Part shown: positions 1 through 64,000 of the stretch, piece by piece
Layout of the letters: each line of letters begins with the position of its first letter
How positions within the stretch are numbered: the first letter of the stretch is position 1
Assembly (NCBI GenBank): GCA_038400315.1
Contig: CP151667.1
Span: 3,049,174 to 3,113,173 of the forward strand
DNA length: 64,000 nucleotides
DNA from: Isosphaeraceae bacterium EP7
Lineage (GTDB): Bacteria; Planctomycetota; Planctomycetia; Isosphaerales; Isosphaeraceae
Reading direction: 5' to 3'
Translations under genes and position numbers: made by a program
Notes under the pieces: generated by a model
What the model saw: the letters and a program-made list of their open reading frames with translations, nothing else
Told to the model about the DNA's origin: nothing
Databases searched by the model: none

Positions 1-24
1 GCAGCCGGCCCCCGATGTCCCGCG

Positions 25-81
25 TCATGCCAGCTTCCAGAGCGTCACCAGGGTCCAGTCGTCCCTGGAGTTCTCCTGAAA
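25..81 (-). pseudogene. 3' remnant of a Tae4-like amidase gene
   Basis: Read on the minus strand, this stretch encodes WTLVTLWKLA followed by TGA. It matches the last residues of the intact gene at 3234-3716 (WTLATRVTLWKLA, TGA) apart from a 9-base in-frame deletion. Upstream of about position 82 the similarity stops. It is therefore a degenerate tail of a second copy, left on the other side of the GG-protein/DUF4132 operon. It has no start codon or catalytic region and should not make a protein. A full second copy cannot be excluded, because the window begins 24 bases past its stop codon, but the coding direction runs away from the window edge, so the missing body should have been visible. 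Confidence 0.65.
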
Positions 82-244
82 CCTACGGGGTTTGGCGGAC
101 CGATCAGGACCCTGCGGGTTGCAAAATCACATCGTCGCCCACCGTAGAGTGGCCCGCCCATTCCTCATCTCGTAGTTTGATCCATGAACACAATTCCGCC
201 TGATCCGATCCCGGTCGATCCGTCCCGCAACCCGGGGGCCGCCG

Positions 245-649
245 ATGTCCGTGACCCTGACTGTCCGCGATGAGACGCCGGCCGGGGGCGTTACGAATGA
301 GTGGTCGCTCGAGTTCCTGAGCGAGACGATCACCGTTCGCGAGCTGATCCGCGAACGCGTCTATCAGGAAGTGCAGGACTACAACGTCCGGCAGGGCACC
401 GGCGGGCCCTACCGCGGCCTGGTGCAGCCCGAAGGCTACGAGGTCGCCCTGAACGGCCCTCGATCGACGGCCAAGGCCCGGCCGATCGACTGGCACAAGC
501 AATTCGAGAAGGCCCTGGAAGCCTTCGAAACGAATCGGGTGCTCATCCTGATCGACGACCGCCAGGCCGAGTCGCTCGAACAGACCTTCGCGATCGGCCC
601 CGGCGTCGCCGTGACCTTCCTCCGGCTGACTCTGCTGGTGGGGGGCTGA
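245..649 (+). CDS. small predicted ubiquitin/ThiS-like beta-grasp protein with C-terminal Gly-Gly
   Basis: 134-residue protein without recognised homologue by name. The N-terminus reads as a beta-hairpin (SVTLTVRDE, then EWSLEFLSETI) followed by the helix TVRELIRERVYQEV, the order expected of ubiquitin-like beta-grasp folds, where TVRELL-type helices are common. The C-terminal part has a strand (RVLILIDDRQ), a loop (FAIGPGVAVTFLRL) and ends in LLVGG directly before TGA. ThiS, MoaD and Ubl proteins end in the same way, because the free Gly-Gly carboxylate is adenylated. The start ATG is preceded by a G-rich Shine-Dalgarno-like run (233-237). The DUF4132 gene begins 11 bases after the stop codon, so the two are almost certainly cotranscribed. 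No E1, E2 or JAB protease gene is visible nearby. The fold is inferred from pattern only; the GG terminus is seen directly. It could instead be an unrelated small protein that ends in GG by chance. Confidence 0.75.
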   Translation: MSVTLTVRDETPAGGVTNEWSLEFLSETITVRELIRERVYQEVQDYNVRQGTGGPYRGLVQPEGYEVALNGPRSTAKARPIDWHKQFEKALEAFETNRVLILIDDRQAESLEQTFAIGPGVAVTFLRLTLLVGG

Positions 650-659
650 CGCGATCCCC

Positions 660-3212
660 ATGCTCTATCGCGACGTCATCCCCGCCGAATCCGGCCGAGA
701 CCTGGAGCGGGAATTCCAGGCCCTGGAAACGTTCCGCGCCGAAATCCTGGCGATGGAGCGACCGGACGCCCTCATCAAGCCCGCCAAGTTGGCCTCCGGC
801 GCGGAGATCCTCGCGGGCGAGCCCGACTTCCAGATCGGCATCATCCTAGCCTCGTTGACCTTGTGGGCCGAGGATCGGATCAGCCCATGGAGCATTGATG
901 GGTCACTTGTGGGGAAACTGCGGTCCCAGATCCTCAAGCGCGATCTCCCCTATCAAGGCCGAGACCTCCGGGCGCTGGCCGCGGCGATCGACATCCTGAC
1001 CGCTCGCCATAAGGGGGTCGACCTGCTCGCCTTGTCCGCCCTCGAGCGATGCGCGCAGGACGCTGCCCTGCCCGAAGAGGCGATCGAACGGCTGAAGAAG
1101 GTCCAGCATCGGCTGCGGCACGGGCGACCGACCCCGTCCGATCTGAAGGCCGCCGCGCGAATCGGCAAGCTCGTCGGCGCCGTCGTGGAGTTCTCGCTCG
1201 ATCCGGGCGAGGCCTGGTCCGATGCGGCCCTCGGCGATCTCGAGGCGATGGAGCCGGCCCAGCGGGAGCGCTGGTCGGCGCTGCTCGCCGCTTGCCAGGC
1301 GGCCGACGGGGCCAAGATGACGGCCGCCCGGCTGAGCGCGATGAAATCGCTGGTCGAGGCCGTCGGCCGCGGCGAGTTCAAGGCCCACTTGCTCCGCTGG
1401 CTACCGCTGGTCGACAGGCCGCGGACACAGCCGAAGGTCCGCGTTAGCGATTGGATGCCGGACGAGAACGACCTGATCGAGCCGCACCATGCCGAGCTCC
1501 TCAAGTGCCTGGCCGTGTGCGCCGGCCTGGAGGCCGACCGCGAGCTGGCCCGGGCGCTGGCGGCGCTGGTCCTGAGCGCCTATCGCAAGATCCCGGGGAA
1601 GGGGCCGAGGCTCGTCTCGCTGGGCAATGCGGCGGTCGGGGCGCTGGGGATGATGCCCGGCATGGATGCCGTCGGGCAGCTCGCCCTGCTCAAGGTGAAG
1701 GTCAAGTTCATCCCGGCGCAGAAGGAGATCGAGAAGGCCCTGACCGCCGCGGCCACCCGCGAGGGCCTGCCGCGCGAGGAGATCGACGAGCTGGCCGTGC
1801 CCGCCTACGGCATGCACGAGGTCGGCCTCCGCCGCGAGGTCCTGGGCGAGTACGTGGCCGAATTGATCGTCGACGGGCCCGACGCCGCACTCCGCTGGAG
1901 CAAGGCCGCCGACGGCAAGCCGATCAAGACCGTGCCGGCCGCGGCCAAGAAGGGCCACGCCGACGAGGTGAAGGAGTTGCAGGCGGCCGTCAAGGACGTC
2001 GGCAAGATGCTCACCGCCCAGCGCGAGCGCATCGACGGCCTATTCCTGGCCCGCAAACGCTGGCCGCTGGAGGCCTGGAGAGCCCGCTACCTCGATCACC
2101 CGCTCGTCGGGGCCATCGCCCGCCGGCTCATCTGGCGGTTCCAGGCCGAAGGACAGGCCGCCGACGGCGCCTGGCTCGACGGCAGGCTCGTGGGCGTCGA
2201 CGACACCCCCCTGGCCGAGTTCGGCGAGGGGGCGACCGTCGAGCTCTGGCACCCGATCGGCCGGCCGATCGACGAGATCACGGCCTGGCGCGACTGGCTC
2301 GACCGGCATCGCGTCCGCCAGCCGTTCAAGCAGGCGCATCGCGAGGTCTACGTCCTGACCGACGCCGAGCGCAACACGCGCGTCTACTCGAACCGGTTCG
2401 CGGCGCACGTCCTGCGGCAGCACCAGTACAACGCCCTCTGCGCCGCCCGCGGCTGGCGGAACAAGCTCCGCCTGATGGTCGATGACACCTACCCGCCGAC
2501 CAGCAAGGACCTGCCCGACTGGGGCCTGCGGGCCGAGTTCTGGGTCGAGGGGATCGGCGACGAATACGGGGTCAGCACCACCGAATCCGGCACCTATCTG
2601 CACCTGGCCACCGACCAGGTCCGCTTCTACGAGATCGACGCCGCCCAGCGACTCGCCCACGCCGGCGGAGGCGGCTACTCGCCGGGATGGGGCGGACGCG
2701 ACGACGAGCCACTGCCGCTAGACCGGGTCCCGCCCCTGGTCCTTTCGGAGATCCTCCGCGACGTTGACCTGTTCGTCGGAGTCGGAAGTGTTGGCAACGA
2801 CCCGGCCTGGGCCGACGGCGGGCCCGAGGGGCGGCACGTCAACTACTGGCAGAGTTACAGCTTCGGAGACCTCTCGGCCAACGGGCAGACGCGCAAGGCC
2901 GTGCTCGAGCGGCTGATCCCACGCCTGGCGATCGCGCCTCGATGCTCGTTCAACGAGAAATTCCTGGTCGTCCGCGGCGACCTGCGCACCTACAAGATCC
3001 ACCTGGGCAGCGGCAACATCCTGATGGAGCCGAACGACCAGTACCTCTGCATCGTCCCCAAGCGAGGCGCCGGGGATGCGATCGAGCAGGGCGGGGTCTT
3101 CCTCCCGTTCGAGGGTGACGCCACCCTCTCGATCGTCCTGAGCAAGGCCATGCTTCTGGCCGCCGACACGAAGATCCAGGATCCGACCATCATCAGCCAG
3201 ATCGGGCGTTGA
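660..3212 (+). CDS. DUF4132 (MolR/YehI-like) domain protein
   Basis: 850-residue cytosolic protein with no signal peptide or membrane segment. The C-terminal half carries the DUF4132 signature, including the region around KRWPLEAWRARYLDHPLVG and the terminal block LSIVLSKAMLLAADTKIQDP. That last block is typical of large DUF4132 proteins related to E. coli MolR/YehI, whose biochemical role is not established. The N-terminal 400 residues are mostly helical and repeat-like. The ATG lies 10 bases past the stop of the GG-terminal protein, with the G-run at 640-645 as the likely ribosome binding site. The pair forms an operon and the small protein is the obvious candidate partner. Codon use matches the surrounding high-GC genes. 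The family call is firm. Nothing in the sequence shows a catalytic site, so no enzymatic function is proposed. Confidence 0.88.
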   Translation: MLYRDVIPAESGRDLEREFQALETFRAEILAMERPDALIKPAKLASGAEILAGEPDFQIGIILASLTLWAEDRISPWSIDGSLVGKLRSQILKRDLPYQGRDLRALAAAIDILTARHKGVDLLALSALERCAQDAALPEEAIERLKKVQHRLRHGRPTPSDLKAAARIGKLVGAVVEFSLDPGEAWSDAALGDLEAMEPAQRERWSALLAACQAADGAKMTAARLSAMKSLVEAVGRGEFKAHLLRWLPLVDRPRTQPKVRVSDWMPDENDLIEPHHAELLKCLAVCAGLEADRELARALAALVLSAYRKIPGKGPRLVSLGNAAVGALGMMPGMDAVGQLALLKVKVKFIPAQKEIEKALTAAATREGLPREEIDELAVPAYGMHEVGLRREVLGEYVAELIVDGPDAALRWSKAADGKPIKTVPAAAKKGHADEVKELQAAVKDVGKMLTAQRERIDGLFLARKRWPLEAWRARYLDHPLVGAIARRLIWRFQAEGQAADGAWLDGRLVGVDDTPLAEFGEGATVELWHPIGRPIDEITAWRDWLDRHRVRQPFKQAHREVYVLTDAERNTRVYSNRFAAHVLRQHQYNALCAARGWRNKLRLMVDDTYPPTSKDLPDWGLRAEFWVEGIGDEYGVSTTESGTYLHLATDQVRFYEIDAAQRLAHAGGGGYSPGWGGRDDEPLPLDRVPPLVLSEILRDVDLFVGVGSVGNDPAWADGGPEGRHVNYWQSYSFGDLSANGQTRKAVLERLIPRLAIAPRCSFNEKFLVVRGDLRTYKIHLGSGNILMEPNDQYLCIVPKRGAGDAIEQGGVFLPFEGDATLSIVLSKAMLLAADTKIQDPTIISQIGR

Positions 3213-3233
3213 CCGGACACCGCGCGAGCGACG

Positions 3234-3716
3234 TCAGGCCAGCTTCCAGAGCGTCACCCGCGTGGCCAGGGTCCAGTAGTCCTTGGTGTTCTTGTATTCG
3301 CTGGAGAAGCTGCTGCCGTCCCAGGCGTCGAGATGGCCGGTGGCGTCGGCGAACTGGATGTCGAAGGCGATGATCCCCTTCATCGCGGCGATCTGAGTCT
3401 TGTCGAAGGCCTCGCCCGCCTTCTTCGTCAGGTTGAAGCTGGCCGCGCCAAGCGAAGTCGGCAGCCACTTGCGCATCTCGGCCACGCGCAGGGCGTAGCG
3501 CTTGCCGTCGGCCCCTTTGAGGGTCAGCAGGCCGGCGAATTTCGACGGTAGCGGCACTCCGCCGTAGTTCAGGCCGCGGCTCATACGGACAGCGCAGGTA
3601 TTCACGATCCAGGCGGCGTCGACCTCGCCGCCGATCTCCGCTTTCACGGCCGCCGAGTCGGGGCTCGTGCCGTAATCGGGATATTCCGCCCAGAACTTCG
3701 CCCAGGTCATTGCCAT
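3234..3716 (-). CDS. Tae4-like NlpC/P60 peptidoglycan amidase
   Basis: 160-residue protein resembling the type VI secretion amidase effector Tae4 family, which cleaves peptide crosslinks of peptidoglycan. The expected catalytic elements are visible: Cys41 in NTCAVRMSRGLN, His128 and Asp130 in GHLDAW, and the structural stretch MKGIIAFDIQF between them. The length is normal for the family. There is no N-terminal signal peptide, consistent with delivery by another system, but no type VI secretion gene and no Tai4-like immunity gene is visible in the window. It converges with the DUF4132 gene, with 21 bases between the stop codons. A 3' remnant of a second copy lies at 25-81, so the gene was once duplicated around the GG-protein operon. 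The protein family is well supported; use as a secreted toxin is inference. Confidence 0.85.
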   Translation of the reverse strand: MAMTWAKFWAEYPDYGTSPDSAAVKAEIGGEVDAAWIVNTCAVRMSRGLNYGGVPLPSKFAGLLTLKGADGKRYALRVAEMRKWLPTSLGAASFNLTKKAGEAFDKTQIAAMKGIIAFDIQFADATGHLDAWDGSSFSSEYKNTKDYWTLATRVTLWKLA

Positions 3717-3867
3717 CGAACCGACTCCGGGGGGGGAGGGTGGGCCGCATCGGCCCCATGATGCTTTCTACCGCCGATCAGGCCAAACGTGACCCGATGG
3801 CCGGGGCGTCTCCGAGGGCAGGGGGCCGATTCCTTGAATTCTCGGGGGCTCCCCGCTAAGCTCGGTG

Positions 3868-4042
3868 ACTGAACACCCGTCGGGCGCCCGGCCAACCGAT
3901 CCTAGGCCGGGCAGGAAGCCGGTGAAATTCCGGCGCGGGACCGCCGCTGTAAGCGAGGAGGTCCCCGGGCAATTCGCCACTGCGGCCATCAACTGGCCGT
4001 GGGAAGGCGCCCGGGAACCGATCGACTCGCGAGCCAGAATAC
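3868..4042 (+). promoter_or_regulatory. cobalamin (AdoCbl-type) riboswitch
   Basis: The conserved core of the B12 riboswitch is present in order: the segment AGCCGGTGAAATTCCGG at 3918-3934, the CCGCCGCTGTAAGC segment at 3941-3954, the B12-box GCCACTG at 3976-3982, the GGGAAGGC segment near 3999-4006 and the closing CGCGAGCCAGAATAC at 4028-4042. It lies on the plus strand, about 360 bases upstream of the first of two DUF4465 PEP-CTERM genes and facing them. This implies that those genes are repressed when cobalamin is plentiful. The expression platform is not obvious (see the leader entry). The 5' boundary is approximate. Confidence 0.9.
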
Positions 4043-4404
4043 GGCCCGATGGGAGACCCAGGCGATGCTTCGGCCTCAAGCATCCGGGGGCAAGTCCGTG
4101 CGCGCCGCGCTCAACGCGCGGTCCCAACGCGCGGGACCTTGCCTTTCCGTGGGGCCGTCGAATCGCCGACGCCCAGGAAAGGTCCGCCCGGTTGCCAGCC
4201 CAACCCACCTGTAGCCCCGTCCCCGACGGGCAACGGACTCGCGACCGCCGCACCCCGGCCGGGAGTGCGCATCGCGTCGAAATACCCCACGTTCGCACGG
4301 CGCATGCCGATGCGCGGGATGCCCCGCGCCCCGCGCCCACCGCAGCCCAACCCCCGGGCATGAACCCATCCCGCTCGAACCACCCGCAAACGGAGCCGCT
4401 CCCG
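4043..4404 (+). other. long leader between riboswitch and first DUF4465 gene
   Basis: 362 bases without a convincing gene. A perfect 7-bp hairpin (GATGCTT at 4064-4070, AAGCATC at 4078-4084) follows the riboswitch core at once and may be part of the expression platform, though no U-tract follows it, so it is not a standard terminator. A Shine-Dalgarno-like CGGAG lies at 4391-4395. An open frame runs through the leader into the DUF4465 gene, but it covers the riboswitch and lacks a sensible start. Confidence 0.5.
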
Positions 4405-5250
4405 ATGAATCGCCCCTTCGCGCCCCTGCTGGCCGCCCTCGGCCTGGCCCTTTTTGGCGCAGGACGCTCGGCCGCAGATAGCGTCGTTGACTTCAATGAC
4501 GTGCCCCTCGCGCCCAACTCGGCCAGCTACGGCTACGACCCCAGCATCCCCGTCGGCGGGTCGGCGACCACCCACTTCCAGAGCGGCGGGGCCTCGTTCT
4601 CGCACACCTTCACCAACTACGGCGGCGGGTTCACCGGCTGGGACGGCACCGCCGTCTCCAACGTGAATGACCCCACCACCGCCGGCTTCACCAACCAGTT
4701 CGCCGCCGTCACCGGCACCGGCTACAACCCCGCCTCGGGCGGCCTGGTCGACAACTACGCCGTCGTCACCCCCTCCGTCAGCATCGGCGTGGCCCCCGGG
4801 CAGTCCATCGCCGGCCTGTACGTCACCAACACCACCTATGCTGCGCTGTCGATGACGAACGGCGACGGCTTCGCCAAGCAATTCGGCGGAATCTCGGGAA
4901 GCGACGCCGACTGGTTCAAGCTCACCGCCAGCGGCAAGGACGCCAACGGAAACGCCCTGGCCAGCACGGTCGACTTCTACCTGGCCGACTTCCGTTTCGT
5001 CGACAACTCGAAGGATTACATCGTCAACGACTGGCGCTTCATGGACCTCTCCGCGCTCGCAGACGCCTCGTCCATCTCCTTCCGATTCAGCTCTTCCGAC
5101 GTCGGCGCCTACGGCATGAACACCCCCGCCTACGCCGCCATCGACAACCTCGTCTTCCGCTCGGCCGTCGCCGTGCCCGAGCCCGCCACGCTCGTGATGT
5201 CCGCCACCGCCGGGCTCATCCTCGCCGCCGCCGGCGCCCGCCGACGCTGA
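4405..5250 (+). CDS. DUF4465 domain PEP-CTERM protein, copy 1
   Basis: 281-residue exported protein. Residues 1-24 form a signal peptide (MNRPFAPLLAALGLALFGAG, cleaved near SAADS). The body carries the DUF4465 signature: VVDFNDV at the N-terminus, SGGASFSHTF, LYVTNTTYAALSM, the NGDGFAKQFGG block, LADFRFVDNSKDYIV, then MNTPAYAAIDNLVF. The C-terminus is a PEP-CTERM sorting tail: VPEPATLV, a hydrophobic helix, then ARRR. Exosortase should remove this tail while the protein is placed at the cell surface. The start was taken at 4405 because it gives a clean signal peptide and has CGGAG upstream. The cobalamin riboswitch upstream predicts a role in corrinoid binding or uptake; this is inference. 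A paralogue follows 156 bases downstream. Confidence 0.9.
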   Translation: MNRPFAPLLAALGLALFGAGRSAADSVVDFNDVPLAPNSASYGYDPSIPVGGSATTHFQSGGASFSHTFTNYGGGFTGWDGTAVSNVNDPTTAGFTNQFAAVTGTGYNPASGGLVDNYAVVTPSVSIGVAPGQSIAGLYVTNTTYAALSMTNGDGFAKQFGGISGSDADWFKLTASGKDANGNALASTVDFYLADFRFVDNSKDYIVNDWRFMDLSALADASSISFRFSSSDVGAYGMNTPAYAAIDNLVFRSAVAVPEPATLVMSATAGLILAAAGARRR

Positions 5251-5406
5251 GTCGAATCGCGGGGTGAGGCCACGGACGGCCGACCTCGCTTAATCAACAT
5301 TGATTCATGCAACTGACGAGGTCCGCTCCCCCGCGAGCGGCCCCCTCGGTTGCCGCTGCGCGTCTCGAAAACTCGGCCTCCTCCCCGCTCCCAGGGCAAT
5401 CGACCC

Positions 5407-6327
5407 ATGAATCGCATGCTCCTCGGCTCGCTCGTCGCCCTCGCCCTCGCGGTGCGCCCGGCAGCCGCAGACTCCGTCGTCGACTTCAATGACCTGACGC
5501 TCGCCCCCGACTCCGCCTTCAACGGCCCGGTCCCCGGCGGCACCACCGTCGACGGCCCCTACGGCCCCGTGGTCGTCGGCTCGTTCCAGAGCGGCGGCGC
5601 GAGCTTCGGCAATGCCTATGACACGACCTACGGCAGCTGGAACGGATTCGCCTACTCCAACGTCAACGACACCACCACGCCCGGCTTCACCAACCAGTTC
5701 GCCGCCGTCACCGGCACCGGCCACACCCCCGTCGCCCCCGGCCAGGTCGACAACTACGGCGTCGCCTTCGGTTATCGCGACATCGCGGCCAGTAGCTCGG
5801 GCAACGCCGCATTCGACCCCTCGAATGCCGGCCAGCTCCGCGGCCTCCCCACCATCGGCCTCCCCGCAGGCCAGGGCCTCGCCGGCCTGTACGTCACCAA
5901 CACGACATATGCCGCCAAGTCAATGCTCAACGGCGACGGCTTCGCCAAGAAGTTCGGCGGAGACTCGGGCAACGACGCCGACTTCTTCAGGCTCTCCGCC
6001 TACGGCATCGACGCCAACGGCAATGCCCTGGCCGCCCACGTCGACTTCGACCTGGCCGACTTCCGCTTCGCCGACAACTCGATGGACTACATCGTCGACG
6101 ACTGGCGCTTCATGGACCTCTCCGCGCTCGCCGGCGCCGTCAGCGTCTCGTTCAATCTCTCGTCGTCGGATGTCGGGAGCTATGGCATGAACACGCCCGC
6201 GTATTTCGCCTTCGACGACCTCGTCTTCCGCTCGTCGGTCGCCGTCCCCGAGCCCGCCACGCTGGTGATGTCCGCCATCGCCGGGCTGGCCATCGCCCCC
6301 CTGGCCCTGCGCCGCAAGGCGGCCTGA
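5407..6327 (+). CDS. DUF4465 domain PEP-CTERM protein, copy 2
   Basis: 306-residue paralogue of the preceding gene with the same plan: signal peptide (MNRMLLGSLVALALAVRPAA), DUF4465 body with VVDFNDLTLAP, SGGASFGNAYD, LYVTNTTYAAKSM, NGDGFAKKFGG and MNTPAYFAFDDLVF, and a PEP-CTERM tail (VPEPATLVMSAIAG, then RRKAA). It is about 25 residues longer than copy 1, mainly through an insert around residues 120-145. No second riboswitch or obvious terminator separates the genes, so both are probably read from the riboswitch-controlled promoter. Followed by a strong terminator hairpin at 6339-6369. The substrate is unknown; the regulatory context points to cobalamin. Confidence 0.9.
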   Translation: MNRMLLGSLVALALAVRPAAADSVVDFNDLTLAPDSAFNGPVPGGTTVDGPYGPVVVGSFQSGGASFGNAYDTTYGSWNGFAYSNVNDTTTPGFTNQFAAVTGTGHTPVAPGQVDNYGVAFGYRDIAASSSGNAAFDPSNAGQLRGLPTIGLPAGQGLAGLYVTNTTYAAKSMLNGDGFAKKFGGDSGNDADFFRLSAYGIDANGNALAAHVDFDLADFRFADNSMDYIVDDWRFMDLSALAGAVSVSFNLSSSDVGSYGMNTPAYFAFDDLVFRSSVAVPEPATLVMSAIAGLAIAPLALRRKAA

Positions 6328-6338
6328 GCCGCGCGCGG

Positions 6339-6369
6339 ACGCGGCCGGCGCATCGGACGCCGGCCGCGT
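6339..6369. terminator. strong hairpin between convergent DUF4465 and ispG genes
   Basis: Perfect 12-bp inverted repeat, ACGCGGCCGGCG at 6339-6350 and its complement at 6358-6369, with a 7-base loop. It sits between convergent stop codons and can serve both strands. No long T-tract follows, which is common in very GC-rich genomes. Confidence 0.7.
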
Positions 6370-6398
6370 TCAGTCGATCGCATCAGAGACCGCTGAGA

Positions 6399-7565
6399 TC
6401 AGCTCAGCACGGTCAGGGCGTTGGCGGCCTTCTTCGCCTGCTTGTCCTGGAACGACTTCAGGGCGGGCGTGTCCTCCTCGAACCGCTCGACCTCGTCGAG
6501 GAGGGCCTGGACCATGTCCGCCTCCAGGACGTGGCGGATCGGCACGCCCCTCTTGAAGATGATCCCCTTGCCGGCGCCCGCGGCAATCCCGATGTCGGCT
6601 TCCTTGGCCTCGCCGAAGCCGTTGACCAGGCATCCCAGGATGCTGATCCGGAGCGGGTTCTTCAGGTGCCTCATCTTGTCCTCGACCTCGGCGACGATCC
6701 GCTCCAGGTCGATGTCCAGGCGCCCGCAGGTCGGGCAGGCCACCACCTCGGGACGCGTCACCCGGCGGTCGCAGGCGCGCAGAATGTCGAACCCCGCCGC
6801 GATCTCGGGCACCGGGTCGCCCAGCAAGGAGACCCGGATCGTGTCGCCGATCCCCCGCAGCACGATCGCGCCGATGCCCGCCGCGCTCTTCAGGGTGCCG
6901 TACTCGCGCGAGCCCGCTTCGGTGATGCCGACGTGGGTCGGGTAGTCGCTCTGGGTCGCATACTGCGAGTAGCATTCCACGGCCGTCGGCACGTGGCTGG
7001 CCTTCAGGCTCACGATCATCTTGTGGTAGCCGAGCGCCTCGGCCATCTCGATGTAGCGCAGGGCGCTCTCGACCATCGCCTCGGGGCAGGGGAAGCCGTA
7101 CTTCTCGATCAGGTCTTCTTCCAGGCTGCCGCTGTTGACCCCGATCCGCATCGGCACGCCGCGGTCGTGCGCCTTGCGCACCACTTCCTTGAAGCGTTCG
7201 TATCCGCCGATGTTCCCGGGGTTGATCCGGATCTTGTCGACCGCGCGCTTGCCGGTCGGCGTCACCGCGTCCAGACAGGCCAGGGCCATCCGATAGTCAT
7301 AATGAATGTCGGCGATCAGGGGGATCTTGATCTGGTCGCGGATAGCGGCGCAGGCCTCGACGTCCTCCTTCTTGGGGACCGTCACCCGCACCACCTCGCA
7401 GCCCGCCTCTTCCAGGGCCCTGATCTGGGCCACCGTCTCGGCGACGTCGAACGTGTTCGTCGTGGTCATCGACTGCACGCAGATCGGGTGCTGGCCGCCG
7501 ACGATCACGTCGCCGACCGCCACTTCGCGGGTCTTGTGCCGAGCCACCGTCGTCGAGTACGCCAT
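6399..7565 (-). CDS. ispG: 4-hydroxy-3-methylbut-2-en-1-yl diphosphate synthase (IspG/GcpE)
   Basis: 388-residue cytosolic iron-sulfur enzyme of the non-mevalonate isoprenoid pathway, converting methylerythritol cyclodiphosphate to HMBPP. The N-terminal TIM-barrel signature is clear (HPICVQSMTTT, IPLIADIHYDYRMAL, DKIRINPGNIGG, MRIGVNSGSLE). The C-terminal cluster-binding domain has CPTCGR and GCLVNGFGEAKEADIGIAAG, which supply three Cys and one Glu ligand. The usual motif is VNGPGE; here Pro is replaced by Phe (TTC codon), next to the Glu ligand. Full length for the short bacterial form. Monocistronic, convergent with the DUF4465 pair. It provides precursors for the carotenoid genes suggested at 26-28.8 kb. 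Confidence 0.97.
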   Translation of the reverse strand: MAYSTTVARHKTREVAVGDVIVGGQHPICVQSMTTTNTFDVAETVAQIRALEEAGCEVVRVTVPKKEDVEACAAIRDQIKIPLIADIHYDYRMALACLDAVTPTGKRAVDKIRINPGNIGGYERFKEVVRKAHDRGVPMRIGVNSGSLEEDLIEKYGFPCPEAMVESALRYIEMAEALGYHKMIVSLKASHVPTAVECYSQYATQSDYPTHVGITEAGSREYGTLKSAAGIGAIVLRGIGDTIRVSLLGDPVPEIAAGFDILRACDRRVTRPEVVACPTCGRLDIDLERIVAEVEDKMRHLKNPLRISILGCLVNGFGEAKEADIGIAAGAGKGIIFKRGVPIRHVLEADMVQALLDEVERFEEDTPALKSFQDKQAKKAANALTVLS

Positions 7566-7727
7566 GGCCGTCCCATCTTATCTCGTTGGAAGGACAGCGC
7601 GTTACGTCCACGTAAACGCGTGCCTTCGGCTTCGCTCATGGTATCCTTCGTGGGTCAGGGGGTCAAGGTTCAGCGACGCCCGCGGGGGAGCCGCGGGGCC
7701 GCCCCCGAGCGCCGGCCAGACTCCACG

Positions 7728-8657
7728 ATGCCCACCTTGCCCAGCCCCCTGAAACGGGCCCTGCTGCCGATCTGGAATCGCGGCCATCAGCTCGCCCGAC
7801 GCCTGGCCGAATACGCCGACGCCTTCCGCCACCGGCGGATTCAGCGCTGCGAGGTCTGCGGCCGGCTGGCCCCCATGCTGCTCCGCCCGCGCGCCATCCC
7901 CGACGAGCTCAGGCGGCGATGGGGCCTCACCCCAGGCCTGGCCGACGCCCTGGTGCGCAAAGAAACGCTCGACTGCGCCGCCTGCGGCGCCAAGCTCCGC
8001 GCACGCCGGATCGCCCGCGTGCTGCTGGAGTTGTATCCGACGGGCTCCCCCCCCGGGCCCGCCCCGTCGCTGGCCGTGTGGGCTGCCTCGCCCGAGGCAC
8101 GCCGCCTCCGGATCGCCGAGATCAACACCATCGACGGGCTGCACGCGGTCCTCTCGGGCCTCCCCGGCCTCGTCGCCAGCGACTTTCACGAGCCGGGGCA
8201 GCCCCAGACCACCGGCGTCCGCCACGAAGACCTGGCCGCGCTCTCCTACCAGGACGCCTCGTTCGACCTAGTCCTCACCTCCGAGACCCTCGAGCACGTC
8301 CCCGACCTCCCCCGCGCCCTGGCCGAGATCCGCCGCATCCTCACGCCGGAGGGCCGGCACGTCTTCACCATCCCCGTGCTCCCCTCGACCCCCTCCACCT
8401 TCGCACGCGCGAGGCTCGGGCCCGATGGCTCCTTCCTCCCGCTCGCACCGTTCATCGCCCACCCCGGCGGCGACCGCGGCTATCCCGTCTTCACCGAGTT
8501 CGGCGCCGACCTGCCCGACCTCATGCGCGCCGCGGGCTTCGACCTGGACGTCCACCACGGGCCCAACTCCCCCGATGACCTGGCCCAGGTCTACGTCGCC
8601 ACACCCATCCACCGGTCCAATGTCCGAAGATCCGACGAAACCCCCGCCTCAATATGA
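7728..8657 (+). CDS. SAM-dependent methyltransferase with N-terminal zinc-finger-like Cys pairs
   Basis: 309-residue protein. Residues about 40-95 hold two CxxC pairs (CEVCGR and CAACGA), a probable zinc-binding module. The C-terminal half is a class I methyltransferase of the type-11 kind: the post-II motif SFDLVLTSETLEHVPDL and the following helix LPRALAEIRRILTPEG are typical. The glycine-rich motif I is poorly conserved, with LPGLVASDF in the matching place. Such proteins often act in glycan or lipid modification clusters, but none is visible nearby. The start at 7728 was chosen because the frame opens over ispG upstream and similarity to the family begins here. Substrate unknown. Confidence 0.8.
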   Translation: MPTLPSPLKRALLPIWNRGHQLARRLAEYADAFRHRRIQRCEVCGRLAPMLLRPRAIPDELRRRWGLTPGLADALVRKETLDCAACGAKLRARRIARVLLELYPTGSPPGPAPSLAVWAASPEARRLRIAEINTIDGLHAVLSGLPGLVASDFHEPGQPQTTGVRHEDLAALSYQDASFDLVLTSETLEHVPDLPRALAEIRRILTPEGRHVFTIPVLPSTPSTFARARLGPDGSFLPLAPFIAHPGGDRGYPVFTEFGADLPDLMRAAGFDLDVHHGPNSPDDLAQVYVATPIHRSNVRRSDETPASI

Positions 8658-8684
8658 GAACTCAATCCGAAGCATAAGCCATAC

Positions 8685-8714
8685 AAATCCACCCAAATCC
8701 ACCCAAATCCACCC
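8685..8714. repeat. short tandem repeat, three copies of AAATCCACCC
   Basis: Three perfect contiguous copies of a 10-base unit, downstream of the methyltransferase stop and in an AT-richer patch (8655-8810) before the PEP-CTERM leader. Too short and without spacers, so not a CRISPR. Confidence 0.9.
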
Positions 8715-8827
8715 ACTCATTGGATCGTGAATCATTTCATTGGAACGTTTTGTTGTTTTTTCTCAACGAAATTCCTTGGCAATTGGATTTATTTTCGTTA
8801 ATTTGGCGTCCCGATCTCGTCTTCGTG

Positions 8828-8957
8828 GTGATGCCGCCGTACCGGGCAGGGGGCGGGCATCCGGGCGCGACCACGTCTCAGGATGAGAACGGGGCCTATT
8901 CCCACTCCCGATCTGGGAGCCACATCCATTTCCTCGCCCGGCAGGAAGGCACCGCAG
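8828..8957 (+). promoter_or_regulatory. leader of PEP-CTERM gene A with conserved hairpin (copy 1)
   Basis: The region beginning GTGATGCCGCCGTA recurs in front of the paralogous gene at 10219-10348. Both copies can fold an outer stem GATGCC/GGCATC (here strengthened by GCC/GGC), and both hold a second short block ending in GGGAGCCAC and then CGGCAGGAAGGCA-like sequence before the ATG. I do not recognise a known riboswitch class. It may be a shared 5' UTR element or simply part of the gene duplication. Confidence 0.5.
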
Positions 8958-9593
8958 ATGCAAATCGCAGAGAAGCTCAAGGCGATCACCGCCGTCGCCG
9001 CCGTCGCCCTCGCCATCGCCGCACCGGCCAAGGCCGATCAGGTCGGCCAGTTCATCCAGCTCGCCCCCACCCCCACGTTCACCTTCACGAACCTGGGCAC
9101 CGTCGGCGGCTCCATCATCGGTGCCGACATCAAGCCCGGCCTGTATGTCGACGCCGTCGGCGGCGGCTCCTACAGCGCCAGCACCAGCCTCAACCTCCAA
9201 TACGTCAGCGACGATACCTACAAGGGCTCCTTCAGCATCATCGCCACCGCCGCCAGCGGGACGATCGCCGTCGGCGACGTCCTCTTCTCGGCCACCTACA
9301 CCGCCATCCTCTCCGGCGGCATCGGCTCGCTGAGCCTGAACAATGTCTCGACCGACAACGTGGTCTCCGCGCTCTACACGAACACGTTCAGCGACCTGGT
9401 CACCGGCTTCACGTTCACGAATATCCAGGGGAACGTCTCGACGGCCTCCTCGCCGATCACCGGCTCCGCCACCGGTAACGGCCTGATCGCCATTTCCGGA
9501 ACGATTGCCGCCGTGCCCGAGCCCGGCTCGATGGTCATGTTCGGCCTGGGCATGCTCGCGCCGTTCGCCCTCCTCGCCCGTCGTAGTTCCTGA
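8958..9593 (+). CDS. PEP-CTERM protein, paralogue A
   Basis: 211-residue small exported protein. Signal peptide MQIAEKLKAITAVAAVALAI, cleaved near AKADQ. The mature part is Ser/Thr/Gly-rich and beta-strand-like, with no catalytic motif. The tail VPEPGSMVMFGLGMLAPFAL followed by ARRSS is a standard PEP-CTERM sorting signal for exosortase processing. The first 230 coding bases are almost identical to those of paralogue B at 10349, then the copies diverge steadily. The ATG is preceded by AGGAAGGC. Probably a surface or extracellular-matrix protein; function unknown. Confidence 0.85.
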   Translation: MQIAEKLKAITAVAAVALAIAAPAKADQVGQFIQLAPTPTFTFTNLGTVGGSIIGADIKPGLYVDAVGGGSYSASTSLNLQYVSDDTYKGSFSIIATAASGTIAVGDVLFSATYTAILSGGIGSLSLNNVSTDNVVSALYTNTFSDLVTGFTFTNIQGNVSTASSPITGSATGNGLIAISGTIAAVPEPGSMVMFGLGMLAPFALLARRSS

Positions 9594-10218
9594 ACACCCC
9601 CGCCCCGATCCTCCGAGGGCCGCGGCCGTCCCCTCCCCGGGACGCCCCCGGCGCCGGGCCAGCCCCGAAGCTGACCGGGCCGTTTTCGCCCGGATGAGGC
9701 GAGGAGACGAGTCCTGACTCCGGAGCGACGCCAGGGTCCCTGACCCCCGGTGTCCCGGAGTCGATCCCAGCCTCCTGGCGTGCCCCCAGCAGACGAACGG
9801 ATCGGGACAAGCCCGCACGCCCGAAGACCCGAGTCGCCCTCGAAGGCGATTCGACCGGTACGACCCCGTTGTCAAGAATCGCGACGGCGACCCATTCACG
9901 CCATAATCTCCGAGCCTTTTCTCCCCGAGCCGAGACGCCCGCGACCCCTGGCCAGGCTGCACGCCGACGACCGCATCGATCGCATTTCACGCGAAGAAAT
10001 CGCCGAAATCGGGGCTCTATCGACGCAGGCTCTGGCCGGAACCATGGCGAGGGCCAGCCAACCATCTTAAAAGAGCTCGTTGATGATGGGTTCTCGAGCG
10101 TCGCTGGACGCGCCTGAGAACGACCAAATTAAGAATTGTCGCAGGAATTTTTTCGTGCTCTGGGTCTGGCAAATCCAATTTGACTGAGCTACCCTCGGTG
10201 CTCGATTTCGGACAGTGG
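9594..10218. other. intergenic stretch between PEP-CTERM paralogues
   Basis: About 625 bases without a convincing gene on either strand. Open frames here are G+C-driven, lack ribosome binding sites and show no protein family signature. A GC-rich palindrome (CCCGGCGCCGGG) near 9648 could help end transcription of paralogue A. An AT-richer patch at about 10120-10190 probably carries the promoter of paralogue B. Confidence 0.5.
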
Positions 10219-10348
10219 TGATGCCGCCGTATCGGGCACGACGGATGGCATCCGGGAGCAGACCCCTCCAGGGACGATGGCGGGGCGGCTTCTACTCCCA
10301 TCCAGGGAGCCACTCCTCCATCCACCGCCCGAGAGGAAGGCAGCACAG
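10219..10348 (+). promoter_or_regulatory. leader of PEP-CTERM gene B with conserved hairpin (copy 2)
   Basis: Second copy of the leader described at 8828-8957. It begins GTGATGCCGCCGTA, keeps the GATGCC/GGCATC outer stem although the inner bases differ, and keeps the block ending GGGAGCCACTCC and AGGAAGGCAGCACAG before the ATG. Preservation of the stem while the inner arm changes suggests, but does not prove, structural selection. Confidence 0.5.
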
Positions 10349-10990
10349 ATGCAAATCACAGCGAAGCTCAAGGCGATCACCGCCGTCGCCGCCGTCGCCC
10401 TCGCCATCGCCGCACCGGCCAAGGCCGATCAGGTCGGCCAGTTCATCCAGCTCGCCCCCACCCCCACGTTCACCTTCACGAACCTGGGCACCGTCGGCGG
10501 CTCCATCATCGGCGCCGACATCAAGCCCGGCCTGTATGTCGACGCCATCGGCGGCGGCTCCTACAGCGCCAGCACCAACCTCAACCTCCAGTACGTCGGC
10601 GGCGACACCTACAGCGGCTCCTACAGCATCGTCGCCACCGCCGCCAGCGGATCGATCGCCATCGGCGACGTCCTCTTCTCGGCCGCCTACACCGCCACCC
10701 TCACCGGCGGCAACGGCTCGCTGAGCCTGAACAACGTCCTGACGACCGGCATCTTCTCCGCCCTCTACACCCAGCCCCTCTTCGACGCCGTCACCGGCTT
10801 CACGATGACCAACGTCAAGGGTAGCGTCAACACCACCAGCTCGCCCATCACGGGCAGCGGCACCGGCAACGGCGTGATCTCGATCTCGGCCAACCTGGCC
10901 GCCGTGCCCGAGCCCGCCTCGATGGTCATGCTCGGCCTGGGCATGCTCGCGCCGATCGCCCTCGGCGTCCGCCGCGCCTCCAAGGTCTGA
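10349..10990 (+). CDS. PEP-CTERM protein, paralogue B
   Basis: 213-residue paralogue of the gene at 8958. Signal peptide MQITAKLKAITAVAAVALAI, then the same DQVGQFIQLAPTPTFTF start of the mature protein and the same LYVDAIGGGSYSAST block. The second half differs more (for example NNVLTTGIFSALYTQPLFDA). The C-terminus VPEPASMVMLGLGMLAPIAL followed by VRRASKV is a PEP-CTERM tail. The two genes are 1391 bases apart start to start, which fits a tandem duplication of a unit that included the leader. Function unknown; likely surface protein. Confidence 0.85.
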   Translation: MQITAKLKAITAVAAVALAIAAPAKADQVGQFIQLAPTPTFTFTNLGTVGGSIIGADIKPGLYVDAIGGGSYSASTNLNLQYVGGDTYSGSYSIVATAASGSIAIGDVLFSAAYTATLTGGNGSLSLNNVLTTGIFSALYTQPLFDAVTGFTMTNVKGSVNTTSSPITGSGTGNGVISISANLAAVPEPASMVMLGLGMLAPIALGVRRASKV

Positions 10991-11057
10991 GCCACGGCAA
11001 CGGTCTGAGCCGGGCAACGCCCCTCTTCCGCGTCGTCGTCCGCAATCGAAAAAATGG

Positions 11058-11093
11058 CGCCGTGGTCTCTCCTCAAAAGGTGGGGCCACGGCG
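11058..11093 (+). terminator. hairpin downstream of PEP-CTERM gene B
   Basis: Inverted repeat CGCCGTGG (11058-11065) and CCACGGCG (11086-11093) with a 20-base loop that can pair further inside. No T-tract follows. Position, 67 bases past the stop codon, suggests a transcription stop. Confidence 0.45.
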
Positions 11094-11879
11094 TCGTCGC
11101 GCGCCCCTCGATCGACCCCGCTCTCACTGGCATGGCCCCCGCCGACACATCCTTCCCGGCCCCTCGCCCGCGATCCCGCCCGACGTCGCCCCGCATCGAA
11201 CCTCGGCCCGACCTCGCCTCACCCCGCAATCCTCTCGGCCTGCCGACGCCGAAGCATTGCGGATTTGCCCGGATGTCCTGCGGCAACTCCACCTAGAACC
11301 AGTCTAGTACGTAAATCGCGGGCAATGACCCGCTTTTAGCACGAATTCAGGGCACCTTGCCGCCTCCATACGAGGATGTCCACCCCGTCAATCGGCCGGA
11401 AAACGCCACAAATCACAGCAGCAATGCCCACATTTCTCGCAATCCGAACCCTTCCGGCCACCCTCTCTCGCCATTCAAACGCCACGTCATCCAGTCATAT
11501 CGGTCCAAAATCAAATCTGTCATCTTCATGGAATCTGCATAATTAAACCGGCCGACCCCTGGCCGCTCCCCCGTTTCCCCTGGCTGCCCCACTCAAGGGG
11601 AGTCGCTGGCCTCCGATCGATTGTTTGGCGAGATCGAGCCTCTTGCCGCCCCCGGTCAATTCGCGGGCCACGCCGGTCGCCGGGATGCCGTCCGCCCCCG
11701 TCCTGAAGAGGTCGTCTTGACCACGGGCGGCATCATCTGCGACGATTTCCCTTTCGAACACAGGCCGCCCGCGATCGGGCGGGGGTCGCCCGCGCGCCAA
11801 CCCTCGCCCGAACTCCGATTGAGGGGCGAGCTCGCCCCTCCTCCCCCGATGCCCGGCGCTCCCGTCCCGGGCGACATCC
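11094..11879. other. intergenic stretch upstream of the HD-domain gene
   Basis: About 790 bases without a recognisable gene. The middle (11300-11560) is clearly AT-richer than its surroundings. Short open frames on both strands show no signature or ribosome binding site. A small terminator-like hairpin at 11318-11337 could end a short untranslated transcript. The last 150 bases are GC-rich and presumably carry the promoter of the HD gene. Confidence 0.45.
11318..11337 (+). terminator. small intrinsic-terminator-like hairpin with TTTT
   Basis: GCGGG (11318-11322), a 6-base loop, CCCGC (11329-11333), then TTTT. The stem is short. It is far from any annotated gene end on this strand, so it may belong to an unannotated small RNA or be chance. 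Confidence 0.3.
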
Positions 11880-12755
11880 ATGCACGATCAATTCAAGAAA
11901 CGCTTCCGCGATGGCGCCAAGGGGGCCAGCGGGGACAGGCTCCGCCTCCAGATCGCCGTCGAGGCCGCCAAGCGGCTCTATCCCGTCATCGGCCCCGCCG
12001 AGGGGGCCGACCCTGGCGTCCTGCGCGACGCCACCGAGGCCGAATACTACGCGGCCAAGCGCAAGGCCGCCGCCGTCCTCGGCCATCGCGTCAGGCCCGG
12101 TGATCTCCCCTCCGACTCCGAGGTCCGCCAGCAGGTCCTCGCCCTTGCCCGCGGCGGCCACGACGACGAGACCGCGGACGACGACGCCGAGGGCGACTCG
12201 GACGAAGACGCCCCCGAGGCCTCCTTCGACCGCCTGGCCGACGTCATCGACCGCTTCGCCGTCTACAAGCTCAGGCTCCTCCCCCTCGAATCGGTGAAGC
12301 AGGATCCGCGCAGGCATCCCGAAGGCGACGCCCTCTACCACAGCCTCCAGGCCTACGAGCAGGCCCGCGCCGTGCGCCCCTACGACGAGGAATTCCTGCT
12401 GGCGGCCCTACTGCACGACGTCGGCAAGGCCGTCGACCCCCGCGACCACATCGCCGCCGGGGTCGACGCCCTCCGCGGCTCAGTCACCCCCCGCACCCTC
12501 TGGCTCGTCGGGCACCAGAAGGACGCGGCCGGTCGCGGCGTCGCGCGGGCCTCGGCCCCCGAGTCGGCCGACTGGCTCGAAGACCTGGCACTGCTCCGCG
12601 AGGTCGACGAGGCCGCACGCGTCCCCGGTGTGTCCGTCCCCACCGTCGAGGAGGCCCTGGACGCCCTGCGCGCCCTCGAGGCCGAGAACGACGAGGGTGC
12701 GGACGAGCCGCCCGCCGAGGCAGAAATCCAGGCCCCAGACGACGACACCCCTTGA
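11880..12755 (+). CDS. HD-domain protein, probable metal-dependent phosphohydrolase
   Basis: 291-residue soluble protein. The HD motif lies at His179-Asp180 in LLAALLHDVGKAVDPRDH, preceded by YHSLQAYEQAR (His-containing helix) and followed by LWLVGHQKD, which supplies further metal ligands in this superfamily. An acidic, disordered segment (residues about 96-116, rich in Asp and Glu) separates an N-terminal helical part from the HD core, and the C-terminus is also acidic. HD proteins hydrolyse phosphate esters, often of nucleotides; the substrate cannot be read from the sequence. It is 22 bases upstream of a HAD hydrolase, so both are probably cotranscribed. Confidence 0.8.
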   Translation: MHDQFKKRFRDGAKGASGDRLRLQIAVEAAKRLYPVIGPAEGADPGVLRDATEAEYYAAKRKAAAVLGHRVRPGDLPSDSEVRQQVLALARGGHDDETADDDAEGDSDEDAPEASFDRLADVIDRFAVYKLRLLPLESVKQDPRRHPEGDALYHSLQAYEQARAVRPYDEEFLLAALLHDVGKAVDPRDHIAAGVDALRGSVTPRTLWLVGHQKDAAGRGVARASAPESADWLEDLALLREVDEAARVPGVSVPTVEEALDALRALEAENDEGADEPPAEAEIQAPDDDTP

Positions 12756-12777
12756 TCCCGCCGGGGAGATGCCCGCG

Positions 12778-13398
12778 ATGCCCCTCGACACCGACGCGCC
12801 CACGCTCTTCTTCGACATCGGCGGCGTCCTGCTCACCAACGGCTGGGACACCGCCGCCAGGCGAGCCGCCGCCGAGCTGTTCGGCCTCGATTACAGCGAG
12901 TTCCAGGCCCGCCACGAGATGCTCAAGACCGCCATGGAGACCGGCCGCATCAGCCTGGACGACTACGTCGCCCGCGCCGTCTTCCACAAGTCGAGGCCCT
13001 TCACCCCCGACGCATTCAAGCAGGTCATGTTCGACGCCTCGGTCCCCCTGGGTGACACCCTCGACTTCGTCAGGGCCCTGGCCGCCACCGGCCGCTACCG
13101 GCTCTTCACCCTCAACAATGAGAGCCGCGACCTGCACGAGCACCGGGTGCGTACCTACAACCTCGCCCCCATCTTTCGCGGCTTCCTCGCCTCCTGCTAC
13201 CTCGGCCAGGCCAAGCCCGACGCATCGATCTATGCCAACGCCCTGGGCATCGCGGGCTGCCCTCCGTCGCAGGCCGTCTTCATCGACGACCGCGCCCTGA
13301 ACGTCGAGAGCGCCCAGGCCTCGGGTCTCGACGCCTACCAGTTCACCGACCTGGACGCCCTCAGGGCCTATCTGGCCGCCCGCGGCGTCACCGCCTGA
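12778..13398 (+). CDS. HAD-superfamily hydrolase (IA type)
   Basis: 206-residue soluble protein. Motif I reads TLFFDIGGVLLTN, the DxGGVL form common in HAD-IA variant-3 enzymes. Motif II Thr/Ser lies in LFTLNNES, motif III Lys in LGQAKPDASIY and motif IV in AVFIDDRALNVESAQASG. The cap is the four-helix type inserted after motif I. The second ATG (12778) was preferred over 12769 because GGGGAG at 12763-12768 is at normal spacing only from the second. Follows the HD gene closely. Likely a small-molecule phosphatase or related hydrolase; substrate unknown. Confidence 0.85.
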   Translation: MPLDTDAPTLFFDIGGVLLTNGWDTAARRAAAELFGLDYSEFQARHEMLKTAMETGRISLDDYVARAVFHKSRPFTPDAFKQVMFDASVPLGDTLDFVRALAATGRYRLFTLNNESRDLHEHRVRTYNLAPIFRGFLASCYLGQAKPDASIYANALGIAGCPPSQAVFIDDRALNVESAQASGLDAYQFTDLDALRAYLAARGVTA

Positions 13399-13465
13399 AA
13401 TTGGGCCCGACCTGGTCTCCGCGAAGAAAAGAGAAGCGAAGAGAAGCGAGAGGAGTCGTATCCCG

Positions 13466-13954
13466 TTGAAACCCCCATCACCACGCCGCAGGCCGGGACC
13501 GCGGCCAGACCCGATCGAGACCGACCCTCGCTTCCCCTCGGGGCCCTGGACCGGCTTCTTCCAGCAGAAGGGGGTCCCCGGCGCCCCCGACAAGAGCTGG
13601 ATGGACCTCCGCCTCACCTTCCAGAACGGGTCGATCACCGGGACCGGCCGCGACCGAGTCGGCGAGTTCACTCTCAACGGCAAGTATGACCTCGACGACG
13701 GCCGCTGCTACTTCCACAAGCGCTACAAGGGCATGCACGACGTCTACTACAAGGGCTTCAACGAGGGCCGGGGCATCTGGGGCACCTGGGAAATTCCCCC
13801 CGTCTACACCGGCGGCTTCCACATCTGGCCCGAGGCCATGGGCGACCCCCGCCTCGACCGACTGAAGGAGTCGAGGGACCTTCCCGCCGAGGCCGAGGCC
13901 CCCGCCCGGTCCAAGTCCAAATCCAGGCCGAGAAAGGCCCTGGCCGGCTGCTGA
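13466..13954 (+). CDS. conserved hypothetical protein
   Basis: 162-residue protein without a recognised domain name. The core is well structured: PSGPWTGFFQQKG, WMDLRLTFQNGSITGTGRD, FTLNGKYDLDDGRCYFHKRY, GIWGTWEIPPVYTGGFHIWP. These alternating strands with Gly turns look like a small beta-barrel or sandwich. The C-terminus is basic and low in complexity (SKSKSRPRK). No signal peptide. No ATG fits; the TTG at 13466 has AGAGGAG at 13449-13455 upstream and is the likely start. It may form a transcription unit with the HD and HAD genes upstream. Confidence 0.65.
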   Translation: MKPPSPRRRPGPRPDPIETDPRFPSGPWTGFFQQKGVPGAPDKSWMDLRLTFQNGSITGTGRDRVGEFTLNGKYDLDDGRCYFHKRYKGMHDVYYKGFNEGRGIWGTWEIPPVYTGGFHIWPEAMGDPRLDRLKESRDLPAEAEAPARSKSKSRPRKALAGC

Positions 13955-13967
13955 CGCGTCGACCGCC

Positions 13968-15359
13968 TCACTTCACCACCTCAGGTCGCGCGGAGTCGCC
14001 CTCGACGCGGGCGGGGAGCCGCCAGACGTGGCTCCCCTCGCGGTCGGTGAAGTACAGGCTCGACTCCGACTTTGCCCGGGCATCGCCGTCGGCCCAGAGC
14101 GCGTAGAAGTCGGGTCGCGCGTCCAGCGGCCGCCTCGCGTACGTCTGGTTCCGGCCATTGCCGACGGTCAGTTGCTTCCCCTTGAGCCAGGTCGCCCCCT
14201 CGTCGGCGCTCGTCCAGATCACCATCTCCCCGCCCGTGCCGTACGGCTGGGGCCCGGGTTCCGTCGGCGCGATCACCCGCCAGAGGCCGCCGGCCTCGAT
14301 GGAGAGCGATCCGTGATCGTAGTTATGATCCGACGTCGTGAACGGCCGGAACCGCCAACCTTCGCCCGTCCAGTGCGCCGTCTGCCACTGGTGCGGGCCC
14401 TGCTTCGGGCCGGGCAGGTGCCCTTTGCTGGTCAGGAACAGAACCACCGGCCGCCCCTCGGCGTCGAAGTTCAGGTCCTTCAGGTAGACCAGCTTCCCCT
14501 CGGCCGCGAAGTCGCGCACCAGGGCCGCGTTGGCCGGCTCGGCCAGCGGCAGTGTCACGGCGTGCCCGCCGGCCGTCGTCCAGGTGGCCCCGGCGTCGGG
14601 CGTCTGCAAATAGTACAGATTCGTCCGCGCGTCGAGCCCAAGCGGCCTCGGGTGATAGTCGAAGGCCGTCCCCACCGTCCCGCCGCGCCGCCAGCTGACC
14701 TGATAGTCCCCCTGGTCGATCTTGGCCAGCGGGGTCGGCCCCGACCACTCGCGGCCGTCCGGGCTCGTCATGAACCTCAGCCCGCGCCCCGCGGCATACT
14801 TGGTGTGCAGGAACAGGAACCCGTGGCCCGGCACCACCCACGCATTGCCATACGAGAAGTTCGACTTCAGGATCCGCTCGAACCCGTCGATCGACCGAGG
14901 CTTCAGGCTCCGGTGGATGAACGACGGCCGGCCCGCCCCGTGCGAGTTCGAGAACACCCAGAGGTACCCCGCCTCGTCGACCTGGAGCACCGGATTGTCG
15001 TGCGCATCGGTCGTCTTCTTGTCCAGCAAGACGACCGGCCGAGGCACCGTCCCCGTCGCGTGGTCGAAGTACGAGACCATGTGCAGGATCGACGTCCGCG
15101 CCTCGTTCGCGCCGCCGTAGACGAAGTAGGTCCGATTCGACGGCCCGTCGTAAACGGCGATCGGCGCGTGCTGCTGCGGGTAGGTGGCCATCCCGCCGCT
15201 GTACTTGAACTTGAATTCGTCCTTCGTCGCCCCGATCGAGTACCAGCACCCGACATACCCTGCGACGCGGGTCGACCCCGGGGGCTCCTCGGCCCCCGCC
15301 GTCGACGCAACCAACACCACCGCCGCCAACGCCACCACCCCCCCGAATCCGTGCGTCAA
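13968..15359 (-). CDS. secreted BNR-repeat/sialidase-fold protein
   Basis: 463-residue exported protein. It starts at a TTG that gives MTHGFGGVVALAAVVLVAST, a signal peptide ending near AGAEE; the frame stays open further upstream, but with no better start. The body is of the BNR-repeat-containing family with a six-bladed propeller pattern: CWYSIGATKDEF, QQHAPIAVYDG, TYFVYGGANEA, DAHDNPVLQVDEAGYLWVF, FIHRSLKP, WVVPGHGFLFLHTKY, TSPDGREWSGPTPL, DYHPRPLGLD, DAGATWTTAGG, and SADEGATWLKG near the end. Asp-box-like SxDxGxTW motifs are visible twice. These proteins probably bind or act on polysaccharide; the exact activity is unknown. Divided by 83 bases from the zinc-ribbon gene upstream on the same strand. 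Confidence 0.75.
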   Translation of the reverse strand: MTHGFGGVVALAAVVLVASTAGAEEPPGSTRVAGYVGCWYSIGATKDEFKFKYSGGMATYPQQHAPIAVYDGPSNRTYFVYGGANEARTSILHMVSYFDHATGTVPRPVVLLDKKTTDAHDNPVLQVDEAGYLWVFSNSHGAGRPSFIHRSLKPRSIDGFERILKSNFSYGNAWVVPGHGFLFLHTKYAAGRGLRFMTSPDGREWSGPTPLAKIDQGDYQVSWRRGGTVGTAFDYHPRPLGLDARTNLYYLQTPDAGATWTTAGGHAVTLPLAEPANAALVRDFAAEGKLVYLKDLNFDAEGRPVVLFLTSKGHLPGPKQGPHQWQTAHWTGEGWRFRPFTTSDHNYDHGSLSIEAGGLWRVIAPTEPGPQPYGTGGEMVIWTSADEGATWLKGKQLTVGNGRNQTYARRPLDARPDFYALWADGDARAKSESSLYFTDREGSHVWRLPARVEGDSARPEVVK

Positions 15360-15442
15360 CGCTCGATCCCCCGCGATCGGCCCCGGGTCCTCGACCTGCG
15401 CCGATCTTCGCACGAATTCGGGGCCGGCGAAACCTCTCCGCG

Positions 15443-16045
15443 TCAACGCTCCAGGATCACCACCAGCTCGTCGTGATGCCCGCCGTGACCCGGCATGTTC
15501 ATCGCGAAAGCGGCCTTCAGGCACCAGCCTCGGCTCGCGTGGTCGTTGAGCACCTCCTCCAGCCTCAACCCGTTGAACTTGCCCGTCAGCCCCGGGTCCT
15601 TCTGCGTCAGGACCCGGTACTGCCGCGATCCGTCCTCGGGCGCGGGGACCTCCGGGTGCGCCAGCTCGGTGGGCGCCGAGTCCACCTTGATGGCGCCGCC
15701 GCTGATGATCGGCCGCGCCTGCTCCATCTCCTGGGCCGGGACGTGCGGGGCCGCCTTCAGCGACGCCCAATCCAGCTCCATCGCGAACGGGTCCTGATCC
15801 AGCGCGGGCCCCGTGGCCACCATCGTCGCATGGCCCCCCGACGTCGGCGCGTGCCCATGCGCGGTCGCGTGTCCATGCGCCGGCGTGGGGGCATGCGCCG
15901 GAGTGGGTCCATGCGCCCCGACGGCCGCCGGCTTGGCCGGGATCGTCAGCACCTGGTTGCACGCCGGGCACCGCGTCTTCTTGCCCGCCGAGTCGTCCTG
16001 CGTTCGCAGCGCGTGCCCGCACGTACAATGGAAGACGATGGCCAT
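15443..16045 (-). CDS. zinc-ribbon protein with His-rich linker and DUF4177-like C-terminus
   Basis: 200-residue protein. The N-terminus has two Cys pairs, FHCTCGHALRTQDDSAGKKT followed by RCPACNQ, a zinc ribbon widespread in planctomycete proteins. Residues about 48-80 are a repetitive His/Ala/Gly/Pro linker (PAHAPTPAHGHATAHGHAP), a possible metal-binding stretch. The C-terminal 60 residues (QYRVLTQKDPGLTG, LEEVLNDHASRGWCLKAAF, DELVVILER) look like DUF4177, a small domain with a strand-helix-strand plan. The ATG at 16045 was chosen because the zinc ribbon starts there; an open frame continues upstream without family signal. Function unknown. Confidence 0.75.
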   Translation of the reverse strand: MAIVFHCTCGHALRTQDDSAGKKTRCPACNQVLTIPAKPAAVGAHGPTPAHAPTPAHGHATAHGHAPTSGGHATMVATGPALDQDPFAMELDWASLKAAPHVPAQEMEQARPIISGGAIKVDSAPTELAHPEVPAPEDGSRQYRVLTQKDPGLTGKFNGLRLEEVLNDHASRGWCLKAAFAMNMPGHGGHHDELVVILER

Positions 16046-16535
16046 GACCGCCCCCTTTCGCGGAACGGAAACCCCGCGCCCTCTCGCATGGGTGCGGAGC
16101 CATCCAGACATCGGATTGAAGAAGGGATAAGAGGAAGTCTCCACATCGTACCCCTTCCGGCCGTCCAGTCCACCCAAATTTCCGCAACTCTCATCTCGAT
16201 ACGATGAATTCTTTAAGACAAATCCATCAAGGAACAAAGACTTGAAATCCAATCCGGACGGGCCCGAGCCCGCGCCGTATGCACCCGGCTGAGGTCGAGG
16301 ACACGAACCCCGATCGCGACAAAACCGAAACCATTTGAATCATGAATGATGATTAAGCAACTACATAAACAAGTTAACCGACCAACCCAGGGATCGGCCC
16401 CGCCGCGACCCCAAGAATCGGCGGCGACGCCCCGCGAATCGGCACGCCGTGTGCAGATAGATGGCCCGTCGTGGCCGGTTCGCGCACCGAATTGGCACAC
16501 CCAGATCCCCCAGGTTCTCAGAGCAAGGATGTCCC
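16046..16535. other. divergent intergenic region, zinc-ribbon and BON genes
   Basis: 490 bases holding the promoters of two divergent genes. AT-richer patches at about 16185-16225 and 16325-16385 are the likeliest promoter sites. No gene, riboswitch or repeat was recognised. Confidence 0.5.
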
Positions 16536-17051
16536 ATGAAGTCCGCCCACTCCATCAAGCTTCTCGCCGCCCTGGTAGCCGTCGCCGCTATCGCACCGCT
16601 GGCCTGGGGCCAGCAGGGGGCCGCGCAGCGGGCCGGCCAGGCGCTCGACAATGCCGGCAAGAACGTCCGTAGGGGCGTGGAGAACGCCGTCGCCCGCGGC
16701 AGGGCGGCCGTGCAGGAGCAGGACCTCCTCGACCGCGTCTATAGCCGGATCCACTGGGACAAGGCCCTCGTCGGCTCCGCCATCGAGCTGGAAGTCCGGG
16801 CCGACGGCACCGCCATCCTCCGCGGCCCGGTTACCAGCGCCGCCGCCAAGGAGCGGGCCCTTGACCTCGTCGAGTCCACCGTCGGCGTGACCACCATCGT
16901 CAACGAGCTCGTCATCGGCAAGGAAGTCCAGGTCATCGAGACCGCCCCGGCCACCACGACCACCACGACCACCACCGTCAAGCCGAAACGGGTCATCATC
17001 ACCCCGCCCGTCGCCGAGCCCCGCGGCGCCAAGGTCATCGTCAAGCCCTGA
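16536..17051 (+). CDS. exported BON-domain protein
   Basis: 171-residue protein with a signal peptide (MKSAHSIKLLAALVAVAAIA, cleavage near AWGQQ). A BON domain spans about residues 65-130: DRVYSRIHWDKALVGSAIEL, VRADGTAILRGPVTSAAAKE, ALDLVESTVGVTTIVNELVI. BON domains of this kind bind phospholipid surfaces in the periplasm. The C-terminus has an eight-Thr run followed by a basic, Pro-rich tail. The ATG at 16536 gives the signal peptide. Its 3' end and terminator are repeated twice further downstream (18693 and 19836), so the gene's end acts as the anchor of an accessory hotspot. Confidence 0.85.
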   Translation: MKSAHSIKLLAALVAVAAIAPLAWGQQGAAQRAGQALDNAGKNVRRGVENAVARGRAAVQEQDLLDRVYSRIHWDKALVGSAIELEVRADGTAILRGPVTSAAAKERALDLVESTVGVTTIVNELVIGKEVQVIETAPATTTTTTTTVKPKRVIITPPVAEPRGAKVIVKP

Positions 17052-17145
17052 CCTCGCCCGCCGGCACACCGCGTGAAATCAACCAGGGCCGCCGATCGTC
17101 CAACCCGGACGATCGGCGGCCCAACTCGCTTCCGGACATTCGCGG
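17000..17145 (+). repeat. hotspot repeat copy 1 (3' end of BON gene plus terminator)
   Basis: The last 50 bases of the BON gene, its stop codon and the terminator hairpin. The same order recurs at 18693 and, from the last Lys codon on, at 19836. This copy has the perfect hairpin, so it is probably the original. Confidence 0.8.
17086..17122 (+). terminator. terminator hairpin of the BON gene
   Basis: Perfect 16-bp stem: GGGCCGCCGATCGTCC at 17086-17101 and its exact complement at 17107-17122, with a 5-base loop, 35 bases past the stop codon. No T-tract follows. In the repeat copies at 18693 and 19836 the right arm has changed and the stem is imperfect. Confidence 0.75.
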
Positions 17146-17268
17146 ACATCGCAGGCGGTGCCCCGCCCCAGGACGAAGAGGTCTCGCGGAGGAACCAGGG
17201 ATCAATCCGTGGCTTCGTGCATTCGGATGGCAAGCGATCGAAGTTGGCGAAGTGCCGCCCCTTGATGC

Positions 17269-17288
17269 TGTATCACGCCCGTGATACA
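17269..17288 (+). promoter_or_regulatory. operator palindrome of the toxin-antitoxin operon
   Basis: TGTATCACGCCCGTGATACA is a perfect 8-bp inverted repeat with a 4-base spacer, ending 31 bases before the antitoxin ATG. RelB/DinJ-type antitoxins bind such palindromes to repress their own operon. The position makes this the likely autoregulatory site. Confidence 0.75.
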
Positions 17289-17319
17289 AATAGAGAGACT
17301 AAAGCAACGGGGATCGAGC

Positions 17320-17583
17320 ATGGGAACCGCGAAGACCGAAGTCATCCACGCGCGAATCGACTCCACCTTGAAGGCTCGGGCCGAGGCGATCTTCGAGACG
17401 CTGGGCCTGAATGCCAGCGACGCGATCCGCCTCTTCTATGCCCAAGTGACGCTGGCAAACGGGTTGCCATTTCCCGTCAAGATCCCCAACGCGGAAACCC
17501 GCGAGGCGATCCAGGATGCCGAGGCCGGCAACCTCAAGCGTTATGGCAGCAGCCAGGAAATGTTCGACGAATTGGGCCTCTGA
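17320..17583 (+). CDS. RelB/DinJ-family antitoxin
   Basis: 87-residue protein. The N-terminus KTEVIHARIDSTLKARAEAI is the ribbon-helix-helix DNA-binding segment, followed by LGLNASDAIRLFYAQVTLAN, which is diagnostic of RelB/DinJ antitoxins, then LPFPVKIPNAETREAI. It should neutralise the toxin encoded next and repress the operon through the palindrome at 17269-17288. The ATG at 17320 was chosen over an upstream in-frame start that overlaps the operator. One base separates its stop codon from the toxin's GTG start, showing translational coupling. Confidence 0.92.
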   Translation: MGTAKTEVIHARIDSTLKARAEAIFETLGLNASDAIRLFYAQVTLANGLPFPVKIPNAETREAIQDAEAGNLKRYGSSQEMFDELGL

Positions 17584-17584
17584 C

Positions 17585-17896
17585 GTGGCGAAGAAAAAGC
17601 CACGGATCCCGCCGCCCGCCTTGCCACCCCTCACACCGTCCCTGACGACCCGCTTCACGCGCGATCTCGAGCGGATGCGAAAGCGCGGCGAAGACCTGGG
17701 GCGATTGAGGCAGGTGATCGCGATCCTCTGCTCGCGCGAACCGCTCGCCCAGGAATACAGGGACCACCCCCTCAAGGGAGAATACAAGGGGTGGCGCGAT
17801 TGCCACGTCTCCCCAGACTGTCTGGTCATTTACCGCATGACAGAGACAGAACTCGTACTTGCACGCACCGGAACACACTCCGACTTGTTTGAATGA
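17585..17896 (+). CDS. YafQ-family mRNA interferase toxin
   Basis: 103-residue RelE/YafQ-type ribosome-dependent endoribonuclease. The catalytic set of YafQ is preserved with exact spacing: His61, His74, Asp78 and His98, plus Phe102 (in HPLKGEYKGWRDCHVSPD and ARTGTHSDLF). The Trp next to the catalytic Asp in E. coli YafQ is Cys79 here. The N-terminus has a Pro-rich extension (PRIPPPALPPLTP) not usual in the family. Start is a GTG one base after the antitoxin stop. All key residues are intact, so the toxin should be active. Located between hotspot repeats 1 and 2. Confidence 0.92.
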   Translation: MAKKKPRIPPPALPPLTPSLTTRFTRDLERMRKRGEDLGRLRQVIAILCSREPLAQEYRDHPLKGEYKGWRDCHVSPDCLVIYRMTETELVLARTGTHSDLFE

Positions 17897-17998
17897 TCGC
17901 CTGGAACGTCCGGCTCCCCTGCAGGTCGGTGAAGCCAACCTCGTTGTCGACCTGCGACCCCGGTTGCAAACGCAAACGGGGCCACCCGTAATTTGGAC

Positions 17999-18658
17999 TT
18001 ATCGCCACCAGAGCTTGAACATTGATGCCCTCCGTTTGAAGCGAGCGAGAGGCACCGATTCGGGATCAAGGAGCGACGGGTCGATGACACCCTCGAGTTG
18101 AAATCCGAAGAGCTCTCTCAGCGCCGCATCTCCAAGCTCCAGCGGATGAAACGGGAACGGGTACGGAGGTTCGACTTCATCGTCGTCTTCGGGGTCCACC
18201 GCCGGATGCTCTCCGGACCAGTACGGTCCTTCGAAGGCCATCCGTGGGCCGATGTCCTCGATGACTCCGCTGTCGGGTGACAGACTCAACGAACGCTCGA
18301 GCTTGCCAGCACGCCAGACGGCGAAGGCAAACCAGTCGACCACGCTGTGCATCGCATGCAGATAGATTGTCCGCGACCCTGCGCATTCGAGGAAGCGTGG
18401 CGACAGCCTGGAAGGGTAGTCGATCCCGATCTCCTTGGCGGCAACGACGGAGAGCCCCGGAAAGCAGCCGATGTCGATCTCGCCGTCCGGCGGACAGGTC
18501 TGCGACAACGTCCCATCCGCGAGCGGTGCGAGCCGGTCCTTCGGGAACAACTCGGCGGCTAGCCTCGATGTCGCGTTGCGATCCAGCCTGGGCCGTCCAG
18601 CCAGCAAGTCACGAGGGCTTCCGTCCGCGTAGACGAGCATCCACGTTTTCGCTCCCAT
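17999..18658 (-). CDS. DUF6928-like protein
   Basis: 219-residue soluble protein. The N-terminus MGAKTWMLVYADGSPRDLL and the blocks TCPPDGEIDIGCFPGLSVV and TIYLHAMHSVVDWFAFAVW agree with the DUF6928 family as I know it (MGAKT start and a central W-F-A block). The C-terminal half has an acidic segment (DPEDDDEVEPPYPFPFHPLE) and a helical end. No catalytic motif and no known role. Codon use is less extreme in GC than core genes around it, in line with its place between hotspot repeats 1 and 2, opposite in strand to the toxin-antitoxin pair. Confidence 0.7.
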   Translation of the reverse strand: MGAKTWMLVYADGSPRDLLAGRPRLDRNATSRLAAELFPKDRLAPLADGTLSQTCPPDGEIDIGCFPGLSVVAAKEIGIDYPSRLSPRFLECAGSRTIYLHAMHSVVDWFAFAVWRAGKLERSLSLSPDSGVIEDIGPRMAFEGPYWSGEHPAVDPEDDDEVEPPYPFPFHPLELGDAALRELFGFQLEGVIDPSLLDPESVPLARFKRRASMFKLWWR

Positions 18659-18692
18659 AGATCCCCCAGTGGGTTCAACAAGATCATGAAGT

Positions 18693-18907
18693 CACCCCCC
18701 GTCGCCGAGCCCCGCGGCGTCGAGGTCATCATCAAGCCCTGACCTCGCCACCGACACACCGCCCGAAATCAACCAGGGCCGCCGATCGTCCAACTCGGAT
18801 GTTCGGAGGCCCAACTCGCTTCGAGACCTTCGCGGCGATCACGATCAACCTTTGAACCGATATTGTTCCAAAAGCAGGGCCCTGCCGACCAACCATGAGG
18901 GATCGGG
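18693..18907 (+). repeat. hotspot repeat copy 2
   Basis: Repeats the BON 3' end (CCCGTCGCCGAGCCCCGCGG, then AAGCCCTGACCTCGCC) and the terminator region with a decayed right arm. Downstream it shares a further stretch with copy 3 (TTTGAACCGAT, CTGCCGA, GAGGGAT) that copy 1 lacks. Copies 2 and 3 share the changed arm ACTCGGATGTTCGG, so one derives from the other. Confidence 0.75.
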
Positions 18908-19206
18908 AGCGACGTTGCCGTGATCATTTTGTCGAGCGTCATGGAAACGAACGTCACGCGGTCGCCTGACTTCAGCTTCCCCTGGGGCTCGTCGAGCCGG
19001 ACTCGAGGTTGGAACTTCAGAAGATCGGGATCGCCGGCCTTCGGGGCGAAGGTGTCGAGGGCCGAAGAATCCTCTCGTTGAAGGCAGTGCAAAGGGCGAT
19101 CCGTTCGCCCGACCTTGATGCGAACCGTTGATGTTTGAGCGGCAGGGACGTGGATTGCCGGGCGCGGAGAAGGCGACTGACAGGTCGTCGTGAGCGAGTT
19201 CGTCAA
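18769..19206 (-). CDS. hypothetical protein, translationally coupled to DUF3592 gene
   Basis: Possible 145-residue protein starting at a TTG that overlaps the DUF3592 stop (TTGA). The frame shows ordinary coding composition and sequence such as KLKSGDRVTFVSMTLDKMI, but I recognise no family. The last 25 residues are encoded inside hotspot repeat 2, so the original end was probably lost when the repeat was formed. An alternative frame here is longer at the N-terminus but overlaps the neighbour. It may be a truncated gene rather than a working one. Confidence 0.4.
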   Translation of the reverse strand: MTNSLTTTCQSPSPRPAIHVPAAQTSTVRIKVGRTDRPLHCLQREDSSALDTFAPKAGDPDLLKFQPRVRLDEPQGKLKSGDRVTFVSMTLDKMITATSLPIPHGWSAGPCFWNNIGSKVDRDRREGLEASWASEHPSWTIGGPG

Positions 19207-19715
19207 CCGATCGACAGGTTCCGAAGGAGCACGTCTTCGCCCCAGAAACACAGCCAATAGAGGCAAGTTGCCCCGGCGGATAACGCGAGCCAGATTCCCG
19301 AGAAGATAAAATTCGAAAGTATCGATTTACTGATTCCATAGGAGAGGCACGATTCGGCGGGATTGGCGGGATTGTAGCGAGCGGAGACGAGATTGGCCCC
19401 TTTCAGTTTCCGGTAAATTTCCTCGTGCGCGGCCACGCCGATGCTGGGTGCATACCCGAAGGCGAGCACCGTCCCCTCGTATTCGACGCCCCCGACGTCG
19501 TAAGTGAAGCGGACCTCGACACCGTGGGTCGTGGCGCCGTCGCCGTCGCCGCGATGCTCTTTCAAGGCGAGTTCAGAGAACTGGCACGGAGTCACCGGCC
19601 AATAGCTCGCACGCCTTGATTGCCATGCGTTCCACAGACCCAGGCCGAGAATGACGAATCCAATTGAGGAGAAAATGCTCATAAACACGATGAAACCGCC
19701 GACGCCTTCTTTCAT
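19203..19715 (-). CDS. DUF3592 membrane protein
   Basis: 170-residue protein with an N-terminal membrane helix (VGGFIVFMSIFSSIGFVILG), a soluble domain and a C-terminal membrane helix (NFIFSGIWLALSAGATCLYW). The central domain fits DUF3592: YWPVTPCQFSELALKEH, VEVRFTYDVGGVEYEGTVL, LVSARYNPANPAESCL. The role of the family is unknown. The ATG at 19715 was preferred to the GTG at 19724 because GGAG lies at normal spacing only from the former. Codon use is AT-richer than core genes. Lies between hotspot repeats 2 and 3. Confidence 0.8.
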   Translation of the reverse strand: MKEGVGGFIVFMSIFSSIGFVILGLGLWNAWQSRRASYWPVTPCQFSELALKEHRGDGDGATTHGVEVRFTYDVGGVEYEGTVLAFGYAPSIGVAAHEEIYRKLKGANLVSARYNPANPAESCLSYGISKSILSNFIFSGIWLALSAGATCLYWLCFWGEDVLLRNLSIG

Positions 19716-19835
19716 TGCATGCACTCCGCCGTCGGCTCACGATTCGTTTCGCGACAAGTCAATCTAACATAGCCAGATAAATGAGATGCATCAAATTCAT
19801 TAATCAATCCTGGACCGAGGGGGCTGGATTTCGAC

Positions 19836-20010
19836 AAGCCCTGACCTCGCCGCCGACACTCCGCTCGATCTCTAACAGGGCCGCCGATCGTCCAACTCGG
19901 ATGTTCGGCGGACCGTCCCGCATCCTGACGTCCACGGCCATCGCGACCAACCCTTGAACCGATTTTGCTCAGATCGCATCGCTCTGCCGATCAACAATCG
20001 AGGGATAGGG
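19836..20010 (+). repeat. hotspot repeat copy 3
   Basis: Begins with the last codons of the BON gene (AAGCCCTGACCTCGCC), continues through the decayed terminator region and ends with GAGGGATAGGG just before the MazG-like gene. Most similar to copy 2. The right arm is further changed (GGCGGACCG), so no good hairpin forms. Confidence 0.7.
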
Positions 20011-20019
20011 ATAACGCAA

Positions 20020-20320
20020 ATGGCTGAGCATTTCAACGGACTAACCCCAGCAGAAGCGGAGCGTCTAGCTTTTGATCGCCGAAGAAATGGGCGAGGCGAT
20101 AAAGGCTATCGGAAAGGTGCTGCGCCACAGCTACGAGAGTAAGCATCCTGATGGTGGCCCTACTTACCGCGAGTCGCTAGATAAGGAGCTGGGCGATGTT
20201 CGGCACGTGATGATTCGCCTTTGCCACGCGGGAGACTTGCATAAGATCGCCATCCACGACCGCGCCGACGCCAAGGCGGTAATCGTAGGTCCATACCTAC
20301 ACCACCAGACCGAGGAGTGA
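20020..20320 (+). pseudogene. MazG-like nucleotide pyrophosphohydrolase, frameshifted
   Basis: The N-terminus MAEHFNGLTPAEAERLA is in one frame (from ATG 20020); the continuation LIAEEMGEAIKAIGKVLRHS, the YRESLDKELGDVRHVMIRL block and YLHHQTEE are in the next. Removing one T from the run TTTT at 20070-20073 joins them into a normal protein of about 100 residues. The family is the all-alpha NTP pyrophosphohydrolase group seen in phages (EEMGE and ELGDV metal-binding motifs). Either the gene is broken, or it uses programmed slippage at the T-run, or the base is a sequencing error. The next gene follows with 2 bases between, its ribosome site GAGGAG lying in this gene's end. Probably phage-derived. 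Confidence 0.7.
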
Positions 20321-20322
20321 TT

Positions 20323-20892
20323 ATGTCGGAAATTTACGTCAGCACCGATGTCGAGACGGACGGCCCGATCCCTGGCCCCCACTCCATACTCAGCTTCGGC
20401 TCGGCCGCCTACACCGCCGACAAGCAGCTCGTCGCCACCTTCGAGGCGAACCTGAACACGCTCCCTGGGGCCCAGGGACACCCCGAGACAATGGCCTGGT
20501 GGCAAACACAACCCGAAGCGTGGGCAGAATGCCGCCGAGATCCTCGCGATCCACAAGAGGCGATGAAGGCTTACGTCGCCTGGCTCAAGGGTCTACCGGG
20601 CAAGCCCGTCTTCGTCGGGTACCCCGCCGGTTTCGACTTCCTCTTCGTTTACTGGTACCTGATTCGGTTCGCGGGCGAGTCGCCATTCTCCTTCTCGGCT
20701 CTGGACATCAAGACTTTCGCGATGGCCTCACTGGGCACCAGCTACCGCGAGACGGCCAAACGGCGGATGCCGAAGCATTGGTTCGACGATCCACCACACA
20801 CCCACAAGGCGTTGGACGACGCCATCGAACAAGGCGCGTTGTTCTGCAACATTCTGGCGGACAACCGAAAACTACACCAGACAAAGGGTTGA
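20323..20892 (+). CDS. DnaQ-like DEDD 3'-5' exonuclease
   Basis: 189-residue protein with the exonuclease motifs in order: Exo [11 protein letters not shown] (Asp and Glu), Exo II with Asp in [13 protein letters not shown], and Exo [14 protein letters not shown] with the His and Asp of the DEDDh type. Two metal ions bound by these residues remove nucleotides from 3' ends. The ATG at 20323 is preceded by GAGGAG. Tightly coupled to the MazG-like gene, a pairing common in phages. It could act in nucleic-acid turnover or defence; nothing more specific is shown. Confidence 0.8.
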
Positions 20893-21039
20893 GCAACCTC
20901 CGGCAAAGAGATTGTCTCAGAACGTGAAGTTCTCGTTTTTCAATCGATGCGTTCGGTTCCCAGCATGACTCGAAGTTCACGCGACCCGGCGACTCGGCTA
21001 CGATTGGCGGCTCCGGATTTAGCCGCGTTCGAGGCACTC

Positions 21040-21624
21040 ATGACCCCCATCTTCTTCGAGACTCCCGCCGACTTCCAGGCATGGCTCGCCACGAATCACG
21101 ATGCGACCGATCACGTCTGGGTCGGCTTTTACAAGAAGGGTTCGGGCCGTCGGAGCATGACCTGGCCCGAAGCGGTCGACGAGGCCCTGTGCTATGGATG
21201 GATCGACAGCATCCGCAAGGGCGTCGATGCCGAGAGCTATGCGAACCGCTTCACGCCTCGCAAGAAAGGCAGCGTCTGGAGCAACGTCAACGTCGAGCGG
21301 GTCCGGATGATGACCGAACTCGGCCGCATGCAGCCCACCGGGCTCGCGGCGTTTGCAGCCCGCAAGGAGAACCGATCGGGGATTTACTCGCACGAACAAG
21401 GCGAAGTAGACCTGCCCGAGCCGTATCAGGGGCTGCTGCGAGAAAACCCGACGGCGTGGGAGTTCTATCAACAGCAACCGCCGTCTTACCGGAAAGCGGC
21501 CAGCTGGTGGGTCGCGAGTGCCAAGCGAGAAGAGACCCGTCAGAACCGATTGAACTCGCTGATCGCCCACTCGACTCGGTCAGAGCGGATCCCGCAGTTC
21601 ACCTGGAAGAAGCCATCAAGTTGA
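21040..21624 (+). CDS. YdeI/OmpD-associated family protein
   Basis: 194-residue soluble protein of the YdeI family: TPADFQAWLATNHDATDHVW, GFYKKGSGRRSMTWPEAVDE, ALCYGWIDSIRKGVD and RFTPRKKGSVWSNVN are characteristic blocks, followed by SYRKAASWWVASAKREETRQ near the C-terminus. The family has been linked to bacteriocin or polymyxin resistance in some bacteria, without a known reaction. The ATG at 21040 has GAGG six bases upstream; earlier in-frame starts lack family similarity. Single gene. Confidence 0.88.
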   Translation: MTPIFFETPADFQAWLATNHDATDHVWVGFYKKGSGRRSMTWPEAVDEALCYGWIDSIRKGVDAESYANRFTPRKKGSVWSNVNVERVRMMTELGRMQPTGLAAFAARKENRSGIYSHEQGEVDLPEPYQGLLRENPTAWEFYQQQPPSYRKAASWWVASAKREETRQNRLNSLIAHSTRSERIPQFTWKKPSS

Positions 21625-21966
21625 AAATCCGTCGCCCCAACGTCTGAAGGCCAGGCTCCCCCAGGGACGCGACCTTCCAATTGGCCTGATTTTTCGATGG
21701 CTGCGGCGTAATCATCGAAGTCTTGCGATTGAAATCGACCAAAGAAATCCAGATTGGTCCAAGCCGACCTCGATCCTCTCGGCCAACGCGTTGACAAAAA
21801 TCAACACGGCCACAGAATTCGCAAATTGTAGGGAGGAAATCGGCGTTTCGAACGACTGTTTCAGAAGGGGGCACTGCGTTTCGATGCCGATGCGTCGGTT
21901 ACCCCTTAAATCTGGCAGCACCCTGGAATTTGCACCGAAGACCAACGTGACGAAGGGGTCACATAC
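21625..21966. other. intergenic stretch before the split gene
   Basis: 342 bases with no recognisable gene, noticeably AT-richer between about 21680 and 21940. It should carry the promoter of the gene at 21967. No repeat or RNA element was recognised. Confidence 0.5.
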
Positions 21967-22419
21967 ATGCCCGCCACGCCCGCCCAGATACGCGCCAACC
22001 GCGAGAATGCGACGAAGTCGACGGGGCCGAAGAGTTCGGCGGGGAAGGAGGTGGCCAGGCGCAATGCGCTCAAACATGGGCTGGCGGGGCGCGGGACGGT
22101 GATGGTGCCGGATGACGAGTTCGAGAAGAGTAGACGGCTCGCGAGCTGGAGTGTCGACCTGATTCCGCAGGGGGACATGCAGCGGCACATGGCCGAGCGG
22201 GCCGTTGCCTGCTCGGTCCAGTTCGACCGCGCGGTCGCCCAGGATGAGGCGATGCGCGCCGAGCGGACGCGGAGGGCCTCCGAGGTCTGGGACGAACGGG
22301 CCAGGGAACAGGCTCGGGCGGATATCATCAAGGTGCGCAAGCAGATCGATTATCTGATGCTGGGGCTTCGGAGCGGGCCAAGGTCCACGGCGACCCGTTC
22401 GACGCCGGGGCCGGCATGA
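21967..22419 (+). CDS. N-terminal part of a split conserved protein
   Basis: 150 residues. The start (PAQIRANRENATKSTGPKSS, then AGKEVARRNALKHGLAG) is a conserved N-terminus found in a large family of bacterial proteins of unknown function. After about residue 130 the sequence loses family character. In the other frame, upstream of the next gene's ATG, the sequence continues sensibly (GASERAKVHGDPFDAGAG), so a frameshift near 22355-22370 probably splits one gene. The stop codon overlaps the next ATG (ATGA), so translational coupling of two real proteins is the alternative. Confidence 0.6.
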   Translation: MPATPAQIRANRENATKSTGPKSSAGKEVARRNALKHGLAGRGTVMVPDDEFEKSRRLASWSVDLIPQGDMQRHMAERAVACSVQFDRAVAQDEAMRAERTRRASEVWDERAREQARADIIKVRKQIDYLMLGLRSGPRSTATRSTPGPA

Positions 22420-23981
22420 GGCTGCGCGGGACCGTGATCGGCATCGACTGGATCCTCGGCCAGTATGACCAGCTGGCCCGGCGACTTGACGACCAGGGGT
22501 GGGGCGCCCGCGATGCGTTGCGGCTCATCGCGCTGCTCGATGACGTCGACTGCGTCGACACGACCCGGATCCAGACCCTCGCCGGCCAGAGCGCCCCGCC
22601 GCTCCCCCCGTGCAGCCGGGTGCCCAGCTACTGGCAGCCCCAGAACAACCCGCCGCAACCGGAACGCGAGGCCGCCGACCACGCCGCCAAGCTCGAGCGC
22701 CGGGCGGCGGTCGTCGCCGAGCTCTCGCAGATCATCCGGGACGACCGCGAACGCCTGACCGCCCGGCGCGCCCGCTGCGAACGGCTCGACGACCTGGACC
22801 GCGACGAGGCCCCCTGGCGCACGCTCGTCGACACCACACACGGCGGCGAGGCCCTGCGCCGCTACCAGGTCGCCGCCGAAGGGGGCATCCAGCGCTCGCT
22901 CACCCTGCTGCTCAAGATCCGCAAGCAGACGGGCGAAGAGCAGGGGGCCGGCCAACCGCCCGCCCACGACGAGGCCCCACGCCCGCGAATCCTCCGCGCC
23001 GACGGAGCCCTGCAACCCGCGTCCGCCGAGCAGGACAGCAACTCCGATCCCGATCCGTCGACCACCCCGCCCGACGGCCCAGGCCGGGCCGTCTCGCTCG
23101 ACATCCAGGCCGCCGAGAAGCCGGGGCACGCGGGAGCACGCCGGGCCCCTGGCGGCGCCCGAACGAAGGAGAAGGCGGTCAGCAATGCGGCCGCCCCCAC
23201 CGAGGCTCCCGCGATCGTTCGCCCCGCCACGGCCCAGCACGCGAAGGCGCGCGGGCCCGAAGTCGACCTGAGCACCGACGACCCCAACCGACGACCCGAC
23301 AAACTCCGCGAGATGGAAGCCTACCTCCGCATGCACGCGGAAGGGGCCTTCGACACCCACCGAGACGAGGCAACGGGCGGTCTGCAATCGCACCGCATCG
23401 GCATGATGAACGACGATCCCGCAGGCCCCTCAATCGCTCAGCATCGAGACGCCGGTCCGACCGAACGCCCACCGGCGACCGTTAAAGGAAAATCCGGCGT
23501 AAAACCTGAATCGGTCGACCGAACCCCCGTTCACGCGTTGACAACACGCCCCACCCGGAACCCCCATTCCGTGGCCGATGTGGGCCTGGACGACGGCCAG
23601 GCGGCCGGAAACGTGTCGAAACCGCCCTCAACGCACACGCCCGCCTCGCACCTCCGCAGGACCGATCCTCGCCAGCGTCCGGATCGCGTAACCAATGCGA
23701 ATCACAGCACAGCGTACGTCCAACGTAAGCAAGACGCCCGAACCTTCCAGCCCGCCTCGGGTCGCACGGAAGCCTCGACGGTCTCCGCCGGCCCGACACG
23801 GGTCGCCGGCCGCGAGGCCGGATCCGTCGCGCGAAACGAACCCAATGACGCAACCCATTTGAAACAAAGGAGTTTCAACCAAAACGAGCGGGCCCAGCCC
23901 GTCGCCGGTCCGCGCGTCCCGGATCCCATCGGCGACGGCCACGCCCCCGACCTCCCGCGGGCCATCCCGCCGCCGAGCTGA
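22416..23981 (+). CDS. C-terminal part of the split conserved protein
   Basis: 521 residues. The first part (TVIGIDWILGQYDQLARRLD, then ARDALRLIALL) is what normally follows the N-terminal module of the preceding gene within one polypeptide. Residues about 70-180 are helical and charged. From residue 190 on, the protein is Pro/Ala/Arg/Thr-rich, low in complexity and probably disordered, and the true end of the conserved part is unclear. No signal peptide or catalytic motif. Function unknown. Confidence 0.55.
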   Translation: MRLRGTVIGIDWILGQYDQLARRLDDQGWGARDALRLIALLDDVDCVDTTRIQTLAGQSAPPLPPCSRVPSYWQPQNNPPQPEREAADHAAKLERRAAVVAELSQIIRDDRERLTARRARCERLDDLDRDEAPWRTLVDTTHGGEALRRYQVAAEGGIQRSLTLLLKIRKQTGEEQGAGQPPAHDEAPRPRILRADGALQPASAEQDSNSDPDPSTTPPDGPGRAVSLDIQAAEKPGHAGARRAPGGARTKEKAVSNAAAPTEAPAIVRPATAQHAKARGPEVDLSTDDPNRRPDKLREMEAYLRMHAEGAFDTHRDEATGGLQSHRIGMMNDDPAGPSIAQHRDAGPTERPPATVKGKSGVKPESVDRTPVHALTTRPTRNPHSVADVGLDDGQAAGNVSKPPSTHTPASHLRRTDPRQRPDRVTNANHSTAYVQRKQDARTFQPASGRTEASTVSAGPTRVAGREAGSVARNEPNDATHLKQRSFNQNERAQPVAGPRVPDPIGDGHAPDLPRAIPPPS

Positions 23982-24070
23982 CGCCCGTGAGCCCCGTTCG
24001 GACTGTCCGGGGGCCGGAAATCCGGCTAGAATGACGGTCAGATGCTTCGACAATGGCGGGGAGGTTCGGC

Positions 24071-25375
24071 GTGCGCATCGCATACTTCGAGTGCTTCAGC
24101 GGCATCTCCGGCGACATGACCCTGGGGGCCCTCGTCGACGCCGGTGTCGACCCGGTGGCCATCCAGAAGGCCGTCGGCAGCCTGGGGCTCGACTGCGAGG
24201 TCACCTTCGAGACCGTCCGCCGCTGCGGCTTCCGCGCCACCTACGCCCGGGTCATCGCCCAGCCCGAGCGTATCAATCGCCACATGCACCACATCGACGC
24301 CCTTATCGAGAAGGGGGCGCTGTCCCCCGCCCAGAAGGACCTCGCCCGCCGGATCTTCCTCAAGGTCGGCCATGCCGAGGCCGTCGCCCACGGGATCGAC
24401 GTCTCCAGGATCCACTTCCACGAGGTCGGGGCCGTCGACTCGATCGCCGACATCGTCGGCGCCGCCGTCGGGCTCGACCTGCTCGGCGTCGATCGGTTCG
24501 AGGCCAGCCCCGTCCCCACCGGCCAGGGCTCCGTCCGGGCCGCCCATGGCGTGATGCCGCTGCCCGCCCCCGGCACCGCCGAGATCCTCAAGGGGATTCC
24601 GCTGGCCGAATCCGACGTCCGGATGGAGTTGACCACCCCCACCGGCGCCGCGATCCTGGCCACCGTCACCGAGCGGTTCGGCCCGCTGCCGGCCATGACC
24701 ATCGGGGCCATCGGCATGGGTGCGGGGACGAAAGACCTGCCCGGCCAGGCCAATATCCTGCGGCTGTTCGTCGGCGAGATCGCGGCCTCCACCGGGTCCG
24801 ACCGCGTCTGGGTACTCGAGACCAACCTCGACGACCTGCCCGGCGAGGTGGTCGGCCACGCCACCAACATGCTGATGGCCGCCGGCGCGCTTGATGCCTT
24901 CGTGACCCCGGTCGTCATGAAGAAGAACCGGCCCGGCGTGATGATCACGGTGCTCTGCGACCACCGCATGATCGCCGAGATGGAGGAGATCCTATTCCGC
25001 GAGACCACCACCCTGGGCATCCGCCGGCATGAAGTGAGCCGCCACAAGTTGAATCGCCAGGCCGCGGAAGTCTCCACCGAGTACGGCCCCGTCAAGGGAA
25101 AGCTCGGGTGGGTCGACGGCCGGCCCCCGTCCTTCAGCCCCGAATATGACGACTGCGTCCGGGTCGCCCAAGCCGGGAACCTCCCGCTCCGCGAGGTCTA
25201 CCGGGCCGCGCAGAACGCCTACGCTACCGCCAATCCGACCGCCCCGAGCCAGGGGCACAGCCACACCCACCGGCACACCCACGGCGGCATCGCCCACAGC
25301 CACGAACACACGCATGAGCATCCCCACACCTCCGACAGCACACACGCCCACGAACATGAACACAAAACGCCTTGA
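24071..25375 (+). CDS. larC: nickel-pincer cofactor biosynthesis protein LarC
   Basis: 434-residue protein matching LarC, the nickel chelatase that inserts Ni into the pyridinium bisthiocarboxylate cofactor of lactate racemase-type enzymes. Signature blocks: AYFECFSGISGDMTLGALVD at the N-terminus, HFHEVGAVDSIADIVG, LPAPGTAEILKGIPL, ELTTPTGAAIL, ETNLDDLPGEVVGHA, then VVMKKNRPGVMI. The C-terminus (from about residue 395) is extremely His-rich, with repeated HTH and HEH, consistent with nickel binding. A GTG start at 24071 was chosen because GGGGAGG lies six bases upstream; an ATG 18 bases earlier is the alternative. No larB, larE or larA is nearby. Confidence 0.93.
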   Translation: MRIAYFECFSGISGDMTLGALVDAGVDPVAIQKAVGSLGLDCEVTFETVRRCGFRATYARVIAQPERINRHMHHIDALIEKGALSPAQKDLARRIFLKVGHAEAVAHGIDVSRIHFHEVGAVDSIADIVGAAVGLDLLGVDRFEASPVPTGQGSVRAAHGVMPLPAPGTAEILKGIPLAESDVRMELTTPTGAAILATVTERFGPLPAMTIGAIGMGAGTKDLPGQANILRLFVGEIAASTGSDRVWVLETNLDDLPGEVVGHATNMLMAAGALDAFVTPVVMKKNRPGVMITVLCDHRMIAEMEEILFRETTTLGIRRHEVSRHKLNRQAAEVSTEYGPVKGKLGWVDGRPPSFSPEYDDCVRVAQAGNLPLREVYRAAQNAYATANPTAPSQGHSHTHRHTHGGIAHSHEHTHEHPHTSDSTHAHEHEHKTP

Positions 25376-25493
25376 TTCGAGATGATGCGTCGAATGACCG
25401 AGCCCGCCGGGAGCTTTCCCGGATGGCCGGCCCCGCCCGAGGAGCGGCGGGGCCGATCGAGCCGAGTCGGAGGAGCCACGGAGGGCCCGCCGC

Positions 25494-26003
25494 ATGTTGA
25501 TGGTCTGGATCGTTCAAGCCGCCCTGATCGCCGCCGTCATCGGCCTGGCCGTCGCCCAGGTCCTGGCCCGGTCGAAGGTCCGCGAACTCTCGCATCAAGT
25601 CCTATCACTGAAACGACTTCCGGCACCCCCCCCGGTCGCTCCGGGCCGCCCCGGGCATCGGCCGAGGCGTCGCCGGGACGATGCCGAAGCCTCGTTCCCG
25701 GCCGGGCCCAGGCTGATCGCCGTGCCCCGATTGGCCCCGCCCCCGGGACGCCGTGAGACGATGAGGCGGGACGCCGCCGACCAGATGGCCGGCCGCTACG
25801 GGCCAATCTGGGCGCTGGCCGAGGCGGGCACTCCGCTCGCCGAGATCGCCCGGGAGTCTGGCCTGCCCATCGGCCAGGTCGAGTTGATCCTGGGCCTGAG
25901 AGGCCGCCCCGCCCGCCGCAAATCCGCCGTCGCGCACGGCGACGCATCCACCAACACCACCTCGAAAAGGTTCGCCGACGAGCCGCCGACATGGACCCGA
26001 TGA
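25494..26003 (+). CDS. membrane-anchored protein with C-terminal HTH-like segment
   Basis: 169 residues. An N-terminal membrane helix (MVWIVQAALIAAVIGLAVAQ) is followed by a short coiled segment, a Pro/Arg-rich linker and, at residues about 98-140, AGRYGPIWALAEAGTPLAEI then ARESGLPIGQVELILGLR, which looks like a helix-turn-helix of the kind found at the end of several short membrane proteins of unknown function. It overlaps the next gene by 13 bases. No enzyme motif. The call rests on topology and pattern only. Confidence 0.6.
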   Translation: MLMVWIVQAALIAAVIGLAVAQVLARSKVRELSHQVLSLKRLPAPPPVAPGRPGHRPRRRRDDAEASFPAGPRLIAVPRLAPPPGRRETMRRDAADQMAGRYGPIWALAEAGTPLAEIARESGLPIGQVELILGLRGRPARRKSAVAHGDASTNTTSKRFADEPPTWTR

Positions 26004-27223
26004 CCCCACTCCAGCGCACCATCCTCTGGATTTACGCGGCGATCGTGGCCCTCTGGCCCATCCGCCACATCGCATTATTTTATATCCTTAGACATGTGCC
26101 GTTGCTCAAGCGAGACTCGCCCCGGTACGACCAGCCCGCCTTCCCGCGGGTCACGGCCATCATCCCGGCCAAGGACGAGCAGGACGCGCTGGCGGGATGC
26201 CTGGCGTCGGTCGCCGCGCAGGACTACCCCGACCTGGAGATCCTGGTCGTCGACGACCGGAGCACCGACGGCACCCCCGCGGTCGCCGCCGCGTTCGCCG
26301 CCGCCGAGCCCCGCGCCCGGGTCGTGACCATCGTCGACCTTCCCCCCGGCTGGACCGGCAAGACCCATGCCCTTCACGCCGCGACCAAGCAGGCCACCGG
26401 CACCTGGCTCTGGTACGTCGACGCCGACACCCGCCACGAGCCGATGAGCCTGTCCGTCTGCCTTGAGGACGCCCGCCGCCACGGGGCGTCGCTGATGAGC
26501 CTGATCCCACGGATGCGGTGCGAGACCTTCTGGGAAAAGGTGGTCCAACCGCTCGCCGGAATCGTCCTGATGCAGTCCTATCCGCTGACATCAGTGAATA
26601 GCCAACGTAAGAAGACCGCATTCGCAAACGGCCAGTACATCCTGATCGAGAAGGCCGCGTATGACGCCGTCGGCGGCCACGAGTCGGTCAAGCACTGGTT
26701 CGTCGAGGACATCCACCTGGCCCGCCTGGTCAAGGGGCACGGCTATCCGATCCGGACCTCGCTGTCCAACGAGATCAGCTCGACGAGGATGTACACCAGC
26801 CTGCCGCAGATCGTGAAGGGTTGGAGCCGCATCCTCTATGATGCCCTCGACCGGAGCATCCCAACGCTGCTCTGGAAAATCGTCGAGCCGCTCATCTGGA
26901 GCCAGACCGCCCACGTCGCCCTGGTCGTCGCCTTGCTTCTCGTCATCTTCGGCCAGAACAGCCCCTGGGGTGGCCCGTTCGCCGCCTGGCTTCTGGCCCT
27001 GGCCGTGGCGCATCAGGTGCTCGCCTTCACCGTCCTCTGGCGGATGTACCGGTTCTCGGCATCGACGATCGGGGCTGTCGCCTGGTATCCGCTGGCCGGA
27101 TTGGTCATGGACTGGATCCTGTTCAAGGCGATCGCCAGTTGCCTGACCGGCCGGGTAACCTGGCGGGGCACCGCCTACGGCCCGGCCGTCGCCGCCCAAC
27201 CCGAGACCTCGACCACACGCTGA
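25991..27223 (+). CDS. family 2 glycosyltransferase (HpnB/CrtQ-like)
   Basis: 410-residue membrane-associated glycosyltransferase. Residues 1-33 include a membrane helix. The GT-A domain shows VTAIIPAKDEQDALAGCL, ILVVDDRSTDGT, the DAD-type metal motif in WYVDADTRHEP, and acceptor-site WFVEDIHLARLV. Three C-terminal membrane helices follow (for example VALVVALLLVIFGQ). This plan fits the hopene-associated HpnB and carotenoid CrtQ-type enzymes. The aldehyde dehydrogenase gene follows 29 bases downstream. That pairing, known from C30 carotenoid clusters, suggests glycosylation of a carotenoid carboxylate; this is inference because no crtN or crtP is in the window. Confidence 0.85.
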   Translation: MDPMTPLQRTILWIYAAIVALWPIRHIALFYILRHVPLLKRDSPRYDQPAFPRVTAIIPAKDEQDALAGCLASVAAQDYPDLEILVVDDRSTDGTPAVAAAFAAAEPRARVVTIVDLPPGWTGKTHALHAATKQATGTWLWYVDADTRHEPMSLSVCLEDARRHGASLMSLIPRMRCETFWEKVVQPLAGIVLMQSYPLTSVNSQRKKTAFANGQYILIEKAAYDAVGGHESVKHWFVEDIHLARLVKGHGYPIRTSLSNEISSTRMYTSLPQIVKGWSRILYDALDRSIPTLLWKIVEPLIWSQTAHVALVVALLLVIFGQNSPWGGPFAAWLLALAVAHQVLAFTVLWRMYRFSASTIGAVAWYPLAGLVMDWILFKAIASCLTGRVTWRGTAYGPAVAAQPETSTTR

Positions 27224-27252
27224 TCCGACCGATGCACGGCGAGCCCGCACCC

Positions 27253-28788
27253 ATGGACACATCCAAAATCATCACCGATCCAGCCGCCGATCCGAGAGGG
27301 TCCAGGCCCGTCCACAACCCGGCCAACGGCACTGTCATCGGCCACGTCGTCGAGGCCGATCCCGCCGAGATCGCCCACGCCGTCGCCCGCAGTCGGGCCG
27401 CCCAGGGGGACTGGGACCGGACCCCGTGGGCCCGGCGCAAAATCGCCCTGACTCAATTCAGCAAACTCCTCTCCGCCGATGCCGACAGTTGGGCCGACGC
27501 CATCCGGGCCGAGGTCGGCAAGCCCCGCGGCGAGGCCCTCGGCGAGGTTCTAACCACGCTCGACGCCATCCGCTGGACCCTCAAGAACGCCGGGAAAGTC
27601 CTCGCCGATCGGACCATCGGGCCCGGATGGCAGCGGCTCATGCTGATTCCAAACGCGCGTCTGAGGTGGCGGCCCAGGGGGGTCGTCGGGGTCGTTGGCA
27701 CCTGGAATTATCCGCTCTTCCTCAACGCGCCCGCCATCGTCCAGGCCCTCGCCGCGGGCAACGGGGTGGTCTGGAAACCCTCCGAGAATGCGGCCCTCTG
27801 CGGCCAGAAACTCCAGAACACCATCGAGGCCTGCGGCCTGCCCGTCGGCCTGGTCTCGGCGGTCCAGGGGGGCGCCGAGGTCGGCCGGGCCCTGGCCAGT
27901 TCCAAGGTCGACCTGGGGATGTTCACCGGCGGCCTGGCCGCGGGCCGGTCGGCGCTCGGGGCGTGGGGGGCCAACGGGGTTCCGACACTTGCCGAACTCT
28001 CCGGTTTCGACCCCGCCATCGTGATGCCCGATGCCACGGTCAAATCGGCCGGCGGCCCCCTGACATGGGGGGCATTTGTCGGCAGCGGCCAGACATGTGT
28101 TTCCATCAAACGCATTTATGTCATCGGAGATTCGGGGCCCTGGGCGATCGACCTCGCCCGCCGCGCCGAGGCCCTGAGGGTCGGAGATCCGGGCTCCGGC
28201 GACGTCGATCTTGGTCCGCTCATCTCCGAATCCGGCCGCCGCAAATTCGACGAGACCATCGCCCGTGCCGTCCAGAAAGGAGGCACCCTGATCACCTCCG
28301 TAAATCCTTCCAATCAAACGGGTTGCTTCGTCCGTCCGGCGGTGATTCTGGCCACCACCGACGCGCCCGAACGGGAGCTAGAAGGTGTCTTCGGCCCGGT
28401 CGTCGTGATCCGCGGCGTGGCCGACGAGGACGAGGCGGTGGCCGCGGCCAACTCGTCCGGGTTCGCCCTGGGGGCCAGCGTCTGGGGCCGGGACAAAGCC
28501 CGCCTCAGGGCCGTGGCCGACCGACTCGAGGCGGGGATGGTGGCCTTGAATGATGCGGTGACGACCTCGGCGCACTCGGCGGCCCCCTTCGGCGGGGTCA
28601 AGTCGAGCGGCCACGGTCGGATCAAGGGGGAGTTCGGCCTGCGTGAATTCAGCACCAGCCAGGTCGTCCACGCCCTCTCGCCGGGCGGATTCAGGCCCCA
28701 GATCTTTCCTTACAGCGCTCGCCTCGACCGTCTGATGCACCTCTATCGGCGCCTGTTGCACCCCGCCGCCAATCGCCCCAAACACTGA
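27253..28788 (+). CDS. aldehyde dehydrogenase, possibly carotenoid aldehyde type
   Basis: 511-residue NAD(P)-dependent aldehyde dehydrogenase. Key motifs: GVVGVVGTWNYPLFLNAPAI with the catalytic-region Asn, the nucleotide fold WKPSENAALCG, the general-base region PTLAELSGFDPAIVM (Glu in LAELSG), and the nucleophile Cys in FVGSGQTCVSIKRIY. C-terminal AAPFGGVKSSGHGRIKGEFG is typical. The motif GGVKSSGHGR with a C-terminal hydrophobic helix-like tail resembles membrane-associated ALDHs. It follows a CrtQ-like glycosyltransferase, suggesting oxidation of a C30 apocarotenal to the acid before glycosylation. An ATG at 27232 is an alternative start. Substrate is inferred only. Confidence 0.88.
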   Translation: MDTSKIITDPAADPRGSRPVHNPANGTVIGHVVEADPAEIAHAVARSRAAQGDWDRTPWARRKIALTQFSKLLSADADSWADAIRAEVGKPRGEALGEVLTTLDAIRWTLKNAGKVLADRTIGPGWQRLMLIPNARLRWRPRGVVGVVGTWNYPLFLNAPAIVQALAAGNGVVWKPSENAALCGQKLQNTIEACGLPVGLVSAVQGGAEVGRALASSKVDLGMFTGGLAAGRSALGAWGANGVPTLAELSGFDPAIVMPDATVKSAGGPLTWGAFVGSGQTCVSIKRIYVIGDSGPWAIDLARRAEALRVGDPGSGDVDLGPLISESGRRKFDETIARAVQKGGTLITSVNPSNQTGCFVRPAVILATTDAPERELEGVFGPVVVIRGVADEDEAVAAANSSGFALGASVWGRDKARLRAVADRLEAGMVALNDAVTTSAHSAAPFGGVKSSGHGRIKGEFGLREFSTSQVVHALSPGGFRPQIFPYSARLDRLMHLYRRLLHPAANRPKH

Positions 28789-28912
28789 ATCCGGCCCCTC
28801 CCATTTGACCGGCCGACTTCATGGATTAGACTGACTAGGCAAGATCCGCAAACGGGGCCCACTTCTCCGACTCGGCACCCTGAGACACTAAACCCCTCTA
28901 CTTGGCCAGGTT

Positions 28913-29350
28913 ATGTCATTAACCCGCGACGCGACGCTGTCCTGGGTGGTGCTCCGGCTCTCCGAGCGTGAGTGCGCCTTGCCCGTTTCGGACGTCGTCG
29001 AGGTGTTGCGGATGGTGGCCCTGACTCCGGTCCCTGAGTCTCCTCCCTGGGTGGTGGGGCTCTTGAACCTGCGGGGGCGGGGCGTGGTGGTGACCGACCT
29101 GAAGGGGCGATTGGGCCTGGCCGTCCAGGAGCCCGACCTCAGCTCGGTGATCGTGGTGGTCCGTTCGGGGGGGCGTGAGGTGGGGCTGATCGCCGACGAG
29201 GTGATCGACGTCCTGGACGTGCCGGTCGACCGGATCGAGCGGCCCGACGCCCTGATCGCGGGCTCTCACCTGATCACGTCGGTGGCCCATCTCGGGGACC
29301 GGACGATCTTGGCCATTGATTTGCCTAAGCTTCTTGGCGACGACCACTGA
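28913..29350 (+). CDS. cheW: CheW-like coupling protein (WspB position)
   Basis: 145-residue CheW-domain protein that should link the receptor at 31545 to the CheA kinase at 33276. Signature: VSDVVEVLRMVALTPVPESP, VVGLLNLRGRGVVVTDLKGR, REVGLIADEVIDVLDVP, then TILAIDLPKLL. First gene of a seven-gene chemosensory operon on the plus strand whose order (CheW, CheR-TPR, CheW, receptor, CheA-REC, CheB) contains all parts of the Pseudomonas Wsp system. Short upstream region (28789-28912) holds the probable operon promoter, in a less GC-rich patch. Confidence 0.93.
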   Translation: MSLTRDATLSWVVLRLSERECALPVSDVVEVLRMVALTPVPESPPWVVGLLNLRGRGVVVTDLKGRLGLAVQEPDLSSVIVVVRSGGREVGLIADEVIDVLDVPVDRIERPDALIAGSHLITSVAHLGDRTILAIDLPKLLGDDH

Positions 29351-29396
29351 CCTGACTTGCCCGAGCGAACGACCGGCCCAAGGACCAGCCCCCGCC

Positions 29397-30881
29397 ATGC
29401 CCCAGCCCGATGTGGCCAACAGCCTCAGCCCGGCGGACTTCGAGCGGTTCCGGGACCTGGTCCGGGCCTCCAGCGGCTTCGAGCTGCCGGAGATCCGCCG
29501 GGCCGACCTGGCCAGGATGCTCGACGTCGCCGCGGCCGAGGCCCGCGTCCTGGGCCGCGACGCCCTCTATCGGTTCCTGGCCGACCCCGCCAGGGGCGCC
29601 CAGGCCCTCCGTAAGGTGGTCGCGGGCCTGACCGTCGGCGAGAGCTACTTCTTCCGCGACAAGGCCCAGATCGAGGCCATCGAGGCGAAGATCCTGCCCG
29701 ACCTGATCGAGCGGCGGTCGGCCCAGAGGCGGCTGAGGATCTGGAGCGCCGGGTGCTCGACCGGCGAGGAGCCGTACACCCTGGCGATCCTGCTCGACCG
29801 GATGTCGACGAGGCTGGCCGGCTGGGACGTCGAGATTCTGGCCACCGACATCAACCCCGATGCGATCGAGGCGGCCCGCCGCGGAGTCTACTCGGCCTGG
29901 TCGTTCCGGCAGACGCCCGACGCGGTCCGCGACCAGTACTTCAGGCCGGCGGGCAACCGGTTCGAGATCCTCGATCGGCTCAGGTCGCGGGTGAAGTTCG
30001 CCGACCTGAATCTCGGCTCCGACGGGCCATGGGACGCCAGGACCCGGGGGGTCGACCTGATCCTCTGCCGGAACGTCCTGATCTACCTGTCCAGGCCGGT
30101 CACCGAGCGGCTTGCGGTGCGATTCTCGGGCTCCCTGCATGAGGGGGGCTGGCTCATCGTGGGGGCCTCCGAGTGGTCCCAGGCGGTCTTCCACCAGTTC
30201 GTCGCCGAGAACCTCCCCGGCACGGTGGTCTACCGCAAGCCCGACGAGGGCGAGTCGTCCGCGGGGATGCCGCTCGACGCCCGGTCGCTGACCCGGGCGC
30301 ACACATCGCCGCCGAGCCCGCCCGCCTTCGAGTCGGTCTCGTTCCTGGTGGCCGCGCCCCCCGCCGAGCCCAGGATGGAGACCGCCCCGGCCGCCGGCGC
30401 GCATTCGGCGGCCGAGGTCCGGGCGATTCTCCTGGCCGAGCCGCTGGCCGAGGGGCCCGCGCGGCTCGAGCGGGCCTGGGGGGCGGGGGCCGACGAGTCG
30501 TTCGCCGAGTGGGCGGCCGCCGCGCTCATCGACCGGATGAACTGGCCGCTCGCCCTGACGTGGGCCGAACGGGCGGTGGCCCGCGGCCCGGTCTCGGCCA
30601 AGGCCCACTTCCTGCACGGCCTGATCCTGCGCGAGACGGGCGACCCGGCCGGCGCGGCGGAAGACTTCCGCCGCTGCCTGTTCCTCGACCCCTCGCATGT
30701 GCTCGGCCACGTGGCCCTGGCGACGATCCTGGCCGGCTCGGGGCAGGTCAAGCGGGCCAGGGCGGCCCGGGCCAGCGTCCTCCGGCTGCTCGAAGGGCGG
30801 CCGCGTGACGAGCCGCTCGACGATGCCGACGGGCTGACCGTGGGCCGAATTCTCGACCTCCTGACCGCCGGAGGCCCCTGA
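29397..30881 (+). CDS. cheR: CheR methyltransferase with C-terminal TPR (WspC-like)
   Basis: 494-residue protein. Residues about 10-270 are CheR: helical N-terminal domain (FERFRDLVRASSGFELPEIR), then the SAM-binding fold with VGESYFFRDKAQIEA, LRIWSAGCSTGEEPYTLAIL, VEILATDINPDAIEAARRG, and VDLILCRNVLIYLSRPV. It methylates glutamates on the receptor. The C-terminal part (about residues 375-470) has TPR-like repeats (ALTWAERAVARGPVSAKAHF, LHGLILRETGDPAGAAEDF), as in WspC and FrzF. The ATG at 29397 is 46 bases past cheW. Its stop overlaps the next start by one base. Confidence 0.93.
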   Translation: MPQPDVANSLSPADFERFRDLVRASSGFELPEIRRADLARMLDVAAAEARVLGRDALYRFLADPARGAQALRKVVAGLTVGESYFFRDKAQIEAIEAKILPDLIERRSAQRRLRIWSAGCSTGEEPYTLAILLDRMSTRLAGWDVEILATDINPDAIEAARRGVYSAWSFRQTPDAVRDQYFRPAGNRFEILDRLRSRVKFADLNLGSDGPWDARTRGVDLILCRNVLIYLSRPVTERLAVRFSGSLHEGGWLIVGASEWSQAVFHQFVAENLPGTVVYRKPDEGESSAGMPLDARSLTRAHTSPPSPPAFESVSFLVAAPPAEPRMETAPAAGAHSAAEVRAILLAEPLAEGPARLERAWGAGADESFAEWAAAALIDRMNWPLALTWAERAVARGPVSAKAHFLHGLILRETGDPAGAAEDFRRCLFLDPSHVLGHVALATILAGSGQVKRARAARASVLRLLEGRPRDEPLDDADGLTVGRILDLLTAGGP

Positions 30882-31453
30882 TGATCGACCCGACGAAGGC
30901 CGCCAAGGCCCTGTCCAAGGCGTTCGACCCCAAGGACCCCAAGGCGGTCCGCAAGATCCTGGAGGCCCGGGCCCGCCAGCTTGCCCGCGACGTCCACGAC
31001 GAGCCGACCGGCGAGTCGACCGACCTGATCGTCCTGGCCGTCGGGCCCGAGCAGTATGGGGTGCCCCTGTCCTTCGTCCAGGAGATCCAGCCCCTTCGCG
31101 GCGTGGCCGCCGTGCCCGGCACCCCCGCGTTCTGGGCGGGCGTGGTGAACCTCCGTGGCCGGCTCTTCCCGGTGCTCGACCTGGCGGCCTACCTGGGCCT
31201 GCCCGTGCCTCAGGCCGACGCCAGGCCCGCCGGCCAGATCGTGCTGGTGGAGGCCTCGGGCCTGACCGTGGCGCTCTGGGCCGACGAGGTGGCCGAGGCC
31301 CGCCAGGTGCTCGTCGAGTCGATCGGCCCCCCGCTGGGCGACGTCGGCGTGGCCAACCGAGAAGTCATCCGGGGCGTTACCCCCGACCTGCTCACCGTGC
31401 TCGACCTAGTAGCCCTGCTGGCCGATCCGAGGCTGGAAGTTCGCGACCTCTAG
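30881..31453 (+). CDS. cheW: second CheW-like protein (WspD position)
   Basis: 190-residue CheW with a 45-residue N-terminal helical extension rich in Lys and Asp. CheW signature: LIVLAVGPEQYGVPLSFVQE, WAGVVNLRGRLFPVLDLAAY, TVALWADEVAEARQVLV, and LLTVLDLVALLAD. WspD-type CheWs are the second coupling protein of Wsp systems. Start ATG overlaps the cheR stop codon (TGATG), which forces translational coupling. Confidence 0.92.
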   Translation: MIDPTKAAKALSKAFDPKDPKAVRKILEARARQLARDVHDEPTGESTDLIVLAVGPEQYGVPLSFVQEIQPLRGVAAVPGTPAFWAGVVNLRGRLFPVLDLAAYLGLPVPQADARPAGQIVLVEASGLTVALWADEVAEARQVLVESIGPPLGDVGVANREVIRGVTPDLLTVLDLVALLADPRLEVRDL

Positions 31454-31544
31454 CGAGCACCGCGACCGGCCCTGGCATGCGAATGATCCCGTTTTCATCC
31501 GATTCATCCCCATCGATGCCGCGAACCGACTGAGGCCGGGACCA

Positions 31545-33197
31545 ATGAGAAATCTCTCGCTCCGCATGAAGCTCGCGTTGAGCTTCGCCGCGATCCTGGC
31601 CCTCAGCGCCCTGACCGCGGCGATCGGCCTGACCAACGCGCGCTCCAACCAGGATGCTGTCCGCCAGCTTTACTCGGCCAACGTGCTGGGCCTGATGCGC
31701 ATCAACAAGCTGCTGGCCATCGCCAACGACCTCCGGTCGTCCACCTTCCTTCACGTCGTCGCCATCGACCCGACGCGGATGAAGATGCTGGATGAGAAGA
31801 TCGCCGGCCTGGACGTGGTCGTCCGCAAGACGATCGACGAGATTCACGCCGAGCGAAGCATCACCGAGGCCGAACGCGACCTGGCCGCGGACATGAGGTC
31901 CGACTGGGACGCCTACGCCCAGGCACGCGACTCCGGGCCCCTGAAGCTCTCCAGGGAGAGCCCCGCCGGGGAGCTGAGCACGAATGCGGTCCGGGCCATC
32001 GAGACCGACACCGCGCCCCGGTTCCTCAAGTTCAATGAGAACCTGACGAAGCTGACCGCGCTGAACGATGCCAACGCCAAGGCCCAGGTGAGCGAGATCG
32101 AGGCTGGCTTCACCCGCAACACGATGATCATCGTGTCGTTCGTCGTCGGGTCGATCCTCATCGGCGTCGCAATCGCCACGATCATCTCGCGTCGGGTCTC
32201 CCGAGACGTCTCGCTCATCGCGGGCGCCGCCCGCGGGCTGGCCGAGGGCGACCTGAAGCGGCGTGTCGACCTGAAAGGCGGCGACGAGCTGTCCACGCTG
32301 GCGCATGACTTCAATCTGATGGCCGAGCGGCTGGAGAATTCGTCGGTCAAGGAGAAGCAGACGCTCGCATCCCTGGAGGAAGGGGTCCAGGGCCTCGGGT
32401 CGGCCAGCAGCGAGATCCTGGCCACCGTCACCCAGTTCACCGGCAGCGCCAACCAGCAGGCCGCCGCGATCAGCCAGGCCACCGCCACGGTCGACGAGCT
32501 TCGGGCCATCGCCGAGCAGACCACCCGCAAGGCCAACGACGTGGCCCAGATGGCCAACGCCTCGGTGGCCGTCGGAGTCGACGGCGCCCAGTCGGTCGAC
32601 GCTATCCTGACGGGCATGCAGTCGATTCGCGACAAGGTCGAGGCCATCGCGCAAGATATCCTGTCGCTGTCGGAGCAGACCCAGCAGATCGGCGAGATCA
32701 CTGCGGCCGTCAACGACATCGCCGACCAGTCGAAGCTGCTGGCCCTCAACGCGACGATCGAGGCGGCCAAGGCGGGCGACCAGGGGAAGGGATTCGCCGT
32801 GGTGGCCGCCGAGGTGCGCAACCTCGCCGAGCAGTCCAAGCAGTCGACCGCCAAGGTCAGGGCGATCCTGGGCGACATCCAGAAGGCCACCCACGCGGCG
32901 GTGCTGGCCACCGAGCAGGGGAGCAAGGGGGTCGAGGCCGGAATGGCCCTGGCCGAGCGGGCCGGCGGCGTCATCCGCAAGCTCTCCGACAGCATCCGAT
33001 CGGCCAGCCAGGCGGTCCAGCAGATCGTCGCCAGCGCCGCCCAGCAGAGCACCGGCATGGACCAGATCGCCCAAGCGATGCGCGAGATCAACCAGTCCAC
33101 CCAGCAGTTCGTCGCCGGGGCGCGGCAGTCGCAGTCGGCCGCCGAGAGCCTCAACGTCCTGGCCGATCAGCTCAAGGAGCTGGCCGACCAGGACTGA
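31545..33197 (+). CDS. methyl-accepting receptor (WspA-like)
   Basis: 550-residue inner-membrane receptor. Membrane helix 1 at residues 7-29, a four-helix-bundle sensor domain facing the periplasm (residues about 30-190), membrane helix 2 (MIIVSFVVGSILIGVAIATI), HAMP domain (VSLIAGAARGLAEGDLKRRV), then the signalling domain with the hairpin tip LALNATIEAAKAGDQGKGFA and VVAAEVRNLAEQS. Adaptation sites for CheR and CheB lie in the Gln/Glu-rich helices on both sides. No ligand-specific feature is visible; a 4HB sensor with this partner set suggests response to surface contact or envelope stress, as in Wsp. Lies 91 bases after the second cheW. Confidence 0.93.
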   Translation: MRNLSLRMKLALSFAAILALSALTAAIGLTNARSNQDAVRQLYSANVLGLMRINKLLAIANDLRSSTFLHVVAIDPTRMKMLDEKIAGLDVVVRKTIDEIHAERSITEAERDLAADMRSDWDAYAQARDSGPLKLSRESPAGELSTNAVRAIETDTAPRFLKFNENLTKLTALNDANAKAQVSEIEAGFTRNTMIIVSFVVGSILIGVAIATIISRRVSRDVSLIAGAARGLAEGDLKRRVDLKGGDELSTLAHDFNLMAERLENSSVKEKQTLASLEEGVQGLGSASSEILATVTQFTGSANQQAAAISQATATVDELRAIAEQTTRKANDVAQMANASVAVGVDGAQSVDAILTGMQSIRDKVEAIAQDILSLSEQTQQIGEITAAVNDIADQSKLLALNATIEAAKAGDQGKGFAVVAAEVRNLAEQSKQSTAKVRAILGDIQKATHAAVLATEQGSKGVEAGMALAERAGGVIRKLSDSIRSASQAVQQIVASAAQQSTGMDQIAQAMREINQSTQQFVAGARQSQSAAESLNVLADQLKELADQD

Positions 33198-33275
33198 CCG
33201 GGACCGGCCCGGTCGCCCGAGTTGTCGACGTGCTCGCATACGCCTCCCCGTCCCCAAGCCGAACCGCGTGGTGCC

Positions 33276-36200
33276 ATGGCCGAGGGCCTGTCCGACAGCC
33301 TGATGCGGCAGCTGATCGAGGGCTTCGAGGTCGAGGCCCGCGAGCGGCTCCAGGCGCTCAATGAGCATCTGCTCGCGCTGGAGCAGGGGCCCGACTCGCC
33401 CGAGGCACCCGCCTTGCTGAAGGCCATCTTCCGCGAGGCGCACACCCTGAAGGGGACCGCCGCGGGACTGGGCCTGCACGACGTCGAGTCGATCGGCCAC
33501 CGGCTGGAGACCCTCTTCGGCCGGTTCCAGTCGGGCGAGCTCGCCCCTCGGATCGAGGTCTTCGACCGGATCTATCAGAGCCTCGACGACATCGGCATGC
33601 TCGTGCGCGAGGCCGCGCTGTCGGAGCCCAGGCCCGCCGGCTTCGACCTGGCCGGGATCAACGCCGACCTCGACGCCATCGCCGAGGGCCGTGTCCCCTC
33701 GAAGTCGGCGGCCGCCAGTCCACCTGCGTCCTCGGCGAGCGAGCCCGAGCTGGCGACGATGCTCCGGGCCGAGGACGACGAACCGGAGGCGACGCCCCGC
33801 TCGACCGATCTCGAGGCCTCGACGGGCGTCTGGCCAGCCCCCGATCAAGCAGACACCGGGCCCATCGCCGAGCCTACGCCCGGGCCGACATCGGCGGACA
33901 CGGACGAGACGACCGAGGAGGATGCCCCTTCGCACGGGCTGACGAGCGACGACCAGGCGTTGATGCGCAGGCTCCTGGACAGCTTCGACGTGGAGGCCCG
34001 CGAGCGGCTCCGCGCCATGGACGACCACCTGCTGGCGATCGAGCGGGGGGGCGACGATGCCTCGGGGCTCGACGCGGGGGCCCGGCTCGACGCCATGCGG
34101 CGCGAGGCGCACACGCTGAAGGGGACCGCCCGCGGCCTGGGGCTCGACGCGATCGAGGGGCTGGCCCACGGCCTCGAGGGGGCGCTCGGCCGGCTGCCCG
34201 CCGCGATCCGCCCCGAGGCTCCGGCCGACGTCCGCGCCGCCTGCTTCCAGGCGCTCTACGAGGGGGTCGACGCACTGGGCGCCCTGACCCGCGAGGCCGT
34301 CGAGGGGGTGCCCGCCTCGGCCGTCGACCTCCGGAAAGTCGCCTCGCGACTCGACGAGGCCGGGCACGCGCCCGCCACCCAGCCCGCGCCAACCCCGACC
34401 CCGACGCCCACGGCCCCCGCGATCTCGATCTCGACGGCCCCGGTGGCCCCCGCCGGCGTCGAGGGAGCGCCGGCGGCCGAGCCGCCGCACGAGCCGGCCT
34501 TCGACCGCCTGGCGGTGGCCGCCGCCGCGTCGCCCTCGTCGGAGCCGACCGCGGAGGTACCGGCCCCGACGTCGGCCCCGGCTCCCGCGCCCTCGAAGCC
34601 GGCCGAGGCCGCCAAGGCGGTCGAGGAGACGGTGCGGGTGGCGGTCTCGAAGCTCGACGCGCTGATGGCCCAGGTGGGCGAGCTTCAAGTCACACGGATC
34701 GCGGCCGAGCAGCGCCTTGCCGAGATCTCGGCGCTTGCCGAGGAGCTCGAAGGCTGGGAGGGGCTCTGGCGCAAGGCCAAGCCCGAGCTGCGGCGGGCCC
34801 AGGGGATCTTGAAGAAGCAGCCCGCCTCGGAGGGCCGGACCCTGGGAGCAGTCTCCGAGCTGCTGGGGGCCAACCACGAGCGGCTGGCGGCGGCGACCGT
34901 CGAGGTGGGCGAGCTGCGCCGGCGAGTACTGGCCGACGGCCGGCACATGACGCAGGCCCTGGCCGACCTCCAGGACGAGGTCCGGCGAGTGCGGATGCGG
35001 CCGATCTCAACCGTCTTCGAGGTCTTCCCCAGGATGGTCCGCGACATCGCGCGGTCGCTGGGAAAGGAGGTCTCCCTGGAGATCACGGGGGGGGAGAACG
35101 AGCTCGACCGATCGGTGATCGAGCAGGTGCACGGGCCGCTCGTCCACCTGATCCGCAACTGCGTCGACCACGGCTTGGAGACGCCCGAGAAGCGGGAGGC
35201 GGCGGGCAAGCCCCGGCGCGGGACGATCCGCCTGGGGGCGGCCCAGCGCGGGGCGAGCATCCTGGTCGAGATCGTCGACGACGGAGCAGGCATCGACGTG
35301 AACCGGGTGCGGGCCGCCGCGGTGCGGCACGGGGTCATCGCGCCGGAGAGCGCCCAGTCGATGAGCGACCACGACGCGCTCTGGCTGATCTTCCGGTCGG
35401 GCATGTCGACGAAGACCGAGGTCACCGACCTGTCGGGCCGGGGCGTGGGCCTGGACGTGGTGCGCGAGAACGTCGAGAAGCTCGGCGGCCTGATCGACGT
35501 CGAGACGAAGATGGGGCAGGGGACCCGGTTCTCGGTGAGCCTGCCGCTGACGGTGGCGACGACGCTCTGCCTGCTGGCGGAGTCGGCCGGCAAGGTCTTC
35601 GCGGTGCCGGTCCACAACGTGATCCGGCTGGTGCGCCTGCTGCCCGAGCACGTGGGCACGGCCGGCGGCCGCGAGGTGGTCCGGGTCGACGGCCGCCCCC
35701 TGCCGGTGGTCCGGATGTCCGACGCGCTGGGGATCCCCGACGTGCCCCGGCCCGACGGCCCGAGGCTGGCGATCATCCTGGGCTCGGCCGAGGTGCGCAT
35801 TGCCTTCGAGGTCGACGCGGTGCAGGGGGCCCAGGAGGTGGTCATCAAGGGCCTGCCCAGGCCGTTGTCGCGGGTGAACCGGGTGGCCGGCGCGACGATC
35901 CTGGGCGACGGCCAGGTGGTGGTGATCCTGAATGCGTCGGACCTGATCCGCCACGCCTCGGGGGCCGGCGGCCGGCCGGGCGCCGGCGTCCGCGCCGTGG
36001 GCAAGGCCAAGGAGCCCGCGGCGAAGGCCAGGAGGCGCGTGATGGTGGCCGACGACTCGTTCACGACCCGGTCGATGATCGAGACGATCCTGGACTCGGC
36101 CGGGTTCGAGGTGAAGGTGGCGGCCGACGGCGAGGAGGCCTGGACCTTGCTCCAGGAGTTCCCCTGCGACCTGCTGGTCACCGACGTGGAGATGCCCCGG

Positions 36201-36392
36201 CTGGACGGCTTCGGCCTGACGGAGCGGGTGCGAGGCAATGCCACGTTCAAGGACCTGCCGGTGGTCCTGGTGACCTCGCTGGGCGCGGGCGAGGACCGCG
36301 AGCGCGGGATGCGCGCCGGGGCCGACGCGTACATCATCAAGGGGTCGTTCGACCAGGAGAGTCTGCTATCCACGATCCGTCGATTGATCTAA
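33276..36392 (+). CDS. cheA: CheA-type hybrid kinase with two Hpt domains and REC (WspE-like)
   Basis: 1038-residue cytosolic kinase. Two Hpt domains carry phosphorylatable His56 and His279, each in REAHTLKGTA, joined by an acidic linker. A Pro/Ala-rich linker leads to the dimerisation domain, then the HATPase with ELDRSVIEQVHGPLVHLIRN (N box), DDGAGID (G1) and DLSGRGVGLDVVRENVEKLG (G2), all intact. A CheW-like regulatory domain (VPVHNVIRLVRLLPEH) and a C-terminal receiver follow, with acceptor Asp970 in LLVTDVEMPRLDG. Internal REC on the kinase is typical of WspE/FrzE. Two near-identical Hpt motifs suggest internal duplication. ATG at 33276 chosen because the first Hpt begins there. Confidence 0.94.
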   Translation: MAEGLSDSLMRQLIEGFEVEARERLQALNEHLLALEQGPDSPEAPALLKAIFREAHTLKGTAAGLGLHDVESIGHRLETLFGRFQSGELAPRIEVFDRIYQSLDDIGMLVREAALSEPRPAGFDLAGINADLDAIAEGRVPSKSAAASPPASSASEPELATMLRAEDDEPEATPRSTDLEASTGVWPAPDQADTGPIAEPTPGPTSADTDETTEEDAPSHGLTSDDQALMRRLLDSFDVEARERLRAMDDHLLAIERGGDDASGLDAGARLDAMRREAHTLKGTARGLGLDAIEGLAHGLEGALGRLPAAIRPEAPADVRAACFQALYEGVDALGALTREAVEGVPASAVDLRKVASRLDEAGHAPATQPAPTPTPTPTAPAISISTAPVAPAGVEGAPAAEPPHEPAFDRLAVAAAASPSSEPTAEVPAPTSAPAPAPSKPAEAAKAVEETVRVAVSKLDALMAQVGELQVTRIAAEQRLAEISALAEELEGWEGLWRKAKPELRRAQGILKKQPASEGRTLGAVSELLGANHERLAAATVEVGELRRRVLADGRHMTQALADLQDEVRRVRMRPISTVFEVFPRMVRDIARSLGKEVSLEITGGENELDRSVIEQVHGPLVHLIRNCVDHGLETPEKREAAGKPRRGTIRLGAAQRGASILVEIVDDGAGIDVNRVRAAAVRHGVIAPESAQSMSDHDALWLIFRSGMSTKTEVTDLSGRGVGLDVVRENVEKLGGLIDVETKMGQGTRFSVSLPLTVATTLCLLAESAGKVFAVPVHNVIRLVRLLPEHVGTAGGREVVRVDGRPLPVVRMSDALGIPDVPRPDGPRLAIILGSAEVRIAFEVDAVQGAQEVVIKGLPRPLSRVNRVAGATILGDGQVVVILNASDLIRHASGAGGRPGAGVRAVGKAKEPAAKARRRVMVADDSFTTRSMIETILDSAGFEVKVAADGEEAWTLLQEFPCDLLVTDVEMPRLDGFGLTERVRGNATFKDLPVVLVTSLGAGEDRERGMRAGADAYIIKGSFDQESLLSTIRRLI

Positions 36393-36471
36393 ACTCGTCA
36401 CCGCGGGGTCCCCGCCGGCGCGGCGATGTCCGCGGCGGCCCGACCCGGGCGACTCGCGCGAGGCGGCGGCC

Positions 36472-37545
36472 ATGATCCGTGTCCTGATCGTCGACGACTC
36501 GGCCACCGCCCGGACGCTGATCGAGGCGGTGCTCCAGACCGACCCCCAGATCCGCGTGGTCGGCACCGCCGGCGACGGCGCGGAGGCGATCCGCCAGGCG
36601 CAGCTGCTCAAGCCCGACCTGATCACGATGGACGTCAACATGCCCGTGATGGACGGGCTGGAGGCCACCAGGCGCATCCTGGAGGTCTGCCCGACGCCGA
36701 TCGTGGTCGTCAGCGCGGGGGTCGACTCCCCCGAGATGAAGATCTCGTTCAACGCCCTGAAGGTGGGCGCCCTGGACGTCGTCTCCAAGCCGGTGGGGCT
36801 GACGCATAAGGACTTCGAGGCGATCCGCGACCGGCTGGTGATGTCGGTCAAGCTGATGTCCGAGATCAAGGTGCTGCGCCGCCGGGCCAGCTCGCCCGAC
36901 ATGGCGTCGATCCCGCTGCCCTACCTCACCTCGACCCGCTCGGTGGAGCCCGACCCGGCGACGCCGACGCCCGCCGTGGTGGCCATCGGCTCGTCGACCG
37001 GGGGCCCTGGCGTGCTGAACACCCTGTTCCGCACCCTGCCGGCCGACTTCCCGCTGCCCATCGTGGTGGTCCAGCATATCACCGCCGGGTTCACCCAGGG
37101 CTTGGTCGACTGGCTGCGGGCGGAGAGCCGGCTGCCGGTCTGCATGATCGCGCCAGGGACCCGGCTGCGCCCCGGCGTGATCCACATGGCGCCCGACGAC
37201 CAGCACGTCGAGTTCGCCAGCCGCAGCTCGTTCTACCTGAGCCAGGGGGAGCGGGTGAGCTTCGTCAGGCCGTCGGCCACGGTGCTCTTCGAGTCGGTGG
37301 CCCGGCACTTCGGCGCCGAGTCGGCAGGGGTTTTGCTGACGGGAATGGGCGACGACGGTGCCCTCGGCCTGAAGGCGATGCACGACGCAGGCGCGTTGAC
37401 GATCGCGCAGGACGAGGCCTCGTGCGTCGTCTACGGCATGCCGCGCGTGGCCTTCGAGATGGGCGCCGCGAGACGCGTGCTCAACCCGCCGGCGATCGTC
37501 CGGGCGCTGGTGGAGATGGCCCGAGGCGGAGCCTTGATCCGATGA
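36472..37545 (+). CDS. cheB: CheB methylesterase response regulator (WspF-like)
   Basis: 357-residue protein. Receiver domain with acceptor Asp54 in LITMDVNMPVMDG. Linker, then the methylesterase domain with the catalytic triad Ser175 (GSSTGGPG), His202 (VVVQHITAGF) and Asp294 (LLTGMGDDGALG). It removes methyl groups from receptor glutamates when phosphorylated by CheA. All active residues are present. The stop codon overlaps the start of the next gene (ATGA), so the hybrid protein is made with it. Confidence 0.95.
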   Translation: MIRVLIVDDSATARTLIEAVLQTDPQIRVVGTAGDGAEAIRQAQLLKPDLITMDVNMPVMDGLEATRRILEVCPTPIVVVSAGVDSPEMKISFNALKVGALDVVSKPVGLTHKDFEAIRDRLVMSVKLMSEIKVLRRRASSPDMASIPLPYLTSTRSVEPDPATPTPAVVAIGSSTGGPGVLNTLFRTLPADFPLPIVVVQHITAGFTQGLVDWLRAESRLPVCMIAPGTRLRPGVIHMAPDDQHVEFASRSSFYLSQGERVSFVRPSATVLFESVARHFGAESAGVLLTGMGDDGALGLKAMHDAGALTIAQDEASCVVYGMPRVAFEMGAARRVLNPPAIVRALVEMARGGALIR

Positions 37546-39158
37546 CCGGACTGCCCGACGAGACAGACGAGCCACGCGAAGCCGCAGCCGGCTCGCGGAT
37601 CCTGATCGTGGACGACTCGCCCACCAACCGGCTGCACCTGGAGCTGCTGGCCGGGCGGATGGGGCACGCCACGGCGGCGGTGGCCGATGGCCGGGCCGCG
37701 CTCGAGCAGGCGGCCTCGTCGCCGCCCGACCTGATCGTGCTGGACCTGAGCCTGGACGACCCGGGGCCGATCGAGGTAATCGAGGCCCTGCAACGAGACC
37801 CCGCCACCGCGGAGATCCCCCTGATCGTCGTGGCCAACCCCGACGACCTGGCGACCCTGGCCGAAGCCCTGCACCACCCCGGGACGCTGGCCCTCTCGCG
37901 GCCGTTCTGCGCCGCCTCGCTGGCCGGCCGGATCTCGGCCGCGCGGGAGGCGGCCCGGCCGATGACGTCGCGGGCGCAGCCGCGCGGGGACGGGCATTCG
38001 CAGGGTTCCATCCTTCAGTTGCTCTCTCACCTTGGCCACGACCTGAGGTCGCCGCTGAACGCGGTGCAGGGCTACAGCCAGCTCGTGCGCGACGAGCTGC
38101 GGGACATGGGGCATGAGGACCTGGCCGACGACCTGGTCAAGGTGCTCGACGGCGGCAAGCGGATGCTGGCGATGATCGACGACCTGACCGACCTGGCCAG
38201 GGTCGAGATCGGCTCGATCCGGTTCGAGCGCCGGGCGTTCGCCTTCCGCACGCTGCTCGAGTCGGACCTGGAGCGGCTGACGCGTGCCGCAGGCGGGCGA
38301 GGCGTCGAGCTCTCGGGCCGCTGGGTCTGCGACGGTCCGGCCGAGTTCATCGGCGACGCCGGTCGGATGCGCCAGATCGTGCTCGGGCTGCTCAACGCGG
38401 CGCTCTCGGCCACGCAGTCCGGCCGCATCGAGGTCTCCGCCGAGTGCCTCGGAGGGGGCCCGACCTGGGAGGTTTCCGTGGAGGCGCCCAGCTTCGGCGT
38501 CGCCCCGGCCGAGCTGGCACGCCTGCTTGCCGGCGACGACTGGGCCGGCTCCGACGCGGTCCAATCCGAAGGCGGCCGCGTCCTCCCCCTGATCCTATCG
38601 CGCCGGCTGGCCGAGGGCCTGGGCGGGCGATTCGCCGTCGAGCCGCGGGAAGACGGGGCGACGCGGGCGGTCCTGCGAGTCGACTCGGCCGCCGAGCCTT
38701 CCGCCGAATCTCCCTGCGCCGAGCCAGCCGCATGCCCCGCGCCGGAGGAGATCCCGGACCTGCCGCCGCTGTCGATCCTGCTGGCCGAGGACAGCCCGGT
38801 GAACCAGGGGCTCGTCCGCCTCTTCCTGGGGCGTCTCGGGCAGTCGGCCGACGTCGCGAGCAACGGCCTGGAAGTGATGGAGGCGGTCTCGAAGAACGCG
38901 TATGACGTCATTCTGATGGATGTGCAGATGCCCGAGCTGGATGGCCTCTCGGCCTCGCGCCGGCTCAGGGCCGAGCTGCCCGAGGACCGCCAGCCCTGGA
39001 TCATCGGCCTGACGGCGATGGCCCCACCCGAGGGCCGCCAGGAATGCCTGGACGCGGGCATGGATGACTACCTGCCCAAGCCCATCCAGCTCAGCCAGCT
39101 CGCCGCGGCGCTGGCCAGGCAGACGCCCCGGGTCGCCATCGCGATTGCGCCGTTTTAG
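37542..39158 (+). CDS. REC-HisKA-(degenerate HATPase)-REC protein, putative pseudokinase output
   Basis: 538-residue cytosolic protein. Residues about 18-140 are a receiver domain (ILIVDDSPTNRLHLELLAGR, acceptor Asp in LIVLDLSLDD). A HisKA domain follows with the His in SHLGHDLRSPLNAVQGYSQL. The ATPase domain keeps the fold pattern, but its key residues are lost: the N-box Asn is Ala (GLLNAALSATQ), the G1 DxGxG is EAPSFGVAP and the G2 glycine loop is GGRVLPL. ATP binding is therefore unlikely. A second receiver ends the protein (SILLAEDSPVNQGLVRLFLG, acceptor Asp in VILMDVQMPELDG). It takes the place of WspR in this Wsp-like operon and has no GGDEF domain. Probably a phosphorylation-controlled scaffold or phosphate sink. 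Confidence 0.88.
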   Translation: MTGLPDETDEPREAAAGSRILIVDDSPTNRLHLELLAGRMGHATAAVADGRAALEQAASSPPDLIVLDLSLDDPGPIEVIEALQRDPATAEIPLIVVANPDDLATLAEALHHPGTLALSRPFCAASLAGRISAAREAARPMTSRAQPRGDGHSQGSILQLLSHLGHDLRSPLNAVQGYSQLVRDELRDMGHEDLADDLVKVLDGGKRMLAMIDDLTDLARVEIGSIRFERRAFAFRTLLESDLERLTRAAGGRGVELSGRWVCDGPAEFIGDAGRMRQIVLGLLNAALSATQSGRIEVSAECLGGGPTWEVSVEAPSFGVAPAELARLLAGDDWAGSDAVQSEGGRVLPLILSRRLAEGLGGRFAVEPREDGATRAVLRVDSAAEPSAESPCAEPAACPAPEEIPDLPPLSILLAEDSPVNQGLVRLFLGRLGQSADVASNGLEVMEAVSKNAYDVILMDVQMPELDGLSASRRLRAELPEDRQPWIIGLTAMAPPEGRQECLDAGMDDYLPKPIQLSQLAAALARQTPRVAIAIAPF

Positions 39159-39195
39159 GCTGCTTGCCCTCGTCATTCGCCGCGTGCGAAACCAG

Positions 39196-40737
39196 TCACT
39201 TCCTGGGCTGTTCTTCGTTGACCGGTTTGTCCCGCGGCAGCTCATATGACTTTCCGGATTGGTGCAGGACCATCGCCAACACCTTGCCACCGCCGTCTTT
39301 CTTGAATGAGACTGCGACCGCGTCGTAGAGAACGAACCGCCAGCGCCCCTCCTTGTCGGGCTCCCTCAGCTCGAACACCAGTTGATTGGGATGATCCAGG
39401 GCCAGCTTCCCGCAGCGGAAGAGCACCCGGAACGGGGTGTTCTTGTGTCGCCCGAAGTTCGCGTAATAGGTGCCGATCAGCGGTTTCATCTCTTCCGGCA
39501 CTTCGCCGGCGCCCTCGCGCCGGACCAGCGCATCCTGGATCGTCGTCTCCAACCGGATCGTGCTGACCTGGCCTCGCGACTGCGTGAAGTAACAGACGAT
39601 CAGGTCCTCCGCGGGAAAGGCCCAGGCGCCCGTCCCATCCGATCCATCGTGGCCGATGGCCCTCACTTCCGCCCCGACGGGACTCTCGCCGGGCGCGTAG
39701 AGCATGGACATCTGGCCGTAATGCGACTTCATCCCAAAAAACCCGCATGGGTACGGCCCATCAACTCCGAGTGATTTCATCGGCGCCACGGGAGTCAGGA
39801 TGCGGGCGATCGCCTCGTTGGAGAGCAGCCGTTTGCCACCGGCCATGCCGCCGTCCATCAATAGCGCGAGGAAGCGGGCATAATCGGCGGGGGTGGAATA
39901 GAGCGTCTGCGAGCCCCAAGCGAATGGATACAGGGGTGCTCCCTCCGGCGTCCAGAACCGCGTCCACTTCCCCGGGCTGCCGATGTAAAGGCTCGCAACG
40001 CGACTCTTGCGCGGGTCGTCGGCCTTCGAGAGATAGAACGAATCGGCCATACCCAGGGGCTGCAGGATCCGCTCCGCGACGAAGCGGTCGATCGTCGTGC
40101 CGCTGATCCGTTCGACGATGGCCGCCGCGGCATCGCTGCCGGCGTCCGAGTACCAGAACTTTTCGCCCGGCTTGAATTGCGGCCCATTTTCCCCGATGGC
40201 GTTCGCCTGGGCTTGCAGGTCGGAGTACTGATCGATCTTTACCGTCAGGATCGTCAGAGGCAATCCGCTCCGATGTTGCAGGAGTTGCTCGATCGTGATC
40301 GCCTTCGATTTCTCGTTGTCGAAACCGGGCAGATATTTCGCCACGGGGTCATCCAGGCGCAGTTTCCCCTCGTCGGCAAGCATCTGTACGGCGACCCTCG
40401 TCAGCGGTTTGGTCATCGAGCGGATGTTGAAGATCGTGCCGCGCTCCATGGCTCGTTTGTCTTCGCGATCGCGCTCTCCGTAGGCCTCGTGCAAAATTGT
40501 CTTGCGGTTCTTGATGATCAGCAGCTCGCCTCCGACGATCGTGCCTTTCTTCACGTACTCTTCGACCTCGTCGGCCAATCGGCGCACGGCCGCGGCCGAA
40601 ACGCCCTGGCTTTCGGGTGTGGCGACCGGAAACGCGGCCTTCTCCTCGGCCACGGCCGAGACACTCATCGGGCCTAACCACATGACCGCGATCCAGATCG
40701 CAGTCCGCTGGCACAAGCGCGCTCGATTGTTTGTCAT
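39196..40737 (-). CDS. exported serine hydrolase, beta-lactamase/DD-peptidase (class C) fold
   Basis: 513-residue protein. A signal peptide (TAIWIAVMWLGPMSVSAVAE) follows a basic N-terminus. The penicillin-binding fold shows the nucleophile motif SxxK as SMTK in IFNIRSMTKPLTRVAVQML, the Tyr motif YSD in EKFWYSDAGSDAAAAIVER, and further blocks LLQHRSGLPLT and GFFGMKSHYGQ. A C-terminal domain (residues about 420-500) resembles the beta-barrel extension of family XII/S12 esterases. It may be an esterase, D-aminopeptidase or transpeptidase relative; true beta-lactamase activity is not implied. ATG at 40737 chosen for the signal peptide. Convergent with the chemosensory operon. Confidence 0.87.
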   Translation of the reverse strand: MTNNRARLCQRTAIWIAVMWLGPMSVSAVAEEKAAFPVATPESQGVSAAAVRRLADEVEEYVKKGTIVGGELLIIKNRKTILHEAYGERDREDKRAMERGTIFNIRSMTKPLTRVAVQMLADEGKLRLDDPVAKYLPGFDNEKSKAITIEQLLQHRSGLPLTILTVKIDQYSDLQAQANAIGENGPQFKPGEKFWYSDAGSDAAAAIVERISGTTIDRFVAERILQPLGMADSFYLSKADDPRKSRVASLYIGSPGKWTRFWTPEGAPLYPFAWGSQTLYSTPADYARFLALLMDGGMAGGKRLLSNEAIARILTPVAPMKSLGVDGPYPCGFFGMKSHYGQMSMLYAPGESPVGAEVRAIGHDGSDGTGAWAFPAEDLIVCYFTQSRGQVSTIRLETTIQDALVRREGAGEVPEEMKPLIGTYYANFGRHKNTPFRVLFRCGKLALDHPNQLVFELREPDKEGRWRFVLYDAVAVSFKKDGGGKVLAMVLHQSGKSYELPRDKPVNEEQPRK

Positions 40738-40903
40738 CGGTACTCTCGCCTGGGTGACTCTTGACTGGCGGATCCGGGACCTTCTGCCCTCGTGGATGGA
40801 ACGCATTCCGGCCGGTGCGGACCGAAGCGTGCTCATTGCGTCGATCGTCGCCGATCGGTGACCTTCAAGCCGCGCGGCTGGCGAGCCTCGAAGAAAGCCT
40901 GGA

Positions 40904-41293
40904 TCAGACGGCTTTTGCCCTGGTATGCAGCCAGAGGCTATAACCGAGCGTCACCGCGACTCCCGCCATGACCGCGCCGCTGCCGACCATCGCGGCCACC
41001 TGGATCGGAGCAAACACAAACAGCCCGGCAAAGACGAGCCCGCTCAGCGCCATGGACCAGCCTGCCGCCCGCCTGGCCCGCTGGGCGCAGGCGCTCGGGA
41101 CCACAACCTTGGGCAGCCGGTTGCCGTTGGAGGCGATCATCAGCCCGTTCATGGCCATGACCAACCGCGTGACCGTGTCGCCGTCGAGGTAACCCAGCTT
41201 ACGAGCGAACGTCGCGACGAGCGCCACAGCGACAATGCCGCCGCCCCAGGCGAGAGGAAGTATCACTTCATTCTTCATCGCGTCCTCGTTCAT
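40904..41293 (-). CDS. small membrane protein cotranscribed with an SdpR-type repressor
   Basis: 129-residue protein with four predicted membrane helices (LPLAWGGGIVAVALVATFA, LVMAMNGLMIASNGN region, SMALSGLVFAGLFVFAP, VAAMVGSGAVMAGVAVTLG). The block NGNRLPK is like that found in SdpI-type membrane proteins, but the rest is divergent. Its start overlaps the repressor stop by four bases (ATGA), the same order as sdpR-sdpI in Bacillus, where the membrane protein binds a toxin and sequesters the repressor. No SdpC-like toxin gene is visible. Function by analogy only. Confidence 0.7.
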   Translation of the reverse strand: MNEDAMKNEVILPLAWGGGIVAVALVATFARKLGYLDGDTVTRLVMAMNGLMIASNGNRLPKVVVPSACAQRARRAAGWSMALSGLVFAGLFVFAPIQVAAMVGSGAVMAGVAVTLGYSLWLHTRAKAV

Positions 41294-41586
41294 CGTGCCG
41301 TCTCCTTCTTGGGCACGGGCGCCTCCGCGCCCAGGCCGAACGAATGGACGAAGCCCAGCAGCGCTTCTTCGAGCACCGAGAGCTTCAGGTGATAGATGAC
41401 GGACTTGCCGACCTTCTCGGCGTGCACCAGGTCGGCCTCCTTCAGCACCGCGAAGTGCGCCGACATCGTCGGCTTGGAGACGTCGAACTGGTCGCTCAGT
41501 TCGCCCGCGCTCATCGGCCCCTTGCGCAGGAGCAGCAGCACGCGGCGACGCGTCGGATCGGAAAGGGCTTTGAAGACCTGGTTCAT
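41290..41586 (-). CDS. ArsR/SdpR-family transcriptional repressor
   Basis: 98-residue winged-helix regulator: QVFKALSDPTRRRVLLLLRK, GPMSAGELSDQFDVSKPTMS (helix-turn-helix) and AHFAVLKEADLVHAEKVGKS. It lacks the CxC metal-sensing motif of ArsR/SmtB, so it belongs with the SdpR autorepressors rather than metal sensors. It should repress its own operon, which contains the membrane protein gene overlapping its 3' end, through the imperfect palindrome just upstream of its start. Confidence 0.9.
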   Translation of the reverse strand: MNQVFKALSDPTRRRVLLLLRKGPMSAGELSDQFDVSKPTMSAHFAVLKEADLVHAEKVGKSVIYHLKLSVLEEALLGFVHSFGLGAEAPVPKKETAR

Positions 41587-41588
41587 AA

Positions 41589-41612
41589 TTCGACGATAAG
41601 CTAATCATCGAA
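41589..41612 (-). promoter_or_regulatory. putative operator of the SdpR-type repressor
   Basis: Imperfect 24-bp palindrome: TTCGA at 41589 and TCGAA at 41612 with GAT and ATC inside. It ends 2 bases upstream of the repressor start codon and overlaps the expected promoter or ribosome-binding region. ArsR-type repressors bind such dyads. Confidence 0.5.
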
Positions 41613-41901
41613 ATGTCGCAAGGGGCGGCATTCGACCCTTGCGACAATGGCGCAGGGTGAATGGCGAAGGGTGAATCGTGGTCCCCCGCGCCGCCGGGCC
41701 CGTCTGAACGGGTACTTGACCGGCCGCGTCGCAACGATGATGAGGGCTGCGAGGGCTTCCCGCCCCGGATGGGGTCGGAAGGCGTGCGACGTCCAGGGCC
41801 CACCGTCCGATCCAAGACGTTGTGCGGGCGAGATCAAAGGCGAGCCGGAGGCCCGCCCCCGTTCCCGCTGCGCATCCGGATGGGCGAAGGAGGGCCCCGA
41901 C

Positions 41902-43506
41902 ATGACCACGACTCGAACCGGCAGGCCTCGATTCCCGACGTCGTGGCCCGCCCTGGCGCTGGCCGCAACCCTGGCGATCGCGGCTCCCGCGTGGGGCCAG
42001 GCCCCTCAAGTCGACGTGGACGGGCCGCCGGGGGTGGCGGACCATCCGGTGTCCAGGCTGGGCCGACCCCTGGGGTCGGCCGGGATGCAGACGAGCCAAG
42101 AATCCTCGCAGCCCATCGGCGGCCGGGCCGGCCCTTCGGTCAGCCGAGCCCCCATCGCGGCCCTGTCGCCGCCGTCGATGCGGACCGCGATGGAGCCCGC
42201 CAGGTTCCTGGTCCCGACCCGCGCCCCGATGCAGGGGGCATCCTACGGCGAGCTGGACCTGCCCGCAGACGCCATGAAAGCGGAGATTGGCCCGGCCGAC
42301 GGCCTGACGCTCGACCAGTCCATCGACCTGCTGATGCGGGCGAACCTCGACCTGCTCGCGCTGAAGTACGAGATCCCGATGGCCGACGCCGACGTGCTGA
42401 CGGCCAGCCTGCGGGCCAACCCGATCGTCTACGCGGACGCCCAGCTCGTCCCCTACGGCCGGTACTCCAACGCCAGGCCGGGGGGACAGACGCAGTATGA
42501 CGTGAACATCACCGTACCCCTGGACGTCACCGGCAAGAGGCGATCCCGCACCGACGCGGCCATCCGCGCCCGGAGGGTCACCGAGGCCCAGTTCCAGGAC
42601 GCCGTCCGGATGCAGGTCGACAACCTGTACACGGTCTATGTCGACGTGGTCTCGGCCTCGGAAACCCTGCGGTTCAGCGAGGCCTTCCTCACCGGGATCG
42701 GGCGGCTGCTGGAGATCAGGCGGTCCCAGCTGACGGCCGGCGAGATCGTCCCGGCCGAGGTCGATGAGCTGGCGGCCAGGCTTGAGCAGGCGCAGCTCCA
42801 GGTTCGCGAGTCTCGCGAGGCCCTCATCACCGCCAAGCGGGCGCTGGCGTTGATGCTGGACATCCCCCGGCAGCAGGCCGACTCGATCGAGGTGCGGGCC
42901 CTGATCCGCGACTTCCGCGAGGTGGGGCGATCCGACGACGAGCTGATCCGGTTGGGGCTCGAGAATCGGCCCGACGTGATCGCCCATCGACTGGGCGTGG
43001 AGCGGGCCGGAGCCGAGATCAAGTTGGCCCGCGCCAACCGCTACAGCGACGTCTACCTGCTGGTCCAGCCGTTCACGTTCCAGGACAACCGCCCCACCGG
43101 CTTCAAGAGCGCCTACTCCTATGCCGTGGGCGTGACGGCCAACCTGCCGGTGTCCAACCGCAACCAGGGGAACATCAAGCGGGCGCAGCTCAACCAGACG
43201 CAGACCCTGATCGAGCGCCAGGCGATCGAGCGCCAGGTAGAGCAGCAGGTCGACGCCGCGGCCCGCGAGTTCAGGCTCAGCCGCACCAGCGTCCTGGAGA
43301 TCGAGCGCGAGATCCTCCCCGCCTACCGCCGCGTGCACGACACCGCCTTGCGCCGCTGGCAGGGGGGCGAGACCCCGCTTCAGGACTATCTCGAGGCCCA
43401 GGGGGAGTACAACAAGGTCGTCCGCGAGTATCGCGACACCCTGGTCCGCCACCGGCGGTCCATGCTCTCCCTGAACACGGCGGTCGGCGTGCGGGTCCTC
43501 CCCTGA
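41902..43506 (+). CDS. TolC-family outer membrane efflux protein
   Basis: 534-residue exported protein. A signal peptide (SWPALALAATLAIAAPAWGQ) is followed by a 100-residue Pro/Gly-rich segment, then the TolC fold: two repeats of long helices and strands, visible in LTLDQSIDLLMRANLDLLAL, AEVDELAARLEQAQLQVRES, LGLENRPDVIAHRLGVERAG and REILPAYRRVHDTALRRWQG. The motif NRPD is typical of outer-membrane factors. It should form the exit duct for the RND pump at 45151-53720. The ATG has AAGGAGGG at ideal spacing. One 207-residue gene and the TetR gene separate it from the pump genes. Confidence 0.9.
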   Translation: MTTTRTGRPRFPTSWPALALAATLAIAAPAWGQAPQVDVDGPPGVADHPVSRLGRPLGSAGMQTSQESSQPIGGRAGPSVSRAPIAALSPPSMRTAMEPARFLVPTRAPMQGASYGELDLPADAMKAEIGPADGLTLDQSIDLLMRANLDLLALKYEIPMADADVLTASLRANPIVYADAQLVPYGRYSNARPGGQTQYDVNITVPLDVTGKRRSRTDAAIRARRVTEAQFQDAVRMQVDNLYTVYVDVVSASETLRFSEAFLTGIGRLLEIRRSQLTAGEIVPAEVDELAARLEQAQLQVRESREALITAKRALALMLDIPRQQADSIEVRALIRDFREVGRSDDELIRLGLENRPDVIAHRLGVERAGAEIKLARANRYSDVYLLVQPFTFQDNRPTGFKSAYSYAVGVTANLPVSNRNQGNIKRAQLNQTQTLIERQAIERQVEQQVDAAAREFRLSRTSVLEIEREILPAYRRVHDTALRRWQGGETPLQDYLEAQGEYNKVVREYRDTLVRHRRSMLSLNTAVGVRVLP

Positions 43507-43578
43507 GCCCGTCCGTCGGGCCACCACGGAACGTCCCACAGCCGCACGCACGCCGATCCACGGAAAGGAGCGAGACGT

Positions 43579-44202
43579 ATGGACCGCACGGAATCGCGGA
43601 GAAAACGCCGGCTGGGCTGGTCGGCCGAGGGCCTTGAGCCCCGCAAGCTACTCTCGGCCTCGCCCCTCGGACGCAGGGCCGCGGCGCAGGTGGCCCTGCC
43701 GGGCGACCTGGGCGTGCCGACCAAGCACGAGGCGGCCCGCCGCACCTTCACCGCCAACTTCGTGGGGCCTTACACCGTCGGGCCCGGCCGGACCACCGGG
43801 CAGGCGTTGGTCGTCAGCGCAATCGGCGGCGGGACCAGCAACCGGTTCCTCCACGGCGACGTCCAACTGGCCACCTTCACCCCCGTGGACCCCGCACAGC
43901 CGGTGACCGGCACCGCGGCCCTGTACGACAAGAACGCGTCGAACACGGGCTCGATCCTGGTGCTGGATCTGACCGGCGAGCGGCCGGCGAACCCCGCCAG
44001 CCCGCCGACGAAGTTCACCTGGACCGTCGACAGCTCGTCTGGGGGTGCGTTCGGCGGGTCCAACGGCCAGGGGACGCTGGAGATCCGCTATGCCCGGGGG
44101 GGCAAGGTCCCCGCTCGTGCGACCCAGGCGGGCCGAGCCTTCATCATCTTCCGCGGTCAATTGAACACGAATGGCGTGCAAGATATCCTGCGGCTGGGCT
44201 AG
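43579..44202 (+). CDS. secreted LEPR-XLL-motif protein
   Basis: 207-residue protein. The N-terminus is highly basic (RTESRRKRRLG) and contains LEPRKLLSA, matching the LEPR-XLL motif that marks many planctomycete extracellular proteins. The rest is beta-rich with Gly/Ser/Thr turns (TFTANFVGPYTVGPGRTTGQ, FTWTVDSSSGGAFGGSNGQG, GRAFIIFRGQLNTNGVQDIL). No catalytic motif. GGAAAGGAG lies just upstream of the ATG. It sits between the outer membrane factor and the TetR gene and may share the first transcript. Function unknown. Confidence 0.75.
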   Translation: MDRTESRRKRRLGWSAEGLEPRKLLSASPLGRRAAAQVALPGDLGVPTKHEAARRTFTANFVGPYTVGPGRTTGQALVVSAIGGGTSNRFLHGDVQLATFTPVDPAQPVTGTAALYDKNASNTGSILVLDLTGERPANPASPPTKFTWTVDSSSGGAFGGSNGQGTLEIRYARGGKVPARATQAGRAFIIFRGQLNTNGVQDILRLG

Positions 44203-44269
44203 GCGAGTGGCCGGAGCGAGGTCCGACAGTTGACGAATCGGGATTGGCCCCATACCATTTTCCACGGGT

Positions 44270-44287
44270 GGACTGACCGGTCAGTCC
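44270..44287 (+). promoter_or_regulatory. TetR operator palindrome
   Basis: GGACTGACCGGTCAGTCC is a perfect 18-bp palindrome centred 38 bases upstream of the TetR start codon. The core TGACCGGTCA is the usual binding site type of AcrR/TetR repressors. It should control the regulator gene and probably the adaptor-RND genes behind it. Confidence 0.85.
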
Positions 44288-44315
44288 GCTCGACGGGCGT
44301 GATGTTGGGGACTTC

Positions 44316-44972
44316 ATGACGATTGGGACGGGCGACGCGAAACTGGGGACGGCCTTCCCGACAGGCCCCGAAGCGTCTCGCAGGCAAGCCGAGATCCTCG
44401 ACGCCGCCACCGAGCTCTTCGCCGCGCAGGGGTATTCCGACGCCGTGACGCAGGATCTGGCCCTCCGCCTCCAGGTGGGCAAGGGGACGATCTACCGGCA
44501 CTACCCCAGCAAGCGTGACCTCTTCCTCGCGGCCGTCGACCGAGCCATGCTCCGGCTCAGGGAGCACATCGACGCGAGGATTGAGGGGACCTCCGACCCC
44601 CTGGAACGGATCGCCCTGGCGGTCCACGCGTTCCTCGGATTCTTCGAGGACCACCCCGACTACGTCGAGCTGCTGATCCTGGAACGGGCCCTGTTCAAGG
44701 ACCGGACCAGGCCGACCTACCTCGAGCATCGCGACCGGATCGCGCACCGCTGGCAGGAGCTCCTGCGCGGCCTGATCGCCGAGGGCCGCGTGCGCGACAT
44801 CCCGGCCGATCGGATCACGACGGTCCTCGGCGACCTCTGCTACGGAACGATCTTCACCAACCGCTACACGGGCCGCGACCGCCCCTCGGGCGAGCAGGCC
44901 CGCGACATCCTTGATATCCTGTTCCAGGGCATCCTCGGCGAGCGAGAGCGCCGACCGTCCCCGGCAGGCTGA
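44316..44972 (+). CDS. TetR/AcrR-family transcriptional regulator
   Basis: 218-residue repressor. Helix-turn-helix at residues about 27-75: QAEILDAATELFAAQGYSDA, VTQDLALRLQVGKGTIYRHY, PSKRDLFLAAVD. The C-terminal ligand domain (ERIALAVHAFLGFFEDHPDY, VELLILERALFKDRTRPTYL) has the pattern of the TetR_C group common with RND pumps. It probably represses the downstream efflux operon through the palindrome at 44270 and releases it on binding a pump substrate. The substrate is unknown. Confidence 0.93.
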   Translation: MTIGTGDAKLGTAFPTGPEASRRQAEILDAATELFAAQGYSDAVTQDLALRLQVGKGTIYRHYPSKRDLFLAAVDRAMLRLREHIDARIEGTSDPLERIALAVHAFLGFFEDHPDYVELLILERALFKDRTRPTYLEHRDRIAHRWQELLRGLIAEGRVRDIPADRITTVLGDLCYGTIFTNRYTGRDRPSGEQARDILDILFQGILGERERRPSPAG

Positions 44973-45150
44973 CCGGCGAGCAACGCGCGAGGCACCCCCC
45001 GCCGCGCCAGAAATTCGACCGTCCCGCCCCCCACACGGTCCAACCGACCGACTCAGGACGCCTACCTCTATATCGAATGGGCCGATTCTCCGGCACATCC
45101 AGGCCGGCCCGCCCGTCGCCGCGAGCCCCCAGACGAGAGGTTTCGCCCTC

Positions 45151-46527
45151 ATGCACCGTGCGTCGCAGAAATTCTCCGCCTCCGCCGCTCTGACGGCCCT
45201 GGTCCTGGCGGCCGGTTGTCAGGGTGAGCCCCCCAAGGTCGAGGCGCCCAAGCCGCCGCTGGTCCTGTTCACCCAGCCGGTCAGCCGCGAGGTGAACGAC
45301 TACGAGGAGTTCATCGGCACCACCGAGGCGGTCCGCACCGTCGAGATCAGGGCCCGGGTGTCGGGCTACCTCGAGAAGATCCACTTCGAGGACGGCAGCG
45401 AGGTGGCGCAGGGCACCCCCCTGGTCGACATCGACGACCGGATGTACAAGGCCGAGCTCGACCGGGCCAACGCCTCGATCGCCCAGGCCGTGGCCCACAT
45501 GAAGCGGCTGGACGCCGACCGCAGGCGTGCCAACGGCCTGATGAGCAAGGGGGCGCTCAGCCGCGAGGAGTTCGACAAGACCGTCGGCGACTTCGAGGAG
45601 TCCGAGGCGGCCATCAGCATCACGCGGGCCGCGAAGGACCTTGCCGAGCTGAACCTGAGCTACACCCGCGTGGAGGCCCCCATCTCGGGCCGGCTCAGCC
45701 GCAGGATGGTCGACCCGGGCAACCTGGTGAAGGCCGACGAGACGGCGCTGACGACTATCGTCTCGCTCGACCCGATCTTCGCCAACTTCGACATCGACGA
45801 GCGTACCCTGCTGCGGATCAGGCGCCTGATCTCCGAGGGCAAAATCCAATCGCGCCAGGAACGGGCCCTGGTGGTGGACATCGGCCTGGCCGACGAGGAC
45901 GGGTTCCCGCACAAGGGCACGATCGACTTCACCGACAACCGGCTAGACTCGGGCACCGGGACCTTGAGGGTGCGTGCGGTGGTGGCTAACCCCAAGCCGA
46001 GGATCTTCTCCCCCGGGCTGTTCGTCCGGATCCGCCTGCCGATCGGCACCCCCTACAAGGCGACGCTCATCACCGAGCAGGCGCTGGGGACCGATCAGGG
46101 GCGCAAATACGTCTATGTGGTCAACGACAAGGGCGAGGTCGAGTATCGCCCGGTGAAGATCGGCCTGCTCGACCAGGGCCTGCGCGTGGTCTCGGAGGGC
46201 CTGGCCATGGGCGACCGCGTGATCATTAGCGGCCTCCAGCGGGTGAAGCCCGGCCTGAAGGTCGAGGCCAAGGAGGCCCCCGCCGCCCAGGCCGGCGCCG
46301 TCGCTCAGGCCGACGGCAAGCACCCCCAGGTCGCCACCGTCAAGACCACGGCCCCCGCGACGGCCGAGACTCCAAAGCCGTCGCCGATCTTGCCGACGGC
46401 CGCCTCTGCCGACGAGGCCAAGGATCCGGGGCCCAAGGCCGACGCGGCGAAAACGCCGGTGGTCCCCCCCGCCGCCGGCCCGGCCGTGGCACGCGGGGCC
46501 GACGCCACCAAGCGGTCGGGCGAGTAA
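45151..46527 (+). CDS. RND efflux periplasmic adaptor lipoprotein
   Basis: 458-residue membrane-fusion protein. Lipobox-like signal sequence: ALTALVLAAGCQGE with Cys25 as the lipidated residue. The adaptor core shows the lipoyl half-motifs (VEIRARVSGYLEKIHFEDGS, VAQGTPLVDIDDRMYKAELD, then LSYTRVEAPISGRLSRRMVD), the helical hairpin between them and the beta-barrel (FDIDERTLLRIRRL, DNRLDSGTGTLRVRAVV). Residues about 375-458 are an Ala/Pro/Lys-rich tail not normal for the family. It connects the RND permeases to the TolC-type duct. Confidence 0.93.
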   Translation: MHRASQKFSASAALTALVLAAGCQGEPPKVEAPKPPLVLFTQPVSREVNDYEEFIGTTEAVRTVEIRARVSGYLEKIHFEDGSEVAQGTPLVDIDDRMYKAELDRANASIAQAVAHMKRLDADRRRANGLMSKGALSREEFDKTVGDFEESEAAISITRAAKDLAELNLSYTRVEAPISGRLSRRMVDPGNLVKADETALTTIVSLDPIFANFDIDERTLLRIRRLISEGKIQSRQERALVVDIGLADEDGFPHKGTIDFTDNRLDSGTGTLRVRAVVANPKPRIFSPGLFVRIRLPIGTPYKATLITEQALGTDQGRKYVYVVNDKGEVEYRPVKIGLLDQGLRVVSEGLAMGDRVIISGLQRVKPGLKVEAKEAPAAQAGAVAQADGKHPQVATVKTTAPATAETPKPSPILPTAASADEAKDPGPKADAAKTPVVPPAAGPAVARGADATKRSGE

Positions 46528-46571
46528 CACGACCGCGATCGACGACCTGACGGTAATCGGGGGCCTGGACC

Positions 46572-49500
46572 GTGTTCTCTCGCTTCTTCATCGATCGGCC
46601 GATCTTCGCCTCGGTGCTGTCCATCGTCATCACGCTGGCCGGCGCCATCGCGCTGTTCACGCTGCCGGTGGCCATGTATCCGCAGATCGCCCCGCCGACG
46701 GTCTCCGTCACATGCAATTATCCGGGGGCCAATGCGCAGGTCGTCGCCGAGACCGTGGCCACGCCCATCGAGCAGCAGGTCAACGGCGTCGAGGACATGC
46801 TCTACATGTCCTCGCAGTGCACCAACGACGGCGGCTATACCCTGACCGTCACGTTCAAGCACGGGGTAGACCTGAACATGGCCCAGGTCCTGGTGCAGAA
46901 CCGGGTGAACCTGGCCCTGCCCATGCTGCCCGACGTGATCAAGCAGACCGGGGTGACGACCAGGAAGCGGTCGCCCGACATCCTCATGTCGGTCGCCATC
47001 AACTCGCCCGGGGGGCGGTACGACCAGCTCTACCTGAGCAATTACGCCTTGATCCAGGTCAAGGACGAGCTCTCGAGGCTGCCGGGCGTCAGCGACGTGA
47101 GCATGCTGGGCCAGCGCGACTACAGTATGCGAATCTGGCTCGACCCCAACCGGATGGCCGCCCGCGACATGGCCGCATCCGACGTGGTGACGGCCATTCG
47201 CCGCCAGAATACGCAGGTGGCCACCGGCCAGATCGGTCAGCAACCCGCGCCCAACGGGCAGATGATCCAGATTCCCATCAGCACCCTGGGCCGCCTCTCC
47301 GAGGTCAGCGAATACGAGAAAATCATCGTCAAGGTCGGGCGACACGGCCACGTCGTCCGCCTGAAAGACGTCGCCCGCGTCGAGCTTGGCGCCAAGAACC
47401 AGGACATCAACTGCCAGGTCAACGGCAGGCCTTCGGTCAGTCTGGCCCTCTTCCAGCTCCCCGACGCCAACGCGCTGGACACCGCCGTCATCGCCAAGGC
47501 CAAGATGGCCGAGCTGGCGACCCGGTTCCCCGCCGGCCTCCAATACGAGATCCGCTACGACACGACGCCGTTCATCACCGAGAGCGTCAATGAGGTCTTC
47601 AAGACGCTCAGAGATGCGATCGCGCTCGTCGCGATCGTGGTGCTGCTGTTCCTCCAGAACTGGCGCTCCGCCATCATCCCCCTCGTCGCCGTCCCCGTCG
47701 CCATCATCGGTACCTTCGCCGTCATGGCCGCCGCAGGATTCTCGCTCAACAACCTCACACTCTTCGGGCTCGTCCTGGCCATCGGAATCGTCGTCGACGA
47801 CGCCATCGTCGTCGTCGAGGCCGTCGAGCTCCACATCGCACGTGGACTCTCGCCCAGGGACGCCACCATCCAGGCCATGCAGGAGGTCTCCGGGCCCGTC
47901 GTCGCCATCGGCCTGGTCCTCACCGCCGTCTTCGTCCCATGCGCCTTCATCTCGGGCATCGTCGGCCAGTTCTTCAGACAGTTCGCCCTCACCATCGCCG
48001 CCTCAACCGTCATCTCCACCTTCAACTCACTGACACTCAGCCCGGCACTCGCCGCAATGCTACTCAAGCCACACCACGACCACGAGTCGTCGGTGCGAAA
48101 GCGTGCGTTGCCGCGTGTGGGCTACGGGCTCATCGGTGCCTGGACGGCCTATGAGTTCCTGGGAGAGCGGTACGGCGAGCGTCTGGAGCACCTGGCGGCG
48201 GGCTGGCCCGGAGAGGCCTGGTGGTACTCGTTGGGGGCAATCGTCGGCGGCGGGCTGCTTGTTGGCATCCTTCTGGGGAAACTCCTGGATCGTGCCCTGG
48301 TCGCCTTCTTCGGGGTCTTCAACCGGGGGTTCGAGGCCTCCACTCGCGGCTACATTCGCGGTATGAAGCTCCTGATCCGGGGAAGCCTGCCCGTCCTGCT
48401 CATCTACGTCGGGCTGCTGTACTCGACCTATCACGGGTTCGTCACGACGCCCAAAGGGTTCATCCCCTCGCAGGACATGGGTTACCTCCTGGTGAACGTG
48501 CAGCTGCCCGACTCGGCGTCGGCCGAGCGGACGCAAGCGGTGATGAACTCGATCGAGAAGATTGCCCTGTCCACCCCCGGCGTGAAGTTCACCCAGACGA
48601 TGGGCGGCCAATCGCTGCTTCTGAGCGCCAATGGGTCGAACTTCGGGTCGATGTTCGCGGTGCTCGATTCGTTCGCCAATCGGAGGACCCCCGAACTCTA
48701 TGGCGACGCGATCGCGGCCCGCTTGCGGAAGTCATTCGAGGCCGAGGTGCCCGATGGGGTCATGACGGTGCTGGGGCCACCCCCCCTGCGCGGGGTCGGC
48801 CGAGCCGGCGGCTTCAAGCTGATGATCGAGGACCGGGGCGACAACGGCTCTCAATTGCTCCAGGAGCAGACCGACAACCTGGTCGACGAGGCCCGCAAGC
48901 AGGCGATCAAGGCGACCAACGACGACTGGATGACCGTCCGATTCTGGAATGAGAAGTACGCGCGTTGGAGCGGCAAGCCCCCGGGCCCTGCCGGGGCGAA
49001 GGGGGCCGGGGCGGCCAAGGTGGCCTCGAAGGATGGGGGCAAGGACGCGACCAAGGGGGACGCCGCCAAGGCCGCGCCGGGCAAGGCGCAAGGCGGGCCG
49101 CCCCCGGGCATGAGGCCAGCCCTGGTGGGCCTGGCCTCGGTGTTCCGCGCCAACGTGCCGCAGATCTTCGTGGACGTCAACCGGGCCGAGTGCATGCGCA
49201 AGGAGGTGGCGCTGCGCGACCTGTTCGACACGATGCGAACTTATCTCGGATCGCTCTACGTCAACGACTTCAACAAATTCGGCCGGACCTGGCAGGTCGT
49301 GGTGCAGGCCGACCAGAAGTTCCGCGACACCCGAGAGGACGTGCGCAGGCTGAAAGTCCGCAACCTCAACGGGGGCATGGTGCCGCTGGGCGCCCTGGCC
49401 GACGTCCGCGAGGTGAACGGCCCCTTGATCCTCACCCGCTACAACATGAGCCCCGCCGCGCCCATCAACGGCAGCGCCGCGCCGGGCGTGAGCTCGGGCG

Positions 49501-50288
49501 AGGCCATCGCCATGATGGAGAAGCTGGCCAACGAGCAGCTCCTGCCGTCGATGTCCTTCGAGTGGACCGAGCTGGCCTACCTGGAACTGCAGGCGGGCAG
49601 CACGGCGATGATCGTCTTCGGGTTCGCGGTGGCCATGGTCTTCCTGGTCCTGGCGGCGCAGTATGAGAGCTGGTCGATGCCTCTGGCGATCATCCTGGTG
49701 CTGCCGATGTGCCTGCTCAGCAGCATCATCGGGGTGCGTTACGCCAGCCAGGACGTGAATATCTTCACGCAGATCGGCTTCGTGGTCCTCGTCGGCCTGG
49801 CCAGCAAGAACGCGATCCTGATCGTCGAGTTCGCCAAGTCGAGGCGCGACCAGGGGGCCAGCCGGACCGAGGCGGCCCTGGAGGCCTGCGAGCTGCGGCT
49901 CAGGCCGATCGTGATGACCTCGCTTGCGTTCATCCTTGGCGTGGTCCCGCTCCTGCTCGCCAAGGGGGCAGGGGCCGAGATGCGCAGGACCCTGGGCACG
50001 ACGGTCTTCAGCGGCATGGTCGGCGTGACGATGTTCGGCCTGCTGCTGACGCCCGTCTTCTTCGTCGTGATCGATTACCTGGGCAGCAGCCGCGTCTTCT
50101 CCTCGCGGCTGGGCCGCATCGTCTTCGGCCTGCCGCTGGCCATCATCTCGCTCAGCCCGCTGCGCCACGGCTCGCGCGTCGTCTACAACGCCCTGAGCAA
50201 GAAGCCCGCCAGGCCGCCCGTCGTCGGCACCGCCGATGACGAACTGCCGACCGACCCAAGGCGAGCCGAACTCGTCGAGCAGGAGTGA
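46572..50288 (+). CDS. RND multidrug efflux permease (HAE1), copy 1
   Basis: 1238-residue inner-membrane proton/drug antiporter. HAE1 signatures: FSRFFIDRPIFASVLSIVIT start, LYMSSQCTNDGGYTLTVTF, the fourth-helix proton relay GIVVDDAIVVVEAVE (Asp-Asp), and the second-half block GFVVLVGLASKNAILIVEFA. Twelve membrane helices expected. Unusual: residues about 795-853 in the second periplasmic loop are an Ala/Gly/Lys/Pro-rich insertion (GPAGAKGAGAAKVASKDGG) absent from copy 2, which makes this protein about 100 residues longer. A GTG start follows the adaptor by 44 bases. The segment 47628-48084 is almost identical to one in copy 2. Confidence 0.94.
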   Translation: MFSRFFIDRPIFASVLSIVITLAGAIALFTLPVAMYPQIAPPTVSVTCNYPGANAQVVAETVATPIEQQVNGVEDMLYMSSQCTNDGGYTLTVTFKHGVDLNMAQVLVQNRVNLALPMLPDVIKQTGVTTRKRSPDILMSVAINSPGGRYDQLYLSNYALIQVKDELSRLPGVSDVSMLGQRDYSMRIWLDPNRMAARDMAASDVVTAIRRQNTQVATGQIGQQPAPNGQMIQIPISTLGRLSEVSEYEKIIVKVGRHGHVVRLKDVARVELGAKNQDINCQVNGRPSVSLALFQLPDANALDTAVIAKAKMAELATRFPAGLQYEIRYDTTPFITESVNEVFKTLRDAIALVAIVVLLFLQNWRSAIIPLVAVPVAIIGTFAVMAAAGFSLNNLTLFGLVLAIGIVVDDAIVVVEAVELHIARGLSPRDATIQAMQEVSGPVVAIGLVLTAVFVPCAFISGIVGQFFRQFALTIAASTVISTFNSLTLSPALAAMLLKPHHDHESSVRKRALPRVGYGLIGAWTAYEFLGERYGERLEHLAAGWPGEAWWYSLGAIVGGGLLVGILLGKLLDRALVAFFGVFNRGFEASTRGYIRGMKLLIRGSLPVLLIYVGLLYSTYHGFVTTPKGFIPSQDMGYLLVNVQLPDSASAERTQAVMNSIEKIALSTPGVKFTQTMGGQSLLLSANGSNFGSMFAVLDSFANRRTPELYGDAIAARLRKSFEAEVPDGVMTVLGPPPLRGVGRAGGFKLMIEDRGDNGSQLLQEQTDNLVDEARKQAIKATNDDWMTVRFWNEKYARWSGKPPGPAGAKGAGAAKVASKDGGKDATKGDAAKAAPGKAQGGPPPGMRPALVGLASVFRANVPQIFVDVNRAECMRKEVALRDLFDTMRTYLGSLYVNDFNKFGRTWQVVVQADQKFRDTREDVRRLKVRNLNGGMVPLGALADVREVNGPLILTRYNMSPAAPINGSAAPGVSSGEAIAMMEKLANEQLLPSMSFEWTELAYLELQAGSTAMIVFGFAVAMVFLVLAAQYESWSMPLAIILVLPMCLLSSIIGVRYASQDVNIFTQIGFVVLVGLASKNAILIVEFAKSRRDQGASRTEAALEACELRLRPIVMTSLAFILGVVPLLLAKGAGAEMRRTLGTTVFSGMVGVTMFGLLLTPVFFVVIDYLGSSRVFSSRLGRIVFGLPLAIISLSPLRHGSRVVYNALSKKPARPPVVGTADDELPTDPRRAELVEQE
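47628..48084 (+). repeat. near-identical RND segment, copy A
   Basis: 457 bases that match 51354-51810 in the second permease with only five differences, all silent. It encodes membrane helices 3-6 of the first half, including the proton-relay Asp pair. Outside it the two genes differ at many positions. Codon choice inside the segment (GTC, CTC, TCA) differs from the flanks (GTG, CTG). Confidence 0.95.
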
Positions 50289-50297
50289 CTCCCGACC

Positions 50298-53200
50298 ATG
50301 TTCTCTCGCTTCTTCATCGACCGGCCGATCTTCGCCTCGGTGCTGTCCATCATCATCACCCTGGGCGGCGCCATCGCCGTGTTCACGCTGCCGGTGGCGC
50401 AGTACCCCGACATCACACCGCCGACCGTCGAGGTCTCGGCCTTCTACCCCGGCGCCAACGCAAGGGTGATGGCCGACACCGTCGCCGCCCCGCTGGAGCA
50501 GCAGGTCAACGGCGTCGAGAACATGCTCTACATGTCCTCGCAATGCACCAATGACGGCGCCTATACACTGACCGTCACGTTCCGCCTGGGCGTCGACCTG
50601 AACATGGCCCAGGTCATGGTGCAGAACCGGGTCTCATTGGCCGAGCCAATCTTGCCGGAGCTGGTCAGGCGCCGCGGCGTAACCGTCAAGAAGAAGTCGC
50701 CCAGCATCCTGATGATCGTCAACCTGTTCTCGCCCGACGAGAGCCGGGACAGCCTCTACCTGAGCAACTACGCCACCATCCAGCTGCGCGACGAGCTGGC
50801 CAGGCTGCCGGGCGTGGGCGACATCACCTACATGGGCCAGCGCGACTACAGCATGCGCGTCTGGCTCGACCCCGGGAAGATGGGCTTTCGCGGCCTGACG
50901 GCCAACGATGTGGCCCGAGCCATCGAGCAGCAGAATATCCAGGTCGCCGCCGGCCAGATCGGCCAGCCGCCGGTGCCCAACGGCCAGGTCTTCCAGTACA
51001 CGATGAGCACCCTCGGCCGACTGGCCGACCCCGAGCAATTCGCCGACATCATCGTCAAGGCCGACACCCGCGGTCGCATCGTCCGGCTGAAGGATGTCGC
51101 CCGGATCGAGCTGGGCGCCCAGGGCTACGACCAGACCTGCACCATGGACCGAAAGCCCTCGGTCGCGCTTTCCATCTACCAGCGTCCTGGCTCCAACGCC
51201 CTGGACACCGCCGGGCTCGTCAGGTCCAAGATGGACGAGCTGAAGTCACGCTTCCCGCAGGGGATCGACTACGCGATCGTCTATGACACGACGCCGTTCA
51301 TCACCGAGAGCGTCTACGAGGTCGGCAAGACCCTGAGGGACGCCGTCATCCTGGTCGCGATCGTGGTGCTGCTGTTCCTCCAGAACTGGCGCTCCGCCAT
51401 CATCCCCCTCGTCGCCGTCCCCGTCGCCATCATCGGTACCTTCGCCGTCATGGCCGCCGCAGGATTCTCGCTCAACAACCTCACACTCTTCGGGCTCGTC
51501 CTGGCCATCGGAATCGTCGTCGACGACGCCATCGTCGTCGTCGAGGCCGTCGAGCTCCACATCGCACGAGGACTCTCGCCCAGGGACGCCACCATCCAGG
51601 CCATGCAGGAGGTCTCAGGACCCGTCGTCGCCATCGGCCTGGTCCTCACCGCCGTCTTCGTCCCCTGCGCCTTCATCTCGGGCATCGTCGGCCAGTTCTT
51701 CAGACAGTTCGCCCTCACCATCGCCGCCTCAACCGTCATCTCCACCTTCAACTCGCTGACACTCAGCCCGGCACTCGCCGCAATGCTACTCAAGCCACAC
51801 CACGACCACGGGCATGAAGGCGTCGGGAACCGCCAGGCCCTGCCCAGGGTGGCCTACGCGATCGCCGGCGGGTGGGCGGCCTGGAGCTGGCTGACCCCGC
51901 TGGTGCTGAGCCGGACAGGCGGGTTCGACCTCCGGCTCGCCTGGGGCGTCATCGTCCCGCTCTACACCACCTGCGTCGTCACCCTGAGCCTGATCGCGGG
52001 CTGGTTCATCGGCGTCCCGCTCGACCGGCTCCTGTTGGGCTGCTTCGGCCTCTTCAACCGGGGGTTCGATCTGGCGACGAACATCTACACCCGGATCGTG
52101 GGGATGATGCTCCGCGTCAGCCTGATTGTGCTGCTGGTCTACGGTGGCCTGCTGTACCTGACCTACTGGGGCTTCACCCAGACCCCTGCGGGGTTCATCC
52201 CGTCGCAGGACAAGGGATACCTGCTCGTCAACGTGCAGATGCCCGACTCGACCTCGGTGGAGCAGACCCAGAAGGTCATCCGCCGCGTCGAGGAGATCGC
52301 CCTGGCGCGGAAGGGGGTGGCTCACACGGTGGCCATCGCCGGGCAGTCCTTGCTGCTGGGGGCCAACGCGCCCAACTTCGGCTCGCTGTACGTGATGCTC
52401 GACGACTATCACCACCGGACCGGCCCCGGCCTGCACGGAGAGGCACTGGCCGCGGGACTTCAGGAGGAGCTCCAGCGGGAGATCAGCGACGGCCTGGTGG
52501 TCGTCTTCGGCGCCCCGCCGGTCGAGGGCCTGGGCACCGCGGGCGGCTTCAAGGTGGTCATCGAGGACCGCGGCGACAATGGCCTGGAGGCCCTCCAGGC
52601 GGTGGCCGAGAAGGTCGTCGCCGGCGGCGCCGAGACCGGCAAGCTCAGCGGGCTGTTCACCAGCTTCAGGGCCAACACCCCCTGGCTGTTCCTGGACATC
52701 AACCGCGACAAGGTCAACCAGATGGGCGTGACCATGGACGAGGTCTTCAGCACCCTCCAGGTCTATCTCGGCTCGCTGTATGTCAATGACTTCAACCGAT
52801 TCGGCCGCACCTGGCAGGTGAACGTCCAGGGAGACTCCGACTACCGCAAGCAGCTCGAGGACCTCCAGCAGTTGAAGATCCGCAACACGCGCGGCGGGAT
52901 GGCCCCGTTGGGGGCGATGGCCGGCATCCGCGACGTGACCGGGCCGGTGATGGTCGTGCGATACAATATGTATCCGGCGGCCACGATCAACGGCAACCCC
53001 GCGCCGGGGGTCAGCTCGGGCCAGGCAATCGACCGGATGCAGGAGCTCGTCCAGTCGGAGATCCCCCCGTCGATGCGCACCGAGTGGACCGAGCTGGCGC
53101 TGCTCCAGCTCCAGACCGGCAACACGGCCATGCTCGTCTTCGCCCTGGCCGTCGTCCTGGTCTTCCTGGTCCTGGCGGCGCAATACGAGAGCTGGTCGCT

Positions 53201-53720
53201 CCCCCTGGCCGTCATCCTGGTGGTGCCGATGTGCCTGCTCTGCTCGGTGGCGGGCATCGCGATGGCAAAGATGGACATCAACATCTTCAGCCAGGTCGGA
53301 TTCATCGTCCTGGTGGGCCTGGCCTGCAAGAACGCGATCCTGATCGTCGAGTTCGCCAAGGCTAGGCGCGAGGCGGGCGAGACGGTGCGTCAGGCGACCT
53401 TGGACGCCTGCCAGCTCCGCCTCAGGCCCATCATGATGACATCCTTCGCCTTCATCCTCGGCGTGGTGCCGCTGGTCGTCTCCGAGGGGGCAGGGGCCGA
53501 GATGCGGCGAGCCCTGGGCACGGCCGTCTTCAGCGGCATGCTCGGCGTGACCCTCTTCGGCATCTTCCTGACGCCGGTCTTCTTCTTCGTCATCCAGAGC
53601 ATGGGGCGGGACAAGGCGGAGACGCACCCCAAGAAGCCCGGCGGCGACGGGGAGGCCGAACTCGAAAGCCACCGCCGCGACGACCCGCGCGAGGCCCTGA
53701 CCGTGCCCGCCTCGTCCTAG
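50298..53720 (+). CDS. RND multidrug efflux permease (HAE1), copy 2
   Basis: 1140-residue paralogue of the preceding gene, 9 bases downstream. Same signatures: FSRFFIDRPIFASVLSIIIT, LYMSSQCTNDGAYTLTVTF, the GIVVDDAIVVVEAVE proton relay, and GFIVLVGLACKNAILIVEFA. It lacks the low-complexity insertion of copy 1. Two adjacent RND genes behind one adaptor recall MdtB-MdtC, which form a mixed trimer, so a heteromeric pump is possible. The C-terminus ends in a charged tail (ELESHRRDDPREALTVPASS). Confidence 0.94.
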   Translation: MFSRFFIDRPIFASVLSIIITLGGAIAVFTLPVAQYPDITPPTVEVSAFYPGANARVMADTVAAPLEQQVNGVENMLYMSSQCTNDGAYTLTVTFRLGVDLNMAQVMVQNRVSLAEPILPELVRRRGVTVKKKSPSILMIVNLFSPDESRDSLYLSNYATIQLRDELARLPGVGDITYMGQRDYSMRVWLDPGKMGFRGLTANDVARAIEQQNIQVAAGQIGQPPVPNGQVFQYTMSTLGRLADPEQFADIIVKADTRGRIVRLKDVARIELGAQGYDQTCTMDRKPSVALSIYQRPGSNALDTAGLVRSKMDELKSRFPQGIDYAIVYDTTPFITESVYEVGKTLRDAVILVAIVVLLFLQNWRSAIIPLVAVPVAIIGTFAVMAAAGFSLNNLTLFGLVLAIGIVVDDAIVVVEAVELHIARGLSPRDATIQAMQEVSGPVVAIGLVLTAVFVPCAFISGIVGQFFRQFALTIAASTVISTFNSLTLSPALAAMLLKPHHDHGHEGVGNRQALPRVAYAIAGGWAAWSWLTPLVLSRTGGFDLRLAWGVIVPLYTTCVVTLSLIAGWFIGVPLDRLLLGCFGLFNRGFDLATNIYTRIVGMMLRVSLIVLLVYGGLLYLTYWGFTQTPAGFIPSQDKGYLLVNVQMPDSTSVEQTQKVIRRVEEIALARKGVAHTVAIAGQSLLLGANAPNFGSLYVMLDDYHHRTGPGLHGEALAAGLQEELQREISDGLVVVFGAPPVEGLGTAGGFKVVIEDRGDNGLEALQAVAEKVVAGGAETGKLSGLFTSFRANTPWLFLDINRDKVNQMGVTMDEVFSTLQVYLGSLYVNDFNRFGRTWQVNVQGDSDYRKQLEDLQQLKIRNTRGGMAPLGAMAGIRDVTGPVMVVRYNMYPAATINGNPAPGVSSGQAIDRMQELVQSEIPPSMRTEWTELALLQLQTGNTAMLVFALAVVLVFLVLAAQYESWSLPLAVILVVPMCLLCSVAGIAMAKMDINIFSQVGFIVLVGLACKNAILIVEFAKARREAGETVRQATLDACQLRLRPIMMTSFAFILGVVPLVVSEGAGAEMRRALGTAVFSGMLGVTLFGIFLTPVFFFVIQSMGRDKAETHPKKPGGDGEAELESHRRDDPREALTVPASS
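51354..51810 (+). repeat. near-identical RND segment, copy B
   Basis: Partner of 47628-48084; see that entry. The five differences lie near 51569, 51618-51621, 51664 and 51754 and none changes the protein. The sharp borders point to gene conversion between the tandem genes. Confidence 0.95.
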
Positions 53721-53741
53721 TCAAGCAGGAGAAGCCGCCCC

Positions 53742-54494
53742 TCAGCGGGCGAGCGCCCCGGACGACGTCGGGTCCGGGGTGCGGCGGGTCAGGCGATCCC
53801 ACCTCGACCCCGGGTCGAGCGGCCGGAATAGGGGGCCAATCTCCTCCCCGGGCGAGCGGTACCCGGTGGTGATCCAATCCTTGAACCGTCCTGCGGAATG
53901 AGCCAGCCCGTTGCGTGCCAGCCACGCGGCATATTCGTCGATCGGCTCGTGCAGGCGCTGGGTCCCACCGAGCGGCACATGACCATACTTGACGGTGAAG
54001 CTTTCCGAGGCCAGCTCCGGGGGGACACCGCGGCGGACCATCAGATAGAGGGCGCTCGCGAGCCCCGTGCGGTCCGACCCCGACTTGCAGTGGATCAGGA
54101 GCGGGTATCGGCAACGCTCGAGCACGTCGACCATCGTCAGCAACTCTTCCCGACTCGGCCGCCTGGTGGCGCCCATCGGCAGGTCATACAAGTCGACCCC
54201 CGCGGCCCGAGTGGTGTCGACCTCGTCGACATACCAGGCGTCGCCCCGCGACCCCCCACGCAGGTTGAGCACCGAGGCGATCCCACGCTCGGCCACGAGC
54301 CCCTCCCACCGAGCCCGCCCCATCGGCTGCGCCGAACGATAGACGACCCCGGGGTCGACCACGCCGAAATTCCCCAGGAAGATCGGCCGATACCCGACCA
54401 CCGTGACCGCCGCCGCGATGAGCAAGATGAGCCCACCGACGCCGGCCAACCACCGCCTGCGTCCCCCCGCCACCTTCAGGCCCGGCCTCGCCAT
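53742..54494 (-). CDS. membrane-anchored tyrosine/dual-specificity phosphatase
   Basis: 250-residue protein with an N-terminal membrane helix (WLAGVGGLILLIAAAVTVVG) and a phosphatase domain outside or inside the membrane. The domain has FGVVDPGVVYRSAQPM (start typical of DSP/PTP-like proteins), IASVLNLRGG, and the active-site loop HCKSGSDRTGLAS (Cys-x5-Arg) after CRYPLLI. These residues form the phospho-cysteine site, so the enzyme should be active. The substrate could be phosphotyrosine, a phosphoinositide or another phosphate ester. The ATG at 54494 gives a short basic N-terminus before the helix. Convergent with the RND operon. Confidence 0.88.
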   Translation of the reverse strand: MARPGLKVAGGRRRWLAGVGGLILLIAAAVTVVGYRPIFLGNFGVVDPGVVYRSAQPMGRARWEGLVAERGIASVLNLRGGSRGDAWYVDEVDTTRAAGVDLYDLPMGATRRPSREELLTMVDVLERCRYPLLIHCKSGSDRTGLASALYLMVRRGVPPELASESFTVKYGHVPLGGTQRLHEPIDEYAAWLARNGLAHSAGRFKDWITTGYRSPGEEIGPLFRPLDPGSRWDRLTRRTPDPTSSGALAR

Positions 54495-54740
54495 TATCTC
54501 GCTCACGTCCGGGCATCCTTTCCCACAGGCCGCCCGTCGCGGGCAACCTCCAGTCAAACCCAACGTTCAGATCCAGGACACTCTATCGGCACCACAACCC
54601 CGGTCAACCCGAACCAATCTCGCCCGATCATCACCGACGACCCACGAACACTAAGAACCAACCAAGGATCGCATTGACCCCCGGCCCCCCAATCTGGTAA
54701 TTTCGTCCCCTCGCCCAGGGTGCCCCGGCACCCACCGCCT

Positions 54741-54829
54741 GGAGAGGTGGCTGAGTGGTCGAAAGCGACGGTTTGCTAAACCGTTAAGGGTGTCAAAGCC
54801 CTTCGGGGGTTCGAATCCCCCCCTCTCCG
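54741..54829 (+). tRNA. tRNA-Ser (anticodon GCU)
   Basis: Acceptor stem GGAGAGG pairs with CCTCTCC at 54822-54828, discriminator G at 54829. D-arm GGCTGAGTGGTCGAAAGCGA. Anticodon loop GTTTGCTAAAC with GCT, so it reads AGC/AGU serine codons. A long variable arm (GGGTGTCAAAGCCC) identifies a class II serine tRNA, and the T-arm GGGTTCGAATCCC is standard. No CCA is encoded. An integrase remnant begins just downstream on the other strand, so this tRNA is a likely attachment site. Confidence 0.97.
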
Positions 54830-54830
54830 C

Positions 54831-56149
54831 TGAATGTACGTCTGTGACCGACAGGACACGCCCAACCTCGCCAATGTCCTGGACTTGCGTCACGCCTTGG
54901 GTCGAACTCGGACCGCAGGCCTGAGACTCGAACCCGCCAGTATCCGACACCCGACGTCCCGCCCCGTCCCCCGCGGTGGGCAAATGGTGGGCAACGAGAT
55001 CCTTGATGGGTCGCCCGTTGGTGCCCGTCATCGCCGCAGGCTCCGCGTCTGACGGCTTAGTCTTCGAGAGGTCGGGCAGCGACTGCACTGCGCCGACGAC
55101 GTCGTGCAGGACGACGCGAGCGTAGCGGGCCAGGGTAAGGCTCGGGTTGCTGTGACGCGCCAGGGTCTGCACGGTCTTGATGCTGGCCCCCGACCGCACC
55201 AGCGACGAGATGTAGGCCCCCCGCAGGCTGTGGAAGTCCGCCACGCCGGCCTCCGTTCGGTAGGCGATTCCGGCGGCCTCCAAATCCCACCGGATCATCT
55301 TGGCCGTCTCGTGATGCAGCGGCAGGACGGATCCCCGCGCGGCTTGCTTGCGAGCCAGCCGCGGAGTTCCTCGGCCAGCGGGGCAGGCAGGGGCTGGTCG
55401 GCGCCTCGGCGATTTTTCGTCTCGGCCGGGCGCAGGACTACCCGCGGATGCGACCCGTCAAGGTGGAAGTTCTCGAGGGTCAGGGCCCTCAACTCGTTGA
55501 CGCGATACCCGGTCCCGACCGCCAGGCGGTAGGCCATCGCCCGGTCGGTGCCGCAGAGGCCGTAGACCACCGGCCCACGTTCGGCCGCGCGGATCAACCG
55601 GCCGAGTTCCTCGTCGGTCAGCGAGCGGCGAGCGTGGCGAACATCCTCGCGGGCGTTGAATCCGGTGACGCCGAGCATCGGGTCATCCCGGAGCCGGCCG
55701 TCGGCCCTCGCCCAGCGGCAGAAGGCCCGGATGCAGGCCCGATGATGGTTGACCGTCTCCAGGCTGCGGCCCGAGTCCTTCAGGTCCCCGAGGGCCTTCT
55801 GGATCCGCGAGGGCTAGATCCCGCTCAGCCTGGCCGCACCGGCCAACTCGACCACGACGGAAACCCGCGCATGCGAGAGCCTCGCATGCGCCGCCGTGCG
55901 CCCCTTGGAGAGCATCGCCGCTTGCCAATCCTCGAGGTGCTCGGCCAGAGGGCGGGCGTCGTGTCGACGATAGGCCTCCTCCTTGGGGTCGATCAGGCCG
56001 GCCCGGGCCATGGCCGTGTGCGACTCCGCGGCGCGGGCCATCTCCTCGGTCGCCCGCTTGTCGGGGCAGCCCTTGCGTTCCTGCTTCACCCCGTCCGCAT
56101 CGACATATCGGAAATACCAGACCCGGCCGCGTTTCCTAAGTGATGCCAT
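54831..56149 (-). pseudogene. tyrosine recombinase (phage-type integrase), inactivated
   Basis: The integrase is readable in pieces on the minus strand. N-terminal arm-binding part (MASLRKRGRVWYFRYVDADG) from 56149; an in-frame TAG at 55814-55816 interrupts it (LSGI, stop, PSRIQKAL). The same frame continues with NHHRACIRAFCRWARADGRL and GTGYRVNELRALTLENFHLD (catalytic Arg). A frameshift near 55335-55345 moves the rest to another frame: VLPLHHETAKMIRWDLEAAG, then FHSLRGAYISSLVRSG (His-x-x-Arg) and TLARHSNPSLTLARYARV (His and nucleophile Tyr). All catalytic residues are still recognisable. The open frame runs on through the tRNA antisense; that tail is not meaningful and the true end is uncertain. 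Recently decayed. Confidence 0.85.
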
Positions 56150-56152
56150 CGG

Positions 56153-56377
56153 TCAGGCCTCCGCTTCGGGGTTGGGGTTTGTTGTAAGCGAGACGCTCAG
56201 CCCGATGACGGCACCGAGCCGGTCGAGCATCTCCATCGACAGGCCACCACGGCGATTCATGAACCGGGACATCGCCCCCTGGTTCATGCCGATGGCCTTG
56301 CAGATCGCGTAGCGCGACATGCCGGACCGATCGACCGCGGCCCGGATCTGATCGCTCAATGGCGGCTCGGTGTCCAT
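56153..56377 (-). CDS. XRE-family helix-turn-helix regulator
   Basis: 74-residue DNA-binding protein: SDQIRAAVDRSGMSRYAICK, AIGMNQGAMSRFMNRRGGLS, MEMLDRLGAVIGLSVSL is a complete XRE helix-turn-helix. It lies 3 bases upstream of the integrase start on the same strand, so both formed one transcript. It is probably the regulator or excision factor of the decayed integrated element. The ATG at 56377 was chosen because upstream residues lack similarity. Confidence 0.8.
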   Translation of the reverse strand: MDTEPPLSDQIRAAVDRSGMSRYAICKAIGMNQGAMSRFMNRRGGLSMEMLDRLGAVIGLSVSLTTNPNPEAEA

Positions 56378-56584
56378 GGGGTGATCCTCTCGAATGCTGG
56401 GCGCAAAAGCAAGTAGTCCTGTCGGTGATCTGCGACCGCCGGCCGATCCGGGCACGGGTTGCGTCGGGACGTTAGTCATCAGTCCCTCGTGTGTTTGAGG
56501 CGTCAGAAAGATCCGTACATTTGATGATTCGCCCGATAGTGAGGATCACGTGCGGCAAACCAGGGTGAACGTCTTGTATGCGGC

Positions 56585-57216
56585 TCACTCAACGACGATG
56601 CCGGGGGACGGGTCATCGAAGGACGGCCCCCACCGCAGTGCGGCCAGCTCCTCCCAGGCGAAGGTCGGGGGTGTCTCCACGCCCGCGAGGCGGTCGGCCC
56701 ACCATCGGGCCAGATTGACGCCCGCCTGCTTCGCCTCGGTCCAGTCGTTGAACGGTGATGGGGGTCGAGCCCGGCGCGCTCGGGCGGGCCAGCCCTCGGA
56801 GGCTCGGTCCCCCGCGTCGTCGGCATCGGTCGCCACGTACCAGCGCGAGGCCGTGAGCATCCGCCCCTGGGCCTCGGCGGTCCGCGACGCCGAGGCGCTG
56901 CCAAGAGTGACGACCGAGGCCAAGTCGCCGAGGTCCTGACCGAGCAGCAGAGCATCGAGTTCTCCTTCTGCGATCGCCAGCGGTCGCCCGACGTGTACCG
57001 TCTCGGGTCGGGGGTAGAGGGACGGGCGGTCGCGGTAGGCCTCGGCATACTTCGGCGTCCGGCCGTCGGGCTGGCGGAGCTTGACCAGCGCCAGCCGTCC
57101 TCCGGCCCACCAGGGGATCACGATGCCGCTTGCAACATAGGTGCGGCCGTCCCTCGTCGGCAGGCGGACGCCGGGCGTCCAGCCGAGGCCGGCCTTGCGG
57201 ATCGTCCCGGGGCTCA
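56585..57216 (-). pseudogene. Toprim/primase-like protein, 5' end cut off by IS5-type element
   Basis: About 210 residues remain: SPGTIRKAGLGWTPGVRLPT at the cut, VASGIVIPWWAGGRLALVKL, PKYAEAYRDRPSLYPRPE, the Toprim block PLAIAEGELDALLLGQDLGD, and RWYVATDADDAGDRASEGWP (DxD). This is the middle and end of a phage or plasmid primase. The zinc-finger N-terminus is missing because the insertion sequence begins at 57217. Across the IS the frame LLRKYAL (ending at about 58066) joins naturally to SPGTIRKAGLGW if one copy of the 3-base duplication is removed. Further upstream the gene does not read well, so it was already damaged. Confidence 0.75.
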
Positions 57217-58063
57217 AAGCGTGTTGAGAAAGGCTATCATTCGAGCTTCTTGACCAGCCTTCGTGCCATCAGGTGGATCATCGCCAGCTTCACGAATGCC
57301 TCGCTGCTGGCGACCGTCCCCTCGTAGTCCTTGGACAAACGACGGCATCGGCCCAGCCATGCGAAGCTCCGCTCCACGACCCATCGTCGCTTGACGACCC
57401 GGAATCCCGGACCCTCGCGCTCGACGACCATCAGCCGGATCGGGTACGCCCGCCGCCAGGCGAAGACCCAGTCGGTCACACGCCTGTAGATCCCGTCGGC
57501 CCAGACCGACTTCAGCCGGCTGAAACGGCCTCGGATCGACGCGAAGACGAGCGTGGCCCCGTCCGGGTCCTGGACGTCGGCCGAGGTGACGACCACCGCC
57601 AGGATCAGGCCGAGCGTGTCGACGAGGATGTGCCGCTTGCGGCCATTGACCTTCTTCCATGCATCGATGCCGTGGGGCCCCCCCTTTCGGTGGTCTTGAC
57701 CGACTGGCTGTCGAGGATGGCCCCCGAGGGCTGCCGACGCCGCCCCTCGGCCACGCGGAGGTCGCCCCGCAATTCGGCCATCAATCGGTCGAAGGTGCCG
57801 TCCTTCTTCCAGCACCGGAAGTACCAGTAGGCGATGGTCCAGGGGGGGAGGTCGTGCGGCATTGCCCGCCACTGGGACCCCGTGCGGGCGACGTACAGCA
57901 GGGCGTTGACGATCTCGCGGCGGTCGTATTTGGCGGGTCGGCCCCCGGGCTTGGGGGCCGGGATGAATCGGCAGACCTGGGCCCACTGGGGGTTGGTCAG
58001 GTCACTGGGATAGCGACGTCGTGTGTCCATGCTCCAAGCCTAGGACACCCTTTCTCAACTCGC
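57217..58063 (-). mobile_element. IS5-family insertion sequence (IS427-like group)
   Basis: About 847 bases. Terminal inverted repeats AGCGTGTTGAGAAAGG (57218-57233) and, reversed, AGCGAGTTGAGAAAGG (58047-58062). Flanking trinucleotides TCA (57214-57216) and TTA (58064-58066) fit a TNA target with one mismatch. It carries one transposase encoded in two overlapping frames and interrupts the primase gene. The exact outer base is uncertain by one or two positions. Confidence 0.85.
57237..58030 (-). CDS. IS5-family transposase, two frames joined by -1 frameshift
   Basis: First frame starts at 58030: MDTRRRYPSDLTNPQWAQVC, the DUF4096-type N-terminus, through SGAILDSQSVKTTE with the first catalytic Asp. 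The second frame continues RKGGPHGIDAWKKVNGRKRH, then SVWADGIYRRV (second Asp) and KRRWVVERSFAWLGRCRR (Glu), ending at 57237. The shift is at GAAAGGGGGGG (minus strand, about 57678-57688), a slippery run where -1 slippage restores the frame, as in other IS427-group elements. Product about 264 residues. DDE triad complete, so the element may still move. Confidence 0.88.
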
Positions 58064-58417
58064 TCTTAGAGCATATTTTCGCAGCAATCTGGGCGGTACC
58101 CTGGGATCGCCCGTGGGCCGACGTCCCCTGTCCACCATCCGCCGCCGCCGTCGCCGCCCTTCCCGTGATTCGTCATCGTCGGGGACCTCGCGATCGCCAC
58201 GATCCTCGCAAACCCTCGCCGCATGCGGGAATCCCGCCCCCGGCCCGAGAGGATTGAGACCGGCAGTCCTCCCGACCGGCGAGGGCGTCAAGCTGTGCCG
58301 GTCGTGCCGGCTGCGACCGGACGTAATTGGGGACTACCGGCCATGCGTCGCGATGGGTCATAGGGATCGACAGGTGGGATGCGTTCGGGATCCCTTGATT
58401 CGTCCCGCGGCCGTCCC
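58064..58417. other. remains of the integrated element left of exosortase E
   Basis: 354 bases without an intact gene. The first 60 bases probably belong to the interrupted primase gene (minus-strand PRLLRKYAL). The rest is GC-rich and shows no recognisable protein. A boundary of the decayed integrated element may lie here, but no repeat of the tRNA-Ser 3' end was seen. Confidence 0.45.
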
Positions 58418-60052
58418 TCAGGACCAGGACGACCAATCCCCGCTGGCCAGGGCATGCGCGGCCAGCAGCCCGTTGGTCGTCGCGTGGGCCGCCACCGCGT
58501 CGGCCAGCTCTCCCCGACGACGCCAGGCCAGCGCGTAGATCGCGCCGGCCGCCGCACCGGCCAGCCAGCGATCGTGCAGGGCCCCGAAGAGTAGCGACGA
58601 GATCAGCAGCGAGGCCCACGTCAGTCGACCCGGCGTCACCCCCTCGAAGTCGGCCGAGATCAGCCGGCGTAGGAGGAAGCCCCGGAAGGCCAGCTCCTCA
58701 ACCAGCGGCGCCACCAGGACCGAGCCGACCACCCGGGCGATCAGCCAGGGCCAGCCCCAGGCCGGCGGCAGGTCCGCCCACCTGGCGGGGGCGTCACCAC
58801 CGGGCGCCGTCGCGGGGCCGAGGGCCCCCGAGGCCAGCCAGAGGGCGAAGACCAGCACCCCCAAGGCGACCGCCTCGCGGGAGGCCGCCCGTCGCAGCCC
58901 CGGGTAACGCCGGCGGAACCAGGCCAGCGCGGCCAACGCCGCCAGGACCCGGGCCGGGTAGAGCCGATCGAACCCGTCGCTGAAGGCCCCGGTGATCATG
59001 GCGGCCGCCACCATCGCCAGCATCGGCATCAGGTAGGGGGCCGAGGGCGTCGGCCGGACCGCGCGGGCCGATCCCGGCCCCCGGCGGAGGGCCCGAGTCC
59101 GCCGGGCCAATGCGACCAATCCCAAGGCCACGGCGTTGAACGCCAGCCAGCCGGCCTGGGCGTGGAAGCCCCGCCGGGCCGCGGCGGGCGAGACCCAGGC
59201 GCCGACGGCGACCAGGGCGGCCAGGCGGATGGCGTTGGCGAGCCAGATCGCGACGGCGCCGAGCGGCAGCAGCAGCAGGGCCCGGGGGAAGCGGAACCCC
59301 CGCCGGTCGACCCAGAGGACGACCCCGAGGTAGACCAGGACCAGGCCGATGCCCTCGTAGCCGGAGCAAGCCGGGGCAATCCAGACGGTGAACCCGTCGA
59401 TGCCGAGGACCGACTCGGCCGGGCGGGAGACGACCTCGCCGGGGAGCGTGGCCAGGAGCCGGTGGACCAGCCAGAAGGTGGCATGGCCGAGGCCCGGCCA
59501 GGTCGCCTGCGCGGCCCATCCGGCGGCGACCGCAGCGGCCCCGAAGCCGAGCCCGGCCCCCAATGGCACCCATCCCGGCCATCGCCATGGCCGACGCGCC
59601 GGGGGCACGATCAGGGCGGCCACCCAGAGCGCCAACGAAGCCGCCCCCAGCAGGGCGGAGCCGGCGAGCCAGCAGGCCGCGGCGGGCGAGTCGTGGGGGT
59701 CCCCGTGGAGTCGGCCGATCAGGCGCGCATCGAGGTACGGGGAGCCGGCGAGGTCCTCGGTGAGCAGCCAGGCGACGGATCGGGCGTAGGCCAGGAAGGC
59801 GACCGGCTGCCCGAGCACGAAGGGCCAGCGGGGGAGCGGCCCTGCGGGTTCGTCGCCCCGACCTCGCCGCCTGAGGGCCGGGACGACGGCGATTGCCGAG
59901 GCCAGGGCGGCCGGGAAGGCCGGCTCGACCAGCCAACGAGCCTGCCCGATCCTCGGCTCGGGGATGGAGGTCCAGTGGTAGCGGGCGGAGAGGGCGCCCG
60001 CCTCCACCAGGAGCAGGGCGACCCAGGCGGCCCGGCCGGTCGCCCGGATCAC
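58418..60052 (-). CDS. xrtE: exosortase E/protease fusion (XrtE)
   Basis: 544-residue multi-spanning membrane protein with two parts. The N-terminal 330 residues are exosortase: catalytic Cys229 in IAPACSGYEGIGLV, Arg276 in WLANAIRLAALV and His297 in FHAQAGWLAF. The C-terminal part is a CPBP-type intramembrane protease, with APLVEELAFRGFLLRRL (Glu-Glu and Arg) and LLFGALHDRWLAGAAAG (His). This fusion defines exosortase E, which processes proteins with VPEID-type tails. The gene for such a protein lies directly upstream and overlaps it (ATGA). It is distinct from the exosortase expected for the PEP-CTERM proteins elsewhere in this window. Confidence 0.94.
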   Translation of the reverse strand: MIRATGRAAWVALLLVEAGALSARYHWTSIPEPRIGQARWLVEPAFPAALASAIAVVPALRRRGRGDEPAGPLPRWPFVLGQPVAFLAYARSVAWLLTEDLAGSPYLDARLIGRLHGDPHDSPAAACWLAGSALLGAASLALWVAALIVPPARRPWRWPGWVPLGAGLGFGAAAVAAGWAAQATWPGLGHATFWLVHRLLATLPGEVVSRPAESVLGIDGFTVWIAPACSGYEGIGLVLVYLGVVLWVDRRGFRFPRALLLLPLGAVAIWLANAIRLAALVAVGAWVSPAAARRGFHAQAGWLAFNAVALGLVALARRTRALRRGPGSARAVRPTPSAPYLMPMLAMVAAAMITGAFSDGFDRLYPARVLAALAALAWFRRRYPGLRRAASREAVALGVLVFALWLASGALGPATAPGGDAPARWADLPPAWGWPWLIARVVGSVLVAPLVEELAFRGFLLRRLISADFEGVTPGRLTWASLLISSLLFGALHDRWLAGAAAGAIYALAWRRRGELADAVAAHATTNGLLAAHALASGDWSSWS

Positions 60053-60294
60053 TCGCGCCGGAGGCGGTCGAGGAGGACCGCGGTGCCCCCGGCGAGCAGG
60101 AGCAGGGCCCCGGGGATCGAGCCGGGGTCGAGTTCCGGGGCGGAAATCTGGCCCTTGTCCTTGTCCTTGCCCTTGCCCTCGTCCTTACCGCCGTCAGCCA
60201 CGGCCGTACCGCCGATGGCGACCAGGGCTAGCAGCAGAGCGCCGGCCCGCCTCCAGATCACCCCACCCCCATCCGATGTCCGCTGGTCAATCAT
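60049..60294 (-). CDS. VPEID-CTERM type sorted protein, partner of XrtE
   Basis: 81-residue exported protein. Signal peptide (WRRAGALLLALVAIGGTAVA), a short Lys/Gly/Asp linker (DGGKDEGKGKDKDKG), then the sorting tail APELDPGSIPGALLLLAGGT with a hydrophobic helix and LDRLRRE. The tail is the VPEIDPGS-like signal recognised by exosortase E, with Ala-Pro-Glu-Leu-Asp instead of Val-Pro-Glu-Ile-Asp. After removal of signal and tail only about 20 charged residues remain, so the mature product is a tiny peptide. Overlaps xrtE by four bases. Confidence 0.9.
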   Translation of the reverse strand: MIDQRTSDGGGVIWRRAGALLLALVAIGGTAVADGGKDEGKGKDKDKGQISAPELDPGSIPGALLLLAGGTAVLLDRLRRE

Positions 60295-60611
60295 GACAAC
60301 GCTCGCTTTCTAATGATTGAACCTGACTGATATTGGCACGGGATTGAGTCTAGCGGCCGCTCCGACGGCCGGCAACAAAAAATTTCGACGCCGATTTTCC
60401 CCGCATTGATTGCGCACCACGTCGGCCTGATGGGTGGGGCATCAGGTGGCGGTTGGAGAAGCGGCTTCGTGCGGCGGTACGAGGGGTGTGAGTAGCAATG
60501 GAACAGAAAACCGGCGTAATGACCTTGAAGCCGGCCAGTGACAGCAATCTTGCTATCAGTTGATGCCGGCTAGGAAGTGCATCAGTGGGAATCATTGCGA
60601 CTTACCGTTTA
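60295..60611. other. intergenic region upstream of the XrtE operon
   Basis: 317 bases. The AT-richer part near 60300-60390 holds the likely promoter of the XrtE operon (minus strand), with AACAAAAAATTTCG at about 60375. The part next to the IS630 element (60540-60611) may be a scrap of the methyltransferase gene's former neighbourhood but does not read as protein for more than about 15 codons. Confidence 0.5.
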
Positions 60612-61720
60612 TTGACAATCAGGTGGCCAGGTTCTTGCCGAGGAGGGGGAGTTTCGATCCCCTCCACAGCGACCGGATCATCGCCGGCTGGCCACCGAGT
60701 CGCTCCAGATGGCCGTTGATGACTCGATCCAGGTCGTGCACGTCTGTGGGCACGAAGTTGGCCATCAGGCCGTGCTTCAGGTGCCCCCAGATGAACTCCA
60801 CCGGGTTGAGGTCCGGGGCGTAGGCCGGCAGCCGCCCCTGATGCAGGCGAGGATAGCGGGACAGGAACGCCCGGATCAGCGGGCCCTTGTGATTGCTCCC
60901 ACCATCCCAGACCACGATGACCCGCCCCCGAAGGTGTCGCAGCAGGCCCCCCAGGAATGCCACGACTGCCGCCGCGTCGATGGAATGCGCCGGGTCGGTC
61001 CGCCAGTAGAGCCCCACCCGCCGCCGGACCGGGGCGACGCTGATAGCGGCGATCGTCGAGACCTTGTCGCGGTGCCGGCCGAACCCGGTGAGCACCGGCG
61101 TCCGCCCCACCGGGGCCCAGGTCCGGCGCACCGTGGGGTTGATGAAGAACCCGCTCTCGTCGATCAGGACGAGGTGGGCGTGCTCGTCCCGGGCTTTTTT
61201 TCCAGGCGCGGCCAGTCCTCGGCGGCCCAGCGGGCGATGGCCGGGTTGTCGCGTTCGACCGCCACCACCGCGGGCTTCTGCGGTGACTGGCCGCGTGCCG
61301 TCAGCCACGCGGCCAGGTCGTTGGAGTTGAAGCGGACGCCGTACCGCTTGGCGATCACCTCGGCCAGCCTCCGCGTCGTCCAGAGCCGGGTCTTGAAGCC
61401 GAAGGCCTCGGGGCTGGCGGCCAGCCAGGAGAGGACCACCGCCTCCTGGCGGCCCGATCGCTTCGGCTTGGGCCCCGGGTGGGGTTTGCCCGCCAGGCCG
61501 CCGTCGCCGGAGGCGCGATAGGCGGCCATCCACTTGCCGACGGCCTTGAGCGAGACGCCCAGGAACGCGGCGACATCCTTCTGCTTCCAGCCCTCGTTGA
61601 CGCGGGTGACGGCCAGTCGGCGTCGGGCTTCCAGTTCGGCGGCGGATCCCCGGGGTTTCATCCCCGAATGCGACAGTCGATCCGACGGGCGTGACAAGTA
61701 CCGGGTTACCTGAACGTCAA
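60612..61720 (-). mobile_element. IS630-family insertion sequence with TA target duplication
   Basis: 1109 bases flanked by TA on both sides (60610-60611 and 61721-61722), the fixed target of IS630/Tc1 elements. Inverted ends: TTGACAATCAGGTGGCCAGG inward from the left and, from the right, TTGACGTTCAGGTAACCCGG. Encodes a DDE transposase in two frames. It lies at the truncated 5' end of the methyltransferase gene at 61723-63741. Confidence 0.92.
60619..61661 (-). CDS. IS630-family transposase, two frames joined at an A7 run
   Basis: The first frame starts at 61661 (MKPRGSAAELEARRRLAVTR) and has the helix-turn-helix GWKQKDVAAFLGVSLKAVGK and the winged-helix part WTTRRLAEVIAKRYGVRFNS. It reaches WPRLEKKPG at the run of seven A on the minus strand (61195-61201). 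The second frame continues KKARDEHAHLVLIDESGFFI (first Asp), VIVVWDGGSNHKG (second Asp) and APDLNPVEFIWGHLK (Glu), ending inside the left inverted repeat. Slippage on the A7 run is usual in IS630 elements. Full length about 345 residues with the DDE triad complete. Confidence 0.9.
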
Positions 61721-61722
61721 TA

Positions 61723-63741
61723 ACAGAAAGCGGAAGCATTTTCGTCCAGATTGGCGATGAGAACGTGCATCTCATCCGCTGCCTGATGGACGAGGTGATA
61801 GGTAGCGAAAATTTTTGCGGGCAAATCGCATATTCAAAAACGACTGGTGCTACGGTTACAAAGTTGCCTGGAACATTGGATTACGTGCTTTGGTTTGCAA
61901 AATCTTCGAATCATGTAAAGTACAGACAGTTATTTACTGATAAAGCTATCGGCGGTGAAGGATCGGAGAAATATTATAATCTAGAATTGAGATCGGGTGA
62001 GAGTCGGCCTCTCACCAGCGAGGAAAAGCGAAATCCTTCAACCATACCTATCGACGCTCGTGTATATCGGCTTAGTGATTTAATGAGTCAGAGCATTGGG
62101 AGAGATAAAGGAGAGGGCGCAGCGTGTTGGTTCTCCGTTAGGATTGGAGATAGGGAATTTCTTCCCAGCATACGAAATCGTTGGAAGACCAACGAGGCCG
62201 GCATGGGTCGCCTGGTCGCGGCAAAACGAATTCAGGTTACTGGAAACACACTGGCTTACATTAGATTAATTAATGATTTTCCTGCTTACCCAATCACCAA
62301 CAGCTGGAGCGATATTGGTGGGATACAGAGTAGATCTGACCCGAAAATTTACGTAGTACAAACTGCGACTACTGCCGTCGAACGCTGCATTCTCATGACC
62401 ACCGACCCCGGCGACCTCATCCTAGACCCAACATGCGGCAGCGGCACAGCGGCCTACGTCGCCGAACAGTGGGGCCGGCGGTGGATCACGATCGATACGT
62501 CCCGCGTCGCGCTGGCGCTGGCTCGCACCCGGCTCATGGCCGCTCGCTTCCCCTATTACCTGCTCGCCGATTCGCCCGAAGGCCGCAAGAAGCAGGCGGA
62601 TCTGACGGCCACGCCGACCGACATCGACGCACCCTCCACGCGACGCGACATGCACAAGGGGTTCGTCTACCGCACCGTACCGCACGTCACCCTCAAGAGC
62701 ATCGCCAACAACCCCGACATCAGCGAGGGGATGACCCGCGACCAGATTGACAAGGCGATCACCCGGCACGCCGAGTCGGAGACGCTGTATGACCAGCCCT
62801 ACGAAGACAAGGGGATCGTGCGGCTGACCGGGCCGTTCACCGTGGAAAGCCTGTCGCCCCACCGCAGCCTGCCCACCGGGACTACCGACGAAACCCCCGC
62901 GCCCACCACGCCCGCATCCGTGGCGTCGGCCGGCTTCGGCACGATGATCCTGGACAATCTGCGCAAGGCCGGCGTGAAGGGGACGGACAAGGCGCAGCGG
63001 ATCACGCTCGCCCGGCTCGACCCGTTCCCGGGCGAATTCATCCACGCCGAAGGCGAGACCGACACCGGCACCGCCGTGCGCGTCTGCGTCGGCCCCGAGT
63101 TCGGCACGATCGGCGACGCGGAGATCAAGAAGGCCGCGATCGAGGCGATCAGGGGGAGCCGGTGCGAGCTGCTGCTCGTCTGCGCCTTCGCGTTCGAGGC
63201 CAGCGTCCACGAGCAGACGGCCGAGCTGACCAAGGAGATCAAGTTCGGCAAGCTGGCCATCCTGCCGGTGCGGATGAACCCGGACCTGGCGATGGGCGAC
63301 GAGCTGCTGAAGAAGACCGGGGCCGGCAACCTATTCACCGTGTTCGGCGAGCCCGACCTGAAGCTGACCCAGGTCAACGGTCAGGTCACCGTCGAGATCC
63401 GCGGCGTCGACGTCTTCGACCCCAGCACAGGCGCCGTCCGCACCGGAGACACCGACGACATCGCCTGCTGGTTCATCGACACCGACTACGACGGCCAGAG
63501 CTTCTTCGTCCGCCACGCCTACTTCCTCTACGGCGGCAAGAACACGACCGAAGGCCCCTACGACAAGCTGAAGAAGGCCCTCCGCGCCGAGATCGACGAA
63601 GGCGAGTGGTCCAAGCTCTACAGCGCCACGAGCCAGCCGTTCGACCTCCCGACGACTGGCAAGATCGCCGTGAAGGTCATCAACCACTTCGGCGACGAGG
63701 TGCTGAAGGTCTACCCGGTGAATACACCTAAATCAAGTTGA
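61723..63741 (+). pseudogene. 5'-truncated type III-like adenine-specific DNA methyltransferase (Mod)
   Basis: About 670 codons of a beta-class DNA methyltransferase. The frame enters directly from the IS630 end (TESGSIFVQIGDENVHLIRC) and runs through the target-recognition region to motif I at LILDPTCGSGTAAYVAEQWG and RRWITIDTSRVALALARTRL. In this class the catalytic DPPY/DPPF motif lies upstream of the first residues present, so it is lost and the protein should be inactive. The long C-terminal part is ordinary for such enzymes. Bases 61765 to about 62390 are clearly AT-richer than the rest, so the recognition domain came from a lower-GC source. No restriction gene follows; the 3' end abuts an IS3 fragment. 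Confidence 0.85.
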
Positions 63742-63840
63742 TCTGACCAATTTGCGGCACACTTGAACGACCGGCGTATCGGCCTTGGCCTGCCTCAGTG
63801 CGAAGACGATCGGCTCCTCGGTGAACTTGCTCTTCTTCAT
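63733..63840 (-). pseudogene. IS3-family orfA fragment
   Basis: Minus-strand start at 63840 gives MKKSKFTEEPIVFALRQAKA, then DTPVVQVCRKL, the N-terminal helix-turn-helix of IS3-type orfA transposases. Similarity stops at about 63752 and a stop codon follows at 63733. The fragment ends against the 3' end of the methyltransferase gene, so the rest of the element has been lost. Confidence 0.8.
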
Positions 63841-64000
63841 CGCTCGGGCCTCCGATCCGAGGCCGATTCTCCCATGACGGTTCTCAAATGCGATGGACTC
63901 GATTCCGGGGTCAAGCGCAGCTCAGGAAATTGAAGAGGCTGCGTCCGCGTGATACCGCGGGCCTGACGCCGCCGAACCCGGCGGCTCAGCGGCTCGCATC
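63841..64000. other. right edge of window
   Basis: 160 bases. The first part is probably the outer end of the IS3 remnant. No gene or repeat was recognised in the rest. Confidence 0.4.

Follow-up and report, generated by a model that had tools for sequence, protein, structure and literature searches.

The DNA analysed here, which we call the window, is a stretch of 64,000 nt from Isosphaeraceae bacterium EP7 (GCA_038400315.1, contig CP151667.1, positions 3,049,174 to 3,113,173 of the forward strand). An earlier note on this sequence had described a 134-residue reading frame ending in LLVGG, placed 10 bases before an 850-residue DUF4132 gene, and this arrangement is confirmed: a small ORF at 245..649 (+) encodes a 134-aa protein of the DR_A0165 type, predicted from an AlphaFold2 model, PDB matches and 61 homologues to be ubiquitin-like (beta-grasp), and its C-terminal Gly-Gly codons (641..646, +) lie immediately 5' of the stop. 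After a gap of 10 bases (650..659, +) follows the ORF of the 850-aa partner protein (660..3212, +). Similar gaps of a few bases, or overlaps, are found at many homologous loci, and the 10-base gap makes co-transcription and translational coupling of the pair probable. The small protein has homologues in 10 of 40 relatives and at 61 loci of named genomes, so both ORFs are real genes; the DUF4132 gene of the pair is the only one in the EP7 genome. On the 3' side of the pair, a gene resembling Tae4-type amidase effectors (E 2.6e-23) occupies 3234-3716 (-), and a stretch of ~50 bp from its 3' end is duplicated upstream of the pair (23-74 versus 3232-3292, 78% identity); direct repeats thus lie on both sides of the cassette, as though it had been inserted or copied at the Tae4-type gene. 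Beyond it, 3865-6327 (+) holds two tandem, mutually similar PEP-CTERM-like surface proteins with VPEPATLVMSA... ends.

The partner protein combines three regions. Residues ~12-379 (693..1796, +) form a helical, HEAT/ARM-like repeat region in the secondary structure of its AlphaFold2 model (pLDDT 84.1), whose N-terminal half consists of helical repeats, and the same residues give weak structure matches to importins and CAND1. Pfam places a DUF4132 domain at residues 419-599 (1914..2456, +; E 1.5e-50, bit score 172) and a DUF7737 domain at residues 743-848 (2886..3203, +; E 1.3e-40, bit score 138), both against cut-offs of 27, and it is DUF7737 that marks the subfamily paired with the ubiquitin-like protein. 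The C-terminal half is conserved, with many invariant residues including H531, H583, H781 and C797. The DUF4132/DUF7737 half has no PDB or viral structure match, the matches falling on the helical repeats. In the literature searched, whose scope left out most subscription journals, we found three papers that name DUF4132, none of which ties it to a ubiquitin-like protein, and no mention of DUF5724, a domain that accompanies some relatives of the partner (see below).

AlphaFold2, given 12 homologues of the small protein as input, returned a model (pLDDT 76.7, pTM 0.72) with strands at residues 3-10 and 16-24, helices at 31-52 and 83-95 and then further strands, together with a low-confidence insert at ~66-77 and a disordered tail at 131-134. 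Foldseek matches in the PDB are mostly SUMO, ISG15, ubiquitin, NEDD8, MoaD and Urm1-like chains, the other recurrent group being bacterial superantigens, proteins that likewise include a beta-grasp domain. VIA-align superimposes the model on MoaD (Z 7.6), on ISG15 with an rmsd of 1.8 over 72 residues (Z 7.2) and on ubiquitin with an rmsd of 2.2 over 73 residues (Z 6.7). Values of Z below 8 are modest and it is the uniform list of matches that convinces us; the ubiquitin/MoaD beta-grasp fold of the predicted structure is strongly supported, and structure prediction, Foldseek and VIA-align all uphold the beta-grasp plan first proposed for this protein. Conserved residues are concentrated in the helix RVYQEVxDYN and close to W83 and Q107, and F125, L131 and G134 are invariant.

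By sequence the small protein stands apart. It has no family in Pfam, NCBIfam or PADLOC; NCBIfam and PADLOC have no model for either protein of the pair, PADLOC gives no anti-phage annotation, and searches by sequence found no convincing relatives of solved structure. Membership of the ThiS/MoaD family (PF02597) was considered and rejected: four of 59 homologues touch the ThiS profile (best E 0.13, below the curated cut-off), and in a profile comparison with ThiS-type carriers the tail register alone aligns (P 0.024, probability 2%), so that homology to these carriers rests on fold. Nor does the protein belong with Pup or UBact, short disordered modifiers with a GGQ or GGE end, being folded, 134 aa long and terminated by GG.

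The C-terminus of the EP7 protein reads VTFLRLTLLVGG, with FLRLTLLVGG at its end and the codons GGG GGC TGA at 641-649. One scan of 84,980 species genomes yielded 61 homologues, and of the 60 whose end could be read, 59 place Gly-Gly directly before the stop (57 LVGG and 2 LAGG, the remaining one being LVAG). Among the other predicted genes of the same loci such ends occur in 7 of 591 (1.2%), and by this comparison the tail is more than chance. The position of the EP7 codons, G-rich and just upstream of the DUF4132 start, could have suggested a constraint at the DNA level, with Gly-Gly a by-product of the ribosome-binding site of the next gene or else a coincidence. Against this, the tail is kept where the gene order is reversed, with DUF4132 first (six loci: L033, L036, L043, L044, L049 and L069) and where the two genes are apart (loci L032 and L067; genomes G338 and G332), and all four Gly codons are in use at both positions among the scan homologues. 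Gene order and codon variation lead us to reject the ribosome-binding-site explanation, and we regard a by-product or chance origin as exceedingly improbable.

The two genes are tightly linked. DUF4132 adjoins the small gene at 56 of the 61 loci; of the other five, L042 and L076 are consistent with contig ends, L032 and L067 have the partner elsewhere in the genome, and L081 lies in a genome without DUF7737 and has a tail ending VAG. We also surveyed 294 planctomycete genomes: DUF4132 was encountered 46 times (in 32 genomes), the small gene 18 times (in 17) and full-length DUF7737 19 times (in 18), the last two co-occurring in 16 genomes (Fisher p 2.6e-23). In the relatives, genes were called by a simple ORF script, and some assemblies are incomplete metagenomes, making absences soft. 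The small gene is adjacent to 17 of the 19 DUF4132 genes with DUF7737 versus 0 of the 27 without it (p 1e-10). One of the two non-adjacent cases starts at a contig end (G073), and the other (G246) truly has no such neighbour. The same pairing pattern is seen in cyanobacteria, the pair is also found in Novosphingobium and Nonomuraea, and both gene orders occur. That the partner is the DUF7737-bearing subset of DUF4132 proteins is thus strongly supported; the partnership proposed earlier stands as a specific one, and it does not extend to DUF4132 in general. MolR/YehI-type DUF4132/WGR proteins of E. coli share the DUF4132 domain with the partner, and E. coli has DUF4132 without DUF7737. A DUF4132 gene on an Acetobacter plasmid was considered as a further pair and set aside, its upstream gene not being ubiquitin-like. 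No third gene family stands beside the pair in more than 6 of 69 loci, those that recur are generic, and no E1, E2, JAB or sulfur gene family recurs there. We consider it very likely that fold, tail conservation and partner identity are correct.

No ThiF/E1 gene lies within the 64,000-nt window, which bears out the first impression that no E1-like gene is nearby; EP7's three ThiF genes are elsewhere on the chromosome, one with a rhodanese domain (MoeZ-type), one beside a ThiS-type carrier and one divergent. At least one ThiF-family gene was present in 25 of 25 module-bearing or related genomes tested, some of which have just one, and since E1s of this family are nearly universal, finding one is weak support. 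In carrier-acceptor pairs, for example MoaD-MoaE, ThiS-ThiG and CysO-CysM, the genes can lie apart from that of the E1, and an E1 can be shared. We propose that the small protein may be a dedicated ubiquitin-fold subunit of DUF4132-DUF7737, itself a putative scaffold of helical repeats whose C-terminal half is conserved. The free GG tail of the small protein would be activated in trans by a housekeeping MoeB/MoeZ-type E1, as an adenylate and then a thiocarboxylate or ester, and would be handed to the partner's C-terminal half, by analogy with the MoaD tail, which inserts into MoaE, and with ThiS and CysO, which work with ThiG and CysM. We judge activation in trans and transfer to the partner to be evenly balanced between right and wrong. 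At L154:5266-6743 (G000:C1, ~5.177 Mb), a ThiS-type carrier ending PAVAGG adjoins a ThiF E1, with a threonine-synthase-like gene before and a cysteine-desulfurase-like gene after (both judged by eye), resembling a CysO-like sulfur cluster. At L155:5464-6738 and 10957-12000 (G000:C1, ~697-704 kb), a JAB/MPN-domain protein is encoded a few kb from a divergent ThiF protein of 425 aa, a possible E1/isopeptidase pair.

A tree of 83 homologues, of which 72 end in GG, separates into clade A (67 rows, including EP7) and clade B (16 rows). Clade A members with the partner in their genome, the EP7 protein among them, end in a free Gly-Gly that no further residue follows, and they come from Planctomycetota, Cyanobacteriota, Acidobacteriota, Bacteroidota, Actinomycetota and Pseudomonadota. 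The three clade A rows without GG all come from two genomes without DUF7737 (two copies in G023, and one in Pan216, G027), and this restriction of the losses counts for the proposed activation of the tail and its delivery to the partner. The two G023 copies are in tandem (L024:10176-11374), end in VCC and DRP, and are decaying or repurposed. In clade B half of the rows lack GG: planctomycete tails there include LAGA and LSG, and Bacteroidota tails are FLAGSYW, FLTGTYW and MLSGRLW (G-x-x-W; G-x-[YL]-W), each beside a partner gene, so that the module also occurs with no free GG. Several clade B partners are ~1,640 aa long and also carry DUF5724. The presence of GG in both clades suggests, in a tree whose root is not fixed, that the tail is ancestral.

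These results divide what the earlier note had proposed about the tail. Conservation of the exposed GG holds for EP7's clade and fails for the family as a whole through the clade B losses; of the note's proposed support, a neighbourhood survey finding an adjacent small gene always ending in GG, the adjacency is strongly borne out (56/61 and 17/19) and the "always" breaks down outside EP7's clade; and homologues in the same position without GG, which it had named as counting against it, occur in sister clade B and not in clade A. The clade B tails also bring in the possibility of a non-covalent subunit, in which the small protein would be a structural or regulatory part of DUF4132-DUF7737 and GG would fit a groove of the partner with no E1 chemistry. 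The Bacteroidota G-x-[YL]-W tails cannot be activated as they stand although they lie beside the partner, the linkage to that partner is strict in a cassette without E1, E2 or protease, and the clustering of conserved residues in the RVYQEVxDYN helix and around W83 and Q107 is like that of a fixed interface. A pure docking tail would nevertheless be expected to allow an occasional extra residue or Ala, whereas clade A always keeps a free Gly-Gly where the partner is present, in all six phyla. Because clade B can dispense with a free GG, we rank plain docking second after E1 activation, as unlikely yet deserving serious attention. Should GG be chemically unused, the clade B tails would show a diglycine tail turned plain docking element; should it be used, the pair would form a ubiquitin-like pathway, and we found no description of a partner of its type.

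A connection to stress comes from Deinococcus radiodurans, where a clade B pair lies directly after trxC. The small protein, DR_A0165, matches the family profile (E 1.9e-13) and has the tail LTALAGG. An exact copy of the published DRA0165 DdrO operator, GGTTATGCTATTTACATAAC, is found a single time in this locus, its start lying 82 bp before the small-protein ORF, and by this the pair is drA0165-drA0166. Depletion of DdrO is reported to induce the operon strongly, and DRA0166 to increase with mitomycin C in an IrrE-dependent manner (PMC8533742). DR_A0165 (SEP068184) is induced by gamma rays and H2O2, its deletion raises survival of H2O2, and it binds Trx1 and has a predicted structure resembling MPT synthase (PMC9650054). 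The ubiquitin-like GG family went unrecognised and the link to the partner undiscussed in both papers, which disagree on whether a DdrO site is present, and one of the two called DR_A0165 not conserved outside Deinococcus (PMC9650054, PMC8533742). The present data correct both points, since the DdrO site is present and homologues occur widely. The Deinococcus pair is like that of EP7 in having the same small-protein family beside the same type of partner, and unlike it in being the clade B version with a partner of ~1.6 kaa. No LexA-like or DdrO-like motifs were found upstream of other homologues, so DNA-damage control is established for Deinococcus only. The module as a whole would serve a stress response, DNA-damage inducible in Deinococcus; a role in DNA damage or oxidative stress in other bacteria, extrapolated from one distant relative, we consider somewhat less probable than its opposite. 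The complete picture, of a stress-induced GG protein charged by a shared MoeZ-type E1 and passed onto or through DUF4132-DUF7737 as a pan-bacterial, previously unrecognised system, is likewise tentative and falls a little short of an even chance; it would make DUF4132-DUF7737 a novel type of ubiquitin-like acceptor or transferase.

The same organism bears on a broader reading, in which stress would lead to attachment of the tail to lysines on many different cellular proteins, DUF4132-DUF7737 serving as ligase or adaptor. The exposed GG tail and a large helical-repeat partner suited to substrate recruitment would fit this, as would the 157 proteins that co-purify with DR_A0165 (PMC9650054). Those 157, however, were recovered both with an N-terminal and with a C-terminal tag, and since the latter blocks the tail, these interactions do not need a free one; moreover, the cassette has no recurrent E2, E3 or isopeptidase family. 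Broad conjugation is accordingly possible but unsupported, and we think it improbable.

Among known systems, the module can be set beside MoaD, ThiS and CysO (PF02597), with which it shares a predicted beta-grasp fold, a C-terminal GG, a dedicated co-operonic partner and an E1 possibly encoded elsewhere; it differs in the length of the small protein (~130 versus 70-90 residues, with a conserved insert) and in a partner that is not a known sulfur acceptor. Type II CBASS, Bil and Bub cassettes encode their own E1 or E1-E2. Unlike them, the EP7 cassette has a single partner, no E1, E2 or JAB, and no PADLOC match, although those systems too are compact bacterial cassettes whose conjugation machinery is GG-tailed or ubiquitin-like (PMC10097602). 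The pairing gives a large domain of unknown function its first specific partner, adds a ubiquitin-fold family missed by the Pfam, NCBIfam and PADLOC libraries, and connects that family with the DNA-damage regulon of an organism amenable to genetics, for which mutants and co-IP data exist.

Two further loci concern the number and kind of partners. Genome G014 carries a second DUF4132-DUF7737 gene (L189, G014:C79) without a small gene of its own, with a complete pair elsewhere in the genome, and two partners may there share one ubiquitin-like protein. In G095, a genome without DUF7737, a divergent homologue ending FLRMIQVAGG (L135:1810-2421) lies near a gene resembling an HPr-kinase-like protein (judged by eye) in place of DUF4132, from which the small-protein family may have other partners.
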